From contig CP107851.1 of assembly GCA_036013505.1 (NCBI GenBank), positions 2,046,001-2,110,000 of the forward strand: DNA of 64,000 nucleotides. The letters are read 5' to 3'. The DNA comes from Streptomyces sp. NBC_00510. Lineage in GTDB: Bacteria > Actinomycetota > Actinomycetes > Streptomycetales > Streptomycetaceae. Both the position numbers and the translations under genes were made by a program. Positions within the stretch are counted from its first letter, which is position 1; every line of letters starts with the position of its first letter. Of this stretch, positions 1 through 64,000 are shown piece after piece. The notes below the pieces were generated by a model, which saw only the letters and a list, made by a program, of their open reading frames with translations, had not been told where the DNA came from and searched no databases.

Positions 1-635
1 TGCTGTCGGTCGACGGCCGCGACCTGCTGGACCTGTCCACCGCCGAGCGCCACGAGGAACTGGCCCGGGTCGCCCCCGCGCCGCGCAGGGTGCGCCGACT
101 GGTGGCCGCCGACCCGGGCGACCCGGCCACCCGGCAGGCGGCCCGCGACTTCGCGGAGCAGGTGCTGGAGCGGGGCCACGAGGGAATCGTGGCCAAGGCG
201 CTCGACGCCCCGTACAGCGCCGGGCGGCGCGGGGCGGCCTGGCTCAAGGTCAAGCCGGTGCACACCCTCGACCTGGTGGTCCTCGCCGCCGAGTGGGGCC
301 ACGGCCGCCGCACCGGCAAGCTGTCCAACCTCCACCTCGGCGCCCGCCGCCCCGACGGCACCTTCGCGATGCTGGGCAAGACCTTCAAGGGCCTGACCGA
401 CGCCATGCTCGCCTGGCAGACCGAGCGCCTGCGGGAACTGGCCGTGAGCGACGACGGGTGGGTGGTCCGGGTCCGCCCGGAACTCGTCGTGGAGATCGCC
501 TTCGACGGCCTGCAGCGCTCCACCCGCTACCCAGCGGGCGTCACGCTCCGCTTCGCCCGCGTCCTGCGCTACCGCGAGGACAAGACGGCCGCCGAGGCGG
601 ACACCGTCGACACGGTGCTGGCCCTGCGGCCCTGA
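1..635 (+). CDS. ATP-dependent DNA ligase, C-terminal part (5' end outside window)
   Basis: This is the C-terminal half of an ATP-dependent DNA ligase, which seals nicks through an enzyme-AMP intermediate. The frame is open from base 3 to the TGA at 633-635. Visible features are nucleotidyltransferase motif IV (EGIVAK), motif V (WLKVKP, with the conserved lysines) and an OB-fold tail containing GKTFKGLTD and ending in [12 protein letters not shown], as in LigB/LigC-type bacterial ligases. The catalytic-lysine motif I lies upstream, outside the window. No polymerase or nuclease domain of LigD follows in this frame, but one could precede it. Family assignment is firm; which Streptomyces ligase paralogue it is cannot be told from this part. 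Confidence 0.9.
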
Positions 636-752
636 GCGGGGGCCCGGCGCGGTCGGGGTGATCGCGGGGGGCCGGGATCGCCCGTGCCGTCAGGCGGTGG
701 CGCCGCGGGAAGCCGCGCCGTCCGACGCGGCCGGTGCCGTGATCGGCGGGGC

Positions 753-1031
753 TCACACCGTCCGCCTCGCTTCGCACAGGGTGGCCACCAGGGCGAGCCG
801 CTCCACCAGTTCGTCGAGGGCTGCGTCCACCGCCTCCCGCTGGGCGCGGCTCAGCCGGGGCAGCGGGGTCCGCTCGCCGTCCGAGGCGGACGCTTCGAGG
901 GCCTCCTCGGCGTGGCCCGGCTCCCGGTCGGGCTCCGGCAGGTCCTCCCGGGTACGGTCGGGGGTCGCCTGGGCGGTGCCGAGGTCGCCGCCGCTGCCGA
1001 AGCCGGTCCGTCCGGTCAGCTCGAACTGCAC
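753..1031 (-). CDS. small acidic hypothetical protein (92 aa)
   Basis: A 92-residue reading frame with a GTG start preceded by GGAG at a spacing of 5 bases. The first 60 residues are rich in D, E, P and G and look disordered. The last 32 (from SRAQREAV to CEARRTV) can form an amphipathic helix. I do not recognise a family. The ribosome-binding site and protein-like composition favour a real gene, but it is short and sits between convergent neighbours, so it could be a chance frame. Confidence 0.45.
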   Translation of the reverse strand: MQFELTGRTGFGSGGDLGTAQATPDRTREDLPEPDREPGHAEEALEASASDGERTPLPRLSRAQREAVDAALDELVERLALVATLCEARRTV

Positions 1032-1249
1032 GTGTTCTCCAGGATCTCGTGTGCCCGCAGCCCCGGTCGGGCCGGACCCATGCGGGCCTGTGACCGGTCC
1101 GCGCCCAGGATCCCGGCGAGTACGCCCGGACGCGAGAGCCGCGGCCCGGGGCCGGACAACGGCATTCCAGGCCGCCCCCAGGTCGTACGGTGCGTGGTCA
1201 CCTCATGCTAGGCAGGGCTTCCGGTCCCGGACCTTTCCCAAAGGAATCG

Positions 1250-1378
1250 ATGACCAAGAGTTCCGCCCCGGTTAACCCGCACATCGGGCCGGGCACCGCT
1301 CCGCGCCAAGCTCCCGGAAGCCGAGGTCACCGCTCACCGGGCCCTCCCCCGGGAAGTCGCGCCGCGAACGCGGCGTAG
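1250..1378 (+). CDS. possible 42-aa ORF with a strong ribosome-binding site
   Basis: An ATG follows AAAGGA at ideal spacing and opens MTKSSAPVNPHIGPG, then a low-complexity P/R/G-rich tail that runs 52 bases into the 3' end of the convergent macro-domain gene. The start region has unusually low G+C for this chromosome (AAAGGAATCGATGACCAAG). It may be a short real peptide or the surviving 5' end of a broken gene. No function is proposed. The rest of 1032-1326 holds nothing else I can support. Confidence 0.2.
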   Translation: MTKSSAPVNPHIGPGTAPRQAPGSRGHRSPGPPPGSRAANAA

Positions 1379-1857
1379 GCCGCGTCGTCGAAGAGGACGA
1401 AGCGGACCTCCTCGACCTCGGTGTCCGTGTCCTGGACGGTGGCGACGGCGATGCGCGCGGCGTCCTCGACGGGCCAGCGGTAGACGCCGGTGGAGATCGC
1501 GGGGAAGGCGACCGTCTTCGCGCCGACCTCGTCGGCGATCCGCAGCGCCTCGCGGTGGCAGGAGGCGAGCAGCTCGGAGCGGTCCTCGCCGGTGCTGTGG
1601 ACGGGGCCGACGGTGTGGATCACCCAGCGGGCCGGGAGCCGACCGGCCGTGGTGGCGACGGCCTGTCCGGTCGGCAGGCCGCGCCCGTACCGCGAGGCGC
1701 GCAGCGCACGGCACTCCTCGAGGATCTCCGGGCCGCCGCGGCGGTGGATGGCGCCGTCGACGCCGCCGCCCCCGAGCAGCGAGGAGTTGGCGGCGTTGAC
1801 GACGGCGTCGACGGACTGCTGCGTGATGTCGCCCCGGACGAGGGTGATGCGTGCCAT
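1327..1857 (-). CDS. macro-domain protein (O-acetyl-ADP-ribose deacetylase type)
   Basis: A single macro domain of 176 residues, the usual length of YmdB/MacroD-type stand-alone macro proteins that hydrolyse O-acetyl-ADP-ribose or remove ADP-ribose from proteins. Direct marks are the ADP-ribose-binding loop VNAANSSLLGGGGVDGAIH near residues 20-38, the IHTVGP strand, and the PAISTGVYRWP phosphate-binding loop. The ATG at 1857 gives MARITLVRGDIT, the classic macro N terminus; longer upstream frames would only add arginine-rich translation. It is followed 53 bases upstream by the NUDIX gene on the same strand, so the two nucleotide-metabolite enzymes may be co-transcribed. Exact substrate is not visible. 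Confidence 0.9.
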   Translation of the reverse strand: MARITLVRGDITQQSVDAVVNAANSSLLGGGGVDGAIHRRGGPEILEECRALRASRYGRGLPTGQAVATTAGRLPARWVIHTVGPVHSTGEDRSELLASCHREALRIADEVGAKTVAFPAISTGVYRWPVEDAARIAVATVQDTDTEVEEVRFVLFDDAAYAAFAARLPGGGPGER

Positions 1858-1910
1858 ACCCGTGATCCTGCCACCGCGAGGTGCCCGGGCGCCCGGCCGT
1901 TCCCGCCGGG

Positions 1911-2756
1911 TCACCAGTCGCAGGGCACCCGCAGGTCGAGCAGTGAGTCGCAGAACTCCGCGGCGGGCTTCGGCCAGCCCTCGCGGTGCCAGTGCGCGAT
2001 GCGCCAGCCCAGCCGTTTGGGCCACAGCGGCAGGTGCCGCAGGTCGTCGACGGGGACCCAGACGGGGGCGGCGGCCTCCTCCAGGTCGAGGGAGGAGCGG
2101 GGGCCGATCTCGCCGTGCGCCTCGACGAGGAAGTAGTGCCCGGGGTGCGAGCCGCGGTGCACCCGGTTCACCCGGGCGATCTCCTGCCCGACGGTGCCGC
2201 TCAGCCCGGTCTCCTCCGCGAGTTCGCGCAGGACGGCCGCCTCGGGGGTCTCCCCCGGCTCGACCCCGCCGCCGGGGATCTCGTAGTAGTCGCCGCGCCG
2301 GTGGCGGTAGCGGATCAGCAGCATGCGCCCGTCGCGGACGATCACCGCGCCGGCCCGGGTCCGCTTGGGCGGCCGGCCGAGCGGGTCCTCCAGTACGAGG
2401 CGGCCCCGCCACCAGGGCGGGCCGTCCCAGGACCGCAGGATGGCCTCCCACACCGTCCAGGGCGCGAGCGGCAGGTGCAAGGCCTCGGACCTGCTGAGCA
2501 GCCGGGTGGGCGGGGGGCCGGACGGCAGTGGCACGGCGGCCCGGTAGTACAGATGGGTGCCGCCGGTCGCGCGGACCTCCAGGCAGGGCCGCAGGTCCGT
2601 CCTGACGTCGACGCCGAGGCCGTCGCGGGCCGCCGCGCGGGCGGTCTCCGCGGGGTCGCCGCGAGGCGGGACGGGGGCCTGCGGCAGGCTCAAGTCGCTG
2701 TGTACGGCGAGGCGTTGGTCGTGGAAGAGGATCACTCCCGCATGCAGTGAGGACAT
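1911..2756 (-). CDS. NUDIX hydrolase with a degenerate second NUDIX-like half
   Basis: A 281-residue protein. The C-terminal half carries a complete NUDIX box at about residues 162-184 ([10 protein letters not shown]...RELAEETG), which binds the metal and nucleoside-diphosphate-X substrate. The N-terminal half (residues 5-60) starts [13 protein letters not shown] and contains [19 protein letters not shown], spaced like a NUDIX box but lacking the catalytic REXXEE glutamates, so it looks like a decayed copy of the fold. The ATG at 2756 was chosen because it opens the first NUDIX-like strand; longer frames run antisense through dnaK. The substrate cannot be read from sequence; ADP-ribose or oxidised nucleotides would suit its macro-domain neighbour. 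Confidence 0.85.
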
Positions 2757-2898
2757 CCCGCCGACGCTAGCAGCGCCCGCTGTCCGGGCCCCGCGATTAT
2801 TCCGGGACATTGCCCTGCGCTCCCCGGCGCGGGTTGCGGCGGCCGTCTGGTGGTCGGCCCCCGCTCGTCGCACCCTGGAGGGGAGGAGGCGAGCTGAC

Positions 2899-4763
<1,865 letters not shown>

Positions 4764-4767
<4 letters not shown>

Positions 4768-5459
4768 ACCGGGCCGGTCCGCCTCCGGGCGGCGGGCTGC
4801 GCGCGCGGCTCGTCGAACGCACGGCGGACCTGCAACGGCTCAAGGCCGAGTACGACAACTACCGCAAGCGCGTGCACCGGGACCGGCTGGCGGTGCGGGA
4901 GATCGCCGTCGCGAACGTGCTGCACGGACTGCTGCCGGTGCTGGACGCCGTCGACCGGGCGCGGGAGCTGGGCGAGGTGACCGGTGGCTTCCGCGCCGTG
5001 GTCGAGGTGCTGGAGGTGCGGCTGGCGGAGCTCGGCCTGCGGTCGTTCGGCGAGCCCGGGGATCCCTTCGACCCGGTGCGTCACGAGGCGGTCGGCTCGT
5101 CGGGCGCCTACGGCGCGGACCGCCTCGTCTGCGGCACCGTCGTACGGTCCGGCTACCGGGTCGGCGCGCACCTGCTGCGCCCCGCGGAGGTGGTGGTCAC
5201 CGGACCTGCGGGGGCACCGGCCCGGGTGCACCCTGGAGGCATGGAGACAACCCACAAGGTCGACGTGGCCCCGCTCGGGGCCGACCACCGTTACCGCAGG
5301 GTGCACATCCGGGGTGTGGGCTGGGAGCAGTTGGAGCGGGAGGAGTTCGAGCTGCGGGTGCGCGGGACCTTCCCGGACATCGACGTGTCGGACCCGGATC
5401 AGGTGCACTGGGCCGACCACCCCGGCGAGTGGCCGGACTGGCAGCCGGGCGAGGCCTGA
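4764..5459 (+). CDS. grpE: GrpE-type nucleotide exchange factor with a C-terminal extension
   Basis: A 231-residue protein starting at GTG 4764 inside the dnaK stop, so translation is coupled. Residues about 10-150 are GrpE: coiled-coil start [17 protein letters not shown], the [11 protein letters not shown] helix, and the beta-head FDPVRHEAV followed by a short strand pair ending [26 protein letters not shown]. GrpE promotes ADP release from DnaK. The last 72 residues, from Met160, are not GrpE. They form an acidic, aromatic-rich tail ([20 protein letters not shown]...) that I do not recognise. A GGAGG lies just before Met160 but only one base away, too close for normal initiation. Confidence 0.88.
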
Positions 5460-5502
5460 GCGCGGCGGTCCGGGGGCGGTCCGGCCGCTGCTCGGCGGTG
5501 GT

Positions 5503-5970
5503 TCAGCGGGCGCCGGCGTCCAGGAGCGCGGCGATCCGCTCGACGGCGAAGGCGTAGCCCTGGACGCCGCAGCCCGCGATCACGGCGTCGGCCCGCGCCG
5601 AGACGTAGCTGTGGTGCCGGAACGCCTCGCGCTGGTGGATGTTGGAGATGTGGACCTCCATCACGGGCAGGCCGTCGCAGGCGTTGAGGGCGTCCAGGAT
5701 CGCCACCGAGGTGTGGGAGTAGGCGCCGGGGTTGATCACGATGCCCGCGTGGTGCTCGCGGGCCTCGTGGATCCAGTCGATCAGCTGCCCCTCGTGGTTG
5801 CTCTGCCGGCAGTCGGCGGTCCCCCCGAGCCGCGCCGCCGTCGCGGCGCACAGGGCCTCGACGTCGGCGAGGCTCTCGGAGCCGTAGATCTCGGGCTGCC
5901 GCCGGCCGAGCAGGTTGAGGTTGGGACCGTTGAGGACCATGATCGGCGCGCTCGCGAGGGTGCGGGTCAT
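5503..5970 (-). CDS. aroQ: type II 3-dehydroquinate dehydratase
   Basis: Third step of the shikimate pathway, dehydrating 3-dehydroquinate to 3-dehydroshikimate in the cytoplasm. Type II hallmarks are present: the N-terminal [19 protein letters not shown] with the catalytic loop tyrosine and arginine, [15 protein letters not shown], the [12 protein letters not shown] active-site strand and [14 protein letters not shown] with the catalytic histidine. Length from ATG 5970 is 155 residues, normal for the dodecameric enzyme. A GTG at 5988 would add six residues (MVDLGA) with no better ribosome-binding site. The gene converges with grpE, 43 bases away, and sits alone rather than with other aro genes. 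Confidence 0.95.
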
Positions 5971-5992
5971 GGCCCCAAGGTCTACCACGTGA

Positions 5993-6754
5993 TCACCCGA
6001 AGCTGACGGCGGCGTCCATCTCCCAGACCAGCACCTCGGCGCCCTCGGCGCCGGCGGTGAGCCGCTGGCCCTCGGCCCCGGTGACGCGCACGGCGTCGCC
6101 CTTGGCGAGCAGCCCGGCGCCCTCGACGGCGACCTCGCCCTTGGCGACGTACAGGTGCACCAGGGGGGCGGTGGGCAGGGCCAGGGTCTGCTGCGGCGTC
6201 ATGCGCGCGGCCTGCAGCGCGGCGTGCTTCTGGGCGATGGAGATGGCCCGCTCCTCGCGGTCGCGGTCCATGCCGGAGGCGACGGTGACCCAGCCACCGC
6301 GGGCGAGTTCGTCGTTGATGTCGAGCTGCTCGTACCCCGGCTTGATGCCCTGCTCGTCGGGGAAGACCCACATCTGCACGAAGTGCACGGGGTCCTTGTG
6401 CTCGGGCGCGCCGGTCAGCTTCCAGCTGTCGTTCTTCTCGCTGTGCAGGATGCCGGTGCCCGCGCTCATCCGCTGGGCGAGGCCCGGGTAGATGACGCCG
6501 TTGTGGCCCTCGGAGTCCTGGTGGACCAGGCCGCCGTCGAGCACCCAGGTGACGATCTCCATGTCCCGGTGCGGGTGGGTGTCGAAGCCGGTGCCGGGGG
6601 CGACGACGTCGTCGTTGGAGACCAGCAGCAGACCGAAGTGGGTGTTCTTCGGGTCGTAGTGGTGGCTGAAGGAGAAGCAGTGGTGCGAGTCGAGCCAGCC
6701 AGCGCGGGTGTGGAACCGCTGGCCGGCGCGGCGGACATCCAGCTGGGTGGCCAT
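5993..6754 (-). CDS. pirin family protein
   Basis: A 253-residue bicupin. The N-terminal cupin has the pirin metal motif in [18 protein letters not shown], with [16 protein letters not shown] downstream supplying the further histidine and glutamate. Bacterial pirins bind iron and include quercetin 2,3-dioxygenases and redox-sensing partners of metabolic enzymes. The ATG at 6754 follows AGAAGGAGAT at good spacing; the longer frame from 6793 was rejected because it bypasses this site. It lies 22 bases before aroQ on the same strand and 60 bases after the Fis-type regulator gene. That 60-base gap is A/T-rich with an AACATGTT palindrome and may hold its promoter. Catalysis versus regulation cannot be decided here. 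Confidence 0.9.
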
Positions 6755-6814
6755 CGGGGATCTCCTTCTGCGGGGTGTGTCTCTGTCGCCCAACCTAACA
6801 TGTTGAATCTCGAA

Positions 6815-7960
6815 CTATATTCCTTGGATGCCGTAGCTCCGCAGCTTGCGGTAGACCGTGGCCCGCGCGATGCCCAGCGCCTTCGCCGCCCGCGCCTTGT
6901 TGCCGCCGTGGGTGCGCAGCGCCTCCAGGATCGCGTCCCGCTCGGCCCGCTCCAGGCTGCCCAGACGGCGGCCGCCGGCGCCGCCGCGCACGGCGTCCGG
7001 CAGCTCCTCCGGGCGCACCGGACCGCTCAGCCGGCGCTCGTCCGCGAGGGTCCTGACGACCGTCGCCAGCTCGGCGACGTTGCCCGGCCAGGTGTGCCGC
7101 TCCAGGGTGCGCCGGGCCTCGACGGTCCAGGTCAGCGGGGGGTGGCCGGGAGCCGGTCGCGGGCTGAGGGCGGCGAGCAGCACCGGGAGGTCCTCGGGGC
7201 GCTCGCGCAGCGGCGGTACGGACAGCGAGCGCGCCGCCAGCCGGCCCAGCAGGCGGTCCAGGCACGGGTCCGACCGGTCCCCGGGGGTGTGGGTGGCGGT
7301 CAGCCGCAGGAAGGGGCGCTGTTCGAGGAGCGCCACCAGCGCGGCCGCGGCACCGGCGTCCAGCGCCTCGACGTGGCGGACGAGGACCCGGCCCGGGTCG
7401 GGGCGCACGGCGAGCCGCCGCACCCAGTCACGGGCGGCCGCACCGGTCACCTGCGCCGCGTCCAGCTCCACGTCGCCGGCCCGGACGGCGCGGGCCAGCG
7501 TCGTCTTGCCGGTGCCGGGCTCCCCCGTCACCAGCAGCGGTCCCTGCTCGCCCCCGAGCCGCACCGCGCGGGCCACCGCGGCGCGCCAGGGCAGTGACGC
7601 GCCCACGAGCCCCGGCAGCCTCGGCTCGGGGACCGCCGGCGGCCCGCCGGAGCCCTCCGCCGCCGCGGACAGGACGGCGACGGCGCCGATGACCTCGCCG
7701 GAGTCCAGGACGGGGTCGAGCCGGGCCCGCCAGCCGCCGTCCGGCAGGGGCAGCTCGTACCCCTCGGTCCGGCCGTCGCGGACCATGCCGCCCGCCCGGC
7801 GCTCCAGCAGCGCGAGTGACTCGTCGGACAGCCGCCGCGCGGCCTCGGCGCTCACGATCCGCGTCCTGCCGTCGGCCGCGACGACCGCCCGGCCGTTCGG
7901 CCGCTCGCGCAGGTACGCGCCGAGCAGCAGCTCTTCAGGGGATGTATCGGATTGAGACAC
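6815..7960 (-). CDS. Fis-type transcriptional regulator with degenerate AAA+ domain
   Basis: A 381-residue regulator with an N-terminal sensory region (about 1-115, PAS-like), a shortened AAA+ domain and a C-terminal Fis helix-turn-helix (GNKARAAKALGIARATVYRK). Walker A (GEPGTGKT) and the WPGNVAEL motif are intact. The Walker B acidic pair is missing (VLVRHVE), and no GAFTGA sigma-54 contact loop is present. Since Streptomyces lacks sigma-54, it must act on ordinary promoters. GTG 7960 was preferred because GGGAG precedes it; GTG 7984 has no ribosome-binding site. It is divergent from the hydroxyquinol operon, whose first ATG is 70 bases away, so it is the obvious candidate regulator, sensing an aromatic inducer. 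Confidence 0.85.
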   Translation of the reverse strand: MSQSDTSPEELLLGAYLRERPNGRAVVAADGRTRIVSAEAARRLSDESLALLERRAGGMVRDGRTEGYELPLPDGGWRARLDPVLDSGEVIGAVAVLSAAAEGSGGPPAVPEPRLPGLVGASLPWRAAVARAVRLGGEQGPLLVTGEPGTGKTTLARAVRAGDVELDAAQVTGAAARDWVRRLAVRPDPGRVLVRHVEALDAGAAAALVALLEQRPFLRLTATHTPGDRSDPCLDRLLGRLAARSLSVPPLRERPEDLPVLLAALSPRPAPGHPPLTWTVEARRTLERHTWPGNVAELATVVRTLADERRLSGPVRPEELPDAVRGGAGGRRLGSLERAERDAILEALRTHGGNKARAAKALGIARATVYRKLRSYGIQGI

Positions 7961-8029
7961 GCCGGCGGTCTCCCTCTGATCCACGATCGGTTCGTTGCCA
8001 TTTCAATTATCCGTCAAGGAGCCGCGTTG

Positions 8030-9787
8030 ATGGAGACCGTCGAGACCGACGTGCTGATCGTGGGCAGTGGGCCGGCCGGGGCGAGCGCCGCGCTCGCGCT
8101 CAGCACGTACGGGGTGCCGAACATCGTCGTCACGCGCTACGACAGGCTGGCCGACACCCCTCGGGCCCACATCACCAACCAGCGCACCATGGAGGTGCTG
8201 CGCGACCTCGGCGTCGAGCAGGAGGTCGTCGCCAAGGCCACTCCCCAGCATCTGATGGGGAACACCGTCTTCTGCACCAGCCTCGCGGGCGAGGAACTGG
8301 GGCGCCTGCGCTCATGGGGCAACGACCCGCTGGTGCAGGCCGCGCACGACCTGGCCAGCCCGAGCCGCATGTGCGACATGCCGCAGAACTGGATGGAGCC
8401 GGTGCTGGTCGAGGCGGCCGTGGCACGCGGCACCCGGCTGCGCTACGGCACCGTCTACAAGTCCTTCGAGCAGGACGCCGACGGCGTGACCGCCGTGGTG
8501 GAGGACCGGCTGCGCGGCGACGAGTACGCCATCCGCGCCAAGTACCTGATCGGCGCCGACGGCGGACGCAGCAAGGTCGCCGAGGACGCCGGGCTGCCCA
8601 TGGGCGGCAAGATGGGCGTGGCGGGCAGCGTCAACATCGTCTTCGAGGCCGACCTGTCCCGGTACGTCGCCCACCGCCCCAGCACCCTGTACTGGGTGCT
8701 CACCCCCGGCGCGACCGTGGGCGGCATCGGCGCGGGCCTGGTGCGCTGCGTGCGGCCGTGGAACGAGTGGCTGATCGTGTGGGGCTACGACGTCGAGGGC
8801 GCGCCCCCGGACCTCACCGAGGAGTACGCCCTGTCGGTGGTCCGGCAGCTCGTCGGCGACGACGACATCCCGGTGACCATCCGCTCGTCGTCGGCGTGGA
8901 CGGTCAACGAGATGTACGCCGAGACGTACTCCCACGGCCGGGTCTTCTGCGCCGGCGACGCCACCCACCGGCACCCGCCGTCCAACGGGCTCGGCTCCAA
9001 CACCTCCATCCAGGACGCGTACAACCTGGCCTGGAAGCTGAAGCTGGTCCTGGACGGCACCGCCGCGCCCTCGCTGCTGGACACCTACACCGCCGAGCGG
9101 GCGCCCGTCGGCAAGCAGATCGTCACCCGCGCCAACAAGTCGATCGGCGAGACCGCCCCGGTCTTCGACGCGCTGGACCTGCTCGCCCCGCAGAGCCCCG
9201 AGCAGCTGATCGCCAACATGGAGTCCCGCAAGGACGCGACCCCGGCCGGCGAGAAGCGGCGCGCACATCTGCGCGAGGCGATCGACTTCAAGCGGTACGA
9301 GTTCAACGCGCACGGCGTGGAGCTCAACCAGCGCTACGCCTCGGCCGCGGTCGTCCCGGACGGCACCGCCGACCCGGGCTTCGACCGCGATCCCGAGCTG
9401 TACCACCAGCCGAGCAGCCGCCCCGGCGCCAAGCTGCCGCACGCGTGGCTGACGGCGGGCACCCGCACGCTGTCCACCCTCGACCTCGGCGGCGGGGGCC
9501 GGTTCGCGCTGCTGACCGGCATCGGCGGCGAGGCCTGGGTGGCGGCGGCCCGCGCGGCGGGCGCCGAGCTGGGGCTGGACATCGCGACCGCGGTGATCGG
9601 CCCCGGCCGGGAGTACGAGGACCCGTACGGCGACTGGGCGCGGGTGCGCGGCATCGGTGACACGGGCGCGCTGCTGGTCCGGCCGGACCTGTACGTGGCC
9701 TTCCGGCGCGCCGACGCGGCCGCCGACGACGCCGAGGCGCGGGCCGTGCTCGGCTCCGCGCTGCGGCGCATCCTGGGACGGGACTGA
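8030..9787 (+). CDS. FAD-dependent aromatic (phenol/resorcinol-type) monooxygenase
   Basis: A 585-residue flavoprotein hydroxylase of the PHBH/phenol-hydroxylase group. It has the FAD GXGXXG fold (VGSGPAGASAALAL, near residue 10), the DG motif (GADGGRSKVAE) and the GD motif (FCAGDATHRHPPSNGLGSN) that binds the FAD ribityl chain, plus a C-terminal thioredoxin-like domain as in TfdB and MhpA. ATG 8030 has AAGGAG eight bases upstream; the longer frame overlaps the regulator. It heads an operon with hydroxyquinol 1,2-dioxygenase (12 bases downstream) and maleylacetate reductase, so it likely hydroxylates resorcinol or another dihydroxy aromatic to hydroxyquinol. The actual substrate is inferred. 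Confidence 0.9.
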   Translation: METVETDVLIVGSGPAGASAALALSTYGVPNIVVTRYDRLADTPRAHITNQRTMEVLRDLGVEQEVVAKATPQHLMGNTVFCTSLAGEELGRLRSWGNDPLVQAAHDLASPSRMCDMPQNWMEPVLVEAAVARGTRLRYGTVYKSFEQDADGVTAVVEDRLRGDEYAIRAKYLIGADGGRSKVAEDAGLPMGGKMGVAGSVNIVFEADLSRYVAHRPSTLYWVLTPGATVGGIGAGLVRCVRPWNEWLIVWGYDVEGAPPDLTEEYALSVVRQLVGDDDIPVTIRSSSAWTVNEMYAETYSHGRVFCAGDATHRHPPSNGLGSNTSIQDAYNLAWKLKLVLDGTAAPSLLDTYTAERAPVGKQIVTRANKSIGETAPVFDALDLLAPQSPEQLIANMESRKDATPAGEKRRAHLREAIDFKRYEFNAHGVELNQRYASAAVVPDGTADPGFDRDPELYHQPSSRPGAKLPHAWLTAGTRTLSTLDLGGGGRFALLTGIGGEAWVAAARAAGAELGLDIATAVIGPGREYEDPYGDWARVRGIGDTGALLVRPDLYVAFRRADAAADDAEARAVLGSALRRILGRD

Positions 9788-9799
9788 CGAGGAGAGAGC

Positions 9800-10666
9800 A
9801 TGGACTTCACCGAACAGAGCGCGACGCCGGCCGTCGTGGAGAGCTTCGCGCGGACGCCCGACCCGCGGCTGCGGGAGGTCCTGGGCAGTCTGACCCGGCA
9901 CCTCCACGACTTCGTCCGGGACGTCGAGCCGACGATGGAGGAGTGGGAGGCGGCGATCGGCTTCCTCACCCGCACCGGCCAGGCGTGCACCGACACACGG
10001 CAGGAGTTCATCCTCCTGTCCGACGTGCTCGGGGTGTCGATGCTGGTCGAGACGATCAACCAGCGGAAGTCGGCCGGGGAGGGGGCCACCGACTCCACCG
10101 TGCTGGGCCCGTTCCACATGGTCGACTCCCCCGCGCGGGAGTTCGGCGACGCGATCGACATGATCGGCTCGGGTGAGCCCTGCGTGGTTACCGGGCGCGT
10201 GGTCTCCGTGGACGGCACACCTCTGCCGGGCGCCACGGTGGATGTCTGGCAGGCCGACGACCAGGGCTTCTACGACGTCCAGCAGCCGGGCGAACAGCCC
10301 CAGGGCAACGGGCGCGGGCTGTTCGAGGCCGACGGGGAGGGCCGCTTCCGATTCCGCACCGTCGTGCCCGCGCACTACCCGATCCCGACCGACGGCCCGG
10401 TCGGCGGTCTGCTGAACGCCACGGAGCGCCATCCGTACCGGCCCGCGCACATCCACTTCATCGCGGCCGCCGCCGGCCACCAGCCGGTCACCACGCACGT
10501 GTTCGTCCAGGACAGCCCCTACCTGGACTCGGACGCGGTCTTCGCCGTGAAGAAGAGCCTGGTCCAGGAGTTCGCCGAGGTGGACGACCCGGAGCGGGCG
10601 GCCGGGTACGGGGTTCCCAACCCCTTCCGGCTGGCGACCTTCGACATCGTGCTGCAGCGGTCATGA
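9800..10666 (+). CDS. intradiol dioxygenase, hydroxyquinol 1,2-dioxygenase type
   Basis: A 288-residue non-heme Fe(III) intradiol ring-cleavage enzyme. The N-terminal helical dimerisation domain of catechol/hydroxyquinol dioxygenases is present (EWEAAIGFLTRTGQ, then DVLGVSMLVETIN), followed by TDSTVLGPFHM. The four iron ligands are visible: tyrosines in FYDVQQPG and HYPIPTDG and histidines in YRPAHIHF. It would open hydroxyquinol to maleylacetate, the substrate of the enzyme encoded next. The start follows GAGGAGAGAGC. The gene ends in an ATGA overlap with the reductase. Catechol is a possible alternative substrate, but the downstream maleylacetate reductase favours hydroxyquinol. Confidence 0.93.
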   Translation: MDFTEQSATPAVVESFARTPDPRLREVLGSLTRHLHDFVRDVEPTMEEWEAAIGFLTRTGQACTDTRQEFILLSDVLGVSMLVETINQRKSAGEGATDSTVLGPFHMVDSPAREFGDAIDMIGSGEPCVVTGRVVSVDGTPLPGATVDVWQADDQGFYDVQQPGEQPQGNGRGLFEADGEGRFRFRTVVPAHYPIPTDGPVGGLLNATERHPYRPAHIHFIAAAAGHQPVTTHVFVQDSPYLDSDAVFAVKKSLVQEFAEVDDPERAAGYGVPNPFRLATFDIVLQRS

Positions 10667-11730
10667 GCCTGGAGTTCGTCCACGAGGCGCTGCCGATGCG
10701 GGTCGTCTTCCGCGCCGGGGCCGCCACCACGGCCGTGGCGGAGGAGACCGGCCGGCTCGGCCTGCGCCGCGTGCTGGTGCTGTCGGGCCGGCACGGTGAG
10801 GACACCGCGCGCTCCGTCGCCGCGTCGCTCGGGGCGGTCTGCGTGGGCGTCCACCCGGGCGCGGTGATGCACGTGCCGGTGAAGGTGGCCGACGAGGCCG
10901 TCGCGGTGGCGCGGGGCCTGGACGCCGACGGGCTGGTCGCGGTCGGCGGCGGTTCCGCGGTCGGCCTGGGCAAGGCGGTCGCGCTGCGCACCGGGCTGCC
11001 GCTGCTGGCCGTGCCGACGACGTACTCGGGCTCCGAGATGACCCCGGTCTGGGGCCTGACGGAGGACGGCGTCAAGCGCACCGGCCGCGACCGCCGCGTC
11101 CTGCCGCGCAGCGTCGTCTACGACCCGGAGCTCACCCTGTCGATGCCGCCGGCGCTGTCCGGCACCAGCGGCGTCAACGCCCTCGCCCACGCCGTCGAGG
11201 CGCTGTACGCCCCCGACGCCACCCCGATCGTGTCGCTGATGGCCGAGGAAGGGGTGCGCGCCCTGGCGGACGCGCTGCCCCGTGTGGTCGCCGACCCGGG
11301 CGGCCTCGACGCGCGCGGTCACGCCCTGTACGGGGCCTGGCTGTGCGGGGCGTGCCTCGGGGCCACCACGATGGGCCTGCACCACAAGCTGGCCCATGTG
11401 CTCGGCGGCGCCTTCGACCTGCCGCACTCCGCGACGCACACAGTGCTGCTGCCGTACGTCCTCGCCTTCAACGCCCAGGCCGCCCCGGCCGCGACGGCCG
11501 CGCTCAGCCGGGCGCTGGGGACCGAGGACCCGGCACGCGCACTGTGGGAGCTGGGCGGGCGGCTCGGCGCACCGCGCTCGCTGGCCGAGGTCGGTCTGCC
11601 GGCCGACGGCATCGGCCGCGTCGTGGAACTGGTGGGCGCGGCCTCGTACGCCAACCCGCGCCCGGCGGACGCGGACGAGCTGCGCGCGCTGCTGACGGCG
11701 GCGTACCAGGGGGCGGCGCCGACGGGCTGA
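10663..11730 (+). CDS. maleylacetate reductase
   Basis: A 355-residue iron-containing-alcohol-dehydrogenase fold that reduces maleylacetate to 3-oxoadipate with NAD(P)H, the last step before the beta-ketoadipate pathway. Marks are the dinucleotide loop VGGGSAVGLGKAVAL, VPTTYSGSEMTPVWG, the segment SGVNALAHAVEALYA, and TTMGLHHKLAHVLGGAFDLPHSATH, where metal-dependent relatives carry histidine ligands. It is translationally coupled to the dioxygenase by ATGA and ends the three-gene operon. No 3-oxoadipate CoA-transferase or thiolase is nearby, so the product must join genes located elsewhere. Confidence 0.93.
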   Translation: MSLEFVHEALPMRVVFRAGAATTAVAEETGRLGLRRVLVLSGRHGEDTARSVAASLGAVCVGVHPGAVMHVPVKVADEAVAVARGLDADGLVAVGGGSAVGLGKAVALRTGLPLLAVPTTYSGSEMTPVWGLTEDGVKRTGRDRRVLPRSVVYDPELTLSMPPALSGTSGVNALAHAVEALYAPDATPIVSLMAEEGVRALADALPRVVADPGGLDARGHALYGAWLCGACLGATTMGLHHKLAHVLGGAFDLPHSATHTVLLPYVLAFNAQAAPAATAALSRALGTEDPARALWELGGRLGAPRSLAEVGLPADGIGRVVELVGAASYANPRPADADELRALLTAAYQGAAPTG

Positions 11731-11760
11731 CCGCCCGGCTCCGGGAGCGCGGGTGCGGTC

Positions 11761-11801
11761 GCGGGGCGGCCGGGCGCGGGGCGGCCGGGCGCGGGGCGGC
11801 G
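11761..11801. repeat. 15-bp GC-rich tandem repeat, about 2.7 copies
   Basis: The unit GCGGGGCGGCCGGGC is repeated head to tail twice and then partially, 30 bases after the maleylacetate reductase stop. It lies in a gene-poor stretch (11731-12027). It may be slippage-prone spacer DNA or help end transcription; there is no clear T-tract. The remainder of the stretch has no gene I can support. Confidence 0.7.
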
Positions 11802-11989
11802 GTCTTCCACGACCGGCCCGAGCCTGCGCCCCGTCGGGGCCCGCACCGGCACCCCAACGGTGTCCGACGGGAACGTCCGCGAACGGGCCCTGCGGATTCC
11901 GGCGGGGGCATTCCCCCTGCACACGCGAACACCTTTGCGCTTTTCGGTCGTGCGCCCGAGCGCATTCCCCGGCAGCAGTCCCGGAATTC

Positions 11990-12013
11990 CCGGCGGAACC
12001 CGCGTTCCGCCGG
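11990..12013 (-). terminator. perfect 10-bp hairpin just after the 63-aa ORF
   Basis: A perfect inverted repeat: CCGGCGGAAC, loop CCGC, then GTTCCGCCGG. It starts 14 bases past the stop of the leftward ORF at 12028-12219, the place expected for an intrinsic terminator. There is no U-tract, which is common in Streptomyces. Its position supports that small ORF being transcribed. Confidence 0.5.
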
Positions 12014-12027
12014 TGCGCGGGAATCCC

Positions 12028-12219
12028 TCAGCCCCGGCGCCGCGTCTCCCGGTCCGGCGCCGCGGGCGGCCCGCCGCCGTAGTCCAGCCGCTCCGCCGTC
12101 CTCACCAGCCGTTCGAGTGCGGCACCGTCCCGCGGCCCGCCGAGCAGGGCACGGCGGGCCCGCGCCACAACGCCGTACAGGCGTACGGAAAACAGGCGTT
12201 TCGCGCTCCAAAACGCCAT
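12028..12219 (-). CDS. small basic hypothetical protein (63 aa)
   Basis: A 63-residue frame starting MAFWSAKRLFSVRLYGVV, with an AAGGGG site upstream, a basic first half that could lie on a membrane or nucleic acid, and a proline/arginine tail. A hairpin follows its stop and it is divergent from the primase-like gene at 12269. I do not recognise a family. The longer frame back to 12552 is antisense to the neighbouring gene and was rejected. Reality of the gene is moderately likely. Confidence 0.45.
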   Translation of the reverse strand: MAFWSAKRLFSVRLYGVVARARRALLGGPRDGAALERLVRTAERLDYGGGPPAAPDRETRRRG

Positions 12220-12268
12220 CCCCCGCCACCCCTTCCGCCGGTTAGAAATATCTACCAAGGTTGAGCGT

Positions 12269-12724
12269 ATGAGAAATGCGGCACCGAAACAGGCAATGGA
12301 GTGGCTGGCCGCCGCCGCGGCGGATCCGCGGGCGTGCAAACGGGAATGGGAACACGGCGAGAGCGGGACCGTCCTGCTGCCCGCCGGGCGCTTCTGGGAC
12401 GTGCTCAGCGTGCCCGAGGACCTCGGCCTGCTGGCCCTCGACGCCCTGCTGCGCCTCCCCCGCACGGAGCCCGGGCCCACCCTCGCCGACACGGCCTCCC
12501 GCCGGGTCGGCTTCTTCCTCCCGCCGGACCCCGTCAGCAGATGGGTGGGCACCGGAATCCGCTACGCCGGCAGGGGCGCCTGGATCGCCGTCCCGCCCCC
12601 GTACCGGGCCGCGGGGGCCCTGCGGTGGCTGGTGCCCCCCGACGGAACGGGCACCCTGCACACCCCTACCGTGGTGGAACTGGCCCTGTTCCAGGCAGCA
12701 GTTGCGGCAGACTGCCGCCGCTGA
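12269..12724 (+). CDS. primase/polymerase N-terminal-like hypothetical protein
   Basis: A 151-residue protein resembling, from memory, Streptomyces short proteins annotated as bifunctional DNA primase/polymerase N-terminal-like. The recurring pattern is MEWLAAAAADPRAC near residue 10, LLPAGRFWDVLSVPEDLGLLALDALL, RRVGFFLPPDP and GAWIAVPPPYRAAGALRWLVPPDG. No intact catalytic DxD triad of archaeo-eukaryotic primases is visible, so it is probably a non-catalytic relative with unknown role. The ATG follows AAGG. Its first codons (AGA, AAT, GCA, CCG, AAA) are atypical for this chromosome. It overlaps the 3' end of the convergent ORF at 12666-12917 by 59 bases. Confidence 0.75.
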   Translation: MRNAAPKQAMEWLAAAAADPRACKREWEHGESGTVLLPAGRFWDVLSVPEDLGLLALDALLRLPRTEPGPTLADTASRRVGFFLPPDPVSRWVGTGIRYAGRGAWIAVPPPYRAAGALRWLVPPDGTGTLHTPTVVELALFQAAVAADCRR

Positions 12725-12917
12725 AGGAGGCCACGCGCGGTACGTCCGGCCCCGCGGAGCCGGGGACGGCGCGCCCGTGGGCCCGCCAGTCGGCGAGGAG
12801 TTCCGTGTAGATCGGCGGATCCATCCAATAGGCGCCGGTGAGTTCGGCGAAGGTCCGGTGGTGGTCCGGGTGGCCCTGGAGGAGGCATCCACGGGTCGAG
12901 GATGAGCTGCTGTCCAT
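12666..12917 (-). CDS. hypothetical protein (83 aa)
   Basis: An 83-residue frame with ATG at 12917 behind AAGGGG. The core reads HPDHHRTFAELTGAYWMDPP and continues IYTELLADWRAHGRAVPG, which looks like genuine folded protein rather than antisense noise. The first residues are a serine run. I cannot name a family. The 3' end overlaps the convergent primase-like gene by 59 bases, which is unusual but seen elsewhere in this window. Upstream, 12918-13044 holds no further gene. Confidence 0.5.
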   Translation of the reverse strand: MDSSSSSTRGCLLQGHPDHHRTFAELTGAYWMDPPIYTELLADWRAHGRAVPGSAGPDVPRVASFSGGSLPQLLPGTGPVPPR

Positions 12918-13044
12918 GTCCCCTTGCAACGCGGCTCGTGCGCCGGTGGTACGTCCGGAGCGGGCAGCGCCACTGGAACGAGTGAGCGCGCCCCCCTCGT
13001 TAGGGGCCTTCCTCTCACCCTCTGACCCTCTCATCGTCTCATCG

Positions 13045-13956
13045 TCACGCGACGGGAGGTCCCGGCAGCCCGAGCGCGTGGGCGAGCAGCGGCCACGCCG
13101 TCGCGAACTCCTGTCGCCAGTAAGCCCATTCGTGTCGGCCGCCCTCGTAGTAGTGCGTCGTCACCGGGATGTCACGGAGTTCCAGCGCGGTGGCGAAGAC
13201 ATGCGTGGCGGGCCACAGGGTGCTCTCCAGCACCTCCGGGAGCAGCTCGGTGCCGCCGCCTACGGCCGGGGCGGCGGCGCCGCTTCCGCAGGACACGTAC
13301 AGCGCGGTGCCGCGCAGCCCTCCCGCGCGCGCCGTGGGGTTGAAGGACCGCCAGGTGTCCCACCGGTCCACGGGGTCGCCCCACAGGGACCCGGGGCAGA
13401 GGCTCTCGCGGAGCAGGAGGGCGTCGAGGGCGGTGGGCACCCCGGCGAAGGTGGTGTCCAGGACGCCGCTGAAGGAGGCGGCGGCGCGGAACGCCCCCGG
13501 GTGGCGGGCGGCGTGGGCCATGGCGCCGTGGCCGCCGGTCGAGACGCCCGCCACGGCCCGTACGCCGGAGGCCCGGTAGTCGCGGCGCAGCAGCCCGTCG
13601 ATTTCGCCCAGCTGGAAGGTCTCGTAGTCGGAGCCATCGAGCCAGTGGCTGGACAGGCCCGCGGGGCCGCAGTCCGGCATGGCGAGGATGAGGCCGCCGC
13701 CCTCGGTGAGCCGCTCGACGCCCGCCTGCCGGCTCCAGGCGGTGTGGTCCTCGTGCGGCCCGTGCAGCAGGTACAGCACCGGCCAGGTGCGCCCGGGCGC
13801 ACGCGCGAAGTCCGTGGGCAGGACGATCCGCACCGCCGCCGGGCGGCCGAGCGCCGCCGAGGCGACCGTCAGGTCCCAGGTGCGTGCGTCGACGCGGGTC
13901 GCGGCGGCCACCTCGGCGGCGGTCCCTCCGGGCGCGCGTGCGGTGCTGGGGGTCAT
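13045..13956 (-). CDS. alpha/beta-hydrolase esterase (FrmB/antigen-85-like)
   Basis: A 303-residue alpha/beta hydrolase of the esterase-D-like group. The oxyanion strand VLYLLHGPHEDHTAW is near residue 60, the nucleophile elbow GVSTGG puts the serine at about 139, and the late GGRHEW supplies the catalytic histidine. Relatives include S-formylglutathione hydrolases, mycolyltransferases and secreted feruloyl-type esterases. I see no signal peptide, so a cytoplasmic esterase is more likely. ATG 13956 is preceded by GTGAGGAG at good spacing. The substrate is unknown. Confidence 0.87.
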   Translation of the reverse strand: MTPSTARAPGGTAAEVAAATRVDARTWDLTVASAALGRPAAVRIVLPTDFARAPGRTWPVLYLLHGPHEDHTAWSRQAGVERLTEGGGLILAMPDCGPAGLSSHWLDGSDYETFQLGEIDGLLRRDYRASGVRAVAGVSTGGHGAMAHAARHPGAFRAAASFSGVLDTTFAGVPTALDALLLRESLCPGSLWGDPVDRWDTWRSFNPTARAGGLRGTALYVSCGSGAAAPAVGGGTELLPEVLESTLWPATHVFATALELRDIPVTTHYYEGGRHEWAYWRQEFATAWPLLAHALGLPGPPVA

Positions 13957-14184
13957 GGGGTGGCTCCTCACAGGAGTGCGCGGCGGGGGCGCGCACGGAC
14001 CGGGCACACTCCCTTTACCCGGGGTAACGGACGGCGGCCGGAAGTGGTTCAACGGCCGCCTCGGTTCCCCGCGACGCGCCGCAGGCCCGCGATGCGCCGG
14101 GGGCGAAGTCCGGTGACCGACCGGTAGGTTCGGTGCCCGGAGACCTCACCCCGGGGGCCGGAACCGACGAGGGAGCACACACGC

Positions 14185-15216
14185 ATGACCTGGTTGCTGT
14201 ACGGAGCCACGGGCTACACCGGCCGCCTCGTCGCACGGGAGGCCGTGGCCCGCGGGGAACGCCCGGTGCTCGCGGGCCGGTCGGCCCCCGCGCTGGCCCC
14301 GCTCGCGGCCGAACTGGGCCTGGACCACCGGGTGGTCGGCCTCGGCGACGCGGCGGCGTTGCGCGCGGCGCTCGCGGACGTGGACGCCGTGGCCCACTGC
14401 GCCGGGCCCTTCTCCGCGACGGCGCTGCCGATGGCCGAGGCGTGCCTGGACACCGGCACGCACTACCTCGACATCACCGGCGAGATCGACGTCCTCGAGG
14501 CGCTGCACGCGATGAGCGCCCGGGCCCGCGCGGCGGGCGTGGTCCTGCTGCCCGGGGCGGGGTTCGACGTCGTCCCCACCGACTGCCTCGCCGCGACCGT
14601 CGCCGCCGCGCTGCCCACCGCCACCCACCTGGACATCGCCTTCGTGGCCGGCGGGGGCGCGAGCCCCGGCACGGCGCGCTCCGCGCTCGAGGCGCTCGAC
14701 AAGGGCGCCGGCGGCCGCGCCCGCGTCGACGGGGTGATCCGCGACGTCCCGCTCGGGCACCCCCGGGTGACCGCGTCCTTCCGCACCGGCCGGCGCCAGG
14801 TCGCCGGCATCGCCTGGGGCGACGTCAGCACGGCCTACCATTCGACCGGCATCCCCAACATCTCGACGTACACCTGGCTGCCGGGCGCCCCGCTGGTGGC
14901 ACGCGTGCTCGGGGTCGGACCGGTACGGCGGCTGGCCCGCGCGGGGGTCGACCGTTTCCTGACGGGCCCCGGCGAGCGCGCGCGGGCGCGCACCCGTTCC
15001 CAGGTGTGGGCCCGCGCCCGCGACGCGCACGGCGGTGAGGCCCAGGCGGCACTGTCGGCCCCCAACGGCTACGCCCTGATCGTCGATTCGGTGCTGCGCA
15101 TCGTGACCCGGCTGCCGCGGCTCCCGCACGGCACCCAGACCCCCTCCTCGGCCCTCGGCGCCGACTTCGTCCTGGAACTGGACGGAGTACACCGGGGCGG
15201 ACCCCACGTCAGCTGA
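14185..15216 (+). CDS. saccharopine dehydrogenase-like NAD(P)-binding protein
   Basis: A 343-residue protein with an N-terminal Rossmann fold (LLYGATGYTGRLVAREA), a central catalytic-like region (HYLDITGEIDVLEALH) and GAGFDVVPTDCLAA. This matches saccharopine-dehydrogenase-family proteins and the mycobacterial trans-acting enoyl reductase group, which reduce double bonds in lipid or polyketide products. True saccharopine dehydrogenase activity is unlikely. It stands alone with no polyketide synthase or lysine gene nearby, so its substrate is open. It follows a GACGAGGGAG leader. Confidence 0.85.
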   Translation: MTWLLYGATGYTGRLVAREAVARGERPVLAGRSAPALAPLAAELGLDHRVVGLGDAAALRAALADVDAVAHCAGPFSATALPMAEACLDTGTHYLDITGEIDVLEALHAMSARARAAGVVLLPGAGFDVVPTDCLAATVAAALPTATHLDIAFVAGGGASPGTARSALEALDKGAGGRARVDGVIRDVPLGHPRVTASFRTGRRQVAGIAWGDVSTAYHSTGIPNISTYTWLPGAPLVARVLGVGPVRRLARAGVDRFLTGPGERARARTRSQVWARARDAHGGEAQAALSAPNGYALIVDSVLRIVTRLPRLPHGTQTPSSALGADFVLELDGVHRGGPHVS

Positions 15217-15244
15217 TCCACCTACGACAGGCGCACCGCCCAGG

Positions 15245-15286
15245 CCCGCGCCGGCCGAAGCTCCCGCTACGACGGACCCGCCGCCG
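15245..15286. repeat. direct repeat copy A (duplicate of a gene 3' end)
   Basis: About 42 bases here match 15514-15555 with four mismatches in the first 37. The other copy spans the stop codon and last codons of the glycosyltransferase gene ending at 15536. This copy lies in non-coding DNA after the saccharopine-dehydrogenase-like gene. It suggests a past duplication or gene loss between the copies. The whole 15217-15535 stretch holds no gene I can support. Confidence 0.65.
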
Positions 15287-15513
15287 CGGGACGCGGTCGC
15301 CGAGGCCGACCCGCGCCGCGGTCGGCCGGTCCCTGAAGGCCACGGCGGAAGGGCGCCACCACGCGCCCACTCCCGCGACCGGGCGCACGCACCCGCGCCA
15401 GGCACAGCGGCAAGGTCCGGGCGACGCTCGGCCTCCGACGGCCCTGCGGTGACTCGGAACCGCAGCCCGCGACCCTGCCGCCGGAGCCGCCCCACCGGTC
15501 CGCGACCGGGCCA

Positions 15514-15555
15514 CCCGCGCCGGCCGAGTCTCCCGCTACGACGGATTCGCCGCCG
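15514..15555. repeat. direct repeat copy B, spanning the glycosyltransferase stop codon
   Basis: The partner of 15245-15286. The shared cores are CCCGCGCCGGCCGA and CTCCCGCTACGACGGA, separated by two differing bases. It includes the TAG stop at 15536-15538 of the leftward glycosyltransferase gene. Confidence 0.65.
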
Positions 15556-16687
15556 AGGCGCGCGCCGTGGCGGCGGTGGCCGCCGCCACCGCCCAGCCCT
15601 CCAGGCTCGTGACGAAGTGCCCGGCGCAGTCGGGCCAGTGCAGCCCGCCGCGGGCGGCAGCGTGGCCGCGGGCGCCCATCGCGCGGCGCAGTTCCGGGTC
15701 GTCGCGCAGCCGTCGGACCGCGTCCGCGGCAGCCGCGGGATCCCCGAAGGGGACGAGGAGGCCGCAGTCGTGCCCGCGGACCAGCTCGGCGGCGAGGGGG
15801 TTGGGGGTGCTCACGACGGGGATGCCGTAGGCCATGTACTCGACGACCTTGGTGGGCCGCGAGTGGCGGTAGTTCGCCTCGTCGCGCAGCAGCGACACCC
15901 CGGCGAGGGCGCCGCGCAGCCGGCCCAGGGCCGCGTCGTTGGGCAGGAAACCGTGCCAGCGCAGCGCGCCGTCGCGGTCGGCCGCCGCCAGCAGTGCGCG
16001 GACGTCGCCGTCGGCGGCGCCGATGAGCTCCACATGGACGTCCGGGGCCAGCAGCCGTGCCATGGCGACCAGTTCCTCGGCGCCGCGGGCCCGGGACAGC
16101 TGCCCGAGGTAGACCACGCGGTCGTCGCCCGGCGCCGGCGGGGGGTCCGTGGGAACGGTGACCAGGTTCGGCACCACGGGGTGCGCGCGGCGGAAGCGCC
16201 GCTGGTAGGCGTCCTCGGCGAGCAGCAGGTGCAGATGCCGCTCGGCGGCGAGTTCGGCCGCGCGGACCACGAGACGCAGCGGCGGGCGCAGTGGCCGCGG
16301 CACCCAGCCCTTCATGGTGAGGGCGGCCGCGGTGTCCTCGTGCACGTCCCACACCACGGCCGGCCGCCGGGTGCCGGTGCGGTGCCAGTGCCGCAGCGCG
16401 CGCGGCAGGGCGAGCAGCAGTTCGGGGTCGTGGAGCAGGACGGCGTCGACGGTGGACCCGCGCCGCACCAGCAGGCGCCGGGCCGCACGGACGGCCGCAC
16501 GCCGGTCCCGTCCGGTGGCCCGGGGCAGGTCGACGCCCTCGACCCCGGGGCGGGGCGGGGTCGCCCGCGCGGTGAAGGGCGCGGCGTAGGTGACGGTGTG
16601 GCCGTGGGCCATGAGGGCGGCTATCTGACGGTGCAGGATGCGCGCGTCCTCGGGGTGGTGCACGACGGTGACGACCAGTACGTGCAT
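15536..16687 (-). CDS. GT4-type glycosyltransferase
   Basis: A 383-residue GT-B-fold glycosyltransferase. The N terminus reads MHVLVVTVVHHPEDARI, the acceptor domain has VVWDVHEDTA, and the C-terminal nucleotide-sugar domain has VVYLGQLSRARGAEELV, a fucose-like NYRHSRPTKVVEYMAYGIPV (EX7E-type position) and GLLVPFGDP. The ATG lies inside the stop of the dehydrogenase gene (TGATG), so the two are coupled. Placed with UDP-ManNAc-type sugar genes, it probably adds a sugar to a surface polymer. Donor and acceptor are unknown. Confidence 0.88.
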   Translation of the reverse strand: MHVLVVTVVHHPEDARILHRQIAALMAHGHTVTYAAPFTARATPPRPGVEGVDLPRATGRDRRAAVRAARRLLVRRGSTVDAVLLHDPELLLALPRALRHWHRTGTRRPAVVWDVHEDTAAALTMKGWVPRPLRPPLRLVVRAAELAAERHLHLLLAEDAYQRRFRRAHPVVPNLVTVPTDPPPAPGDDRVVYLGQLSRARGAEELVAMARLLAPDVHVELIGAADGDVRALLAAADRDGALRWHGFLPNDAALGRLRGALAGVSLLRDEANYRHSRPTKVVEYMAYGIPVVSTPNPLAAELVRGHDCGLLVPFGDPAAAADAVRRLRDDPELRRAMGARGHAAARGGLHWPDCAGHFVTSLEGWAVAAATAATARASAANPS

Positions 16688-17946
16688 CACAGCACCTCGA
16701 CGTCCGGCCGGAAGATGCGTCCGCGCGTGTCGAACAGCAGGCGGGCCCGGTCCGCCACCACCTGGAGGTCGTAGGCGCTGTGGTCCTGCAGGAGGACCGT
16801 CAGGTCGTGCTCTGGCAGGGCGGCGGCCAGGTCGCCGGCCCGGGGGACGGGCTCGCCGTCGACCTCCCAGGCCTCCACGAACGGGTCGTGGAAGGAGATC
16901 CCCGTGCCGAGCCGGCGCAGCAGCCGCGCCACGGGGACGGCGGGGCTCTCGCGCCGGTCGGCGATGTCGGGCTTGTAGGTGACGCCGAGCAGCAGCACCC
17001 GTGAGCCGTGCAGCGCCTTCCCGGCCGTGTTGAGCAGGTCCTGCGCCCGGCGCACCACGTACTCAGGCATCCGGTGGTTGATCTCCCGGGCGAGTTCGAC
17101 GAAGCGGAACTCGTAGCCGAGCGTGCGGACCTTGTACGACAGGTAGTTGGGGTCGATCGGGATGCAGTGGCCGCCCACGCCCGCGCCGGGCCGGAAGGCC
17201 TGGAAGCCGAAGGGCTTGGTGGCGGCGCAGTCGATGACGTTCCAGATGTCCACGCCCAGTTCGCGGCAGAGGATGGCCAGTTCGTTGACGAGCGCGATGT
17301 TGACGTGGCGGTAGGTGTTCTCCAGCAGCTTGGCCATCTCGGCCTCGCGGGTGCCCTTGGCCCGCACGACGGTGTCGACGAGCTTGCCGTAGAACGCGAC
17401 GGCGCGCGCCGCGCACCCGGGGGTGTGCCCGCCGACGATCTTCGGGGTGTCACGGAAGCCGTGGGTCCGGTTGCCCGGGTCGATCCGCTCTGGCGAGAAG
17501 GCGAGGGCGAAGTCCACCCCGGCGCGCAGCCCCGAGCCCGCCTCGAGCAGGGGCCGGACGACCTCGTCGGTGGTACCGGGGTAGGTCGTCGACTCCAGCA
17601 CGACCAGGACGCCGGGGCGCAGCCGCGCGGCGACCGCCTCGGCGGCTCCGGTGACCGCGGTCAGGTCGGGCCCGCCGTCCTCGGACAGCGGGGTGGGGAC
17701 GCAGATGACGATGGCCTGGGCCTCCCCCAGGCACTCCTGGCCGGTGGTCGCGGTGAACCCGGAGGCCAGCATGCGGCGCAGGTCGTCGTCGCGGACGTCG
17801 TCCACGTGCGAGCGGCCGGAGTTGAGGGCGTCCACCACCGCGGGGTCCAGATCGTGTCCCACGACGCTCAGTCCCACCGCCGCCGCCTCCCTGGCGAGGG
17901 GCAGCCCGACGTATCCGAGGCCTACGACTGCGAGCTCCACCGTCAT
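16687..17946 (-). CDS. wecC: UDP-N-acetylmannosamine/glucosamine-type 6-dehydrogenase
   Basis: A 419-residue nucleotide-sugar dehydrogenase that oxidises C6 of a UDP-sugar to the uronic acid with two NAD+. It has the N-terminal NAD fold VVGLGYVGLPLARE, the ESTTYPGTT and FSPERIDPGN segments, and the catalytic cysteine in GAGVGGHCIPIDPNYLSYK. The C-terminal domain has GVTYKPDIADRRESPA. The active-site pattern fits the UDP-ManNAc/UDP-GlcNAc dehydrogenase branch (WecC/WbpA), and the UDP-GlcNAc 2-epimerase gene 1.5 kb away supports UDP-ManNAcA production. UDP-GlcNAc oxidation remains an alternative. Confidence 0.9.
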   Translation of the reverse strand: MTVELAVVGLGYVGLPLAREAAAVGLSVVGHDLDPAVVDALNSGRSHVDDVRDDDLRRMLASGFTATTGQECLGEAQAIVICVPTPLSEDGGPDLTAVTGAAEAVAARLRPGVLVVLESTTYPGTTDEVVRPLLEAGSGLRAGVDFALAFSPERIDPGNRTHGFRDTPKIVGGHTPGCAARAVAFYGKLVDTVVRAKGTREAEMAKLLENTYRHVNIALVNELAILCRELGVDIWNVIDCAATKPFGFQAFRPGAGVGGHCIPIDPNYLSYKVRTLGYEFRFVELAREINHRMPEYVVRRAQDLLNTAGKALHGSRVLLLGVTYKPDIADRRESPAVPVARLLRRLGTGISFHDPFVEAWEVDGEPVPRAGDLAAALPEHDLTVLLQDHSAYDLQVVADRARLLFDTRGRIFRPDVEVL

Positions 17947-17964
17947 GCCGCACCATCCAGAGCG

Positions 17965-19419
17965 CTATACGGCCCCCAGACCGCGGTAGGCGTCGCGCGT
18001 CCGCGCCGCGATGTGGGCCCACGTACGGTCGCGGGCCACTCGTGCGCGGGCGGCGTCGCCCATCATCCGCCGTTGATTTGGACTATAGAGCAATATTTCG
18101 AGCGCATCTGCCCAGGCATTTACGTCTCCTGACGGAATTAGCCGTCCGTTCACCTGGTCTTCGACCAGCTCCCCCATCGCCGTGACATCACTTGCTGCGA
18201 GGGGAAGACCGCTCGCCATCGCCTCCACCGGCTTGAGAGGGGTCACGAGATGGCACACCCGCTCTCCCGTCCGGGGCACCGCGAAGACGTCCAGCACGGC
18301 ATGGTGGGCGCGCACCTCGGCGTACGGCACACGGCCCGTGAACAGGGCGCTCCCGCCGAGGCCGAGCCCGGCCGCCTGCCGCTCCAGCGCGGGCCGCTGC
18401 GGGCCGTCCCCCACGATCAGCAGGCGCAGCGGCACCCCCCGGCGGCGCAGTACGGCCCCGGCGCGCAGCAGGGTGCCGATGCCCTCGTGGGGCGTGAGCG
18501 TGGAGACCGTTCCCACGACCATCTCGTCCGGGCCGATGCCGAGACGGGTGCGCAGGTCACCGGGGTCGGGCAGCGGCTGCAGGAAGACGTCGTCCACGGC
18601 GTTGGGCACGACCCGCACCCGTTCCTCGGGGACCCCCCGGGAGACGATCTCCGCCTTCATGGCCTCGCCGAGGGTGAGCACCAGGTCGGCGGCCTTCATG
18701 CAGTGCGTCTCCAGGGCGCGCCGCTCCCGGTACGACGCGCTGTCACGGTCACGCCCGGGTCCCTGCGTCAGCCAGGTCTCCTCCAGGAAGCCGCGCACCT
18801 CGTAGACGACCGGCAGGCCGAACGATTCGCGCAGTGCGAGCGCCACTCGGCCGTTCGGGTGATCGGTGGCCGCGTGCAGGACCGCGGGGCGGAGCCGTTC
18901 GACGAGCCGGGCGGCGAGCTCGGCGTTGCGGGCGAGGGCGGCCGCGGACGTCCCCGGCATCCGCGCCGGCAGCAGGCGGTGGTACGGCACCCCGTCCACG
19001 ACCTGCGCCGGCCGTCCGTCCCAGACGCCCTGCGCCACGGGGAAGCCCAGCCGTGTGACGACCTGCGGGTCCAGGCCCGCCTGCCGCTGGGCGCGCGCGA
19101 TGGCGTGCGTCCTGACGGTGTAGCCGGCGTTGCGGTACGGCAGGGAGTTGGTGACCAGGTGCAGCACCCGCCCCGGCACCGCCGTCCCCGGCACGCCCGC
19201 CGGGGCGGGCACCCCCCGCGGCCCGTACGCGGTGGCACCGCCGCGTACGCGGTGCGGATCGCGCTCGGGCAGCCGGGCCAGCGCCCACCGGGCGGGCCGC
19301 CGGGCCGGCCCCGGGGCGACCCTCAGGGCAAGGGACGCCGCGCGCACCGGGTCGTCCCGCAGATGACGGACTGCCACGGAGGCGGCGAGAATCAAGGCAC
19401 GAAGAGTACGACGACGCAC
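17965..19419 (-). CDS. GT4-type glycosyltransferase with an atypical low-G+C patch
   Basis: A 484-residue GT-B glycosyltransferase: acceptor-side VLHLVTNSLPYRNAGYTVRT near residue 85, VYEVRGFLEET, VVPNAVDDVFL, the donor-side VGTVSTLTPHEGIGTLL, LLIVGDGPQ and TPLKPVEAMASGLPLAASDV. The first 80 residues are a basic extension, so the true start may lie downstream of GTG 19419. Codons near the C terminus (about 18060-18240, LIPSGDVNAWADALEILLYS) switch to GCA, GAT, GAA, ATA, TAT, AGT, CCA, AAT and CAA, unlike the rest of the gene, hinting at a mosaic. It is divergent from the epimerase with only 38 bases between. Confidence 0.87.
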   Translation of the reverse strand: MRRRTLRALILAASVAVRHLRDDPVRAASLALRVAPGPARRPARWALARLPERDPHRVRGGATAYGPRGVPAPAGVPGTAVPGRVLHLVTNSLPYRNAGYTVRTHAIARAQRQAGLDPQVVTRLGFPVAQGVWDGRPAQVVDGVPYHRLLPARMPGTSAAALARNAELAARLVERLRPAVLHAATDHPNGRVALALRESFGLPVVYEVRGFLEETWLTQGPGRDRDSASYRERRALETHCMKAADLVLTLGEAMKAEIVSRGVPEERVRVVPNAVDDVFLQPLPDPGDLRTRLGIGPDEMVVGTVSTLTPHEGIGTLLRAGAVLRRRGVPLRLLIVGDGPQRPALERQAAGLGLGGSALFTGRVPYAEVRAHHAVLDVFAVPRTGERVCHLVTPLKPVEAMASGLPLAASDVTAMGELVEDQVNGRLIPSGDVNAWADALEILLYSPNQRRMMGDAARARVARDRTWAHIAARTRDAYRGLGAV

Positions 19420-19457
19420 AATCCCACCCTAAGCACGGCAAGTGAACGGGAGGCACC

Positions 19458-20543
19458 GTGCTCGGCTCGGTAGTCCACGTGGTCGGCGCCCGGCCCAACT
19501 TCGTCAAGGCCGCCCCGGTCGTCGCCGCGCTGCGCGAGGCCGGGCAGCCGCAGTCGGTGGTGCACACCGGACAGCACTACGACGAGCGCATGTCGCACGT
19601 CTTCTTCCGGGAGCTCGGCCTGCCCGAGCCGGACGTGGACCTCGGCGTCGGCTCCGGCAGCCACGCCCGGCAGACCGCCGCCCTGCTGACCGCCCTGGAG
19701 GACGAGCTGTCGGCCCGGGCGCCCGCCCTGGTCACGGTCTACGGGGACGTCAACTCCACGCTCGCCGCCGCCCTGGTCGCCGCCAAACTGGGGCTGCCCG
19801 TGGCGCACGTCGAGGCGGGCCTGCGCAGCTTCGACATGACGATGCCGGAGGAGGTGAACCGGCGGCTGACCGACCAGCTCGCCGACCTGCTCTTCGTCAC
19901 CAGCCCGGAGGCGGTGGGGCATCTGGCGGACGAGGGCGTGGACACCGCCCGGGTGCACTTCGTCGGCAACCCGATGATCGACACCCTGATGGCCCACCTG
20001 CCGCGGTTCGACCCGGAGGCCGCCCGCGCCGCCCACGGGCTGCCCGGGCGCTACGGCGTCGTCACGCTGCACCGTCCCGCCAACGTCGACGACCCGGCCT
20101 CCGCGGCCGCCGCCGTGGCGGCTCTGCGCGAGGCGGCGGAGCACCTGGAGCTGGCGGTCCCGCTGCACCCGCGCGGGCGGGCCGCGCTGGAGGCGGCGGG
20201 GCTCGGCGACACGCCCGGCATCCGGATCCTGGAGCCGCTCGGCTACCTGGAGTTCATGGGGCTGCTGCGGGGCGCCGCCGCGGTGGTCACCGACTCGGGC
20301 GGGGTGCAGGAGGAGACCACCGTCCTGGGCGTGCCCTGCCTGACGCTGCGGCCGAACACCGAGCGGCCCGTGACGGTCACCCACGGCACCAACCGCCTGG
20401 TGGCCCCCGACGGGCTGGTCCCGGCCCTGCTCAAGGCGCTGGACGGCGAAGCCCGCGCCCCCGAGGGCCCCCCGCTGTGGGACGGCCGCTCGGGGCCCCG
20501 CATCGCCCGCGTCATCACCGAGTGGCTGGACCACCATGTCTGA
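19458..20543 (+). CDS. wecB: UDP-N-acetylglucosamine 2-epimerase (non-hydrolysing)
   Basis: A 361-residue enzyme interconverting UDP-GlcNAc and UDP-ManNAc. Hallmarks are GARPNFVKAAPVV at the N terminus, VHTGQHYDERMS, VYGDVNSTLAAA, HVEAGLRSFDMTMPEE, VTLHRPANVDD and the UDP-binding TDSGGVQEETTVLGVP. The GTG start follows GGGAGG. It opens a rightward four-gene run with overlapping ends (epimerase, methyltransferase, 605-aa protein, double glycosyltransferase). With the dehydrogenase on the other strand it would supply UDP-ManNAc and UDP-ManNAcA for a teichuronic-type glycan. Confidence 0.93.
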   Translation: MLGSVVHVVGARPNFVKAAPVVAALREAGQPQSVVHTGQHYDERMSHVFFRELGLPEPDVDLGVGSGSHARQTAALLTALEDELSARAPALVTVYGDVNSTLAAALVAAKLGLPVAHVEAGLRSFDMTMPEEVNRRLTDQLADLLFVTSPEAVGHLADEGVDTARVHFVGNPMIDTLMAHLPRFDPEAARAAHGLPGRYGVVTLHRPANVDDPASAAAAVAALREAAEHLELAVPLHPRGRAALEAAGLGDTPGIRILEPLGYLEFMGLLRGAAAVVTDSGGVQEETTVLGVPCLTLRPNTERPVTVTHGTNRLVAPDGLVPALLKALDGEARAPEGPPLWDGRSGPRIARVITEWLDHHV

Positions 20544-21177
20544 GCCGCGCCTGGACGACCCCCTCGCGTACTGGGACAACCGCCACCGCGAGCACGACGA
20601 CCTCGCCTCCGGCGGCCACATCGGCCTCGACCGGCCGGGCAACGAGATCTTCTACGCGCTGCGCTTCGCGGGGGTGCTGCGCATCACCGGCGACTCCGAA
20701 CGCGCCAACGACCCGCTGCTCGTACTCGACGCGGGCTGCGGCAAGGGCCACTTCGCCCGGGCCCTGGCCCGCTGCGGCCACCTCGTCGACGCGATCGACG
20801 CCAGCCCCTCGGCGGTGGACCACGGCCGCGCGCTCGGCGGCGGCCCCCGCTACGCGGTGGCGGAGCTGTCGGCGTGGCGCAGCCCGTGGCTGTACGACGT
20901 GGTGCTCGCCGTGGACGTGCTCTTCCACGTGCTCGGCGACACCGCCTGGCGGGCCGCGCTGGTCAACCTCGCCTCCCTCGTCCGGCTGACCGGCCGGCTG
21001 GTCGTCACCGACGAGGACGCGCCCGGGCGCGTGGCGCGCGGCGACTACATCCTGCACCGCCCTGCGGCCGAGTACCGCGCCGCCGTCGAACCGCTCGGAC
21101 TGCGGTACGGCGGCTTCACGCCGTACGGTTTCCGGGAGAACAGGGTCGGTTTCCACGTCTTCACGAGGACCTCCTGA
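20536..21177 (+). CDS. class I SAM-dependent methyltransferase
   Basis: A 213-residue methyltransferase with the SAM-binding motif I VLDAGCGKGHFARALA, motif II acidic residue in VDAIDASPSA, and VVLAVDVLFHVL at motif IV. It overlaps the epimerase end by eight bases and the next start by ATGA, so it belongs to the glycan operon and probably methylates a sugar or an amino-sugar intermediate. The exact target is unknown. Confidence 0.88.
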   Translation: MSEPRLDDPLAYWDNRHREHDDLASGGHIGLDRPGNEIFYALRFAGVLRITGDSERANDPLLVLDAGCGKGHFARALARCGHLVDAIDASPSAVDHGRALGGGPRYAVAELSAWRSPWLYDVVLAVDVLFHVLGDTAWRAALVNLASLVRLTGRLVVTDEDAPGRVARGDYILHRPAAEYRAAVEPLGLRYGGFTPYGFRENRVGFHVFTRTS

Positions 21178-22994
21178 TGCGCCTGCTCGATCTGCTCCAC
21201 CCGCACCTGGACGGGGTGACCGAGGTCGTCGACGCGACCGGCGGCGGCATCCCGCTCGAGCCGTACCTGCACCTGCCGGGCGGCGTCCGGCTGTGCCCCC
21301 CGCAGGCCGGTGGCCAGGACCCGGTCGGCGAGGGACGGCTGGCCCTGCTCAGTTACGGCCCCGACCCCACCCGGCACGGCGACGAGGACGCGTGCCTCGC
21401 GGCGCTGCGGCGCATGCGCCCTGGCGGCAAGGGCCTGATCGTGTTCGGCCACGCCGGTGCCGAACTGCCGTACCACCGGCTGCTCGACGCCCTGGTGGCG
21501 CACCGCTGCCAGGTGCTGCGGGCGGCCGGCCTGGACTACCTGCACCTGCACGGCGGCGCGGTGTTCACCTGCACCGAGGCGCTGCTGCCGCTCCTGGACC
21601 CGGCCGGGCGGCCCGTGCCCGGCGGGGAGAGCACCGCGCTGCGGGTGGCCGGCGAGTACGTGCTGGCGGAGTTCGTCTCGCGTGCCGAGCGGGCGCGGGT
21701 GCTGGAGCTGGAGCGGCAGCACGAGGAGGACCAGCGCGCGCTGGAGGCGCTGCAGGACGGCACGGACGGCGAGCGGACGGCGGCCGTGACCCACGAACGC
21801 GACCGGCTCGCGGCCGAGCTGCGACGCGCCCGGGAGCGGATCGGGGTGCTGGAGACCCGGGTCGCCATGCTGCAGGGCTCGACCTCGCTGCGGGTCGGCC
21901 AGGCACTGGTCTCGGCCGCGCGCTCCCCCTTGCGCGGCTCGACGCGGCTGCCGCGCGAGCTGTACGGGATGTGGCGCGGCCGCGGCAAGGGCGGTCGCCC
22001 GGCGGCCGCCCGGCCGGGCGCGCCGGCCGCCGCCTCCCCGGCACCGGGTGGGGGCGGTCCGGCGGCCGACGGACACCTGCACCTGGCCCACCGGGCGTTC
22101 ACGGCCGGCCCCCGCGACCGGCTGGTCATCGCCGGCGTCCTGGACGCCACGACCGCCGCCGACTTCGCCCACGACGCCGTCGTCAACCGCGTGCTGCCGC
22201 ACGACGCACGGCAGGTCGCCGAACGCACCGACCCGGACGTGCTCGTCGTACAGCTCAGCGCCTGCCTCGCCGGGCCGTGGGCGCACACCGGCACCGGCAC
22301 CGCCCCCGACCTGGACCGCCGGCTGGCCGAACTCCTCGCCACCGTCCACGCGCTCGGCCGTACCGCCGTGCTGTGGCGGGACGCCCCCGCCTCCGCCGCG
22401 CCGGGGCTGGCCCCGTTCCCCTGGGACGCCGTGCTCGACGGGGACACCGGGGTGCAGCCGGCCCGGCTGGACCCGGCGTCGGTGGACCGCGCAGACCTGC
22501 GGGAGATCTTCACCTCCCGGGCTACCCGGGTCCGGCTGTCGGAGCTCGCCCGGATCGCCGGGGCGGCGGACCCGCTGGACGCCCGGCGGGTGGCCGTGCT
22601 GGCCGACCCGCGTGACGGAGCCGAGGTGTCACGCCTGGTCGCGCAGGTGATGACGCAGCGGCTCCGCCCCGCCGAGGTGCTGGTGCCCGTTCCCGGGACG
22701 GCCTACGCGGAACTCACCGCGGGCGGGGTCACCGTACGGGCCACGGCGGACGGGCCGGGCGCGCCCTGGGTCGCGGACTGGTCGGACCTCGCCGAGGAAC
22801 GGCCGGCGGTCCACCTGCTGGACCTGATGTGCGCCCAGGAGTGCTCCGGGGCCGACGCGGTGGGCTTCAGCGCGGACACCCCGGGCTTCGTGCCGCACGT
22901 CAACGGCTTCCGCCCGGCCCTGCTGCGCAGGACGCTCTGGCCGTCCCCCGGGGCGGCACGGCTGTTCACGATCCGCCCGGAGGAGGTCCGATGA
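21177..22994 (+). CDS. glycan-cluster protein with coiled coil, function unknown
   Basis: A 605-residue protein coupled by ATGA at both ends. Residues 1-170 look like a reduced methyltransferase-like fold (LIVFGHAGAELPYHRLLDAL) without a clear SAM glycine loop. Residues about 175-245 are charged and heptad-like (ARVLELERQHEEDQRALEAL), followed by a TSLRVGQALVSAARSPLRG segment of the kind often found in glycosyltransferase-linked coiled-coil proteins. A Pro/Ala/Gly linker then leads to a C-terminal region of about 300 residues (LVIAGVLDATTAADFAHDAV) without motifs I recognise. It may tether or organise the glycosyltransferases. Confidence 0.7.
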   Translation: MRLLDLLHPHLDGVTEVVDATGGGIPLEPYLHLPGGVRLCPPQAGGQDPVGEGRLALLSYGPDPTRHGDEDACLAALRRMRPGGKGLIVFGHAGAELPYHRLLDALVAHRCQVLRAAGLDYLHLHGGAVFTCTEALLPLLDPAGRPVPGGESTALRVAGEYVLAEFVSRAERARVLELERQHEEDQRALEALQDGTDGERTAAVTHERDRLAAELRRARERIGVLETRVAMLQGSTSLRVGQALVSAARSPLRGSTRLPRELYGMWRGRGKGGRPAAARPGAPAAASPAPGGGGPAADGHLHLAHRAFTAGPRDRLVIAGVLDATTAADFAHDAVVNRVLPHDARQVAERTDPDVLVVQLSACLAGPWAHTGTGTAPDLDRRLAELLATVHALGRTAVLWRDAPASAAPGLAPFPWDAVLDGDTGVQPARLDPASVDRADLREIFTSRATRVRLSELARIAGAADPLDARRVAVLADPRDGAEVSRLVAQVMTQRLRPAEVLVPVPGTAYAELTAGGVTVRATADGPGAPWVADWSDLAEERPAVHLLDLMCAQECSGADAVGFSADTPGFVPHVNGFRPALLRRTLWPSPGAARLFTIRPEEVR

Positions 22995-25153
22995 CGGGCA
23001 CGCGCACGGTCAGGGCGATGGTCTACGGGGACGTGGACCTCAACCTCATCGACGGTTCCGCGGTGTGGGCCCAGTCGACGGTGCAGGCGCTGGCGCGGGC
23101 CGGCTGCGGGACCCGGCTGGTGCTGAAGGCGCCGGTGCGCACCGGACGGCTGGTCGATCCGCTGGCGCAGCTGCCGGGGGTGTCGGTCGTACCGACCGGG
23201 CACGTCCTGTCCCCCGTCCAGGCCTCGCGGGTGCTGCGCGAGCAGGACGAGCGGGAGCCGTGCGACCTGCTGGTGCTGCGCGGTCGCCGGCTGGTGGCGC
23301 AGGTCGTCGCCGACGGCGCCTTCGACGGGCGGATCTGGGCGTACCTCACGGACATCCCGCAGTCGGCTGCGCAGATGTCGGACGAGGCGGTCGACGAACT
23401 GACCAGGATCGCCGAGGCCTCCCGCTACCTGCTGTGCCAGACCGAGGAGTTGCGCTGCTTCATCGAGGCCTGGGTGCCGGCCGCGTGCGGCAAATGCGTG
23501 CTGTACCCGCCGAGCGTGCCCGTCCCGGACTTCGCGGTGCCGGGGCACGACGCGGCGCGCGACCCCGTCCGCATGGTGTACACGGGCAAGTTCGCGCCGC
23601 GCTGGAACACCCTGGAGATGACGGAACTGCCGGGCGCGCTGGCCACCCGCGGGATCCGGGCCGAGCTGCACACCGTCGGCGACAAGGTCCACGACGACCC
23701 GCGGCACCCCGGCTTCCACGCGGCCATGGAGCGTGCGCTGCGGAGCGCGACCGGCGTGGTGCACCACGGCGGCACCCCCCGCCAGGAGGCCATGCGGATC
23801 GCCGCGGGATGCGACCTGGGGCTGGGCTGGCGTCATCCGGAACTGGACGCGAGCCTGGAACTGTCCACGAAGGTGCTGGAGTTCGGGACGCTTGGGCTGC
23901 CCGTCGTGCTCAACCGCACCCCCGCGCACGAGGCGCTGCTCGGCGCCGACTACCCGCTGTTCGTCCCCGGCCGCGGCACCCTCGACGACGCGGCGGAGGC
24001 GGTCGCCACCGCCGCCCGTTCCCCCGAGGCCTACCGCACGGCCGCCCGGCGCTGCCGCGAGGCCGCCGCGCACTTCTCACTTGACCGGGCCGCCGAACGG
24101 CTGCGCGGCCTGGTCGAACGGGCTCTGCCGGCGGCACCGGTCGCGCTCGCCGGACGCGGACGGCCGCTGCGGGTCGTCGTGGCCGGGCACGACCTGAAGT
24201 TCTTCACGCGTCTGCTGGACCACCTCCAGGCCCTGCCCGGGGTCGAGGTGCGGGTCGACGCCTGGGAGGCACTGGCCCGGCACGACGCGGCCGCCGGCCG
24301 CGAACTCGCCGCCTGGGCCGACGTCGTGGTCGTGGAGTGGTGCGGGCCGGCGGCCGTCTGGTACAGCCGCCACAAGCGGCGCGGCTCCCGCCTGCTGGTG
24401 CGCCTCCACCGCTTCGAGCTGTACGCCGGATACCCCGCGCAGGTCGACATCGACGCCGTCGACCGCGTCGTGTGCGTCAGCCCGCACTACAACCGGCTCA
24501 CGCGGGAACGCACCGGCTGGCCGCAGGAGAAGCTCGTCACCGTCCCCAACTGGGTCGACGACCGGCAGCTGGACCGCCCCAAGGTCCCCGACGCCCGCTA
24601 CCGCCTCGGCATGATCGGCATCGCGCCCTCGCGCAAGCGGCTCGACCTGGGCCTGGACGTGCTCGAGGCGCTGCGGGCCAGGGACCCGCGGTGGCGGCTG
24701 TCGGTGAAGTCCAAGATGCCCTGGGACTACTGGTGGATCTGGAACAAGCCCGAGGAGCGGGCGCACTACGACGCCGTGCTGCGCCGTGTGCAGTCCGGTC
24801 CGCTGGAGGACGCCGTGGTCTTCGACGACTTCGGCCCCGACGTGGCGAGCTGGCTGCGGCGCATCGGCTTCGTGCTCTCCACCAGCGACGACGAGAGCTT
24901 CCACCTCGCGCCCGCCGAGGGTATGGCCTCCGGCGCGGTACCCGCCCTGCTGCCCTGGCCGGGCGCCGACGCGATCTACGAGCGCCGCTGGATCCACGAC
25001 TCCCCCTCGGCCATGGCGGACGCGATCGCGGCGCTCGCGGCCGACGGCTGGCAGGAGGCGGGCGAGCAGGCCCGCGACTGGCTGCGCGCGTCCTTCGGGC
25101 TCGACACGGTCCGCGCGGCGTGGACGGAGCTGGTCACCGGCTCGGCGCCGTGA
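22991..25153 (+). CDS. tandem two-domain glycosyltransferase
   Basis: A 720-residue protein with two GT-B-like halves. The first (about 1-390) has VYGDVDLNLIDGSAVWAQST, AYLTDIPQS, VYTGKFAPRWNTLEM and a donor-side LELSTKVLEFGTLGLPVVLN. The second (about 395-720) has VVVAGHDLKFFTRLLDHL, VVVEWCGPAAVWYS, VCVSPHYNRLT, VTVPNWVDD, GIAPSRKRLDLGLDVL and STSDDESFHLAPAEGMASGA. ATG 22991 follows AGGAGG and overlaps the previous stop. Two catalytic units in one chain would suit a repeating disaccharide. It is the last gene of the operon and is followed by two hairpins. Confidence 0.85.
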   Translation: MTGTRTVRAMVYGDVDLNLIDGSAVWAQSTVQALARAGCGTRLVLKAPVRTGRLVDPLAQLPGVSVVPTGHVLSPVQASRVLREQDEREPCDLLVLRGRRLVAQVVADGAFDGRIWAYLTDIPQSAAQMSDEAVDELTRIAEASRYLLCQTEELRCFIEAWVPAACGKCVLYPPSVPVPDFAVPGHDAARDPVRMVYTGKFAPRWNTLEMTELPGALATRGIRAELHTVGDKVHDDPRHPGFHAAMERALRSATGVVHHGGTPRQEAMRIAAGCDLGLGWRHPELDASLELSTKVLEFGTLGLPVVLNRTPAHEALLGADYPLFVPGRGTLDDAAEAVATAARSPEAYRTAARRCREAAAHFSLDRAAERLRGLVERALPAAPVALAGRGRPLRVVVAGHDLKFFTRLLDHLQALPGVEVRVDAWEALARHDAAAGRELAAWADVVVVEWCGPAAVWYSRHKRRGSRLLVRLHRFELYAGYPAQVDIDAVDRVVCVSPHYNRLTRERTGWPQEKLVTVPNWVDDRQLDRPKVPDARYRLGMIGIAPSRKRLDLGLDVLEALRARDPRWRLSVKSKMPWDYWWIWNKPEERAHYDAVLRRVQSGPLEDAVVFDDFGPDVASWLRRIGFVLSTSDDESFHLAPAEGMASGAVPALLPWPGADAIYERRWIHDSPSAMADAIAALAADGWQEAGEQARDWLRASFGLDTVRAAWTELVTGSAP

Positions 25154-25210
25154 CGCCCGCGGGGGCGGGCGCGGGTGCCGGGCCGGCTGCCTGCCTGCCG
25201 GCGGGCAGCC
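25154..25210 (+). terminator. double hairpin after the glycan operon
   Basis: Directly after the stop, CGCCCGC-GGGG-GCGGGCG forms a perfect 7-bp stem (25154-25171). A second hairpin, GGCTGCC with GGCAGCC, follows at 25185-25210. No T-tract is present. Position and strength suggest termination of the rightward operon. Confidence 0.55.
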
Positions 25211-25409
25211 ACGCCACCGTCTGGCCTGCCACCGACTTTGACGCCGGCGGCCTTCGCCTTCCACGGCCGGCCGACCCTGGAGTGGGGGCTGCGCTTCACC
25301 AGGATGCGGCAGGAGCGGGCCGCCTGGGTGGCCGGGCACATCCGTGACCGGACGCCGGAGGACACCGCACGGCCGTAACATGGCGCCGGGGTGGTGACTG
25401 GAGGTGCAC

Positions 25410-26333
25410 ATGACCACGGAAGAGTCGCCGTACGACGTGCTCGTCGTGGGCGGTTCCGGGGTGGACACGGTCGTGCGGGTGGACAGCCTGCCCGTACCGC
25501 TCGTGGACTCCCTCGGGGTGGAGCCGGTCCGGGAGTGGCCCGGCCAGACCGGCGGCAACGTGGCGCTGGGCTGCCGCGCGCTCGGCATGACCGTGAAGTT
25601 CCTCGACTTCGTCGGCGACGACTGGATCGGCACCATGCTCAGGGAGCGCCTGGCCAAGGGCGACGTCGACTTCGAGCCGCTGATCTCCCCCGCCGGGACC
25701 CGGCGGGCCGTCAACCTCGTGGACGCCACGGGCCGCCGGATGTCCTTCTACGACGGGCGCGACCCGGCGGACCTGCGGATGCCGCGCGAGTTCTACCTGC
25801 CGCACCTGCGCCGCGCCCGGCACGTGCACCTGTCGATCTCGCACTTCACGCGCTTCCTCTACGACGACATCGAGGAACTCGGCCTGCCCGTCTCGACCGA
25901 CCTGCACGACTGGGACGGACTGGCCGAGCACCAGCGGGAGTTCGCCCGCCGCTCCGACCTGGTCTTCCTCAGCGCGGCGGGAGCGGGCGAGCGCATCGCG
26001 GACATCATGCGCGGGATCCTGCGCGACGGCCGCGCCCAGGCCGTGATCGCCACCGCGGGCGCGGGCGGCGCCTATCTGCTCGCGCGCGACGGGGGCAGCA
26101 TGCCCCGGCACATCCCGGCCGTCACCCCGCCCGGCCCGGTGGTGGACTCCAACGGGGCGGGCGACGCCTTCCTCTGCGGCTTCCTCCACGGGCGCATGCG
26201 CGGACTGGACTTCGAGTCCTGCGCCCGGCTCGGCGCGACGGCAGGTGCCCACACCTGCACGGCGGGCGGCAACCTCGCCCTCATCGACGCCGCGACGCTG
26301 GAGTCCGCTCAGGTCTCCCTCTCCGGCACGTAG
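25410..26333 (+). CDS. PfkB-family carbohydrate kinase
   Basis: A 307-residue ribokinase-fold sugar or nucleoside kinase. Visible are the N-terminal VVGGSGVDTVVRVDSLP, the substrate-binding GQTGGNVALGCRALG, and the C-terminal catalytic DSNGAGDAFLCGFLHGRM with the anion-hole GAGD and its base aspartate. ATG 25410 has GGAGG five bases upstream; the GTG six bases earlier overlaps that site. Its 3' end overlaps the convergent DUF6745 gene by 25 bases. The sugar substrate cannot be told; no transporter is adjacent. Confidence 0.88.
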   Translation: MTTEESPYDVLVVGGSGVDTVVRVDSLPVPLVDSLGVEPVREWPGQTGGNVALGCRALGMTVKFLDFVGDDWIGTMLRERLAKGDVDFEPLISPAGTRRAVNLVDATGRRMSFYDGRDPADLRMPREFYLPHLRRARHVHLSISHFTRFLYDDIEELGLPVSTDLHDWDGLAEHQREFARRSDLVFLSAAGAGERIADIMRGILRDGRAQAVIATAGAGGAYLLARDGGSMPRHIPAVTPPGPVVDSNGAGDAFLCGFLHGRMRGLDFESCARLGATAGAHTCTAGGNLALIDAATLESAQVSLSGT

Positions 26334-27397
26334 TCGGCCTCCTCCAGTCCGAAGGTCCAGGCGACGCCCTCGCGGGCGGTCCGGGTCCGCGGCGGCACCC
26401 GCAGCCAGTAGGTGCGGTGGGTGCCGTCCGGCTCCGGCGTGGAGTTGACGACCTCGACCATCACCAGCGGCTCGTCCCCCTCCAGCTCGATCCGCCACAG
26501 CACGCCGGCGGCGTCCCGCTGCACGGGCTCGGCCCCGGACTCCTCCAGGTAGCGCTCGTAGCCGTAGTGCTCCAGCATCACCCGGCGCAGCTCGGCGTTC
26601 TCCTCCTCGCGTATACGGCGCGGGGTCAGCCCGGCGAGCCCGTCGAGGAACTCGGCGGGGACCGGCATGCCCCGCCAGGCGTGCAGCGCGAAGCCGTCCG
26701 CGTAGGCCAGCGCGGGGCCGTCGCCGCGGTCGAGCCGGCCCGCCTCGTCCCGGTGCAACTCCAGGGGGCGTTCGGCGACGACGGCCGTCCGCTCGTACGG
26801 CCACCACCAGCCGGCGCTCCGGGCGACCGCGGCGATCCCGGCCAGCTCCCGCGTGCCCTCCTGTCCGTCGAAGGCGGCCAACCACGCCGCGTCGTGCTGC
26901 CCGAGCACGGCGTCGAGCAACGCGAGCCGCACGGCCTGCCCGCCGCCGGGCACACCCGGTCCGGCGTCCACCACGGCGGTCCGTATCCGCTCGGTCAGCA
27001 GTACCGTCGTGTCCCACAACTGCGCGCCCGTGACGGCCCAGTGGTCCGCCCACCCGGCCGGTCCGAGCCGGTCGGCGACCCGCTCCCGCGCGGCCGCCCA
27101 CGGCCGTGTCCGCACGGCGTCGCGGACGCTGCCGCCCGCCGTGCCGTCCGCCGTCAGGCGCACGGCCAGGACCACCGCCTCCAGGGGCGAGGCCGCCCAC
27201 ACGATCCGTTCCGGCTCCGGCAGCCCCGCCAGCCGGTAGGCCAGGCGCACCCCCTCCTCCGCCGCCGCCCGGTCCGCGGGTCCGGTCGCCGCGACGACCT
27301 CGCGCCACAGCGCCGTCGTGTCCGCCGCCGGCTCCGTCGCCGCACCCGTGCCTGAACTCGTGCTCGTGCCCGTGCCCGTGCTCGCCACCGTCGTCAT
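26309..27397 (-). CDS. DUF6745-type protein
   Basis: A 362-residue cytoplasmic protein that, from memory, matches the actinobacterial DUF6745 family. A threonine/serine-rich start is followed by WREVVAATGPADRAAAEEGV and ERIVWAASPLEAVVLAV, and the C-terminal half contains LEHYGYERYLEES, VLWRIELEGDEPLVMVEVVN and a final WTFGLEEADY. No catalytic motif is evident. It is followed on the same strand by the gene at 27419 (upstream), and both are divergent from the STM4015 operon. I infer association by position only. Confidence 0.75.
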   Translation of the reverse strand: MTTVASTGTGTSTSSGTGAATEPAADTTALWREVVAATGPADRAAAEEGVRLAYRLAGLPEPERIVWAASPLEAVVLAVRLTADGTAGGSVRDAVRTRPWAAARERVADRLGPAGWADHWAVTGAQLWDTTVLLTERIRTAVVDAGPGVPGGGQAVRLALLDAVLGQHDAAWLAAFDGQEGTRELAGIAAVARSAGWWWPYERTAVVAERPLELHRDEAGRLDRGDGPALAYADGFALHAWRGMPVPAEFLDGLAGLTPRRIREEENAELRRVMLEHYGYERYLEESGAEPVQRDAAGVLWRIELEGDEPLVMVEVVNSTPEPDGTHRTYWLRVPPRTRTAREGVAWTFGLEEADYVPERET

Positions 27398-27418
27398 CGC
27401 TCCGCTCCCCCGTCCTGG

Positions 27419-27745
27419 TCAGTCCGCCACGACGCGTACCGCGCCGGGCGCGTACTCGCGCTGCCGCACCACCCGGTACCACCCCTTCGGCAGCGGTATC
27501 GCGGCGTGCTCCTCGTGGACCACCCGCCCGCCGTCCGGGAGATGGAGGTACGCCGCCCCGAACGGCCCGGTCTCGCGCACCAGCGTCCCCGGCCCGACCA
27601 CCGCGTGGGCGTGCCCGGTCACCTCGCCGAGGGCCAGCACGAGCCTGCCCCGCGCGTCCCTCGCCTGCCGCGGCATCCGGTCCGTGCCCGGCGGCACGGC
27701 CGCTTCCGCGACGGGCACGATCAGGACGTCCCCCTGCCGGTACAT
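27419..27745 (-). CDS. small beta-rich hypothetical protein (108 aa)
   Basis: A 108-residue protein starting MYRQGDVLIVPVAE, with GEVTGHAHAV, YLHLPDGGRVVHEEHAAIPL and KGWYRVVRQREY. The pattern of short beta strands with conserved histidines recalls small proteins encoded beside DUF6745 genes and in phages, but no function is known to me. It ends 21 bases before DUF6745, so the two are likely co-transcribed. A GGGAGACACGC leader precedes the ATG. Confidence 0.8.
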   Translation of the reverse strand: MYRQGDVLIVPVAEAAVPPGTDRMPRQARDARGRLVLALGEVTGHAHAVVGPGTLVRETGPFGAAYLHLPDGGRVVHEEHAAIPLPKGWYRVVRQREYAPGAVRVVAD

Positions 27746-27885
27746 GCGTGTCTCCCTCCGCCGTCGGCACCCGCCGACCCGATGTCCACGACGCTACGCG
27801 GGGGGTGTGACAACGCCCCCCCGACGGCTTGTACACAGCCCGCAGCAGGCACTGTCGGAGCGGCTTGGTAGAACTCTTCGCGAGC

Positions 27886-27923
27886 AAGGCACCACCACTC
27901 AAGGCACCACCACTCAAGGCACC
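27886..27923. repeat. 15-bp tandem repeat upstream of the STM4015 operon
   Basis: AAGGCACCACCACTC occurs twice in tandem (27886-27900 and 27901-27915) with a third partial copy (AAGGCACC). It lies 28-65 bases before the first STM4015-family start, in the presumed leader or promoter region of the operon. It may be a regulator-binding array or slippage product. Confidence 0.75.
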
Positions 27924-27950
27924 GCGTCCGTCCACCTCGGGAGACCACCG

Positions 27951-28907
27951 ATGTCCCACGTCGAACATCTGCAGGAACTGAACGGCCTGCCGGCCTTCGA
28001 CTTCCCCGCGCCCGGCGCGCGGCAGGAGCTCCCGGCGGCGGGCGCGGTGGCGTGGCGGCTGGCCGTCAACCCCTGGGAGGACGACGCGAAGGAGACCTTC
28101 GCGCAGTTGTGGGACCGCTTCCTGGAGACGGTCGAACCCGCCGGGGTACGGGCCCTGGTCCTGGGTCAGTGGGGCGAGCCCTACGACAACGACTCCGGCG
28201 TCCTCGTGCGGCTGCTCGTGGACGCGCGTGAACGGCTGACCACGCTGGAGGCCGTGTTCATCGGCGACTTGGAGATGGAGGAGGCCGAGATCTCCTGGAT
28301 CGAGCAGTCCGACGTGACGCCGGTGCTCGAGGCCTATCCGCGGCTGGAGGAGTTCGGCGTCCGCGGCGGCACCGGACTGCGCTTCCCGGCGACCCGCCAC
28401 CAGCGGCTGCGCACGCTCCGCTTCGAGGCGGGCGGCCTGCCCGGCGAGGCGGTCCGCGGTGTCGCCGCGAGCGAACTCCCGGCGCTGGAGCACCTGGAGC
28501 TGTGGCTGGGCGTGGCGGAGTACGGAGGCGACGCCACGGTCGCCGACCTCGCGCCGGTCCTGGCCGGCGGCCGCTTCCCCGCGCTGCGCCACCTCGGCCT
28601 GCGCAACAGCGAGATCCAGGACGAGATCGCGGCCGCCGTCGCCGCGGCCCCCGTCGTGGCCCAGCTCTCCTCGCTCGACCTGTCCCTGGGCGTGCTCACC
28701 GACGACGGTGTGACCGCCCTGCTCGCCGGCCAGCCGCTCACCCACCTGAACTGGCTGGACCTGCACCACAACTTCGTCACCGAGCCGGTCGCCGAGCGCG
28801 TGCGGGCCGCCCTCGAGCCCTCGGGCGTCGAGGTCGACCTCTCGGAACCCGGTGACGAGGACGAGTGGGACGGCGAGGTCCACCGCTACACCGCCGTCGC
28901 GGAGTGA
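27951..28907 (+). CDS. STM4015 family protein, copy 1 (LRR-like)
   Basis: A 318-residue leucine-rich-repeat-like protein that opens the STM4015-STM4011 operon. The repeats are seen in the C-terminal half as LEHLELWLGVAEYGGD, LRHLGLRNSEIQDEIAAAV and LTHLNWLDLHHNFVTEPVAE. The N-terminal half has VRALVLGQWGEPYDNDSG and a DVTPVLEAYPRLEEFGVRGG segment. Family members have no known activity; LRR folds usually bind proteins or peptides, so it may hold a substrate for the enzymes encoded downstream. The ATG follows CGGGAG. A paralogue follows eight bases later. Confidence 0.85.
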   Translation: MSHVEHLQELNGLPAFDFPAPGARQELPAAGAVAWRLAVNPWEDDAKETFAQLWDRFLETVEPAGVRALVLGQWGEPYDNDSGVLVRLLVDARERLTTLEAVFIGDLEMEEAEISWIEQSDVTPVLEAYPRLEEFGVRGGTGLRFPATRHQRLRTLRFEAGGLPGEAVRGVAASELPALEHLELWLGVAEYGGDATVADLAPVLAGGRFPALRHLGLRNSEIQDEIAAAVAAAPVVAQLSSLDLSLGVLTDDGVTALLAGQPLTHLNWLDLHHNFVTEPVAERVRAALEPSGVEVDLSEPGDEDEWDGEVHRYTAVAE

Positions 28908-28914
28908 GGCCGTC

Positions 28915-29880
28915 ATGACCGTCACACGTCACCTGGAGACCTTCCACGGGCTGCGCGTGCACACGCTGCCGGAGGCCGGCACGGCCGAGCTGCCCGGGCC
29001 CGACGCCGTGGCCTGGCGGCTGGACTGCTTCGAGGCCGGCGAGATCCCCTTCCCCGAGCTGTGGGGCCACTTCACCGCGGCGGTCGACACCACGCGGGTG
29101 CGCGCGCTGGTCCTCGGCCCCTGGTGGGACGACGAGTACTCCGAGCTGCGTCCCGTCCTCGAACTGGTGCTCGCGGACGCGGAGCGTTTCCCCGCGCTGC
29201 GCGCCCTGTTCCTCGCCGACGTGACCGGCGAGGAGTGCGAGGTCTCCTGGCTGCAGCTGACCGACGTCACGCCCGTCCTCGAACGCTTCCCGCTGCTGGA
29301 GGAGTTCGGGGTCCGCGGCGGCGACTCGCAGGGGCTGGGCGAGGAGCCGCTGTCGCTGCGTCCCGTCCGTCACGAGGCGCTGCGCGTGCTGCGCCTGGAG
29401 TCCGGCGGGCTGCCCGGCGCGGTGGTGCGGGCGGTCGGCGCCTGCGAACTGCCCTCGCTGGAGCGGCTGGAGCTGTGGCTCGGCGTGGAGCAGTACGGAG
29501 GCGACGCCACGGTCGCCGACCTCGCGCCGGTCCTGGCCGGTGGCCGCTTCCCCGCGCTGCGCCACCTCGGCCTGCAGGACAGCGAGTTGCAGGACGAGAT
29601 CGCGGCGGCCGTGGCCTCCGCTCCCGTCGTCGCGCAGCTGGAGACGCTGAGCCTGTCCATGGGCACCCTCACCGACACCGGCGCCGAGGCGCTGCTGGGC
29701 GGCCAGCCGCTCACCCATCTCAAGCGGCTCGACCTGCACCACCACTTCCTGAGCGGGGCCGTGGCCGAGCGGCTGAGCGCCGTCGTGGGCTCCGCGGGCA
29801 CCGAGGTCGACCTGTCGGAGCACTGCGAGCCGCATCACTGGCGGAACGAGGAGTGGCGCTATGTCGCCGTCTCCGAGTAG
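28915..29880 (+). CDS. STM4015 family protein, copy 2 (LRR-like)
   Basis: A 321-residue paralogue of the preceding gene with the same order of elements (VRALVLGPWWDDEYSEL, DVTPVLERFPLLEEFGVRGG, LRHLGLQDSELQDEIAAAV, LTHLKRLDLHHHFLSGAVAE). One 82-base block (29494-29575) differs from 28521-28602 at a single base, much closer than the rest, pointing to gene conversion or recent duplication. It overlaps the STM4014 start by 20 bases. Two copies suggest a heterodimer or two substrates; this is inference. Confidence 0.85.
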   Translation: MTVTRHLETFHGLRVHTLPEAGTAELPGPDAVAWRLDCFEAGEIPFPELWGHFTAAVDTTRVRALVLGPWWDDEYSELRPVLELVLADAERFPALRALFLADVTGEECEVSWLQLTDVTPVLERFPLLEEFGVRGGDSQGLGEEPLSLRPVRHEALRVLRLESGGLPGAVVRAVGACELPSLERLELWLGVEQYGGDATVADLAPVLAGGRFPALRHLGLQDSELQDEIAAAVASAPVVAQLETLSLSMGTLTDTGAEALLGGQPLTHLKRLDLHHHFLSGAVAERLSAVVGSAGTEVDLSEHCEPHHWRNEEWRYVAVSE

Positions 29881-31018
29881 CGGTACCGGCGGTGCGCTCC
29901 GCATCGCCGTCGTCGGCAACCCCGGCAACCGCAGGACGACCCTCTTCGCCGACGCGGTGCGTGCCGCGGGTCATCCCGCGCCCCGTGTGCTGGCATGGCG
30001 CGACGTGCTGCGCGGCCGGTACGCCTTCGCGCCCGGCGAGTTCGTGCGCGTCGACTCGCCCGGCGAGGACGCCGAGGTCGACCGCATGCTGCGAGGCGCC
30101 GACGACCCGGCCAGGGTCGAGGGCACCGCGTTGTGGTACCGCCGTTTCACCGCCGCCGTGCACGAGGTGACGGAGGCCGCCCGCCGGGCCGGTGCGGTGC
30201 CGTCGGCGGACGCCGAGGAGGTCGCCGTGCTGTTCGACAAGCGCCGCTGCCACACCCGGCTGGCCGCCGCGGGGGTCCCGGTGCCGCCCGCTCCCGACGG
30301 ACCGCCGGTGCGCGGCTGGGCCGAGCTCAGGGAGCGCCTGCGGTCCGCCCGGATCTCCCGGGCGTTCCTCAAGCCCGCGCACGGCTCCTCCGCCTCCGGG
30401 GTGGTGGCGCTGGCGATGGCGGGCCCCGGCCGGGTCAAGGCCACGACCTCGGTGGAGACCACCGCCGACGGACGCCTGTTCAACTCGCTGCGGGTACGCG
30501 AGTACCGCACGGAGCGGGAGGTCGCCGCCCTCGTGGACGCGCTGGCCCCGGACGGGCTGCACGTCGAGCGCTGGCTGCCCAAGGCGTCCCAGCACGGGCG
30601 GGCGGCCGACCTGCGGGTGGTGGTGGTCGCGGGCCGCGCCACGCACGCCGTCGTCCGCACCAGCCCGCACCCCATGACGAACCTGCACCTCGGCGGCGCC
30701 CGCGGCGACCTGGACACGGCCCGCGCGGCGATCCGCGCCGCGGGCGGCGACTTCGGGGAGGTGCTGACGACCGCCGAACGGGCGGCGGCGTGCTTCCCCG
30801 GCACGCTCTGCGTCGGCGTGGACGTCCTGCCCGCGACGGGCTGGCGCCGCTTCGCCGTCGGCGAGGTCAACGCCTTCGGGGATCTGCTGCCCCGGCTCAC
30901 CGGCCTCCCCGGCAGCGGCGCCGAGGGCTTGGACACCTACGCCGCCCAGGTCGCCGCCGTACCGGCCGCGATGCACGGCGCGCGACGCGAGGAGCACAAC
31001 CATGACGCCACCGCTTGA
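29861..31018 (+). CDS. STM4014 family protein (ATP-grasp-like)
   Basis: A 385-residue protein with ATP-grasp character. The N-terminal domain starts IAVVGNPGNRRTTLFADAV. The ATP-binding core has VLFDKRRCHTRLAAAGVPVP, a FLKPAHGSSASGVV glycine/lysine loop near the middle, and a late GEVNAFGDLLPRL that matches the metal-binding Glu/Asn end of ATP-grasp folds. ATP-grasp enzymes ligate carboxylates to amines or thiols through an acyl phosphate, suggesting peptide-bond or similar ligation in this system. It overlaps both neighbours (20 and 17 bases). The substrate is unknown. Confidence 0.82.
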   Translation: MSPSPSSGTGGALRIAVVGNPGNRRTTLFADAVRAAGHPAPRVLAWRDVLRGRYAFAPGEFVRVDSPGEDAEVDRMLRGADDPARVEGTALWYRRFTAAVHEVTEAARRAGAVPSADAEEVAVLFDKRRCHTRLAAAGVPVPPAPDGPPVRGWAELRERLRSARISRAFLKPAHGSSASGVVALAMAGPGRVKATTSVETTADGRLFNSLRVREYRTEREVAALVDALAPDGLHVERWLPKASQHGRAADLRVVVVAGRATHAVVRTSPHPMTNLHLGGARGDLDTARAAIRAAGGDFGEVLTTAERAAACFPGTLCVGVDVLPATGWRRFAVGEVNAFGDLLPRLTGLPGSGAEGLDTYAAQVAAVPAAMHGARREEHNHDATA

Positions 31019-31829
31019 CATGAACCAGATCGTGGGAAGCCACGACATCCTGCTGGTCACGCTGGACACCCTCCGCCACGACGTGGCCGAGGAGCTGACC
31101 GCGGACGGCCGCATCCCCCATCTGGCCCGCCATCTGCCCGGTGGCAGCTGGGAACGCCGGCACGCGCCAGGCAGCTTCACCTACGCCTCCCACCAGGCGA
31201 TCTTCGCGGGCTTCCTGCCCACGCCCACCACGCCCGGTCCCCACCCGCGGCTGTTCGCGGCGCGCTTCGCCGGCAGCGAGAGCACCGCGGACGGCACCTT
31301 CGTGTACGACACCCCCGACCTGGTGTCGGGCCTGGCCGAGGCCGGCTACCGCACGGTGTGCATCGGCGGCGTCGGCTTCTTCAACAAGCAGGCGCCGCTG
31401 GGCTCGGTGCTGCCCGGCCTCTTCCAGGAGAGCCACTGGGAGCCGGAGTTCGGCGTGCCCTCCCCGACCTCCTTCGAGGCCCAGGTGGCCCGCGCCGAGG
31501 AGGTCGTCGCCGCCCTGCCGCCGCAGCAGCGGCTCTTCCTGTTCGTGAACGTGTCGGCGCTGCACCAGCCCAACTGGTTCCACCTGCCGGGCGCCACCCG
31601 GGAGGCGGGCGACTCGCGCGCCACCCACGCCGCCGCCCTGGAGTACGTCGACCGCCACATCGGCAGGCTCTTCGCCGCCGTCTCCAGCCGCCGTCCGTGC
31701 CTGGCCGTCGTCTGCTCCGACCACGGCACGGCGTACGGCGAGGACGGCCACACCGGCCACCGCATCGGCCACGAGGTCGTGTGGACGGTGCCCTACGCCC
31801 ACTTCCTCCTCGACGGGGCCGCCCGATGA
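31002..31829 (+). CDS. STM4013/SEN3800 family hydrolase (alkaline phosphatase superfamily)
   Basis: A 275-residue metal-dependent hydrolase of the sulfatase/phosphoesterase superfamily. VTLDTLRHD (Asp22) is the first metal site. GSFTYASHQAIFAG aligns with the sulfatase CXPSR...TG motif, but Thr60 replaces the formylglycine cysteine and His replaces arginine. The C terminus has SDHG (Asp240, His241) and GHTGHRIGH with more metal-binding histidines. A threonine nucleophile points to phosphate-ester or phosphotransfer chemistry rather than sulfate removal. There is no signal peptide, so it acts in the cytoplasm. It is chained by overlaps in the operon. Confidence 0.85.
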   Translation: MTPPLDMNQIVGSHDILLVTLDTLRHDVAEELTADGRIPHLARHLPGGSWERRHAPGSFTYASHQAIFAGFLPTPTTPGPHPRLFAARFAGSESTADGTFVYDTPDLVSGLAEAGYRTVCIGGVGFFNKQAPLGSVLPGLFQESHWEPEFGVPSPTSFEAQVARAEEVVAALPPQQRLFLFVNVSALHQPNWFHLPGATREAGDSRATHAAALEYVDRHIGRLFAAVSSRRPCLAVVCSDHGTAYGEDGHTGHRIGHEVVWTVPYAHFLLDGAAR

Positions 31830-33205
31830 CCCGCACCGAGGTGACGCTCTCCGCCACGCCCTCGGCCACGGCCGCCGTGCGCCCGTACCGGCACTACGTG
31901 TACGCGTACCCGCACAAGACGGCCTACCGCGCGCTGCCCCGCGAGCACGCCCGGCTGCGCGACCTGTGGGCGGACGAGCCGAAGGACGCGCTGTCCCTCT
32001 ACTTCCACATCCCGTTCTGCGAGGTCCGCTGCGGCTTCTGCAACCTCTTCACCAGGATCGGGGCACCCGACGGCCTGGCGACCGCCTACCTGGACGCGCT
32101 GGAGCGCCAGGCCGCGGCGGTGCGGGAGGCGCTGGGCGAGGGCGCGCGGTTCGCCAACGCCGCCTTCGGCGGCGGCACCCCCACGTACCTGGAGGCTGCC
32201 GAGCTGGAGCGGCTCTGCGATCTCGCCGAACACGGCCTGGGGGCGGGCCTGCGGGCGATACCGCTCTCCGTGGAGGCCTCGCCGGCCACCGCGACCGCCG
32301 ACCGGCTGTCGGTGCTGGCGGAGCGCGGCACGACCCGGCTGAGCCTGGGGGTGCAGAGCTTCGTCGACGCCGAGGCACGCGCCGCCGTCCGTCCCCAGCG
32401 CCGGTCCGACGTCGAGGCGGCGCTGGGCAGGATCCGGGAGGCGGGCATACCCGTCCTCAACATCGACCTGATCTACGGCATCGACGGCCAGACCGAGGGT
32501 TCCTGGACGCGGTCCCTCGACGCTGCGCTCGCCTGGCGGCCCGAGGAGCTGTACCTGTACCCCCTGTACGTCCGCCCGCTCACCGGCCTCGGCCGGCACG
32601 CGGCCGACGCCGCGCGGGGCGAAGCGGCGTGGGACGAACAGCGGCTGCGGCTGTACCGCCACGGCCGCGACCATCTGCTGGCGCACGGCTACGAGCAGGT
32701 GTCGATGCGCATGTTCCGCCGTACGGGGGCGCCCACCACGGGCGGCGGGGACTACGCCTGCCAGACCGACGGCATGGTGGGCCTGGGCTGCGGCGCCCGT
32801 TCGTACACCTCCTCGCTGCACTACTCCTTCGACTACGCCGTCGACATGCACCACATCCGCGGCATCATCGACGACTACACGGCGCGCACCACGGGGGAGT
32901 TCGCCCACGCCGACTTCGGCTGGGCGATGGACGCCGAGGAGGCCCGCCGCCGTCATCTGCTGCAGTCCCTGCTGCAGGCCGAGGGCCTGCCGGTCGCGGA
33001 GTACCGGGCCCGGTTCGGCACGGCTCCCGGGGAGGACTTCGCCGCGGAACTGGAGCGCTTCGCGGACCGGGGCTGGCTCGACGCCTCAGCGGGGCCGGAG
33101 GTGCTGCGGCTGTCGCCCGAGGGGCTGGCCCACTCCGACGCGGCCGGACCCGAGCTGTTCTCCGCCGCCGTCCGCCGGCGCATGGCCGCCTACGAGCCCA
33201 AGTGA
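31826..33205 (+). CDS. STM4012 family radical SAM protein (HemN-like)
   Basis: A 459-residue radical SAM enzyme of the coproporphyrinogen-III-oxidase-like (HemN) type. The 4Fe-4S cluster cysteines are Cys65, Cys69 and Cys72 in IPFCEVRCGFCNLF, followed by the HemN-like FGGGTPTYLEAAELE, SLGVQSFVDAE and NIDLIYGIDGQTEGSW. A HemN-type C-terminal domain follows (CQTDGMVGLGCGARSYTSSL, then RRRHLLQSLLQAEGLPVAEYR). It is coupled to its neighbours by ATGA and GTGA overlaps. Position in the STM401x operon argues against a heme role. The chemistry, possibly methylation or oxidative decarboxylation, is unproven. Confidence 0.88.
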   Translation: MTRTEVTLSATPSATAAVRPYRHYVYAYPHKTAYRALPREHARLRDLWADEPKDALSLYFHIPFCEVRCGFCNLFTRIGAPDGLATAYLDALERQAAAVREALGEGARFANAAFGGGTPTYLEAAELERLCDLAEHGLGAGLRAIPLSVEASPATATADRLSVLAERGTTRLSLGVQSFVDAEARAAVRPQRRSDVEAALGRIREAGIPVLNIDLIYGIDGQTEGSWTRSLDAALAWRPEELYLYPLYVRPLTGLGRHAADAARGEAAWDEQRLRLYRHGRDHLLAHGYEQVSMRMFRRTGAPTTGGGDYACQTDGMVGLGCGARSYTSSLHYSFDYAVDMHHIRGIIDDYTARTTGEFAHADFGWAMDAEEARRRHLLQSLLQAEGLPVAEYRARFGTAPGEDFAAELERFADRGWLDASAGPEVLRLSPEGLAHSDAAGPELFSAAVRRRMAAYEPK

Positions 33206-34110
33206 GCGCTTCTGCCATGGACCTGACGATCCTCTACCGTGGCCCGCTGGCCTCGTGCGACTACGACTGCCCGTACTGCCCCTTCGCCAAGCGCCGTGAC
33301 AGCCGCGCCCAGCTGACCGCCGACCGCGCCGCGCTGGAGCGCTTCGCGGGCTGGGCGGCCGGGCGGACCGGCGACCGGCTCTCCCTGCTGTTCACCCCGT
33401 GGGGCGAGGGCCTGGTGCGCTCCTGGTACCGGCGTACGCTGGCGGAGCTGAGCCGACTTCCGCACGTCCGCAGGGTGGCGATCCAGACCAATCTGAGCTG
33501 CCGCACGGAGTGGATGGACGAGGCCGACCTGGACACGCTCGCCCTGTGGTGCACCTTCCACCCGGGCCAGACGCCCTACGACCGCTTCCTGGCCAAGTGC
33601 CGCGAGCTCGCGGACCGCGGCGTGCGCCACAGCGTGGGCGTCGTCGGACTGCCGGAGCACCTGGAACAGGCCGACCGGCTGCGGGCCGACCTCCCGGACC
33701 ACGTCTACCTGTGGGTCAACGCAGCCGAGGGCCACACGTACACCGACGCCGAGGCGGCGCGGTGGACCGCGCTGGACCCGCTCTTCCCGTACAGCCGGCA
33801 TCCGCACCGCAGCGCGGGCCTGCCGTGCCGCACGGGCGAGTCGGTCATCTCGGTGGACGGCGAGGGCACGGTGCGCCGCTGCCACTTCGTCCCCGAGGAA
33901 CTGGGCAACCTCTACGACGGCTCCTACCGCGCGGCGCTGCGCCCGCGTGCGTGCCCGCTGGCCGTCTGCGACTGCCACATCGGCTACGTCCACCTGGAGA
34001 CGCTGCCGTTGTACGACGTGTTCGCGGGCGGGGTCCTGGAGCGGATCCCCGCCGCGCCGCCGCCGGGGCGGACTCCGCTCCCGCTGCTCCTGCCGCCCCT
34101 GCTCCCGTAG
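33202..34110 (+). CDS. STM4011 family radical SAM protein
   Basis: A 302-residue radical SAM protein with the cluster motif CDYDCPYC near the N terminus (Cys19, Cys23, Cys26). It has a short TIM-barrel (LFTPWGEGLVRSWY, IQTNLSC, TFHPGQTPYDRF) and a C-terminal cysteine-bearing region (GTVRRCHFVPEELGNLY, then RACPLAVCDCHIG) like the SPASM/twitch auxiliary-cluster domains of peptide-modifying enzymes. GTG 33202 is inside the previous stop (GTGA), so I chose it; an ATG at 33217 is the alternative. It closes the operon. The auxiliary-cluster-like tail suggests a peptide or protein substrate. Confidence 0.85.
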   Translation: MSASAMDLTILYRGPLASCDYDCPYCPFAKRRDSRAQLTADRAALERFAGWAAGRTGDRLSLLFTPWGEGLVRSWYRRTLAELSRLPHVRRVAIQTNLSCRTEWMDEADLDTLALWCTFHPGQTPYDRFLAKCRELADRGVRHSVGVVGLPEHLEQADRLRADLPDHVYLWVNAAEGHTYTDAEAARWTALDPLFPYSRHPHRSAGLPCRTGESVISVDGEGTVRRCHFVPEELGNLYDGSYRAALRPRACPLAVCDCHIGYVHLETLPLYDVFAGGVLERIPAAPPPGRTPLPLLLPPLLP

Positions 34111-34131
34111 CGGGCGGCCGACGCCCCCGCG

Positions 34132-34938
34132 TCAGCCCTTGCGGCCGACGCCTCCCCAGAAGGCTGCGCGGGCGTGCTCGCCCTCCTGCGCGGACGGGGA
34201 GTCCGGGCGCCACCGCGGCACCTGCACCAGGCCCGGCTCGACCAGGGAGAACCCCTCGAAGAAGGGCTCGATCTGCGGCTTGCTGCGCAGGTTGAGGGTG
34301 GAGGTGGCGTTCTTGTACGCCTCACCGGCGTCGGCGTCGACGTCCCGGTGGAAGTCGGTCGTGCCGTGGCTGAGGATCAGGAAGCTGCCGGCCGGGAGGT
34401 TCTTGGTGAGGGTGCGCACGATCCCCGCCGGGTCCTCCTCCTCGCGGACGAAGTGCAGCAGCGCGACGAGCATCAGGGCGACGGGCTCGTCGAAGTCGAT
34501 CAGCTCCCGGATGGTGGCGTGCTCCAGGATGGTCTCGGGCTCGCGGACGTCGCCGAGGAAGAAGCCGGCGTTGCCGGTGTTGGTGAGCCGCGCGCCGGCA
34601 TGGGCCGCGACGATGGGGTCGTTGTCGACGTAGGCGACCCGGGCCTCGGGGACGACGGAGCGGGCGACCTCGTGGGTGTTGGGCGAGGTGGGGATGCCGG
34701 TGCCGATGTCGACGAACTGCCGGACGCCCTGCCCCGCCGCGTAGCGCACCGCGCGCTGCATGAAGTCCCGGTTGGCGCGGGCGCTGGGGCGCGCGTCGGG
34801 GGTCATGCGGATCACCATCTCGGCCGCCTCGCGGTCGGCCTCGTAGTTGTCCTTGCCGCCGAGGTAGTAGTCGTACATCCGGGCCGGGTGCGGCCGGCTG
34901 GTGTCGATCTCCTCCGCGGGGAAGCCCTTGTCGGTCAA
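34132..34938 (-). CDS. DUF574 SAM-dependent methyltransferase
   Basis: A 268-residue actinomycete methyltransferase. The N terminus EEIDTSRPHPARMYDYYLGGKDNYEADREAA is diagnostic of DUF574. The SAM fold shows VRQFVDIGTGIPTSPNTHEVA, VAYVDNDPIVAAHA and the late VALMLVALLHFVREEEDPA. A TTG start at 34938 with GGAG seven bases upstream gives MTDKGFPAEEIDTSRPH, as in homologues; longer frames were rejected. It lies 52 bases after the XRE gene on the same strand. The family's methyl acceptor is not known. Confidence 0.88.
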   Translation of the reverse strand: MTDKGFPAEEIDTSRPHPARMYDYYLGGKDNYEADREAAEMVIRMTPDARPSARANRDFMQRAVRYAAGQGVRQFVDIGTGIPTSPNTHEVARSVVPEARVAYVDNDPIVAAHAGARLTNTGNAGFFLGDVREPETILEHATIRELIDFDEPVALMLVALLHFVREEEDPAGIVRTLTKNLPAGSFLILSHGTTDFHRDVDADAGEAYKNATSTLNLRSKPQIEPFFEGFSLVEPGLVQVPRWRPDSPSAQEGEHARAAFWGGVGRKG

Positions 34939-34990
34939 CGCCCTGCTCCGTTCGGATTCCGGTGACCCTTGCGGGCCGAGGTCGGTGCGG

Positions 34991-35890
34991 TCATCTCGTC
35001 GCCGTCGTGGGTCCGCTCCATGGTCCCGTCTCCCTGTGGATGCCACCGAGGATCCGCTCGGTGCTCTGGGTGGGCGCGGCCTGTGCGCACATCCGGTCCA
35101 GTGCCTCCAGGAACGCCGAGACGTCGTCGCGGTCGTCGAAGTAGACGCCCCCGACCAGGCTTTCCGAGTAGACGACGTCCGGGAGCTCGTGCGTCTGGAA
35201 CCGGAAGATGTGGAACGGCCCGTACATGGCGGGGTGCGGTCCGGCCGTGAACGGCATGATCTGGAGTCGTACGTTGGGCAGGGCGCAGGAGTCGATCAGC
35301 TTGGCGATCTGTGCGCGCATGACCGCCGGACGGCCGATGGGTCTTCGCAGCACCGTCTCGTCGATGACGATCCAGACCAGCGGCGCGTCCTCGCGGGTGA
35401 GCAGGGCCTGGCGCTCCATGCGCAGCGCGACCCCGCGCTCGATCTCCGCGTCGCCGGCGCCCGGGTTCCCCGCCCGCAGCACCTCGCGCGCGTAGTCCTC
35501 GGTCTGCAGCAGTCCGGGGACGTAGTGCGGCTCGTAGGCGCGGATGACACCGGCCTCGCCCTCCAGGCTCACGAAGGCGCTGAACCAGTCCGGCAGGACG
35601 TCGCGGTAGCGGTGCCACCAGCCCGGCTGGTTGGCCTCGCGGGCCAGCGCCAGGAACCCCTCGACCTCTTCCGGGTCGGTGACCCCGTAGGTGCGCAGGA
35701 GCTTCTCAACGTAGGGGATCTTCAGGCCGACCTCGGCCTTCTCCATGCGGCGGACGGTGGCGTGGGTGACGTCGAGCGCCCGGCCCGCGTCCTCGAAGGA
35801 GAGTCCGGCCTTCTCACGCAGGTCCTGGAGCCGTTTTCCGAGCACCACACGGAGGACGGTGGGGGCACCGGCTGACCGCGCGTCCGTCAC
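34991..35890 (-). CDS. XRE-family regulator with DUF5753 domain
   Basis: A 299-residue transcription factor. An N-terminal XRE helix-turn-helix (LREKAGLSFEDAGRALDVTHATVRRMEKAE, described in two parts: recognition helix THATVRRMEKAEVGLK) is followed by the actinomycete DUF5753 sensory-type domain (YEPHYVPGLLQTEDYAREVL, RMERQALLTREDAP, then QIMPFTAGPHPAMYGPFHIF). GTG 35890 has GGGGAAG upstream. It is divergent from an RsbW-like ATPase gene, a recurring Streptomyces arrangement linked to development and antibiotic control. A 15-bp palindrome in the intergenic region may be its own operator. Confidence 0.9.
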   Translation of the reverse strand: MTDARSAGAPTVLRVVLGKRLQDLREKAGLSFEDAGRALDVTHATVRRMEKAEVGLKIPYVEKLLRTYGVTDPEEVEGFLALAREANQPGWWHRYRDVLPDWFSAFVSLEGEAGVIRAYEPHYVPGLLQTEDYAREVLRAGNPGAGDAEIERGVALRMERQALLTREDAPLVWIVIDETVLRRPIGRPAVMRAQIAKLIDSCALPNVRLQIMPFTAGPHPAMYGPFHIFRFQTHELPDVVYSESLVGGVYFDDRDDVSAFLEALDRMCAQAAPTQSTERILGGIHRETGPWSGPTTATR

Positions 35891-35967
35891 GACCACTTCC
35901 CCAACTCCCCTCTGCCACAAGCAGTGTGTCATGCCGTCAACGAAAACCGACAGTGCGCATCGGCCGT

Positions 35968-35982
35968 TCTGTAAATTACAGA
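35968..35982. promoter_or_regulatory. 15-bp palindrome between XRE and ATPase genes
   Basis: TCTGTAAATTACAGA is a perfect odd-centred palindrome in an A/T-rich island. It lies 7 bases before the predicted -35 of the rightward ATPase promoter and 77 bases upstream of the XRE start, so a dimeric XRE regulator could control both directions from here. Binding is not shown. Confidence 0.55.
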
Positions 35983-35989
35983 TCGCATC

Positions 35990-36019
35990 TTGCCAACAGT
36001 GAGAACAGCACCGCATAGT
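35990..36019 (+). promoter_or_regulatory. predicted promoter giving a leaderless transcript
   Basis: TTGCCA (35990-35995), an 18-base spacer and CATAGT (36014-36019) resemble a housekeeping promoter. The expected transcription start is about 36026, at the GTG of the ATPase gene at 36027. No ribosome-binding site precedes that GTG, which fits a leaderless mRNA. Confidence 0.5.
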
Positions 36020-36026
36020 TAGCGAC

Positions 36027-36485
36027 GTGGCCTCCTCACCAGACGCTCTGCGGTTAGAGCGCCGTGGCGACCTCGACGCCCGTCGCTGCCAGGACCTCTT
36101 CCGTTTGCCCGCTCACGGGTCCTCGGTCGCCGACGCACGCCACCGCGTGCGGGCACGGTTGCGGGAGTGGGAGGCGGACGAGGGACTCCGCGACGACGCC
36201 GAGATGATCGTCTCCGAGCTCTTCACCAACGCCGTCATGCACACCGGCAGTGAGTTCATCACCTGCGGGCTGCGCTACGACGGCACCCGGCTCCGCCTCG
36301 AAGTCAGCGACCAGGGGCACGCGCCGACTGCGCCCCGGCCGCGGGCGGCGGGCGTCGACGAGGAGGGCGGCCGCGGGCTGTTGCTGGTGGGCGCGCTCTC
36401 GCAGGCATGGGGCGTCCGGCCCACCGACGACGGTGGCGGCCGTGTCGTGTGGGCCGAACTCGCCTCCGGGGCCTCGTCCTTCTGA
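36027..36485 (+). CDS. RsbW-like ATP-binding protein with a TTA codon
   Basis: A 152-residue GHKL/HATPase_c_2 protein of the anti-sigma-factor-kinase type. The N box is AEMIVSELFTNAVMH, the G1 box is LEVSDQGHAP and the G2 region is EEGGRGLLLVGALSQAWG. Such proteins in Streptomyces act as anti-sigma or developmental regulators beside XRE-DUF5753 genes. Codon 10 is TTA, the rare leucine codon read only by the bldA tRNA, so translation should depend on bldA. No other in-frame TTA was noticed in the window. It has no Shine-Dalgarno sequence and is probably translated from a leaderless mRNA. Confidence 0.88.
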   Translation: MASSPDALRLERRGDLDARRCQDLFRLPAHGSSVADARHRVRARLREWEADEGLRDDAEMIVSELFTNAVMHTGSEFITCGLRYDGTRLRLEVSDQGHAPTAPRPRAAGVDEEGGRGLLLVGALSQAWGVRPTDDGGGRVVWAELASGASSF

Positions 36486-36522
36486 CGCCGCACCCGCGCG
36501 CGGTACCCCAAGGGCCCGCCGG

Positions 36523-37314
36523 CTACAGCGGCAGCAGGTCCGGGCGCTTGGGCTCCACGTTGTCGCCGGAGGACTCCCCGCGCAGTCGCCGGCCGATCCA
36601 GGGCACGAGGTACTCGCGCGCCCACTGGATGTTGTCCCGCCGGATCTCGGCGGGCGCGCGGAACGGCTCCGGCGGCCACGCCTGGTCGGGGTCGGCCGGA
36701 ACCTCGAGGCCCAGCACCTGCGCGGCGCGCAGCGCGACCCTGGTGTGCCCCTCGGGCGACAGGTGGAGGCGGTCGGAGTCCCAGGCCCGGCGGTCCTGGA
36801 CGGAACGGAGCGACCACAGGTCCAGCACCGGGGAGTCGTACCGGTCGGCGATGGCGCGCACATGGGCCGTGTAGGTGGCGATCTTGCCGCGCAGATGGCG
36901 CAGTACGGGGATGCCGCGGGTGTCGAAACCTGTGCACAGCACGACGGTGCCGACGGAGGCGGTGAGGCGGGCGACCGCCGCCTCGTAGCGCTCCGCGACG
37001 TCGTCCGGGTCGCTGCCGGGGCGGAGGATGTCGTTGCCGCCCGCGCAGAAGGTCACGAGGTCGGGCGCGAGCTCCACGGCCCGCGGCACCTGCTCCTCGA
37101 CGATCTGGTCGAGCAGGCGGCCGCGCACCGCGAGGTTGGCGTACCGGAAGTCGTGCTCCGGGCGACGGTCGGACAGGAGGACCGCCAGCCGGTCGGCCCA
37201 GCCGATGAACGTCCCGTCGGGACCCGGATCGCCCACACCTTCCGTGAAGCTGTCCCCCAGGGCGGTGTACGACCCGATGGCGGCACTGTTGTTTCTCTTC
37301 GAATCGTCTGGCAC
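36523..37314 (-). CDS. SGNH/GDSL-family hydrolase
   Basis: A 263-residue SGNH esterase/lipase. Block I is YTALGDSFTEGVGDPG (catalytic serine near residue 22), block III is VTFCAGGNDIL (oxyanion Gly and Asn), and block V is DRLHLSPEGH with the Asp-X-X-His pair. There is no signal peptide, so it is cytoplasmic. The GTG start lies 38 bases inside a region ending in CACCTCCTCAAG, whose complement CTTGAGGAGGTG is a strong ribosome-binding site. It probably cleaves an ester or acetyl group from an unknown small substrate. Confidence 0.88.
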   Translation of the reverse strand: MPDDSKRNNSAAIGSYTALGDSFTEGVGDPGPDGTFIGWADRLAVLLSDRRPEHDFRYANLAVRGRLLDQIVEEQVPRAVELAPDLVTFCAGGNDILRPGSDPDDVAERYEAAVARLTASVGTVVLCTGFDTRGIPVLRHLRGKIATYTAHVRAIADRYDSPVLDLWSLRSVQDRRAWDSDRLHLSPEGHTRVALRAAQVLGLEVPADPDQAWPPEPFRAPAEIRRDNIQWAREYLVPWIGRRLRGESSGDNVEPKRPDLLPL

Positions 37315-37559
37315 GTCAGCACATACTTCACCTCCTCAAGTGACCTACGCCACCGTAACCAAGGGTTGACGGGGGGTGATGTATCCCACCCGGCCGGATC
37401 CGCCGGAAGCGGAATACGGCGGCCTCGCCCCCGCCGCGCACAGCCCCCTCCCGCGATCACATACCGGGCGGTACGGGCCGCGCCCGGGGTGTCGTAAGGT
37501 CGGGAGTGGTCCGGCCGCCGGTGATCCGCACCGTCCGGCCCCTGAGCGAAGGAGCCCCG

Positions 37560-38384
37560 GTGACCGAGCAGACGCCGCAGACCGCCCCGTCGGAACCCGA
37601 GCTGACCGGGGTGCGCAACTTCCGCGACGTGGGCGGCCTCCCGACGACCGACGGCCGCCGGGTGCGGTACGGACGGCTCTTCCGCAGCGGCCACCTGGCG
37701 CACGCCACCGCCGATGACGCCGCCTTCCTCTCCTCCCTCGGGCTGCACACGGTCTTCGACTTCCGCAACGCCTCCGACATGAAGCTGGAGGGCCCGGACG
37801 TCGAGCTGCCCGGCGTGCGCAACGTCAACATGCCGCTGAGCGACCCGGCCTCGGGCGCCGAGTTCTGGACGACGGTCCGCGACGGCGACATCGCGGCGCT
37901 GCGCGAGATCCTCGGCGAGGGCCGCGCCGCCGCGCGCATGGTGCAGGCCTACCGCCGCATCGTGCTGGACCGCACCGCCGAGCACGCCCGCATGCTGGAA
38001 CTGCTCGCCGAGGACGAGTCGGTGCCGGCGCTGCTGCACTGCGCCGCGGGCAAGGACCGGGCCGGGACCTCGGTCGCCGTCATCCTGCTCGCCCTCGGGG
38101 TCGAGCGCGACGCGATCGTGGAGGACTACCTCAAGAGCAACGAGGCCCACCGCCGCTACCGCATCAAGCGCGGCGACGACGCAGAACCGGCGACCACCCC
38201 CGAGGTCATGGAGCTGCTCGGCCCGCTCTTCGACGCGCGCAAGGAGTACCTGGAGACCGCCTTCGACACCATCGAGGAGCACTGGGGCTCGGTGGACCGT
38301 TACCTGGAGGAGGGGATCGGCCTCACTCCCGGGCGTCGCGAGCGGCTGCGCGCGCTCTTCCTGGACGGCGCGCAGCCGGCCTGA
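37560..38384 (+). CDS. tyrosine/serine protein phosphatase (PTP, IphP/MptpB-like)
   Basis: A 274-residue phosphatase of the Tyr_phosphatase_3 group. The N terminus has GVRNFRDVGGLPTTDGRRVRYGRLFRSGHL, typical of IphP and mycobacterial PtpB; the P-loop is HCAAGKDRAGTS with Cys161 as nucleophile and Arg167. GTG 37560 follows GAAGGAG. An extra lysine in the P-loop (AAGKDRAG) is a known mark of enzymes that can also act on phosphoserine/threonine or phosphoinositides. It stands alone; its substrate is unknown. Confidence 0.92.
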   Translation: MTEQTPQTAPSEPELTGVRNFRDVGGLPTTDGRRVRYGRLFRSGHLAHATADDAAFLSSLGLHTVFDFRNASDMKLEGPDVELPGVRNVNMPLSDPASGAEFWTTVRDGDIAALREILGEGRAAARMVQAYRRIVLDRTAEHARMLELLAEDESVPALLHCAAGKDRAGTSVAVILLALGVERDAIVEDYLKSNEAHRRYRIKRGDDAEPATTPEVMELLGPLFDARKEYLETAFDTIEEHWGSVDRYLEEGIGLTPGRRERLRALFLDGAQPA

Positions 38385-38401
38385 CACGAGGCGGCGGCGC
38401 C

Positions 38402-38527
38402 CTACTTGGCCCCGGCCAGGTGGAAGATCAGGAAGAAGAACGCGGCGATGATGTGGACCCCCACCAGGTAGATGAAGGTGCGCACCTTGAAGCCCATGGG
38501 GGCCTTGCCCCCGGAGTTGCCGGACAC
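38402..38527 (-). CDS. DUF6126-type small membrane protein (41 aa)
   Basis: A tiny protein with one transmembrane helix (FIYLVGVHIIAAFFFLIFHL) after a short polar, basic start. It recalls DUF6126, a family I remember as encoded next to XRE-cupin regulators. GTG 38527 has GAGG seven bases upstream. An ATG at 38545 overlaps the regulator stop (ATGA) and would give 47 residues with coupling but no ribosome-binding site. The pairing suggests the membrane peptide and regulator act together, role unknown. Confidence 0.75.
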   Translation of the reverse strand: MSGNSGGKAPMGFKVRTFIYLVGVHIIAAFFFLIFHLAGAK

Positions 38528-38541
38528 GGTCAGTCCTCTCG

Positions 38542-39159
38542 TCATGCGCCGTGGGGGCGCGGGGAACGGCCGTCGCCCAGGCACAGCTCTACGACGGAAC
38601 TCCGCAGCAGCGTGTGGACGAACAGCAGATCGACACCGTTCGGCGAGGCCGCCGCGATGCGGTGCGGGGTGAGCGAGTCGAAGTGGGCGCTGTCGCCGGG
38701 CACCAGCCGGTGCACGGCGTCCCCGAGGGTGAGCCGCAGCTCGCCCCCCAGGACGTACAGCCACTCCTCGCCGGCGTGGACGCGGACCAGCCCCTCCTGG
38801 GGGCCGGGCGGCACGTGCAGCCGCAGCGCCTGCATGGCCCGCCCGGGGTTCCCGGCCGGCCAGTACGTCCAGCCGCCGGCCTCCGCGGGCGGCACGGAAC
38901 CGCCGCGGACGACCGGATCACGCTCGGGGGAGGTCTCGCCGAGCAGGTCGGACACCGTGGTGCCGTAGGTGCGGGCGAGGGTCAGCAGCATGGGGAGCGA
39001 AGGCTGCCGCTGCCCGGTCTCCAGCCGGGACAGGTGCGCGGGCGAGAGCCCGGCGCGGGCGGCGGCCGCCTCCAGCGTCAGCCCGCCCCTGCGGCGCAGC
39101 GCGCGCAGCTGAGGGGCGACGTCCGGCAGGGGCGCCTCGTCCGCGGATGGTGAGGTCAT
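38542..39159 (-). CDS. XRE-family regulator with C-terminal cupin
   Basis: A 205-residue regulator. The N-terminal XRE helix-turn-helix (LTLEAAAARAGLSPAHLSRL) is followed by a cupin sensor (VRVHAGEEWLYVLGGELRLT, then VPGDSAHFDSLTPHRI). This MerR-cupin/XRE-cupin type (SutR/PuuR-like) binds a small ligand and usually represses nearby transport or amino-acid/polyamine genes. The ATG is seven bases after a predicted -10, so the mRNA is probably leaderless. A 31-bp dyad overlaps the promoter, consistent with self-control. It lies directly after the hopanoid operon's last gene. Confidence 0.88.
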   Translation of the reverse strand: MTSPSADEAPLPDVAPQLRALRRRGGLTLEAAAARAGLSPAHLSRLETGQRQPSLPMLLTLARTYGTTVSDLLGETSPERDPVVRGGSVPPAEAGGWTYWPAGNPGRAMQALRLHVPPGPQEGLVRVHAGEEWLYVLGGELRLTLGDAVHRLVPGDSAHFDSLTPHRIAAASPNGVDLLFVHTLLRSSVVELCLGDGRSPRPHGA

Positions 39160-39165
39160 ACCTCA

Positions 39166-39194
39166 GGTATAGACACGGTTCGCCCCTGAGGCAA
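39166..39194 (-). promoter_or_regulatory. predicted promoter of the XRE-cupin gene
   Basis: On the minus strand TTGCCT (39194-39189), a 17-base spacer and TATACC (39171-39166) form a good promoter. The next seventh base is the A of the ATG, predicting a leaderless transcript. A TGAGG touches the ATG and is too close to serve as a ribosome-binding site. The small palindrome TACCTCAGGTA covers the -10 and start codon. Confidence 0.55.
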
Positions 39195-39212
39195 AAAATT
39201 TGTCTCAGGGGC
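39182..39212. promoter_or_regulatory. 31-bp inverted repeat, likely operator of the XRE-cupin regulator
   Basis: GCCCCTGAGGCAAA and TTTGTCTCAGGGGC are 14-base arms with one mismatch and a 3-base centre. The -35 hexamer of the XRE-cupin promoter sits in the left arm, so a bound dimer would block RNA polymerase. The dyad also lies 30 bases after the end of the hopanoid operon and could double as a terminator, although there is no T-tract past the stem. Confidence 0.65.
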
Positions 39213-39242
39213 AAAGCGCCGTGGGCCGGACGCCGGCCCAGG

Positions 39243-40646
39243 TCAGCGGCCTGCGACCGCCTGCTTCACCAGTGTCCTGCCGAACTCCCACATCAGGCCA
39301 CCGCCGCCGTGTGCGTCGTCCATCACGGCGGTGAAGGCGTCCACGAAACGGTCCACCTCGCGCTCCCCGATGACCAGCGGCGGGATCAGCTTGATCACTT
39401 CCAGGTGGTCCCCCGAGACCTGGGTCAGGATACGGTGCCGCTGCAGCAGCGGCACGACCACCATCTGCGCGAACAGGCCCTTGCGGGCCGCCTGCAGCAT
39501 CGTCCAGCGGCTGCGCAGCCCCAGCGACTTCGGCCGGCCGAACTCGATGCCGATCATCAGGCCCCGGCCGCGGACCTCGTGCAGCAGCTCGTAGCGGTCG
39601 ACGAGGGCGGCCAGGCGGTCGCGGAGCAGGTCCCCGGTGACCCGCGCGTTGGCGACGACCTTCTCGTCCTCCATCACCGCCAGGGTGGCCAGCCCCGCGG
39701 CCATGGCCTGGGCGTTGGAGCCGAAGCTGGCGGAGTGCGCCAGCACCCGGTCCATGGACGAGTAGACCTTCTTGAAGATCCAGTCCTTGCCGAGGGTGGC
39801 GCCCACCGGCACGTAGCCGCCCGACAGCGCCTTGGCCACGCACACCAGGTCCGGCTCGACGCCCTCCTCGTGCCGGTACGCGAAGAAGTCGCCGGTGCGG
39901 CCGATGCCGGTCTGCACCTCGTCGGCGACGAGCAGCGCCTTCTGCCGGTGCAGCAGCTCCTGCGCCGCCCGCAGGTAACCGGGCGGCGCGGCGTGCACGC
40001 CCTTGCCCTGGATCGGCTCGACGATCAGCGCGGCCACGTCGCCCTTGGCCAGCTCCCGCTCCAGGGCCGCCAGGTCGCCCAGGGGCACGGCGGTGTCGGG
40101 GAGCAGGGGGTCGAAGCCCTCGCGGAAGCCGCCCTCGCCGTTGACGGACAGCGAGCCGGTGGTCAGCCCGTGGAACGCGTGGTCGCAGTAGAGCACGCGG
40201 GGCCTGCCGGTGGCGTAACGGGCGAACTTCAGGGCCGTCTCGACGGCCTCGGTGCCGCTGTTGCCGAAGAACACCCGGTCGAGACCCGGCGCGTACGACA
40301 GCAGCTTCTCCGCGAGCAGTCCCGGCAGCGGCTGGCAGTCGAAGCGGGTGAGGTCGGCCAGCCCGGCGTCCAGGACGTCGTGCAGTGCCTTGCGGACCAC
40401 AGGGTGGTGGCGGCCCAGGCCCATCACCCCGAAGCCAGCGAGCATGTCGAGGTAGTCCCGGCCCTCGTCGTCCCAGAAGTACGCGCCCTCGGCCCGCTCG
40501 TAGACCTTGTCGAAGCCGATGGTGTGCAACATGCGCGGCAACTGGTGGTTGAGGTACCTGGCGTGCAGGTCGTAGCGCTCGGCTCCGCGCTCGGCCAGCA
40601 GCGTCGCCAGGTCGAACCCCTTGGGCTCAGGTTCGGGCGGTGTCAT
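39243..40646 (-). CDS. class III aminotransferase of hopanoid side-chain synthesis
   Basis: A 467-residue PLP-dependent fold-type-I aminotransferase, last gene of the hopanoid operon. PLP-site marks are [43 protein letters not shown] and the Schiff-base lysine in [14 protein letters not shown]. In this context it most likely converts ribosylhopane (or its aldehyde) to aminobacteriohopanetriol, the HpnO-type reaction. The N terminus overlaps dxs by 20 bases, so it is coupled. Ornithine or acetylornithine transamination is the generic alternative but does not fit the operon. Confidence 0.88.
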
Positions 40647-42552
40647 CGCTCACGTGCCTCTCGTTCGGGTGCTGCTCGTTCACCGCGAGACGGGCCAGGG
40701 TGGCCCCGATCCGGCCGGCGATCTCGGCGGGGGTGAGCCCGATGTCGGCCAGCACCTCGCCGCGCTTGGCGTGCGCCAGGAACTGCTGCGGGATGCCGAA
40801 GTCCCGGACCGGCACGTCGGTCTCCGCGTCCCGCAGGGCCTGCGCCACCGCGGAACCCACGCCCCCGGCACGGCCGTTGTCCTCGATGACGGCCACCATG
40901 CGGTGCCGGGCGGCGAGCGCGGGCAGCTCCGCGTCGAGCGGCTTGACCCAGCGGGGGTCGACGACCGTGACGCCGACGCCGCGTTCGCGCAGCAGGGCGG
41001 CCGCGGCCAGGGAGACCGAGCCCAGGGCGCCGACGGACACCATCAGCACGTCCGGCCGGTCGCCGCGGTGCAGGACGTCCATGCCGCCGACCCGGTCGAT
41101 GGCCGGCAGGGCCTCGCCGACGGTCTCCTTGGGGAAGCGGACGACGGTGGGCGCGTCGTCGACGTCGATCGCCTCGCGGAGCTGGGCGCGCAGTTGGTCG
41201 GCGTCGCGCGGCGCGGCGATCCGCAGGCCCGGGACGACCTGGAGGATCGACATGTCCCACATGCCGTTGTGCGAGGCGCCGTCGTCGCCGGTGACGCCCG
41301 CCCGGTCCAGCACGAAGGTGACACCGCACTTGTGCAGCGCGACGTCCATCAGGACTTGGTCGAAGGCGCGGTTGAGGAAGGTCGCGTACACGGCGACCAC
41401 CGGGTGCAGGCCGCCGGTCGCCAGACCCGCCGCCGAGACCGCCGCGTGCTGCTCGGCGATCCCGACGTCGTAGACGCGGCGCGGGAAGGCCTTGGCGAAC
41501 TTCTCCAGCCCGACCGGCTGCAGCATGGCCGCCGTGATCGCCACGACGTCCGGGCGCTCGGCGCCGATCCGGACCATCTCGTTGCCGAAGACCGAGGTCC
41601 ACTTCGGGCCGCTCGACGGGGTGAGCGGTTCGCAGGTGAGCGGGTCCATGGCGCCCACCGCGTGGAAGCGGTCCGCCTCGTCGCACTCGGCGAAGGCGTA
41701 GCCGCGGCCCTTCTCGGTGAGGCAGTGGACGAGGACGGGGCCGTGGAAGCGCCGGGCCCGGCGCAGCGCGGACTCGACCGCGGTCACGTCGTGGCCGTCG
41801 ATCGGGCCGAGGTACTTCAGCCCCAGGTCCTCGAACATGCCCTGCGGGGCGAAGGCGTCCTTGAAGCCCTTCTTGGCTCCGTGCAGGGACTCGTACAGCG
41901 GCTTCCCGACGACGGGGGTCTGCTGGAGCACCTGCTTGCCCCAGGCCAGGAAGCGCTCGTAGCCGTCGGTGGTGCGCAGGGTGGCCAGGTGGTTGGCGAG
42001 GCCGCCGATGGTGGGGGCGTAGGAGCGCTCGTTGTCGTTGACGACGATGATCAGCGGACGGTCCTTGGCGGCGGCGATGTTGTTCAGCGCCTCCCAGGCC
42101 ATGCCGCCGGTCAGCGCGCCGTCCCCGATGACGGCCACGACGTGGTCCTGCCGGCCGAGCACCTGGTTGGCCTTGGCCAGGCCGTCGGCCCAGCCGAGCA
42201 CCGTGGAGGCGTGGCTGTTCTCGATGACGTCGTGCTCGGACTCGGCGCGCGAGGGGTAGCCGGACAGGCCCCCCTTGCCGCGCAGTTTGGAGAAGTCCTG
42301 ACGGCCGGTCAGGATCTTGTGGACGTAGGACTGGTGACCCGTGTCCCACAGGATGCGGTCGGCCGGCGAGTCGAAGACCCGGTGCAGGGCGACCGTCAGT
42401 TCGACCACGCCCAGATTGGGTCCCAGGTGCCCCCCGGTCCTGGCCACCGCCTGCACCAGGAATTCACGGATCTCCACGGCGAGTTCGCCCAGCCGCTCCG
42501 GCGGAAGGGCCTTCAGGTCGCGTGGACCACGGATGTTCTCGAGCAGCGACAC
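40627..42552 (-). CDS. dxs: 1-deoxy-D-xylulose-5-phosphate synthase
   Basis: A 641-residue thiamine-diphosphate enzyme, full length for DXS, joining pyruvate and glyceraldehyde 3-phosphate in the first step of the MEP isoprenoid pathway. Visible are [33 protein letters not shown], the ThDP motif [18 protein letters not shown], and the transketolase C-terminal domain ([13 protein letters not shown]). Location between ispG and the aminotransferase gene shows it serves the hopanoid operon. Streptomycetes commonly carry another dxs, so this is probably the second copy. Confidence 0.96.
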
Positions 42553-42589
42553 TTTCCCACCTCGCTCCCCTACTGGGGATTGTTTCGCT

Positions 42590-43756
42590 TTAGCTCACAC
42601 TGATCTGGGGCTCTCCTGACGGCACTCCGTCGGCCTGCATGCGCTCGGCGAGCTTCATGGCCTCCTCGATGAGGGTCTCCACGATCTTCGACTCCGGCAC
42701 GGTCTTGATGACCTCGCCCTTGACGAAGATCTGCCCCTTGCCGTTGCCCGAGGCCACCCCCAGGTCCGCCTCGCGCGCCTCACCCGGACCGTTGACGACA
42801 CAGCCCATCACCGCGACCCGCAGCGGCACCTCCATGCCCTCAAGGCCCGCCGTCACCTGGTCCGCCAGCTTGTACACGTCCACCTGCGCACGACCGCACG
42901 ACGGGCACGAGACGATCTCCAGCCGCCGCTGCCGCAGGTTCAGCGACTCCAGGATCTGGATGCCGACCTTGACCTCCTCCGCCGGAGGAGCCGACAGCGA
43001 CACCCGGATCGTGTCACCGATGCCCTCGCTCAGCAGCGCGCCGAACGCCACCGCCGACTTGATCGTGCCCTGGAACGCCGGACCCGCCTCGGTCACCCCC
43101 AGGTGCAGCGGATAGTCGCACTGCGCCGCCAGCAGCCGGTACGCGTTGACCATCACCACCGGGTCGTTGTGCTTCACCGAGATCTTGATGTCCCGGAAAC
43201 CGTGCTCCTCGAACAGCGAGCACTCCCACAGCGCCGACTCCACCAGCGCCTCCGGGGTGGCCTTGCCGTACTTCTCCAGCAGGCGCCTGTCCAGCGACCC
43301 GGCGTTCACCCCGATCCGGATCGGGGTGCCCGCCTCGGAGGCCGCCTTGGCGATCTCCTTCACCTTGTCGTCGAACTGCCGGATGTTGCCCGGGTTCACC
43401 CGCACCGCCGCACAGCCCGCGTCGATCGCCGCGAACACGTACTTCGGCTGGAAGTGGATGTCCGCGATCACCGGGATCTGCGACTTCCTCGCGATCTGCG
43501 GCAGCGCGTCCGCGTCGTCCTGCGAAGGGCAGGCGACCCGGACGATCTGGCAGCCCGCCGCGGTCAGTTCGGCGATCTGCTGCAGGGTCGCGTTGACGTC
43601 GGCGGTGAGCGTGGTCGTCATGGACTGGACGGAGACGGGGGCGTCGCCGCCCACCGCCACCGACCCGACCTGGATGCGCCGCGAACGGCGGCGCTCCGCG
43701 AGCGGCCGGGCCGGCACGGTGGGCAGGCCGAGCTGGACGGGCTCGACAGCTGTCAT
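42590..43756 (-). CDS. ispG: 4-hydroxy-3-methylbut-2-en-1-yl diphosphate synthase
   Basis: A 388-residue GcpE/IspG enzyme converting MEcPP to HMBPP with a 4Fe-4S cluster. The N-terminal TIM barrel has [18 protein letters not shown] and [15 protein letters not shown]. The C-terminal cluster domain has SCPSCGR and [13 protein letters not shown], giving the three cysteine ligands and the conserved glutamate. It is seven bases from hpnH, in the same operon. As with dxs it is likely the second genomic copy, dedicated to hopanoids. Confidence 0.96.
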
Positions 43757-43763
43757 CGCGACG

Positions 43764-44792
43764 TCACTTCCCGCGGTTGCCGGCGATGGTCTCCCGGGTG
43801 GCCCTGATGGACTCCTTGAGGGAGGTCATCGTGGCCAGGACGGCGGTCGGCTCGTAGCCGCAGTGCGCCATGCAGTTGGCGCAGCGCGGGTCCTTGCCGC
43901 GGCCGTACTTGCTCCAGTCGGTGTCCTCGACGAGCTCCTTGTACGTGGTGACGTAACCGTCGCTCATCAGGTAGCAGGGGCGCTGCCAGCCGAACAGGGA
44001 GTAGTTGGGGATCGCCCAGGCGGTGCAGGGGAAGTCGACCTTGCCTTCGAGGAAGTCCAGGAAGAGGGGGCTGTGGTTGAGCCGCCACTTCTTCCGGTTG
44101 CCGCCCGAGAAGGCCTTCTTGAACAGTTCCCGGGTCTGTTCCACGCCCAGGAAGTGCTCCTGGTCGGGAGCCTTCTCGTAGGCGTAGGCCGGCGAGATCA
44201 TCATCTCGTCGACCTGCAGGTCGTCATTGAGGAAGTTGAGCACCTCGATGATGGTCTGCGGGGTGTCGGTGTTGAAGAAGGTCGAATTGGTGGTGACCCG
44301 GAATCCGCGCCGCTTGGCCTCCTTGATCGCCTCCACCGCCTCGTCGAAGACGCCTTCCTTGGCGACCGACTCGTCGTGCCGCTCGCGCAGTCCGTCGATG
44401 TGCACGGCGAAGGCGAAGTAGGGCGAGGGGGTGAACTTGTCCATCTTCTTGCGCAGCAGCATGGCGTTGGTGCAGAGGAAGACGTACTTCCGCTTCGCCA
44501 CCAGTTGCCGCACGATCTCGTCGATCTGAGGGTGCATCAGCGGTTCGCCGCCGGCGATCGACACCATCGGCGCGCCCGATTCGAGGACGGCGCCGACGGC
44601 CTGCGCCACCGGCATGCGCTGCTTCAGCACACCTGCCGGGTGCTGGATCTTTCCGCAGCCCTCGCATTTCAGGTTGCACGCGAAGAGTGGCTCGAGTTCG
44701 ACGATGAGCGGGAACTTCTCGCGCCTGCGGAGCATTTTCTGTTCGAAGAGATAGGTGCCGACCCTGATGGACTGTCGGAGTGGCATGGCCAT
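43764..44792 (-). CDS. hpnH: adenosyl-hopene transferase HpnH
   Basis: A 342-residue radical SAM enzyme that adds the 5'-deoxyadenosyl radical to diploptene to form adenosylhopane (adenosylhopene), the first step of side-chain extension. The cluster motif is [42 protein letters not shown] and [17 protein letters not shown] are typical of HpnH, and [20 protein letters not shown] and [15 protein letters not shown] provide the cysteine-rich C terminus. ATG 44792 follows GGAGGTGAG. It is downstream of the nucleosidase-like hpnG. Confidence 0.95.
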
Positions 44793-44797
44793 CTAGC

Positions 44798-45400
44798 TCA
44801 CCTCCAGGGGAGCGCGGTAGAGCGGTGCCAATCGAGAAAGGCAGGAAGCAGGTCCCTCAGCACGCGGAAAGCGGTGATCCCCGTGCGGAGCGTGCCGACG
44901 CGCACGAGCTCGAACTCGGGCGTGTCGACGACCACGCGGGCCGCGGCGACCGGGCGTGGACCCCGGGCGAGCGCGGCCCGCATCATCGCCGCCGACTCCA
45001 TGTCGACGGCGACGGCACCGGTGGCCCGGAGCGCCGCCCGCTCCGGGCCCCGTACGACGTGGTCCGACTCGGCGAGCCGGCCGACGTGCACGGTGTGTCC
45101 CGCCGCCTTGAGGGCGGCGGCGAGTGATTCCCCGTCACGCGGTTCGTCGGCGACGACCACGTCGCCCGGCCGCATCCCGGGGGCCAGCCCGGCACAGAAG
45201 CCGGTGGTGAGGACCGCCGCCCCGTCCAGGGCGGGGTCGCGCAGCGCGGCGGTGACGGCGCGTTCCGCGGCCTGGGGCCCCATGCCCGTGCGCACGAAGG
45301 CGACCGGGCCCGCGGCGTGGCTACGGTCGCCGCCGCGCAGGGCGAACCGTTCCACCCGTAGCGCGCAGACGATGAGCAGAGGTGGGCCGGCCGGCCCCAT
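44798..45400 (-). CDS. hpnG: HpnG-type purine nucleosidase/phosphorylase
   Basis: A 200-residue phosphorylase-superfamily protein that in hopanoid clusters removes adenine from adenosylhopane to give ribosylhopane. Visible are LIVCALRVERFALRGG at the N terminus, FVRTGMGPQAAERAV, VLTTGFCAGLAPGMRPGDVV, and AVDMESAAMMRAAL, the nucleoside-binding motif. The ATG is inside the squalene-hopene cyclase stop (TGATG), so it is coupled to shc. Identification rests on this position, since the family is broad. Confidence 0.9.
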   Translation of the reverse strand: MGPAGPPLLIVCALRVERFALRGGDRSHAAGPVAFVRTGMGPQAAERAVTAALRDPALDGAAVLTTGFCAGLAPGMRPGDVVVADEPRDGESLAAALKAAGHTVHVGRLAESDHVVRGPERAALRATGAVAVDMESAAMMRAALARGPRPVAAARVVVDTPEFELVRVGTLRTGITAFRVLRDLLPAFLDWHRSTALPWR

Positions 45401-47427
45401 CAGGCCCCCTTCCGTAGCCCGCCGAACGGCTCGCCGTGCACGTAGCGCCCGAGGGCGGTGAGCGGGAAGACCATCCGGTAGAGGTGGTAGTTGATGGAGA
45501 AGTCCCGGGGGAAGCCGGTGCCGGTGAAGTACGGCTCGTCCCAGGAGCCGTCCTCCTTCTGGGTCCGGGCCAGCCAGAGCACTCCGCGCCGTACGGCCTC
45601 GCCGTCGCGTTCGCCGGCCGACAGCAGGGCCAGCAGGGCCCAGGCCGTCTGGGAGGCGGTGGACTCGCCGCGGCCGACCCACTCGTCGGAGGAGTAGGAG
45701 CGCAGGTCCTCGCCCCAGCCCCCGTCCTCGTTCTGGACGGACTCCAGCCAGCCCACCGCCCGCCGGATCGCGGGGTGGCCCGCCGGGAGACCGGCCGCGA
45801 CGAGGGCCGGGACCACCGACCCGGTGCCGTAGATGTAGTTGACGCCCCAGCGGCCGAACCAGGCGCCGTTGCGCTCCTGTTCGGCGAGCAGCCAGTCGAT
45901 GCCGCGCCGGGTGTGCGGGTCGTGCTCCAGGCCGAGGGCGGCCAGCATCTCGACCACGTGGGCCGTGACGTCGGCCGACGGCGGGTCGATGACCTCGCCG
46001 AAGTCGCAGAAGGGCAGGCGGTTGGGGAAGGCGCTGGTGTTGTCGGCGTCGAAGGCGCCCCAGGCGCCGTTCTTCGACTGCATCCCGACGTTCCAGCGCA
46101 CCCCGAGGTCGACCGAGGCCTTCACCCGCTCCGGGTCCGGGTGGTCGACCCTGATCAGGGCGAGGACCACCTCGGCGGTGTCGTCGATGTCGGGGTAGGT
46201 GTCGTTCTGGAACTCGAACGCCCAGCCACCGGAGGGCAGGCCGGGCCGCTGCACGGCCCAGTCGCCGCGCTTGGTGATCTGCTCCCCCAGCATCCAGTCC
46301 ACCGCCTTGACCAGCGCCGGGTCGTCGGCGGGGACGCCGGCGTCGGCCAGCGCGATGGTCGCCAGACAGGTGTCCCAGACCGGGGACTGGCACGCCTCGA
46401 TCATCCGCGTGTCCTTGTCCGGCCAGACCGCGAAGTCGTCCAGCGCCTTGAGTCCGGCCCGCAGCACGGGGTGGTCGAGGTCGTAGCCGAGCAGGTGGAG
46501 CGCGATGACGGAGTACACGGCGGGCGGCTGGATACCGCCGAAGCAGCCGTCGTTCTCCTGGCGTTCGATGATCCAGCGTGCCGCCGAGCGCATCGCGGCA
46601 CGGCGCAGCGGACGGACGGTGACCTTGCGGTAGGCGTGCAGGGCCCGGTCGACCCGCTGGAAGAACCCGTCCCAGCTGGACAGCGGTGCCCGCGGGACCG
46701 GCGGATTGGGCCGCGCGGGGTCGGTGTGCAGCTCGTCGAGGGTGAACGGGGCCGGCCGTACGGGCCGGTGGGCGCCGACGATCGTCAGCGGCACGATGGT
46801 CTGCCGGGCCCAACTGGCGAAGGAGTAGATGTTGAGCGGGACCCACTTGGGCAGGTAGATGAGCTCGGGCGGCAGCTCCGGGAGGTCGTCCCAGCGCCAC
46901 CAGCCGAACAGCGCGAGCCAGATCCGGGTGAAGACCCGTGACCGCGCGATGCCGCCCTGCTCGCGGACGAAGGCCGAGGCGGCGGCCATCCACGGGTCCT
47001 CGGGGGCGTCACCGGCGAGCCGCAGCGCGACGTAGGCCTCGACGGTGGCCGAGAGGTCGCGCGGCCCACCGTGGAAGGTGGCCCAGGCGCCGTCGTCGCG
47101 CTGCTGGGACCTGATCCAGCGGGCGGCGGCCTCGATGACCCGTTCGTCCTGGATGCCGAGGAACTGACGGAGCAGCAGGTCCTCGGCGTCCATCGTCACG
47201 TTGGTCTCGAGGTCGCCCTTCCACCAGCCGTCGGGATGCTGACGCGCCAGCAGGTGGCCGGTGGCCCGGCGCGCGGCCTCGGCCGCGAGCTCCTCGGTCG
47301 TTCCGGTGCTGCCGCCGGGCCAGGGAACTGACGCCGGCCCCGGAATCGCGCCCGAGGTCTTGGTTCTGGCCGAGGGTGTCCCGCGGGCCGCCTCGCCCCC
47401 GGGACCGCCGTCGGTCGTCGCTGTCAT
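45400..47427 (-). CDS. shc: squalene-hopene cyclase
   Basis: A 675-residue membrane-associated cyclase that folds squalene to hopene/hopanol. The catalytic acid motif is DIDDTAEV. Several QW repeats occur (for example QENDGCFGGIQ, QNEDGGWGED, QKEDGSWDEP). The N-terminal alpha-barrel signature HPDGWWKGDLETNVTMDAED is intact. The N-terminal 40 residues are a Gly/Ser/Thr-rich extension. The gene stands between the prenyl synthase gene (98-base gap) and hpnG. Length and motifs match bacterial hopene cyclases. Confidence 0.97.
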   Translation of the reverse strand: MTATTDGGPGGEAARGTPSARTKTSGAIPGPASVPWPGGSTGTTEELAAEAARRATGHLLARQHPDGWWKGDLETNVTMDAEDLLLRQFLGIQDERVIEAAARWIRSQQRDDGAWATFHGGPRDLSATVEAYVALRLAGDAPEDPWMAAASAFVREQGGIARSRVFTRIWLALFGWWRWDDLPELPPELIYLPKWVPLNIYSFASWARQTIVPLTIVGAHRPVRPAPFTLDELHTDPARPNPPVPRAPLSSWDGFFQRVDRALHAYRKVTVRPLRRAAMRSAARWIIERQENDGCFGGIQPPAVYSVIALHLLGYDLDHPVLRAGLKALDDFAVWPDKDTRMIEACQSPVWDTCLATIALADAGVPADDPALVKAVDWMLGEQITKRGDWAVQRPGLPSGGWAFEFQNDTYPDIDDTAEVVLALIRVDHPDPERVKASVDLGVRWNVGMQSKNGAWGAFDADNTSAFPNRLPFCDFGEVIDPPSADVTAHVVEMLAALGLEHDPHTRRGIDWLLAEQERNGAWFGRWGVNYIYGTGSVVPALVAAGLPAGHPAIRRAVGWLESVQNEDGGWGEDLRSYSSDEWVGRGESTASQTAWALLALLSAGERDGEAVRRGVLWLARTQKEDGSWDEPYFTGTGFPRDFSINYHLYRMVFPLTALGRYVHGEPFGGLRKGA

Positions 47428-47525
47428 GGCTTCCCCTTTGCACAGTCGTTCCGTCTGCGGTGTTGGGGCTGCCGTCGGCCGTCACGCGCGCCCGGCCGGC
47501 GACGTACTGCGCTCCAGTTGTGTCC

Positions 47526-48614
47526 TTACTTCTCGCGAACCACCACGAAATCCGCCAGGCCCACGAGCTTACGGCGAACTTCTCCCGGCATGTCCATTTT
47601 GTCGAGTGCGGCGATCGCGGTGGCGTACTGCCGGCGGGCTTCCCGGGAGGTCCACTCCCGGCCACCGGCCTCCTCGATCAACGCCGCCCTCGTCGCGAAC
47701 TCTTCCTCGTCGAAGGACTCGATGTCATTACGGTCCGATGAATCCGCGGCCTTCGCATCCGCGGCCAGGAGTTCGGCCAGGCGCTGCGAGGCCGAGCCGC
47801 CCGCGGCCAGCGCCGCGACCACCGGCAGGGACTTCTTGCGCTGGCGCAGGTCGCTCCAGGTCTGCTTGCCGGTGGCGGCCGGGTCGCCCCAGATGCCCAG
47901 CAGGTCGTCGACGGCCTGGAAGGCCAGGCCGAGGTGGTAGCCGTACTCCTCCAGGGCGTCCGCGTCGGCCTCGGAGGCGCCGCCCAGCACCGCGCCGATG
48001 GAGCAGGCGCAGGCCAGCAGGGCGCCGGTCTTGTTGCCCTCCATCTCCAGGCACTCCTCGACGGTGACCCGCTCGCGGTGCTCGAAGGAGATGTCCTGGG
48101 CCTGACCGTCGATCAGCTTGCGGGTGGCGGTGGTGATCCGGCGGGTGGCCCGGCCGGCCTCGGCGGTGCCCTGCTCCAGCAGGATCTCGTTGGCGAGGGC
48201 GAAGAGCGCGTCGCCGACCAGGATGGCCTGGGCGGGGCCGTGCACCTTCCACACCGTGTCGCGGTGGCGGCGCTGCTCGTCACCGTCCATCAGGTCGTCG
48301 TGCAGCAGGGAGAAGTTGTGCACCAGCTCCACGGCGACCGCGCCGGGGATGCCCACCTCGGGGGCGGCGCCCGCCGCCTCTGCCGACAGCAGTGCGAGTG
48401 CGGGGCGTACGGCCTTGCCGCTGTCGCCGTGGGACGGGTTGCCCGCGGCGTCGATCCATCCGAAGTGGTAGGCGGCGACGGTGTCCATCGGGGGTGCGAG
48501 GCGGTCCACGGCGGCGCGCAGCACCGGCGTGGACAGCTCGCGGCCGCGCTCCAGCAGCACGGTCACGGTCTCTCTGTCGACGCCCGCGGTCATCTGCTCG
48601 TTGCCAGCGGTCAC
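47526..48614 (-). CDS. polyprenyl diphosphate synthase (farnesyl-type, hopanoid operon)
   Basis: A 362-residue trans-isoprenyl diphosphate synthase. The first Asp-rich motif is LLHDDLMDGDEQRR and the second is FQAVDDLLGIWGD. It also has GKAVRPALALLSAEA and the GNKTGALLACA segment. In this operon it should supply farnesyl diphosphate for squalene. GTG 48614 is preceded by a strong AGAGGAG; an ATG at 48647 overlaps the hpnE stop (ATGA) and would give 373 residues. Chain length is inferred from context and not directly seen. Confidence 0.92.
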   Translation of the reverse strand: MTAGNEQMTAGVDRETVTVLLERGRELSTPVLRAAVDRLAPPMDTVAAYHFGWIDAAGNPSHGDSGKAVRPALALLSAEAAGAAPEVGIPGAVAVELVHNFSLLHDDLMDGDEQRRHRDTVWKVHGPAQAILVGDALFALANEILLEQGTAEAGRATRRITTATRKLIDGQAQDISFEHRERVTVEECLEMEGNKTGALLACACSIGAVLGGASEADADALEEYGYHLGLAFQAVDDLLGIWGDPAATGKQTWSDLRQRKKSLPVVAALAAGGSASQRLAELLAADAKAADSSDRNDIESFDEEEFATRAALIEEAGGREWTSREARRQYATAIAALDKMDMPGEVRRKLVGLADFVVVREK

Positions 48615-48643
48615 ATTCTCTCCTCTGATTGCACTGGTCATGC

Positions 48644-50089
48644 TCATACCGGCTCCAGGCCTTCGATTGCGAAGGTACGTGGGTCGAAGGGATGGCGGAG
48701 TGCGGTCAAAGCTGCTCGGGAGGCTTGCAAACCGCTGCGGACCGCGCTTTCCATCGTCGCGGGCCAGCCGGTGGCGGTCCACGCGCCGGCGAGCCAGACG
48801 CCCTGCGCGCGGGTACGGGGACCCGGGCGGAGGGCGCCGACACCGGGGGCGGGGGCGAAGGTCGCGGTCCGTTCCCTGGTGACGAAGAAGTCCAGTACGG
48901 CGGCCTCACGCGCGGCCGGGAGCAACCGCTCCAGCTCCGGCAGGTAGCGCGCCCGCAGCTCGGCCACGGGGAGGTCGATCTCCTCCTGGGCCGCCGACTG
49001 GGACAGGGCGACGTACTGGCCTTCGCCGGTCAGGCCGGAGTGCTCCGTACGGTCGAAGACCCACTGCACGGGGCTGCCGAGGGCGGCGAGGAAGGGCTGC
49101 CGCAGGACCTTGCGGTCGTACACGACGTGCACGTTGAGGATCGGCGCGGTGCCGATGCGCAGCAGCGCGTCCTGGTCCGCCAGGGCGCCGGCGGGCAGCA
49201 GCCCGTGGGCTTCCTGCTGGGGCACGGCCAGCACGACGGCGTCGGCCGTGAAGCGCTCGGCACGCCCGGGTCCGGACTCGGCCTCGACCTCCCAGACCGG
49301 TCCGCCGTTTCCGGGGCCGCCGTCGGCGGACCGTACCGGCTCGGGCGCGTCCGTGCGGGTGAGCGAGGTGGCGCGGGTGCGCAGCAGGGTGCGCACGCCC
49401 GCCTTGTCCAGGGCGGTGCGGGCGCGGTCGTCGTGCAGCTCGCCGAGCGGGCGGGCGGCCCAGCCGATGTCCGCCGCGCCCGGCGCGGAGAGCAGCCCGG
49501 TCTTGAAGACCATGGCGGCCAGGCCCAGTGACGCCTCGTCGGCCGTGGCGTTGAGCGTCGCGACGCCGACCAGGTCCCACAGCGCCTCGACGGTGCGGGC
49601 CGACTGGCCGTGCTCGCGCAGCCAGCTGCCGAAGTCGACGGCGTCCAGCGCCGGGTCGGTGGGGTCGAGCGAGCGCAGCGCGAGCGCGGCCCGCCCGACG
49701 GACGCCCGCTCGGCCAGGGACAGGTGCGGGTAGGTGGCCAGGCTGGCGGCCAGGTGCAGCGGTACGGGCAGCCCGGCGCGCCGCAGCCGGCCGAGCCGGG
49801 GCCGGGGGGTGGCCACGTCGAGCACCGGCACGTCGAGCCGGTCCTGGAGGGTGACGAGGTCGGCCGCGTCGATGCGTTCCAGGAACCGCAGGTAGGCGTC
49901 GCAGCACCGCAGGAAGACGTGCTGGCCGTTGTCGACGGTCAGGGCGCCGCGCCGGAAGGAGAAGGCGAGCCCGCCGAGCCGGGGCCGGGCCTCGAGCAGG
50001 GTGACGCGGAGCCCGGCGTCGGCCAGTGCCAGCGCCGCCGTCGTGCCCGCGAGCCCGCCGCCGATCACGACGGCCGTGCGCTCAGCCAT
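48644..50089 (-). CDS. hpnE: hydroxysqualene dehydroxylase HpnE
   Basis: A 481-residue FAD-dependent amine-oxidase/phytoene-desaturase-fold protein that reduces hydroxysqualene to squalene, the last of the HpnCDE steps. The N-terminal dinucleotide fold is VVIGGGLAGTTAALALADAG, followed by LGGLAFSFRRGALTVDNGQHVF and the C-terminal GVWLAGAWTATGWPATMESAV. The stop overlaps a possible start of the next gene. An unusually long 186-base gap with a hairpin separates it from hpnD upstream. Confidence 0.94.
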   Translation of the reverse strand: MAERTAVVIGGGLAGTTAALALADAGLRVTLLEARPRLGGLAFSFRRGALTVDNGQHVFLRCCDAYLRFLERIDAADLVTLQDRLDVPVLDVATPRPRLGRLRRAGLPVPLHLAASLATYPHLSLAERASVGRAALALRSLDPTDPALDAVDFGSWLREHGQSARTVEALWDLVGVATLNATADEASLGLAAMVFKTGLLSAPGAADIGWAARPLGELHDDRARTALDKAGVRTLLRTRATSLTRTDAPEPVRSADGGPGNGGPVWEVEAESGPGRAERFTADAVVLAVPQQEAHGLLPAGALADQDALLRIGTAPILNVHVVYDRKVLRQPFLAALGSPVQWVFDRTEHSGLTGEGQYVALSQSAAQEEIDLPVAELRARYLPELERLLPAAREAAVLDFFVTRERTATFAPAPGVGALRPGPRTRAQGVWLAGAWTATGWPATMESAVRSGLQASRAALTALRHPFDPRTFAIEGLEPV

Positions 50090-50160
50090 GCGTCCTCCCC
50101 CGGGTGCCGCCGCGCGCGGCGCGGCGCACCATTGCCGACAGTGACGCCTCCGGCACGGCG

Positions 50161-50210
50161 GCGGTTGCCTCGCGGCGGCGGAAAACGGCGGTTTTCCGCG
50201 AGGCTGCCGC
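50161..50210. other. long imperfect hairpin between hpnD and hpnE
   Basis: The core CGGAAAAC-GGCG-GTTTTCCG is a perfect 8-bp stem. Outer arms GCGGTTGCCTCGCGG and CCGCGAGGCTGCCGC pair with two mismatches and one 6-base bulge. It sits in the 186-base hpnD-hpnE gap, where the other hpnC-G genes overlap or nearly touch. It could process or attenuate the operon mRNA. The rest of the gap is empty. Confidence 0.6.
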
Positions 50211-50275
50211 TCCCGTGCCGGTTGCGGTGCTTTTGCCGGTGCGGGGGAAGGGGCCCGCGGCCGGTGGGGCGGGCG

Positions 50276-51214
50276 TCACACGCGCCTCCTGGCGGCACGT
50301 CGGGCGTCGAGACCGGCGAGGCCGCGCGCCGCGACGTACGCCTTCTGGTGACCGGGCAGCGAGACCCGGCCCCGGAGGACGGCCTCGGGGTCGGCGGCGA
50401 TGCGCTCCAGGAGGCGGCGGTAGATGCCGGCCATGGCGGAGACGCAGGCGCCGCTGCGGCGGTCCAGCATGGGCAGCAGCCGGTACCCCTCGGCGAACAG
50501 GGCGCGGGCCCGCTTCACCTCGAACTCGACCAGGCCCGCGAAGTCGGACCCCGGCGGCGGGGTGTCGGTGAGGAACCCGCCGGAACAGCCGAACTTCGCG
50601 AGGTCCTCGGCGGGCAGGTAGGTGCGCCCGTTGGAGGCGTCCTCGCGCAGGTCCCGCAGGATGTTGGTGAGTTGCAGGGCGAGCCCGAGGGTGTCCGCGT
50701 ACTCCGCGGCGCGCTCCCGGCCGGGCACGCCGGGCACGGTGCCGAAGACGCCGAGCGAGAGCCGGCCGATGGCGCCGGCGACGCACCGGCAGTAGGAGGC
50801 GAGGTCGTCCCAGGTCTCGTAGGTGTCGCCGCGCAGGTCCATCTGCACGCCGTCGATCAGCTCGTCGAGCCCGCCGAGCGGGAGCGGGAAGCGGCGGGCG
50901 GCGTCGGCGAGCGCGACGGCCACCGGGTCGGTGTCGTCCTCGGTGACGGCGCCCTCCCTGACCCGGGTGAGCAGGGCCCGGGTCCCGTCGAGCCGCTGCT
51001 GCTTCTCGGGGAGGTCGAGGTCGCCGTCGCCGATGTCGTCCACCCGCCGGGAGAAGGCGTACAGGGCGGACATGGCCTGTCGCTTGGGGGTGGGCAGCAG
51101 CCGGATGCCGTAGGCGAAGTTCCGGGCCTCGTGGCCGGTGACGACCTCGCAGTAGCGGTAGGCCGCGAGTACCGGGCCGGACATGCGATCGGAGCCGTTC
51201 ACGGTCCGGCTCAC
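50276..51214 (-). CDS. hpnD: presqualene diphosphate synthase HpnD
   Basis: A 312-residue trans-prenyl head-to-head synthase that condenses two farnesyl diphosphates to presqualene diphosphate. Asp-rich motif 1 is FSRRVDDIGDGDLDLPEK and motif 2 is LREDASNGRTYLPAEDLAKFG. YRYCEVVTGHEARNFAYGIRLLP is typical of HpnD. The GTG start overlaps the hpnC stop (GTGA), so it is coupled; an internal ATG giving MSGPVLAAYRYCE is an alternative. Confidence 0.94.
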   Translation of the reverse strand: MSRTVNGSDRMSGPVLAAYRYCEVVTGHEARNFAYGIRLLPTPKRQAMSALYAFSRRVDDIGDGDLDLPEKQQRLDGTRALLTRVREGAVTEDDTDPVAVALADAARRFPLPLGGLDELIDGVQMDLRGDTYETWDDLASYCRCVAGAIGRLSLGVFGTVPGVPGRERAAEYADTLGLALQLTNILRDLREDASNGRTYLPAEDLAKFGCSGGFLTDTPPPGSDFAGLVEFEVKRARALFAEGYRLLPMLDRRSGACVSAMAGIYRRLLERIAADPEAVLRGRVSLPGHQKAYVAARGLAGLDARRAARRRV

Positions 51215-52191
51215 CCCTCTCTTCGCAATGTCGACCCCACCTCGCGCAGCAGGCTGAACGTGCCCGCCTTGGGCGGACCCGGCAGCACGTCGTACCCCGC
51301 GTCCGCGATCGCCCGCAGGGCGGCGCGGCCTCCTCCGGCGAACCCGGCGAGCAACAGCCTGAGCCTGCCGTGGACGCTACCCACCAAGGGGGTGCCTTCA
51401 TTCAGGAGGTCTCGGGCGCGTTCCGCTTCGTACGCAACCAGTGCGCGCACCTGTGCGCCTGCGTTCGCGGCGGTGAGATCGGTTTCGGTGACGCCGAAGC
51501 GCTTCATGTCCTCGGCGGGCAGGTAGATGCGGTCGCGGCCGAGGTCCTCGGCCACGTCCTGGAGGTGCTCGATGATCTGCAGTGCGGTGCAGATCGCGTC
51601 CGAGCGGCGGATCCGCTCGGGTGTGGCGGTGCCGGTGATGCCGAGCACGAGCCGGCCGACCGGGTTCGCCGACAGTTCGCAGTAGGCGAGGAGGTCCTCG
51701 TAGGTGGCGTAGCGGCGGACGACCTGGTCCTGGCGGTTGGCCTCGACGAGGCCGAGGAAGGGCGCGGGCGTGAGGCCGTGGCGCCGGACGGTGGGCTGCA
51801 GGGCGCGGAGCAGCGGGTGGCGGACGTCGTCGGGGCCGACGTCGAAGACCCGGCGCAGGTCCGCCTCGAAGGCATCGAGCATGGCGAGGCGGTCCTCGGC
51901 CGCCTCCGCGGGCAGCCCCAGCCGTACCGCGTCCGTGCGGCCGCCGTCGGCCAGGTCCCCGTCGCCGATGTCGTCGACGAGCCGGGCGAAGCCGTAGACG
52001 GCCATCAGGTCGGCACGCCAGGAACGGGGGACGAAGAAGGGTGCGACGGGGAAGTTCTCGCGGGCCGCCTTGTCGAGGACGGCACGTGAATGGGGATCCG
52101 GCGCCGTGCCAGCCCGCGCTTCGGGCTTGAGACCGGTCACCGTGGACGTCCCGGCGTGCGGGCGGTGGGTGTTTTCTCCCCAGGGGTCCAC
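51211..52191 (-). CDS. hpnC: squalene synthase-like HpnC (hydroxysqualene synthase)
   Basis: A 326-residue head-to-head prenyl synthase converting presqualene diphosphate to hydroxysqualene. Marks are ENFPVAPFFVPRSWRADLMA, the Asp-rich LVDDIGDGDLADGG and LQDVAEDLGRDRIYLPAEDM. It is the first gene of the hopanoid operon, whose predicted promoter lies 25 bases upstream. The first 35 residues are poorly conserved-looking, so a start downstream of GTG 52191 is possible. Confidence 0.93.
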   Translation of the reverse strand: MDPWGENTHRPHAGTSTVTGLKPEARAGTAPDPHSRAVLDKAARENFPVAPFFVPRSWRADLMAVYGFARLVDDIGDGDLADGGRTDAVRLGLPAEAAEDRLAMLDAFEADLRRVFDVGPDDVRHPLLRALQPTVRRHGLTPAPFLGLVEANRQDQVVRRYATYEDLLAYCELSANPVGRLVLGITGTATPERIRRSDAICTALQIIEHLQDVAEDLGRDRIYLPAEDMKRFGVTETDLTAANAGAQVRALVAYEAERARDLLNEGTPLVGSVHGRLRLLLAGFAGGGRAALRAIADAGYDVLPGPPKAGTFSLLREVGSTLRREG

Positions 52192-52215
52192 AGAGCCATT
52201 GCCGTCACATCCCCC

Positions 52216-52244
52216 GTTCTACACCGATAGCCCATTACACCCAA
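52216..52244 (-). promoter_or_regulatory. predicted promoter of the hopanoid operon
   Basis: On the minus strand TTGGGT (52244-52239), a 17-base spacer and TAGAAC (52221-52216) resemble a housekeeping promoter. It lies just before hpnC in an A/T-rich island and would drive hpnC to the aminotransferase gene, about 13 kb. Regulator sites were not recognised. Confidence 0.45.
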
Positions 52245-52712
52245 TTTCGGACACGCCGCTCCTATAATTCCTGCTCCTGGCTGTCCCGGCACTCGAACCG
52301 ACTCTCCGGACGTATCGCCCGAGATCCGGCGATTGAGTACCGCTACAGCTTACGGCGCGGACCCGCTCCGGCGTGCGCCGGGGGGCGGACCGATGTCGAT
52401 CCGAAAGCAGCAACGCACAAACCGTGGGTTCCTGTCCCCGGTGTCTCGCAAAATCCCGGGAAAATCATCGGCCTCATTCGCCCCGTGGTCCGCGCGCCGC
52501 GGATGCGCCGGGCGCGCGCCCACTCACTTGGCGTATCCGTACGGGGACCCGCCGGCGTCCCGGACGAAGGGATCCGCGCCGGGTGGACGGCCGCCGTCGC
52601 GGCCGTGGCCGAGCGCGGTCGAACACCACGCGGGGACGGGAGAGTTCGGCGGACCGCCCGGGACGTGCGCCGGCCCGCGCCTCCGGTCGGGGGCGCGGGC
52701 CGGCCTGCGGGG
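52245..52712. other. gene-free region between the hopanoid and glycoconjugate operons
   Basis: About 470 bases with no coding frame I can support; the frames present are R/P/G-rich shadows. The left part (52245-52340) is A/T-rich and includes TATAATTCC. The right part is spacer after the ABC ATPase stop at 52713, with no strong hairpin noticed. Confidence 0.5.
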
Positions 52713-53504
52713 TCACTTCGCGGTGAACTCCTCGTACGCCTTCAGCACGACGTCCGTGGGGCCGTCCATGCGCAGCTCGCCCTTCTCCAGCCACAGCACG
52801 CGGTCGCAGGTGTCGCGGATCGACTTGTTGTTGTGGCTGACCAGGAAGACCGTGCCGGCCTCCTTGCGCAGCTCGCGGATCCGCGCCTCGGAGCGCTTCT
52901 GGAACGAGCGGTCACCGGTGGCGAGCGCCTCGTCGATCATCAGGACGTCGTGGCTCTTGGCCGCGGCGATCGAGAAGCGCAGCCGGGCCGCCATGCCGGA
53001 GGAGTAGGTGCGCATCGGAAGGGAGATGAAGTCGCCCTTCTCGTTGATGCCGGAGAACTCGACGATCGAGTCGTAGCGCTGCCGCACCTCGTCCTGCGAC
53101 ATCCCCATCGCGAGGCCGCCGAGGATGACGTTGCGCTCGCCGGTCAGGTCGTTCATCAGGGCGGCGTTCACGCCGAGCAGCGAGGGCTGGCCCTCGGTGT
53201 ACACCTTGCCGCTCTCCGCGGGCAGCAGGCCGGCGATGGCGCGCAGCATGGTGGACTTGCCCGAGCCGTTGGAGCCGATCAGCCCGATCGCCTCGCCCCG
53301 GTAGGCGGTGAAGCTGACGCCGCGCACGGCGTGCACCTTGCGGACGTTCGGGTCTCCCTTGCGGGTGACCAGACGGGACAGGGCGCCGACGGCACTGGCC
53401 TTGCTGCTGCCGGCGCCGTGCACCCGGTACACGATGTGCAGGTCGTCCACGATCACGGTGGGGACGCGCTCGCCGCCCTCGGCGGTCTCGTTGTGCTCAG
53501 CCAC
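52713..53504 (-). CDS. ABC transporter ATPase, polysaccharide/teichoic-acid export type (TagH/Wzt-like)
   Basis: A 263-residue ABC ATPase. Walker A is GSNGSGKSTM, the signature is YSSGMAARLRFSIA, Walker B is VLMIDEALATGD, and the switch histidine is in FLVSHNNKSI. VHAVRGVSFTAYRGEAIGLIG with a missing or short Q-loop region matches the TagH/Wzt/KpsT group that exports lipid-linked polymers. It overlaps the permease gene by eight bases. It has no Wzt-type carbohydrate-binding C-terminal domain, so substrate choice lies elsewhere. Confidence 0.92.
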   Translation of the reverse strand: MAEHNETAEGGERVPTVIVDDLHIVYRVHGAGSSKASAVGALSRLVTRKGDPNVRKVHAVRGVSFTAYRGEAIGLIGSNGSGKSTMLRAIAGLLPAESGKVYTEGQPSLLGVNAALMNDLTGERNVILGGLAMGMSQDEVRQRYDSIVEFSGINEKGDFISLPMRTYSSGMAARLRFSIAAAKSHDVLMIDEALATGDRSFQKRSEARIRELRKEAGTVFLVSHNNKSIRDTCDRVLWLEKGELRMDGPTDVVLKAYEEFTAK

Positions 53505-54429
53505 GGCCGTACCTCTCCTCGGCCTTCCAGAAGTAGACGAAGCCCCCGATTCCCATGACCACGGCCCAGCCCAGCGCCAGCGCCCACACGTGCGGCGGCA
53601 GCTGCGCGGAGGTGAAGCTGTCGATCAGCGCGAAGCGCATGAGGTCGATGTAGACGGCCGCCGGGTTGACGTCCAGGGCGATCTTGACCGCGGTCGGCGC
53701 GCCCGCCGCGAAGTGGCTGATGCTGTACATGACACCGGAGGCGTACATCCAGGTCCGCAGGATGAACGGCATCAACTGCGCGAGGTCGGTCATCTTGCTG
53801 CCGAGCCGCGCCATCACCAGCGCCAGGCCCGCGTTGAAGACGCACTGCAGGACGAGCGCGGGCACGACGAGGACCCACGACGGCCCGGGCACCTCGCCGG
53901 TCATCAGCACGATCGCCAGCAGCACGAACATCGACATCAGCAGCTGCTGCAGCTGTACCAGGGTGAAGGCGATCGGCAGGCTCGCCCGCGGGAAGTGCAG
54001 CGCGCGGATCAGCCCGAGGTTGCCCGAGACGGCGCGCACCCCCGCCAGCACCGAGGACTGGGTGAAGGTGAAGATGAAGACGCCGGTGACCAGGAAGGCG
54101 ATGAAGTTGTCGACACCGCGGTCGGTGCCCAGCAGCAGGCCGAAGATGAAGTAGTAGACGGCCGCGTTGAGCAGCGGCGTCAGCACCTGCCACAGCTGGC
54201 CCAGCCGGGCCTGGGTGTACTGGGCCGACACGCGGGCCCGGGCGAACGCCGAGATGAAGTGACGGCGGCTCCACAGCTGCCGTACGTACTCGGCGAGACC
54301 CGGCCGGGCGCCGCTGACGGACAGGCCGTACTTGGCCGCCAGCTGGGACGGCGTGAGGCCGCCGCCCGCCGGGGGCACCGGGCCCACGGCGACCACACCG
54401 CCGTGCGTTGTCTCGCTCACAGTTGACAC
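53497..54429 (-). CDS. ABC transporter permease, polysaccharide export type (TagG/Wzm-like)
   Basis: A 310-residue membrane protein with about six transmembrane segments (for example LNAAVYYFIFGLLLG, FIAFLVTGVFIFTFT, MFVLLAIVLMTG, ALVLQCVFNAGLALV, ALALGWAVVMGIGGFVYF), the ABC-2 pattern of TagG/Wzm/KpsM exporters. An N-terminal cytoplasmic stretch of about 90 residues precedes them. GTG 54429 has GAGGAC six bases upstream. It partners the ATPase encoded next and should flip a glycolipid-linked product across the membrane. Confidence 0.92.
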   Translation of the reverse strand: MSTVSETTHGGVVAVGPVPPAGGGLTPSQLAAKYGLSVSGARPGLAEYVRQLWSRRHFISAFARARVSAQYTQARLGQLWQVLTPLLNAAVYYFIFGLLLGTDRGVDNFIAFLVTGVFIFTFTQSSVLAGVRAVSGNLGLIRALHFPRASLPIAFTLVQLQQLLMSMFVLLAIVLMTGEVPGPSWVLVVPALVLQCVFNAGLALVMARLGSKMTDLAQLMPFILRTWMYASGVMYSISHFAAGAPTAVKIALDVNPAAVYIDLMRFALIDSFTSAQLPPHVWALALGWAVVMGIGGFVYFWKAEERYGRG

Positions 54430-54492
54430 TTTCGTCCTCTTGGCGCGCCACGGGCCGGGCCCGTCGCGCGGGGTCACTCATTTCCGAGCTTG

Positions 54493-55395
54493 TCAGATGA
54501 TGGGGGGCCGGCCCAGTCGGGCGAGGCGCCACACGGTCCGCCACCGCATGGGCCGGCGCGGGCCGCTCGGGGTCGTCCAGCCCTCCTTGAAACCGCCGAA
54601 CCACGCTCTCAGCGCGGGGCCCGAGGGTCTGCGCAGCAGTGTCAGCAGCATCCACACGCCGAGGTAGACGGGGACCAGGGCCCACGGCAGGTTGCGGCGG
54701 GCCAGCCACACGCGGTTGCGGGCCACCATCCGGTGGTAGACCGCGTGCCGGCTCGGAGCGGTCAGCGGGTGGAACAGCACCATGTCCGCGCGGTAGTCGA
54801 TCATCCAGCCCGCGTCAAGGGCCCGCCAGGCGAGGTCGGTCTCCTCGTGGGCGTAGAAGAACTCGTCGGGCAGGCCGCCGACCTCCTGGAAGACCTCCGT
54901 GCGCACCGCGTTGGCGCCGCCGAGGAAGGTGGTGACGCGCGAGGAGCGCAGGGGGTCGGAGGCCCGCAGCCGGGGGACGTGGCGGCGCTGGGTGGTCCCG
55001 GACTCCGGGTCGGCGATCCGGAAGCTGACGATGCCGAGCCTCGGGTCCGCGGCGAAGGCCTCACGGACCAGCTCCGCGGTGTCCTCGTTCGGCAGCAGTC
55101 CGTCGTCGTCCAGGAAGAGCAGGACGTCCACCTCGCCGCCACCGGGGCCGAAGGCCTCGATGCCGACGTTGCGGCCGCCGGGGATGCCCAGGTTCTCGGG
55201 CAGCTCGACGGCCCGCACCCCGGCGGGCAGCTCGGGCAGCGGTGAACCGTTGCCGACCACGGCGACCTCGATCGCCGGGCCGCGCTGCTTGGCGACCGAG
55301 TCCAGCAGGTCGCGCAGTTCCTCGGGGCGGTTGCCCATGGTGATGATCACCGCGCCGAGGCGGATCGTTCCGGCGGACGTCCCCACGGCGCTCAC
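54493..55395 (-). CDS. GT2-family glycosyltransferase
   Basis: A 300-residue GT-A glycosyltransferase. Opening VIITMGNRPEELRDLLDSV, the nucleotide-sugar DXD in LFLDDDGLLPNED, and the acceptor motif FYAHEETDLAWRALDAGW (ED/EXD base) are intact. The C terminus has one hydrophobic stretch (VPVYLGVWMLLTLL), which may bring it to the membrane. GTG 55395 is inside the CDP-alcohol phosphotransferase stop (GTGA). It presumably adds a sugar to the lipid-linked intermediate exported by the ABC pair. Confidence 0.9.
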   Translation of the reverse strand: MSAVGTSAGTIRLGAVIITMGNRPEELRDLLDSVAKQRGPAIEVAVVGNGSPLPELPAGVRAVELPENLGIPGGRNVGIEAFGPGGGEVDVLLFLDDDGLLPNEDTAELVREAFAADPRLGIVSFRIADPESGTTQRRHVPRLRASDPLRSSRVTTFLGGANAVRTEVFQEVGGLPDEFFYAHEETDLAWRALDAGWMIDYRADMVLFHPLTAPSRHAVYHRMVARNRVWLARRNLPWALVPVYLGVWMLLTLLRRPSGPALRAWFGGFKEGWTTPSGPRRPMRWRTVWRLARLGRPPII

Positions 55396-56177
55396 CTCAG
55401 CCTGCTCGACGCGAGGATCGACACCAGGTGCAGCAGCGTCTGCAGCACGGCGATGGCGGCCAGGAGGCAGACGGCGATGCGGGTGAAGAGCAGGTCGCCG
55501 TGGACGAAGTCCGCGACACCGGCGGCCAGGATCAGCAGCGAGGCCTCGACACCGCCCACCAGCCGGTGGAACTTCAGCGCGGCCGCGGCCTTGCGGGCCA
55601 GCGCCAGTCCGGAGGACCGGGGCACGGAGGCCTCGTCCTGGACGGCGGACAGACCGCTGCGGGAGCGGGCCACGTCCACCAGGTCCGTCTCGGCCTTGAT
55701 CAGGATCGCGCCGAGCGCGGCCAGCGTCCCGAGGAACGCCCAGCCCCACTGGGTGGTGGCGCCGTCGCGGTGGAAGAGGTCGGCCGCGCGCAGCCCGAAG
55801 CCGACCAGCAGCGCCGCCTCGGACAGGTAGTGCCCCACCCGGTCGAGGTAGACGCCGGTGATCGAGGTCTGCTTGCGCCAGCGCGCGACCTCGCCGTCGA
55901 CGCAGTCCAGCAGCAGGTACAGCTGGATCAGCAGCGCGCCGGCGACGGCGCCGGGCAGGCCGGGCACGAGCAGCGCCGCGCCGGCCGCGATGCCCGCGAC
56001 GATCATGAGGTACGTGAGCTGGTTGGGGGTCACCCGGCTGTTGACGAGGTGCCGGGTCCAGCGCAGCGAGATCTCCCGCATGTAGATGCGCCCGGCCCAG
56101 TGCTCACCGCTGCGCCGGTCCTTCAGCCCCGAGGGGTGAACGACCGGCCGCAGCTCAGCTACCGATGGTTTTGGCAT
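55392..56177 (-). CDS. CDP-alcohol phosphotransferase with His in the last motif position
   Basis: A 261-residue membrane enzyme of the CDP-OH family. The active-site motif DxxDGxxAR(x8)GxxxDxxxD appears as LLDCVDGEVARW...GVYLDRVGHYLSE, but the last aspartate, the catalytic base, is histidine. About five transmembrane helices are visible (LMIVAGIAAGAALLV, ALLIQLYLLL, FLGTLAALGAILI and others). ATG 56177 overlaps the upstream dehydrogenase gene by 23 bases. It would transfer a phospho-alcohol from a CDP-activated donor to an acceptor alcohol. The His change may mean altered or lost chemistry. Confidence 0.88.
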   Translation of the reverse strand: MPKPSVAELRPVVHPSGLKDRRSGEHWAGRIYMREISLRWTRHLVNSRVTPNQLTYLMIVAGIAAGAALLVPGLPGAVAGALLIQLYLLLDCVDGEVARWRKQTSITGVYLDRVGHYLSEAALLVGFGLRAADLFHRDGATTQWGWAFLGTLAALGAILIKAETDLVDVARSRSGLSAVQDEASVPRSSGLALARKAAAALKFHRLVGGVEASLLILAAGVADFVHGDLLFTRIAVCLLAAIAVLQTLLHLVSILASSRLR

Positions 56178-57216
56178 AGTCGGCGTATGCGTCCCTGATC
56201 TGGTCGGTGGAGAGCTCCAGGTGCTCCAGGATCGTGTAACGCCCGGGGCGGGTCTGCGGAGCGTATTCGACGGCCGTGACGAACTCGGCCTCGGTGAAAC
56301 CGATTTCACCCGGCGTGGTGGGCAGCCCGTGGCGGTGCAGCACCTCCGCGAAGAGGCCGGCCTCGTCCTTGGCGCCGCGCAGGAACATCGCGAAGGCGGC
56401 ACCGATGCCGACCTGCTCGCCGTGGGCGGCGGCCCGCTTGGGGTACAGCAGGTCGATCGCGTGGCTGATCTCGTGGCACGCCCCGGAGGCGGGACGGCTG
56501 TCGCCGCTGATCGACATCGCGATGCCGGTGAGCACCAGCGCCTCGGACAGCACGGTCAGGAACTCGTCCTCACCCGTGCCGCCGGGGTGCCGCAGCACCG
56601 ACTCGCCGGCGGCCCGCGCCATGGCGGCGGCCAGCCCGTCGATCGGCTCACCGGTCTCGCGGTGGGACAGCTCCCAGTCCGCGATCGCCGAGATGTTGGA
56701 CAGGGCGTCGCCGATGCCGGAGCGCACGTAGCGGACCGGGGCCTCGCGGATCACGTCCAGGTCGATGACGAGCCCGATCGGGGTCGGCACGCCGTAGGAA
56801 CCGCGGCCGTTGTCGTTGTCCAGGGTGGACACCGGCGAGCAGATGCCGTCGTGCGAGAGGTTGGTCGCCACCGCCACCAGCGGCAGGCCGACGCGTGCGG
56901 CGGCGTACTTGGCGGCGTCGATGATCTTGCCGCCGCCGAGCCCGACCACCGCGTCGTAGCGGTTGCCGCGCATGGCGTCGGCGAGCTTCACCGCGCCGTC
57001 GATGGAACCGCCTTCGACCGCGTACCAGTCGGCGCCCGGCAGTGCCGGGGCGAGCCGCTCCCGCAGGACGGCCCCCGAACCGCTGCTTATGGCGATGGCC
57101 AGCCTGCCGGAACTGGAGATGCGCTGGTCGGCGAGTACGGTCGCCAGGTCGTCCAGGGCCCCGGCACGGATGTCGACGACGACCGGCGAGGGGATGAGCC
57201 TCGTCAGTACCGGCAC
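56155..57216 (-). CDS. glycerol-1-phosphate dehydrogenase-like enzyme
   Basis: A 353-residue member of the iron-containing-alcohol-dehydrogenase/dehydroquinate-synthase superfamily closest to sn-glycerol-1-phosphate dehydrogenase (EgsA/AraM). Marks are VVGLGGGKIIDAAKYAA, VATNLSHDGICSPVSTLD, GACHEISHAIDLLYP (metal histidines) and AAHGEQVGIGAAFAM. It would reduce dihydroxyacetone phosphate to glycerol-1-phosphate. GTG 57216 overlaps the cytidylyltransferase end by 13 bases. In this operon it probably makes the alcohol phosphate activated by that enzyme. 2-deoxy-scyllo-inosose-like or other substrates are possible. Confidence 0.85.
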   Translation of the reverse strand: MPVLTRLIPSPVVVDIRAGALDDLATVLADQRISSSGRLAIAISSGSGAVLRERLAPALPGADWYAVEGGSIDGAVKLADAMRGNRYDAVVGLGGGKIIDAAKYAAARVGLPLVAVATNLSHDGICSPVSTLDNDNGRGSYGVPTPIGLVIDLDVIREAPVRYVRSGIGDALSNISAIADWELSHRETGEPIDGLAAAMARAAGESVLRHPGGTGEDEFLTVLSEALVLTGIAMSISGDSRPASGACHEISHAIDLLYPKRAAAHGEQVGIGAAFAMFLRGAKDEAGLFAEVLHRHGLPTTPGEIGFTEAEFVTAVEYAPQTRPGRYTILEHLELSTDQIRDAYADYAKTIGS

Positions 57217-57953
57217 GCGATCTCCCGGGCACGGTTCAGGTCGTCGTGGTTGTCGATCTCGACCCAGGAGACCTCGCCGATGGGGGCGACGTCGACCTGG
57301 AAGCCGCGGTTGACCAGCTCCTGGTAGCCGTCCTCGTAGTACAGCTGCGGGTCGCGCTCGTAGGTGGCCTTCAGCGCGTCGGCGAGGTCGGCGGCGGCCT
57401 CGCCCTCGATGAGGGTGACGCCGATGTACTCACCGGTGGCGGACGCCGGGTCCATCAACTTGGTGATCCGCTGGACGCCCTTGCCCTCGGCCGTGATGAC
57501 CTTCATCTCCTCGTCGGCGAGCTGCTTCACCGTGTCGAGGGCGAGGACGATGCGCTGCCCGTTGCCACGGGCGGCGAGCAGCGTCTTCTCGACGGAGACC
57601 GGGTGCACGGTGTCGCCGTTGGCGAGGATGACGCCTTCCTTGATGACGTCACGGGCGCACCACAGGGAGTAGGCGTTGTTCCACTCCTCGGCCTTGTCGT
57701 TCTCGACGAGGTGGAGCTTCAGGCCGTACTTGGCCTCCAGCTCGGCCTGCCGCTCGTAGACGGCCTCCTTGCGGTAGCCCACGACGATGGCGGCCTCGGT
57801 CAGGCCGACCTCGGCGAAGTTGCCCAGCGTGAGGTCCAGCACGGTCGTGGTCCCCTCACCCGCCGGGTCCACGGGCACCAGGGCCTTCGGCAGGGTGTCG
57901 GTGTAGGGGCGCAGTCGCCGTCCGGCGCCGGCCGCCAGCACGAGGCCGATCAT
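57204..57953 (-). CDS. cytidylyltransferase-like nucleotidyltransferase
   Basis: A 249-residue GT-A-fold nucleotidyltransferase of the phosphocholine/inositol-phosphate cytidylyltransferase (LicC-like) group. The nucleotide-binding motif is VLAAGAGRRLRPYTDTLPKAL. Others are VVGYRKEAVYERQ, NNAYSLWCARDVIKEG, ILANGDTVHPVSVEKTLL and WVEIDNHDDLNRAREIA. It should activate an alcohol phosphate with CTP for the CDP-alcohol phosphotransferases encoded on both sides. It is coupled by ATGA to the DUF5941 gene. The nucleotide used is inferred from context. Confidence 0.88.
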   Translation of the reverse strand: MIGLVLAAGAGRRLRPYTDTLPKALVPVDPAGEGTTTVLDLTLGNFAEVGLTEAAIVVGYRKEAVYERQAELEAKYGLKLHLVENDKAEEWNNAYSLWCARDVIKEGVILANGDTVHPVSVEKTLLAARGNGQRIVLALDTVKQLADEEMKVITAEGKGVQRITKLMDPASATGEYIGVTLIEGEAAADLADALKATYERDPQLYYEDGYQELVNRGFQVDVAPIGEVSWVEIDNHDDLNRAREIACRY

Positions 57954-59695
57954 GCAGGTCCTCCAGTTTCGTCGTGTACAGCGGGTGCTTGTGATGACAC
58001 CCAGAAGCCGATGCTCTCGGTGAGCACCACCACCGCCAGCGCGACGGCGAGGACCGTCAGCGCGACCGTGAAACCCACGTTGTGAGCGAGGGCCGCGGCC
58101 GCCGCCGTGACCAGCAGTGCCCGGCCTTCGTGACCGCCGGTCGCGCGGACCAGGCCCCGCGGGGGCGCACCGGTCCCGCCGCGGATGCGGTAGACCGTGT
58201 CGTAGTGATGGTAGGCGACCGCGGCCACCAGCCCGAAAGCCGCGGGCAATGCTCCGTTCACATCGGAGACCGCCGCGAGCACCAGGATGGTTCCGTATTC
58301 GGCCGCGCGGAAGACCGGCGGCACGATCCAGTCGAGGGCTCCCTTGAGCGGCCGGGAGACCGCGAGGGCCGACGTCACGGCGTAGCAGCCGGCGGCGACC
58401 GGCGGCCACGGGCTGCCGACCGGGGCGAGCAGCGACGTGGCGATCATCACTGCCGCGCCCAGCAGGGCGGCCGCGGGGATGCCGCGGCCCCGGAAGAGAC
58501 GCGCGAGGCCCTCACCGAGCGGGCCGGTGTCGGCGAGGTCGGCCAGCGCCCGGGCCGCGGCGTCGCCGCAGGGTGCCGCGCCGCGCACCGAGCGCAGCAC
58601 GCGGCCCGCCGTCGTGTAGCAGGCGGCCAGTCCGGAGGCGACGAGGAGCACGGTGAAGGTGATGCGCGGCGTGGTCGCCGCGGTGAGCACCGCGATCAGC
58701 GCCCAGCGTTCGCCGATGGGCAGCACGATCATGCGGCGCAGCCACACCGTCCAGCCGACGCGGTCGAGCTTCCGGGACAGCGCCGCCGCGCCGGTGCCGG
58801 TCGCGGCGTCCTGAGCGGACTCGGCGAAGGCGAAGTCCACGAGGTGGCGGCAGGTCTGCAGCAATATGGCGCCGAGCGCCAGCGCCCACACGTCGTCACC
58901 GCCGCGGGCCGCGCCGACCGCCAGGCCCGCGTAGTACGCGTACTCCTTGGCGCGGTCAAAGGTCGCGTCCAGCCAGGCGCCGAGCGTGGAGTACTGCAGC
59001 GAGTAGCGGGCCAGCTGGCCGTCGGCGCAGTCCAGGACGAAGGACGTCAGCAGCAGCACGCCCGCGGCGACGAAACCCGGCCGGGTGCCGGTGGCCGCGC
59101 AGCCGGCCGCGACCAGGGCCACCAGCAGCGAGGCGGTGGTCACCTGGTTCGGGGTGAGCCCGCGGCGGGCGCACCAGCGCGCGATGTGGCGGGAGTAGGG
59201 GCTGATGAAGAACGTGGTGAAGAAGCCGTCACGGGACTTGACGGCGCTGCGCAGCCGCACCGCCTCGTCGTCCACGGCGGCGACGGCCGCCTCGGCGCTC
59301 ACGCGCCCCGCGGCGTCGGCCGGTACGGTCGCGATCAGTACGCCGAGCTCAGGACGGTGCACGCGGACGCCGTCCTTCTCCATGCGCCCGGCGAGCCGGT
59401 CGGCGAGGGTCTCCCCCTCGCCCGCGACCTTGTCCCCGGTCTCCGCGAGGGCTCGTGCCAGGGCCGGGCGGGCGGCGGGCCGCACCGAGACGGCGCCCGG
59501 CACGGCGGAGGCGTCGAAACGCGGATCGATCAGCCCCAGGCGCAGCGCGTGCAGGTGCCCGACGAAGCACGGGTCGACCACGGCGACGCGGTCGGCCGCC
59601 GGGGCGGCGCGCAGGCTCGCCGCGAGCGAGGCGGCGTCCTCCGCGGTGACGACCTCGAAGCCGAGGTTCCGCAGGTCGCCCTCGATCGGCGACAT
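57950..59695 (-). CDS. DUF5941 / CDP-alcohol phosphotransferase multidomain membrane protein
   Basis: A 581-residue protein. Residues 1-160 are a soluble domain (VVDPCFVGHLHALRLGLIDP). Residues about 165-370 are a CDP-alcohol phosphotransferase with the complete motif DCADGQLARYSL...GAWLDATFDRAKEY. The C-terminal 200 residues, matching DUF5941 from memory, have several transmembrane helices. The frame continues upstream of ATG 59695 without a stop into STAILTGTPVA, which resembles the true start of homologues as I recall them, but only a CTG (59731) is available there. It is the first gene of the leftward operon. Confidence 0.88.
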   Translation of the reverse strand: MSPIEGDLRNLGFEVVTAEDAASLAASLRAAPAADRVAVVDPCFVGHLHALRLGLIDPRFDASAVPGAVSVRPAARPALARALAETGDKVAGEGETLADRLAGRMEKDGVRVHRPELGVLIATVPADAAGRVSAEAAVAAVDDEAVRLRSAVKSRDGFFTTFFISPYSRHIARWCARRGLTPNQVTTASLLVALVAAGCAATGTRPGFVAAGVLLLTSFVLDCADGQLARYSLQYSTLGAWLDATFDRAKEYAYYAGLAVGAARGGDDVWALALGAILLQTCRHLVDFAFAESAQDAATGTGAAALSRKLDRVGWTVWLRRMIVLPIGERWALIAVLTAATTPRITFTVLLVASGLAACYTTAGRVLRSVRGAAPCGDAAARALADLADTGPLGEGLARLFRGRGIPAAALLGAAVMIATSLLAPVGSPWPPVAAGCYAVTSALAVSRPLKGALDWIVPPVFRAAEYGTILVLAAVSDVNGALPAAFGLVAAVAYHHYDTVYRIRGGTGAPPRGLVRATGGHEGRALLVTAAAAALAHNVGFTVALTVLAVALAVVVLTESIGFWVSSQAPAVHDETGGPA

Positions 59696-59731
59696 CGCGA
59701 CCGGCGTACCGGTGAGGATGGCGGTCGACAG

Positions 59732-60224
59732 AAGGACTCATCTCCCTGGACGTGCGTGTGTACTCGGCGCCTGCCGGGGACGCCGCCGCCATGGGGTGCG
59801 ACGCGCCGCGGGGCCGTGTCGGCAGAGGCTATCGGATTCCCGGAAGGCTCCGTTCACCGGCCGTTTCCCCTGCGGTGGGCCGCTGGGCGTGATCATCATG
59901 GTCGATCGCACGGGCGTCGACAACCGCCCGGTACGCCCCGTGGAACGGGGGTCACGGTGGGTGCCGGGAAGCACCCGCCCGCTCCGGGAGGGGTGCCGGG
60001 TGGTCCTCGAACGGCCCGAGGGCTCGCGGTGGGGGACCGGGACGTCGTCGGGTCCCGGTGCCGGTCCGGTGCCCGTCGGCGTTCCTCGACCCGGTTTCTA
60101 CCGGCGTGCGGAACTCACCCACCGAGGGAGCGCCGTGCCCCGTGGGTCCGGCCCCCGCCGTGGTGACCCCGAGGCGGCAGGTCCACGCCCACCCGCTCCC
60201 GCGCCGAACCACTAGGGTGGCGCC
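59732..60224. other. gene-free divergent region before galE-like gene
   Basis: About 490 bases between divergent operons. Frames here are shadow-like (R/P/G-rich), and I support no gene. A lower-G+C spot, GATCATCATGGTCGATC (59891-59907), could hold a promoter or operator, but no clear pair of -10/-35 hexamers stands out. Confidence 0.4.
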
Positions 60225-61211
60225 ATGACTTGGTTGATCACCGGCGGGGCCGGCTTCATCGGATCTCACGTGGTGCGGGCGATGAGCGGCGCGGGCGAGC
60301 GCGTGGTCGTGCTCGACGACGGCTCGGCCGGTGTGCCGGCCCGGGTGCCCGCGGACGTCCCCGTGGTGACCGGCTCCGTCCTGGACCGCGCCGTGCTGGA
60401 CCGCGCGATCGCGGAGCACGGCGTCATGGGCGTCGTGCACCTGGCCGCCAGGAAGCAGGTCGGCGAGTCGGTGGAGCAGCCGCTGCGCTACTACCGGGAG
60501 AACCTCGGCGGCCTCGGGACGCTGCTGGAGGCGGTGGCGGACGCGGGGATCGGCCGTTTCGTCTTCTCCTCCTCCGCCGCCGTGTACGGCCTGCCCGACG
60601 TGCCGCTGGTGACCGAGTCCACGCCGTGCCTGCCGCTGAGCCCCTACGGCGAGACCAAGCTGGCCGGCGAGTGGCTGGTCCGCGCGGCCGGGCGGGCGCA
60701 CGGGATCTCCACCGCCTGCCTGCGCTACTTCAACGTCGCGGGGGCGGCCGAGCCCCGGCTGGCCGACACCGGGGTGTTCAACATCGTCCCGATGGTCTTC
60801 GACAAGCTGACCCGCGGCGAGGCCCCGCAGATCTTCGGCGACGACTACCCCACCCCCGACGGCACGTGCGTGCGCGACTACATCCACGTCGAGGACCTCG
60901 CCGACGCCCATCTCGCGGCCGCCCGCTGGGTCGGCGAGCGCGACGGCGGCACGGACCTGACGGTGAACATCGGACGCGGTGAGGGCGTCTCCGTCCGGGA
61001 GCTGATCGACATCGTCCTCGAGGTCACCGGCCGCAAGGACGTCGCGCCGGTGATCATGCCGCGGCGCGCGGGCGACCCGGCGAGCGTGGTCGCCTCGTCC
61101 GCGCTGATCCGCCGGGAACTGGGCTGGACGGCGAGCCGCGGCGTCCGCGAGATGGTGGAGTCCGCGTGGGAGGGCTGGTGCCTGAACCACCCGCAGGCGC
61201 GCGGCGCCTGA
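60225..61211 (+). CDS. galE: UDP-glucose 4-epimerase-type NDP-sugar epimerase
   Basis: A 328-residue extended short-chain dehydrogenase. The NAD fold is ITGGAGFIGSHVVRAM, then HLAARKQVGESVEQPLRYY, the catalytic FSSSAAVYG serine and YGETK Tyr/Lys, RYFNVAGA, and the sugar-binding GTCVRDYIHVEDLADAH. This pattern fits GalE, interconverting UDP-glucose and UDP-galactose. It may supply galactose to one of the two glycan loci in the window, though it is transcribed alone. The leader AGGGTGG is a weak ribosome-binding site. Confidence 0.9.
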   Translation: MTWLITGGAGFIGSHVVRAMSGAGERVVVLDDGSAGVPARVPADVPVVTGSVLDRAVLDRAIAEHGVMGVVHLAARKQVGESVEQPLRYYRENLGGLGTLLEAVADAGIGRFVFSSSAAVYGLPDVPLVTESTPCLPLSPYGETKLAGEWLVRAAGRAHGISTACLRYFNVAGAAEPRLADTGVFNIVPMVFDKLTRGEAPQIFGDDYPTPDGTCVRDYIHVEDLADAHLAAARWVGERDGGTDLTVNIGRGEGVSVRELIDIVLEVTGRKDVAPVIMPRRAGDPASVVASSALIRRELGWTASRGVREMVESAWEGWCLNHPQARGA

Positions 61212-61394
61212 CCACGGGCGCTCCCCTCACGGCCGTCACGCTCCCCATCGCCGCAGGTCACCGCGGCTGACAGCACCTGACGGCGGCCACCGTCGGCGAG
61301 TTGCCCACGGAAGGTGACCGTTGTTCACTGGGCTCGCCGGTCTCCGCGCGCGGGCACGCCGTCGCGTGGGGGCGGCGGACGGGAGCGTCGGGCG

Positions 61395-62345
61395 ATGGGC
61401 GCAGGGCACGCGCACGGCCACGGCCACTCGCACGGGCCGGGTTCCGTACCGACGGGCACGGCGGCCGCCGCGTACCGCGGGCGGCTGCGCATGGCGCTCG
61501 GCATCACGCTGCTGATCCTGGTGGCCGAGGTCACGGGCAGCGCGCTCACCGGATCGCTCGCCCTGCTCGCCGACGCCGGGCACATGGCGACCGACGCGGC
61601 GGGCCTCGCGATGGCACTGGTGGCCATCCACTTCGCCAACCGCCCGCCGAGCGAACGCCGCACCTTCGGGCTGGCGCGCGCCGAGATCCTGTCGGCGGTG
61701 GCCAACGCGGTGCTGCTGTTCGGCGTGGGCGCCTTCATCTTCTACGAGGCGGTCCGCCGGCTCATCACGCCCACCGAGGTGGAGGGCGGGCTCACCGTCG
61801 TCTTCGGTGCGATCGGCCTGGTGGCGAACTCGGTGTCGCTGCTGCTGCTGATGCGCGGGCAGCGCGAGAGCCTGAACGTCCGGGGTGCCTTCCTGGAGGT
61901 CATGGCGGACGCGCTGGGCTCGCTGGCCGTCGTCGTGGCGGCGCTGGTGATCCTGGCCACCGGCTGGCAGCAGGCGGACCCGGTCGCCTCGATCCTGATC
62001 GGGCTGATGATCGTCCCGCGGACGTGGAAGCTGCTGCGCGAGGCCATCGACGTCCTGCTGGAGGCCGCGCCCAAGGACGTGGACATGGCCGACGTACGGG
62101 CGCACATCCTGGCGCTGCCCGGAGTGGCCGGGCTGCACGACCTGCACGTGTGGACGATCACCTCGGGGATGCCGGTGCTCTCCGCGCACGTCGTGGTGAG
62201 CCGGGACGTCCTGGACGCGGTCGGTCACGAGAAGATGCTGCACGACCTGCAGGGCTGCCTCGGCACCCACTTCGACGTGGAGCACTGCACCTTCCAGCTG
62301 GAGCCGGTCGGACACGCCGAGCACGAGGCGCGGTTGTGCCACTGA
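61395..62345 (+). CDS. cation diffusion facilitator (CzcD-type metal efflux)
   Basis: A 316-residue CDF metal/proton antiporter. The His-rich N terminus (GHAHGHGHSHGPG) and six transmembrane helices are clear. Site-A residues are in LLADAGHMATDAAGLAM (TM2, Asp and His) and in MADALGSLAVVVAALV (TM5). The cytoplasmic C-terminal domain has GVAGLHDLHVWTITSGMPVLS, with the metal-binding HDLHVW. It exports zinc or cadmium/cobalt. ATG 61395 lies behind GGGAG. No adjacent metal regulator is seen. Confidence 0.93.
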   Translation: MGAGHAHGHGHSHGPGSVPTGTAAAAYRGRLRMALGITLLILVAEVTGSALTGSLALLADAGHMATDAAGLAMALVAIHFANRPPSERRTFGLARAEILSAVANAVLLFGVGAFIFYEAVRRLITPTEVEGGLTVVFGAIGLVANSVSLLLLMRGQRESLNVRGAFLEVMADALGSLAVVVAALVILATGWQQADPVASILIGLMIVPRTWKLLREAIDVLLEAAPKDVDMADVRAHILALPGVAGLHDLHVWTITSGMPVLSAHVVVSRDVLDAVGHEKMLHDLQGCLGTHFDVEHCTFQLEPVGHAEHEARLCH

Positions 62346-62457
62346 CGGCACGCCGCGCCGTGCGACGCAGTGTCACGAAGCCTGAGCGCGCTGCAACCGC
62401 CTCGCGTGTCCCCGCGTGAGGCAAACTGAGGTCTTGTCGTCGAAGCAAAGGATGGCC

Positions 62458-63066
62458 ATGCCCACGAGCCCCGCCGCCGACCGGCCCCGCACACCCGCCG
62501 CGGACCCCTCCTCCAACGGTGCCCCGGCGCCGATCCTCCTCGAGCTGGTCGACGAGACCGGTGTGACGATCGGCACTGCGGAGAAGCTGTCGGCCCACCT
62601 GCCGCCGGGGCGGCTCCACCGTGCGTTCTCGGTCTTCCTCTTCGACGGCGAGGGAAGGCTGCTGCTGCAGCGCCGGGCGGCGGGGAAGTACCACTCCCCC
62701 GGCGTGTGGTCGAACACCTGCTGCGGTCACCCCTATCCGGGCGAACCGCCCTTCGTCGCCGCCGCGCGCCGCACGGGTGAGGAGCTCGGTGTGGCGCCCG
62801 CGCTGATGCGGGAGGCCGGCACGGTCCGCTACAACCACCCGGACCCGGCGTCGGGGCTGGTCGAGCAGGAGTACAACCACCTCTTCGTCGGCCTGGTGAC
62901 CGCGCCCCTGGATCCGGATCCGGAGGAGATCGGCGAGACCGCGTTCGTGTCGCCAGCCGAGCTCGCCGCGCTCCGCGCCGCCGGGCCGTTCTCTGCCTGG
63001 TTCCCGACCGTGCTCGATGCCGCGCTGCCGGCGGTGCGCGAGCTGACGGGCGACGCGGGCTGGTAG
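62458..63066 (+). CDS. idi: isopentenyl-diphosphate delta-isomerase, type I
   Basis: A 202-residue NUDIX-fold enzyme interconverting IPP and DMAPP. Catalytic marks are SNTCCGHPYPGE with the active-site cysteine, AARRTGEELGV as the NUDIX-like helix, and VEQEYNHLFVGL with the metal-binding glutamates. ATG 62458 has AAAGG at good spacing; an in-frame ATG six bases upstream is too close to it. Together with dxs and ispG in the hopanoid operon it balances precursors for prenyl synthesis. It converges with the next ATPase gene, where 63067-63090 is a G+C-rich inverted-repeat-like gap. Confidence 0.95.
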   Translation: MPTSPAADRPRTPAADPSSNGAPAPILLELVDETGVTIGTAEKLSAHLPPGRLHRAFSVFLFDGEGRLLLQRRAAGKYHSPGVWSNTCCGHPYPGEPPFVAAARRTGEELGVAPALMREAGTVRYNHPDPASGLVEQEYNHLFVGLVTAPLDPDPEEIGETAFVSPAELAALRAAGPFSAWFPTVLDAALPAVRELTGDAGW

Positions 63067-63100
63067 CCCGGGCCGCTGCGGCCGGCCCCGGTCCGTGCGG

Positions 63101-63592
63101 TCAGCGCACCAGGCCGGGCGGCAGCGGGAGCGCGGCCCAGATGACCTTGCCGCCGGTCGTCGTCTGCTGGACGTCGCACATCCCGCCCGCCTCGGCGGTG
63201 ACCGTCTTGACCAGCAGCAGGCCGCGCCCGCCGGTGTCGGCGTCGTCGACCTGCAGGGCCTTGGGCCGGTACGGGTGGTTGTCCTCGACGGCCACCCGTA
63301 CCCAGTCCACGCCGACGGCGAACTCCACGGCGATCTCGGGCGACAGCAGTGCGGCGTGCCGCACCGCGTTGGTGACCAGCTCGGAGACGATCAGCAGCAG
63401 GCCGTGCAGCAGTTCCTCGCTGACCGGCACGCCCTGGCGGACGACCAGGTCCCGTACCGCGTGCCGGGCCTGCGGCACCGAGGAGTCCAGCGCGGGGGCG
63501 GTGAAGCGCCACACGCCCTCGTACGGGCGCGGGACATCCGGCGCCATCGGGGGCACCGGATCGGGGGGCGGAACGCTCCCGCGTACGTCCAT
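63101..63592 (-). CDS. RsbW-like ATP-binding regulatory protein
   Basis: A 163-residue GHKL/HATPase_c_2 protein. The N box is LLLIVSELVTNAVRHA, G1 is VAVEDNHPYRP and G2 is DTGGRGLLLVKTVTAEAGG, with a final GKVIWAALPLP. The first 30 residues are proline-rich. ATG 63592 is behind GAGGGTGAAG; longer frames start in arginine-rich sequence. It probably acts as an anti-sigma-factor kinase in one of the many Streptomyces partner-switch modules, but no sigma or antagonist gene is adjacent. Confidence 0.87.
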   Translation of the reverse strand: MDVRGSVPPPDPVPPMAPDVPRPYEGVWRFTAPALDSSVPQARHAVRDLVVRQGVPVSEELLHGLLLIVSELVTNAVRHAALLSPEIAVEFAVGVDWVRVAVEDNHPYRPKALQVDDADTGGRGLLLVKTVTAEAGGMCDVQQTTTGGKVIWAALPLPPGLVR

Positions 63593-63804
63593 GGCGGTCT
63601 TCACCCTCGCATTCGCGCGATGCACCCCGCGGCCCCCGCGGGCCGCTGACGGCGGCGGCGAGGTCCGCCTCACGGATCGAGTGTCGGCAGCCGACGGGTC
63701 CACCCCGAGCCGCTGACCGTAAATCCGCACCTTTCGACCACCTCCGACTCAAGGCGATCGGACGTGTCGGGCCCGTGAGCCCTTACTGATCCGGTGCTTC
63801 CGGT

Positions 63805-64000
63805 TCACTGACGCGTCAGCGGGGCGTCCCGGGCATCGGCGACCATTCCGACGATCCGGCGGCCCCCGAGGCCGGCGCCGAGCAGCCCCAGTCCGTCGAA
63901 GAGCAGCGCCAGGGAGAAGAAGGCGCCGATGACGTAGAGGCTGCTCTCCGGCCAGTTCGCCAGGACCAGGATCGCCAGCAGGATGCCGATCGCGCCCTGG
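63805..64000 (-). CDS. HdeD-like (DUF308) membrane protein, C-terminal part
   Basis: An open frame enters from the right edge and ends at the TGA at 63805-63807. It encodes 65 residues with two transmembrane helices (AIGILLAILVLANWPES and LYVIGAFFSLALLFDGLGLL) and a short cytoplasmic tail. The WPES...IGAFF pattern fits the HdeD acid-resistance/DUF308 family. The bulk of the gene is outside the window. Nothing else is supported between 63593 and 63804. Confidence 0.75.
   Translation of the reverse strand, partial: QGAIGILLAILVLANWPESSLYVIGAFFSLALLFDGLGLLGAGLGGRRIVGMVADARDAPLTRQ

Follow-up and report, generated by a model that had tools for sequence, protein, structure and literature searches.

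In amino-group carrier proteins (AmCPs), the substrate is attached to a C-terminal glutamate through its gamma-carboxylate (PMC9303977), and RimK adds glutamate to the C-terminus of ribosomal protein S6 (PMC4741518). In the window, by which we mean the whole 64,000-nucleotide stretch of DNA that was analysed, we found an operon whose proteins are members of the NCBIfam families STM4011 to STM4015 (NF038073–NF038076 and NF006067). These family names come without an assigned function, and the widespread gene set is known by locus-tag names only; our candidate acceptor is the terminal glutamate of STM4015. We propose, at a probability of about 0.45, that STM4015 serves as a carrier or substrate: STM4014 would ligate the C-terminal Glu of this protein, and the two radical SAM enzymes and the STM4013 hydrolase would act afterwards.

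The operon, its distribution and its neighbours

Between positions 27951 and 34110, there are six genes, all on the + strand, in the order STM4015, STM4015, STM4014, STM4013, STM4012, STM4011. The features of the locus are as follows.

26309..27397, − strand: DUF6745 protein, a frequent divergent or convergent partner (PF20530, 385 bits)
27419..27745, − strand: 108-aa ORF paired with DUF6745 (phrog_27831, 5.9e-14)
27951..28907, + strand: STM4015a, LRR protein copy a, 318 aa (NF038076, 403.9 bits, cut-off 275)
28884..28904, + strand: C-terminal heptapeptide RYTAVAE of STM4015a, its terminal Glu being the proposed modification site (Arg312 and Glu318 invariant in a 29-sequence alignment)
28915..29880, + strand: STM4015b, LRR protein copy b, 321 aa (NF038076, 377.8 bits)
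29857..29877, + strand: C-terminal heptapeptide RYVAVSE of STM4015b
29861..31018, + strand: STM4014, putative ATP-grasp ligase, nearest LysX/ArgX/RimK, 385 aa (NF038074, 454 bits)
31002..31829, + strand: STM4013/SEN3800 hydrolase, alkaline phosphatase/sulfatase superfamily, 275 aa (NF038075, 428 bits)
31826..33205, + strand: STM4012, HemN-like radical SAM protein, 459 aa (NF006067, 640.6 bits)
33202..34110, + strand: STM4011, radical SAM protein with a Cys-rich C-terminal part, 302 aa from GTG (NF038073, 417.6 bits)

All six operon proteins pass their NCBIfam cut-offs (E 2.7e-113 to 1.2e-192), so the family calls are not due to chance, and the ORF coordinates together with these calls bear out the six co-directional genes, in this order, that an earlier note on this DNA had described. 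The two STM4015 genes are the sole separated pair (gap of 7 nt), and the later pairs overlap by 20, 17, 4 and 4 nt in operon order, in keeping with that note's statement that all but the first pair overlap; the last 4-nt overlap exists only if STM4011 uses its GTG start at 33202, the other possible start being ATG at 33217 and the end 34110.

The gene order STM4015-4014-4013-4012-4011 holds in the window and is shared by eight lineage groups, the Bacteroides record having broken genes. The set co-occurs in a survey of 101 genomes of the window's family, where STM4014 is above the cut-off in 47 of the 101 sampled, and it is also present in Gram-negatives, Deinococcus and Armatimonadota. The two outcomes that the earlier note had set against its own proposal, families that fail to co-occur across distant genomes and a published product, did not materialise, because the five families do co-occur in distant genomes and the literature searched gave neither a function nor a product for the gene set. 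We assessed gene order in 129 loci, those where each of the four enzyme families was detected, if only as a piece (a further locus, L159 in genome G536, lies on two contigs). The enzyme families are single-copy in 128 of the 129 (score at least 200; none in one), and STM4015 is present in one to six copies per enzyme set: one in 111 loci, two in 15, five in one and six in one. STM4015 is absent upstream of the enzymes in one locus of the 129, and it is placed after STM4014 in one (L164).

New here is the finding that DUF6745 and its ~100-aa neighbour form a frequent partner of the operon. DUF6745 is single-copy in the window's genome, and 41 of the 47 genomes with STM4014 in the window's family also carry it; phrog_27831 is also matched by Methylobacterium and Deinococcus ORFs, and homologues of the 108-aa ORF adjoin DUF6745 in Armatimonadota- and SZAS-1-phylum loci. 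The C-termini of both proteins are near-invariant ([EQ][TA] in DUF6745, Asp in the ~100-aa partner) and persist where the operon is absent; conservation of a terminal residue is therefore insufficient as proof by itself. We considered these C-termini as further substrates and do not claim them, since the DUF6745 end is retained in operon-less genomes. Two features go beyond the earlier note: the divergent DUF6745 gene with its 108-aa ORF, and the Glu at which STM4015 almost invariably ends. A scan of 3931 neighbouring ORFs of at least 50 aa (later-added loci lying outside it) gave mostly Paenibacillus-level clusters; by eye, there were an ABC ATPase cluster in 16 loci and an MFS cluster in 10 loci, in varying places. 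A role in anti-phage defence was rejected: PADLOC gave one weak match, to STM4012 only (2.6e-06, 24.5 bits, 85 residues).

The conserved C-terminus of STM4015

The AF2 model of STM4015a is an LRR fold (pLDDT 93.6) whose best PDB match is 2ra8 (Z 31.5). Also new here, STM4015 ends in a near-invariant Glu, within a conserved heptapeptide behind a variable acidic linker. The terminal Glu is present in 171 of 173 homologues (score at least 200, nine lineage groups), a set that is weighted to Paenibacillus and the window's family and may hold further duplicates between genomes. Of the two non-Glu rows, one is L072, a split gene with Glu at the end of its other piece, and the other is an orphan paralogue (L194) that is below the NCBIfam cut-off and lies in a genome with the enzymes. 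Dropped before the count of 173 were L165 and L170, repeats recognised by eye (a third listed repeat, L047, contains no STM4015), the short loci L128–L153, and four STM4015 pieces scoring below 200 (the second piece of L072, L192, L196 and L199), all four of which end in Glu. Three of the dropped short loci (L142, L151 and L152) contain distant LRR matches (score 22–26) with a terminal residue other than Glu.

There are 58 distinct heptapeptides, counting both non-Glu ones, and the entropy of the last residue is 0.07 bit in STM4015 as compared to 2.6–3.7 bits in the four remaining proteins encoded at those loci. Over 6000 random STM4015 pairs, similarity is 0.58 in the tail heptamer as compared to 0.41 in the LRR part, and the stretch between them is poorly conserved at 0.18, a figure lowered by its end-anchored, gapless comparison. 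The same pattern is found among six tandem paralogues of one operon (heptamer 0.83, LRR 0.43, linker 0.20). The last 30 residues have a net charge of –5.8, as compared to –2.4 per 30 residues elsewhere. Position –2 is T in 69 sequences, G in 28, S in 11, A in 7, L in 1 and N in 1, and position –6 is Y in 96, F in 17 and another residue in 4 (n = 117 for both); no invariant S/T/K acceptor is found in the last 12 positions.

We rejected the explanation that the tail is kept merely through overlap with the STM4014 start. Across ten loci (the window and nine annotated ones), STM4015 and STM4014 overlap by 4–20 nt in six and are separated by gaps of 3–58 nt in four, and of 16 STM4015 copies whose fetched stretch has no STM4014, 15 keep the terminal Glu.

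A rather doubtful alternative to the carrier proposal gives STM4015 a scaffolding or recognition role, its tail being an LRR C-cap or enzyme-docking peptide, while STM4014 and the radical SAM enzymes act on a free small molecule. The tail appears ordered in the solved homologue 2ra8, where the aligned chain range extends to residue 357 (the native sequence seems to stop at 354), and the last block of the STM4015a model is fairly confident (pLDDT 81); the tail may therefore be a structural cap and not a free arm. Orphan STM4015 proteins in three genomes without STM4014 and STM4011 (G554, G604 and G570; STM4012 and STM4013 were outside that search) keep the terminal Glu, and the conserved ends of the associated proteins described above likewise favour this explanation. 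However, a structural cap has no obvious need for one fixed last residue across phyla, nor for the variable linker before it, the tandem expansion of STM4015 next to single enzymes is substrate-like, and the nearest relatives of STM4014 use protein Glu carboxylates.

The ligase, the hydrolase and the radical SAM enzymes

STM4014 has no Pfam match at E 0.01. In profile searches against the PDB, its best match is LysX (4.9e-5), followed by RimK (about 9e-4), both whole-sequence values that sum weak stretches of which none is significant singly (best i-E 0.17). With its AF2 model (pLDDT 90), the top Foldseek rows are LysX, LysX/ArgX with LysW-gamma-AAA, PsnB, ArgX with LysW, and RimK. The top nine VIA-align rows are all LysX/ArgX/RimK (Z 22.1–24.3), and glutathione synthetase and D-Ala ligases lie 2.4–3.4 Z under the top row, the first of them tying with row nine. 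The ATP-grasp assignment made in the earlier note is thus supported by modelled fold and weakly by profile, and on the same two grounds the nearest solved relatives of STM4014 are probably LysX/ArgX/RimK, ligases that use protein Glu carboxylates.

The high-ranking RimK rows of the fold search would also suit a permanent modification in which nothing is released and modified STM4015 is itself the end product, working as a regulator or protein-bound cofactor. None of the nine annotated operons has an annotated release peptidase inside, which favours this reading; in one locus (L046), an S41 peptidase lies farther upstream with other genes in between. However, a releasing enzyme could be encoded elsewhere, the 3931 neighbour ORFs having been clustered without annotation, and we consider such an end state unlikely.

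PsnB, a graspetide ligase, is found at Foldseek rows 3, 5, 8 and lower; it is missing among the 50 VIA-align rows listed, which proves nothing. These rows are what favours a graspetide-like RiPP, in which STM4014 would join the terminal Glu to a tail hydroxyl or amine (an intramolecular ester or amide) with radical SAM cross-links added, and the missing invariant acceptor in the last 12 STM4015 positions makes it very unlikely. Also against it, the short conserved precursor that the earlier note had suggested looking for was not found: among 583 ORFs of 20–90 aa within 1.5 kb of the operon at 26 loci, none of the clusters spanned two lineages or reached four loci (blastp-short, E 0.01, outside known genes, a search that very divergent or distant peptides could escape).

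STM4013 matches Sulfatase PF00884 (44.5 bits). The motif [FYA]T[YWLF][AP]x[HY], a pattern not tied to an alignment column, is present in 129 of 131 homologues, and Thr is at the presumed nucleophile position. CxPS[RS] is the formylglycine sulfatase maturation motif. It is found in none of the 131 homologues, and despite the PF00884 match we rejected, as hardly credible, a sulfatase system in which an operon radical SAM protein is the maturase for STM4013. A HAD-IIB phosphatase is fused to the operon or nearby in three loci.

STM4012 has CxxxCxxC in all 129 homologues and CxxxCxxCxC, the HemN coproporphyrinogen oxidase motif with a fourth cysteine, in none. The window protein scores 128 bits against the hemN model, below its cut-off of 324.95, and its PDB profile matches are HemN (1.6e-28) and NocN (3.2e-16). 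At E 0.1, STM4011 has a single PDB profile match, to SkfB (4.7e-5), which lies in its C-terminal part; five invariant Cys beyond the radical SAM core in a 6-sequence alignment agree with the cysteine-rich tail noted before. Homologues in these motif counts were limited by score (290 for STM4013, 450 for STM4012, 300 for STM4011 and 240 for STM4014), lower ones being omitted.

The carrier proposal and known systems

The earlier note had proposed ATP-grasp ligation and two radical SAM steps on an LRR-bound substrate. This fits our data, but STM4015 itself is a better candidate for substrate or carrier than for a mere substrate binder. In the carrier proposal, the folded LRR protein would be a gene-encoded carrier or lasting substrate with an acidic C-terminal extension. 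STM4014 would phosphorylate a carboxylate of the terminal Glu and couple it to an amino acid or small molecule through that compound's amine. STM4011, with its SkfB-like C-terminal part, and STM4012, which is HemN-like and also matches NocN, would then act on the attached group or on tail residues close to it. STM4013, as a Thr-type hydrolase, may take off a phosphate or cut a phosphodiester at some step, and the HAD-IIB phosphatase of three loci would suit a phosphorylated intermediate. More tentatively, it is possible that up to six LRR carriers per cluster are each loaded with a small amine on Glu by the ATP-grasp enzyme and remodelled by the two radical SAM enzymes, and different LRR proteins may differ in substrate or partner. 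The acceptor hypothesis makes the unassigned product testable by mass spectrometry of one protein.

As compared to HemN coproporphyrinogen oxidase, STM4012 differs in having no fourth cysteine motif (0/129). The likeness to RiPP radical SAM enzymes lies in the matches of STM4011 to SkfB and of STM4012 to HemN and then NocN; in contrast to those systems, the SkfB match is confined to the C-terminal part of STM4011, and our search gave no short precursor. RimK shares the ATP-grasp ligase fold predicted for STM4014, whereas the STM operon encodes a dedicated LRR protein of its own together with two radical SAM proteins. The pearlins (3-thiaglutamate, 3-thiahomoleucine) are similar in that amino-acid chemistry takes place at the C-terminus of a ribosomal carrier and includes a radical SAM step (PMC9303977), but there an aminoacyl-tRNA ligase (PEARL) loads a short peptide, and the pathway uses a protease and a radical SAM enzyme of the cobalamin type.

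The AmCP systems (LysW/Vzb22 with LysX/ArgX; PMC9303977) share a folded carrier with a negative C-terminal extension and terminal Glu, a ligase of ATP-grasp fold, and later enzymes that act on the tethered group. STM4014 would be the LysX/ArgX-type partner, nearest by modelled fold and weakly by profile, with other ATP-grasp folds 2.4 Z lower. In contrast to AmCPs, the STM4015 carrier would be a ~320-aa LRR protein (AF2, 2ra8) and not a small LysW-type domain, some clusters have several carriers, and the nine annotated operons are without an annotated release peptidase. AmCP pathways use a kinase/reductase set, whereas the STM operon has radical SAM enzymes and an alkaline-phosphatase-superfamily hydrolase. 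If the proposal is true, protein-tethered metabolite synthesis would extend to LRR proteins and to the radical SAM chemistry of this operon, and LRR amino-group carriers, here in eight lineage groups, would be a third ribosomal carrier type after AmCPs and pearlins.

Operon layout and distribution

In the window, we found that six genes occupy positions 27951-34110 of the + strand; one junction is a gap of 7 nt and the others are short overlaps, which confirms the six co-directional, coupled genes described in the earlier note. Two copies of STM4015, then STM4014, STM4013/SEN3800, STM4012 and STM4011 each score above their NCBIfam cut-offs. In Pfam, STM4013 passes the gathering score with its sulfatase fold and STM4012 with its radical SAM and HemN_C domains; no other match does, and that of STM4011 to radical SAM falls below. 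A gene pair lies upstream:

26309-27397, - strand: DUF6745 gene, divergent from the operon; the sole DUF6745 copy in the genome (10.1 Mb, one contig)
27419-27745, - strand: 108-aa ORF, preceding the DUF6745 gene

The family set also recurs in distant genomes, where that note had suggested looking for it. The order 4015-4014-4013-4012-4011 is found in Methylobacterium, Deinococcus, Paenibacillus, Salmonella and Bacteroides plasmid records (in the Bacteroides record, locus L046, STM4013 and STM4012 are present as pieces only), and again in Paenibacillus, Saccharibacillus, Streptomyces and Nocardia loci. Of 151 genomes in the phylum of an Armatimonadetes MAG, five have STM4015 above its cut-off, all with the operon order; in the phylum of isolate SZAS-1 the figure is 7 of 149, five with that order. 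In this latter phylum, 4014 and 4015 have exchanged positions at locus L164 (genome G539), and in genome G536 the genes are divided between two contigs, one with 4015-4014 and the other with 4011. STM4013 exceeds its cut-off in 6 of 246 genomes of the window's phylum, the window's own among them.

To measure co-occurrence, we counted four families across the window's taxonomic family (101 genomes, the window's among them): STM4014 is above cut-off in 47, STM4011 in 46, STM4015 in 50 and DUF6745 in 45. STM4011 accompanies STM4014 in 46 genomes, the sole exception being G559, where STM4011 is in pieces; STM4014 and STM4015 coincide in 47, and STM4015 occurs without STM4014 in G554, G570 and G604. 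Because STM4014 and DUF6745 coincide in 41 genomes, with six exceptions on the STM4014 side and four on the DUF6745 side, DUF6745 and its ~100-aa partner are a frequent yet optional partner of the operon. The pair is found without the operon too: the module at 26309-27745 is also present in G582 and G611, both without STM4014 above cut-off, and the C-termini of both proteins are near-invariant.

In the openly licensed papers searched, we found no functional study of the STM4011-STM4015 system; such work may exist elsewhere. STM4013.S is tabulated as a sigma-54 binding site (PMC3844500), STM4015 is tabulated in a selection study as a hypothetical protein (PMC2784778), and two further papers appear to name only the neighbors STM4016 and STM4010 (PMC2698986, PMC4632510).

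C-terminus and copy number of STM4015

STM4015 is an LRR protein with a variable acidic linker followed by a conserved C-terminal heptapeptide. The final residue is Glu in all of the first eight aligned sequences and in 171 of 173 sequences scoring 200 or more: 85/86 in Actinomycetota, 65/66 in Bacillota, 7/7 in the SZAS-1 phylum, 5/5 each in Armatimonadota and Deinococcota, and 1/1 each in alphaproteobacteria, gammaproteobacteria, Bacteroidota and Cyanobacteriota, the cyanobacterial sequence being an orphan. The two other ends belong to a split gene in L072 and to an orphan paralogue, L194 (G565:C1:8230500-8237500), which ends RHVHFGV in a genome that carries the operon. The final codon is GAG in 101 cases and GAA in 72, repeat loci counted in. 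Last-residue entropy is 0.07 bit for STM4015 (an earlier set, n=117); it is 3.7 bits for STM4014, 2.6 for STM4013, 3.0 for STM4012 and 3.1 for STM4011 (104-106 sequences each), and 0.5 bit for DUF6745 and 0.0 bit for its small partner (27 sequences each). Position -7 is Arg in 112/117 and position -6 Tyr/Phe in 113/117. Over 6000 random pairs, similarity is higher in the heptamer (0.58) than in the LRR (0.41), with 0.18 in the acidic stretch between; in pairs with LRR similarity <0.40, the values are 0.47, 0.33 and, for the linker, 0.14, the linker figures being biased low because they were computed end-anchored and ungapped.

At the 129 loci with a detected member of each of the four enzyme families, pieces included, STM4015 is present upstream of STM4014 in one copy at 111, two at 15, five at one and six at one, with none there at one; at a score of at least 200, each enzyme family is single-copy in 128 loci and absent from one. 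Six tandem STM4015 genes precede one STM4014 in L187 (G549:C47; similarity 0.43 in the LRR, 0.83 in the heptamer, 0.20 in the linker) and five do so in L189 (G575:C1; 0.42, 0.74 and 0.11). Multiplication beside single enzymes is, we infer, typical of substrates or carriers and not of catalytic subunits.

STM4015 as a candidate carrier

We put slightly less than even odds (about 0.45) on STM4015 being a carrier or substrate, whose C-terminal Glu would be ligated by STM4014 and then processed by the radical SAM enzymes and STM4013. The estimate is held down because the apparent tail order in 2ra8, the Glu of orphans and the end of DUF6745 count against it; these same observations speak for a structural or docking role of the tail, which we consider less likely. 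A homologue with a solved structure, 2ra8 (Bacteroides fragilis Q64V53), has a chain of 362 residues; the match covers the first 354, which end YPMITE, and the chain aligns with the STM4015 AF2 model from residue 8 through the final residue (chain range up to 357). In this structure, whose crystal construct seems to carry a tag, the tail is apparently ordered, and the last block of the AF2 model has pLDDT 81. Glu is retained by orphans in G554 (RHVAVEE), G604 (RYTAVDE) and G570 (RYAAVTE), three genomes that lack both STM4014 and STM4011, and DUF6745 retains its own C-terminus in genomes without the operon. Gene overlap with the STM4014 start was ruled out by overlap analysis as the cause of tail conservation. 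The Bacteroides STM4015 (L046:5888-6958) has an N-terminal WGR domain, and 2ra8 is a close homologue across the whole protein.

The enzymes and their known relatives

STM4012 homologues carry CxxxCxxC in 129/129 and CxxxCxxCxC in 0/129, with PDB matches to HemN and NocN; SkfB is the sole PDB profile match of STM4011, confined to its C-terminal part. In STM4013, a Thr motif lies at the modified Cys/Ser position of sulfatases (placed by eye) in 129/131 homologues, and CxPS[RS] occurs in 0/131, which argues for phosphoester chemistry and against a matured sulfatase. A HAD-IIB phosphatase follows the operon in Salmonella (above the Cof-type cut-off); in Bacteroides it forms a fusion with STM4011, and in D. 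taeanensis it adjoins the DUF6745 pair (the latter two below the Cof and above the HAD-IIB cut-off).

STM4013 also has a second context in which the rest of the set is absent (L043:9738-11309, L042:6152-9250, L169:447-3781). All three loci share a ~81-aa protein, STM4013 and NUDIX; by eye, L042 and L169 also have an upstream ORF for a MoaA-like radical SAM protein, and L169 has a thymidylate-kinase-like ORF. A distant STM4013-like hydrolase, below the family cut-off, is encoded beside a GTP cyclohydrolase II gene on an Agrobacterium Ti plasmid (L045:8100-9451), and such a match is present on ten Agrobacterium plasmids.

When an STM4014 profile (26 sequences) was compared to the PDB, LysX came first (1uc8, 1uc9, 3vpd; 5e-5 to 1e-4), followed by RimK (5zct, 4iwx; about 9e-4) and inositol kinase (1.3e-3), E-values that sum weak stretches over whole sequences, no stretch being significant singly (best i-E 0.17). 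With the AF2 model (pLDDT 90), Foldseek returned LysX, LysX/ArgX with LysW-gamma-AAA, PsnB, ArgX with LysW, and RimK. The first nine entries of VIA-align are all LysX/ArgX/RimK (Z 24.3 to 22.1); glutathione synthetase (21.9) and D-Ala:D-Lac ligase (21.8) come next, tied with the ninth. Sequence and predicted fold thus give the same order, suggesting that STM4014 is nearest LysX/ArgX/RimK, by a modest margin over other ATP-grasp enzymes. In LysX-type systems, amines are joined to a carrier protein at its C-terminal Glu (PMC9303977), and the C-terminus of S6 receives Glu from RimK (PMC4741518).
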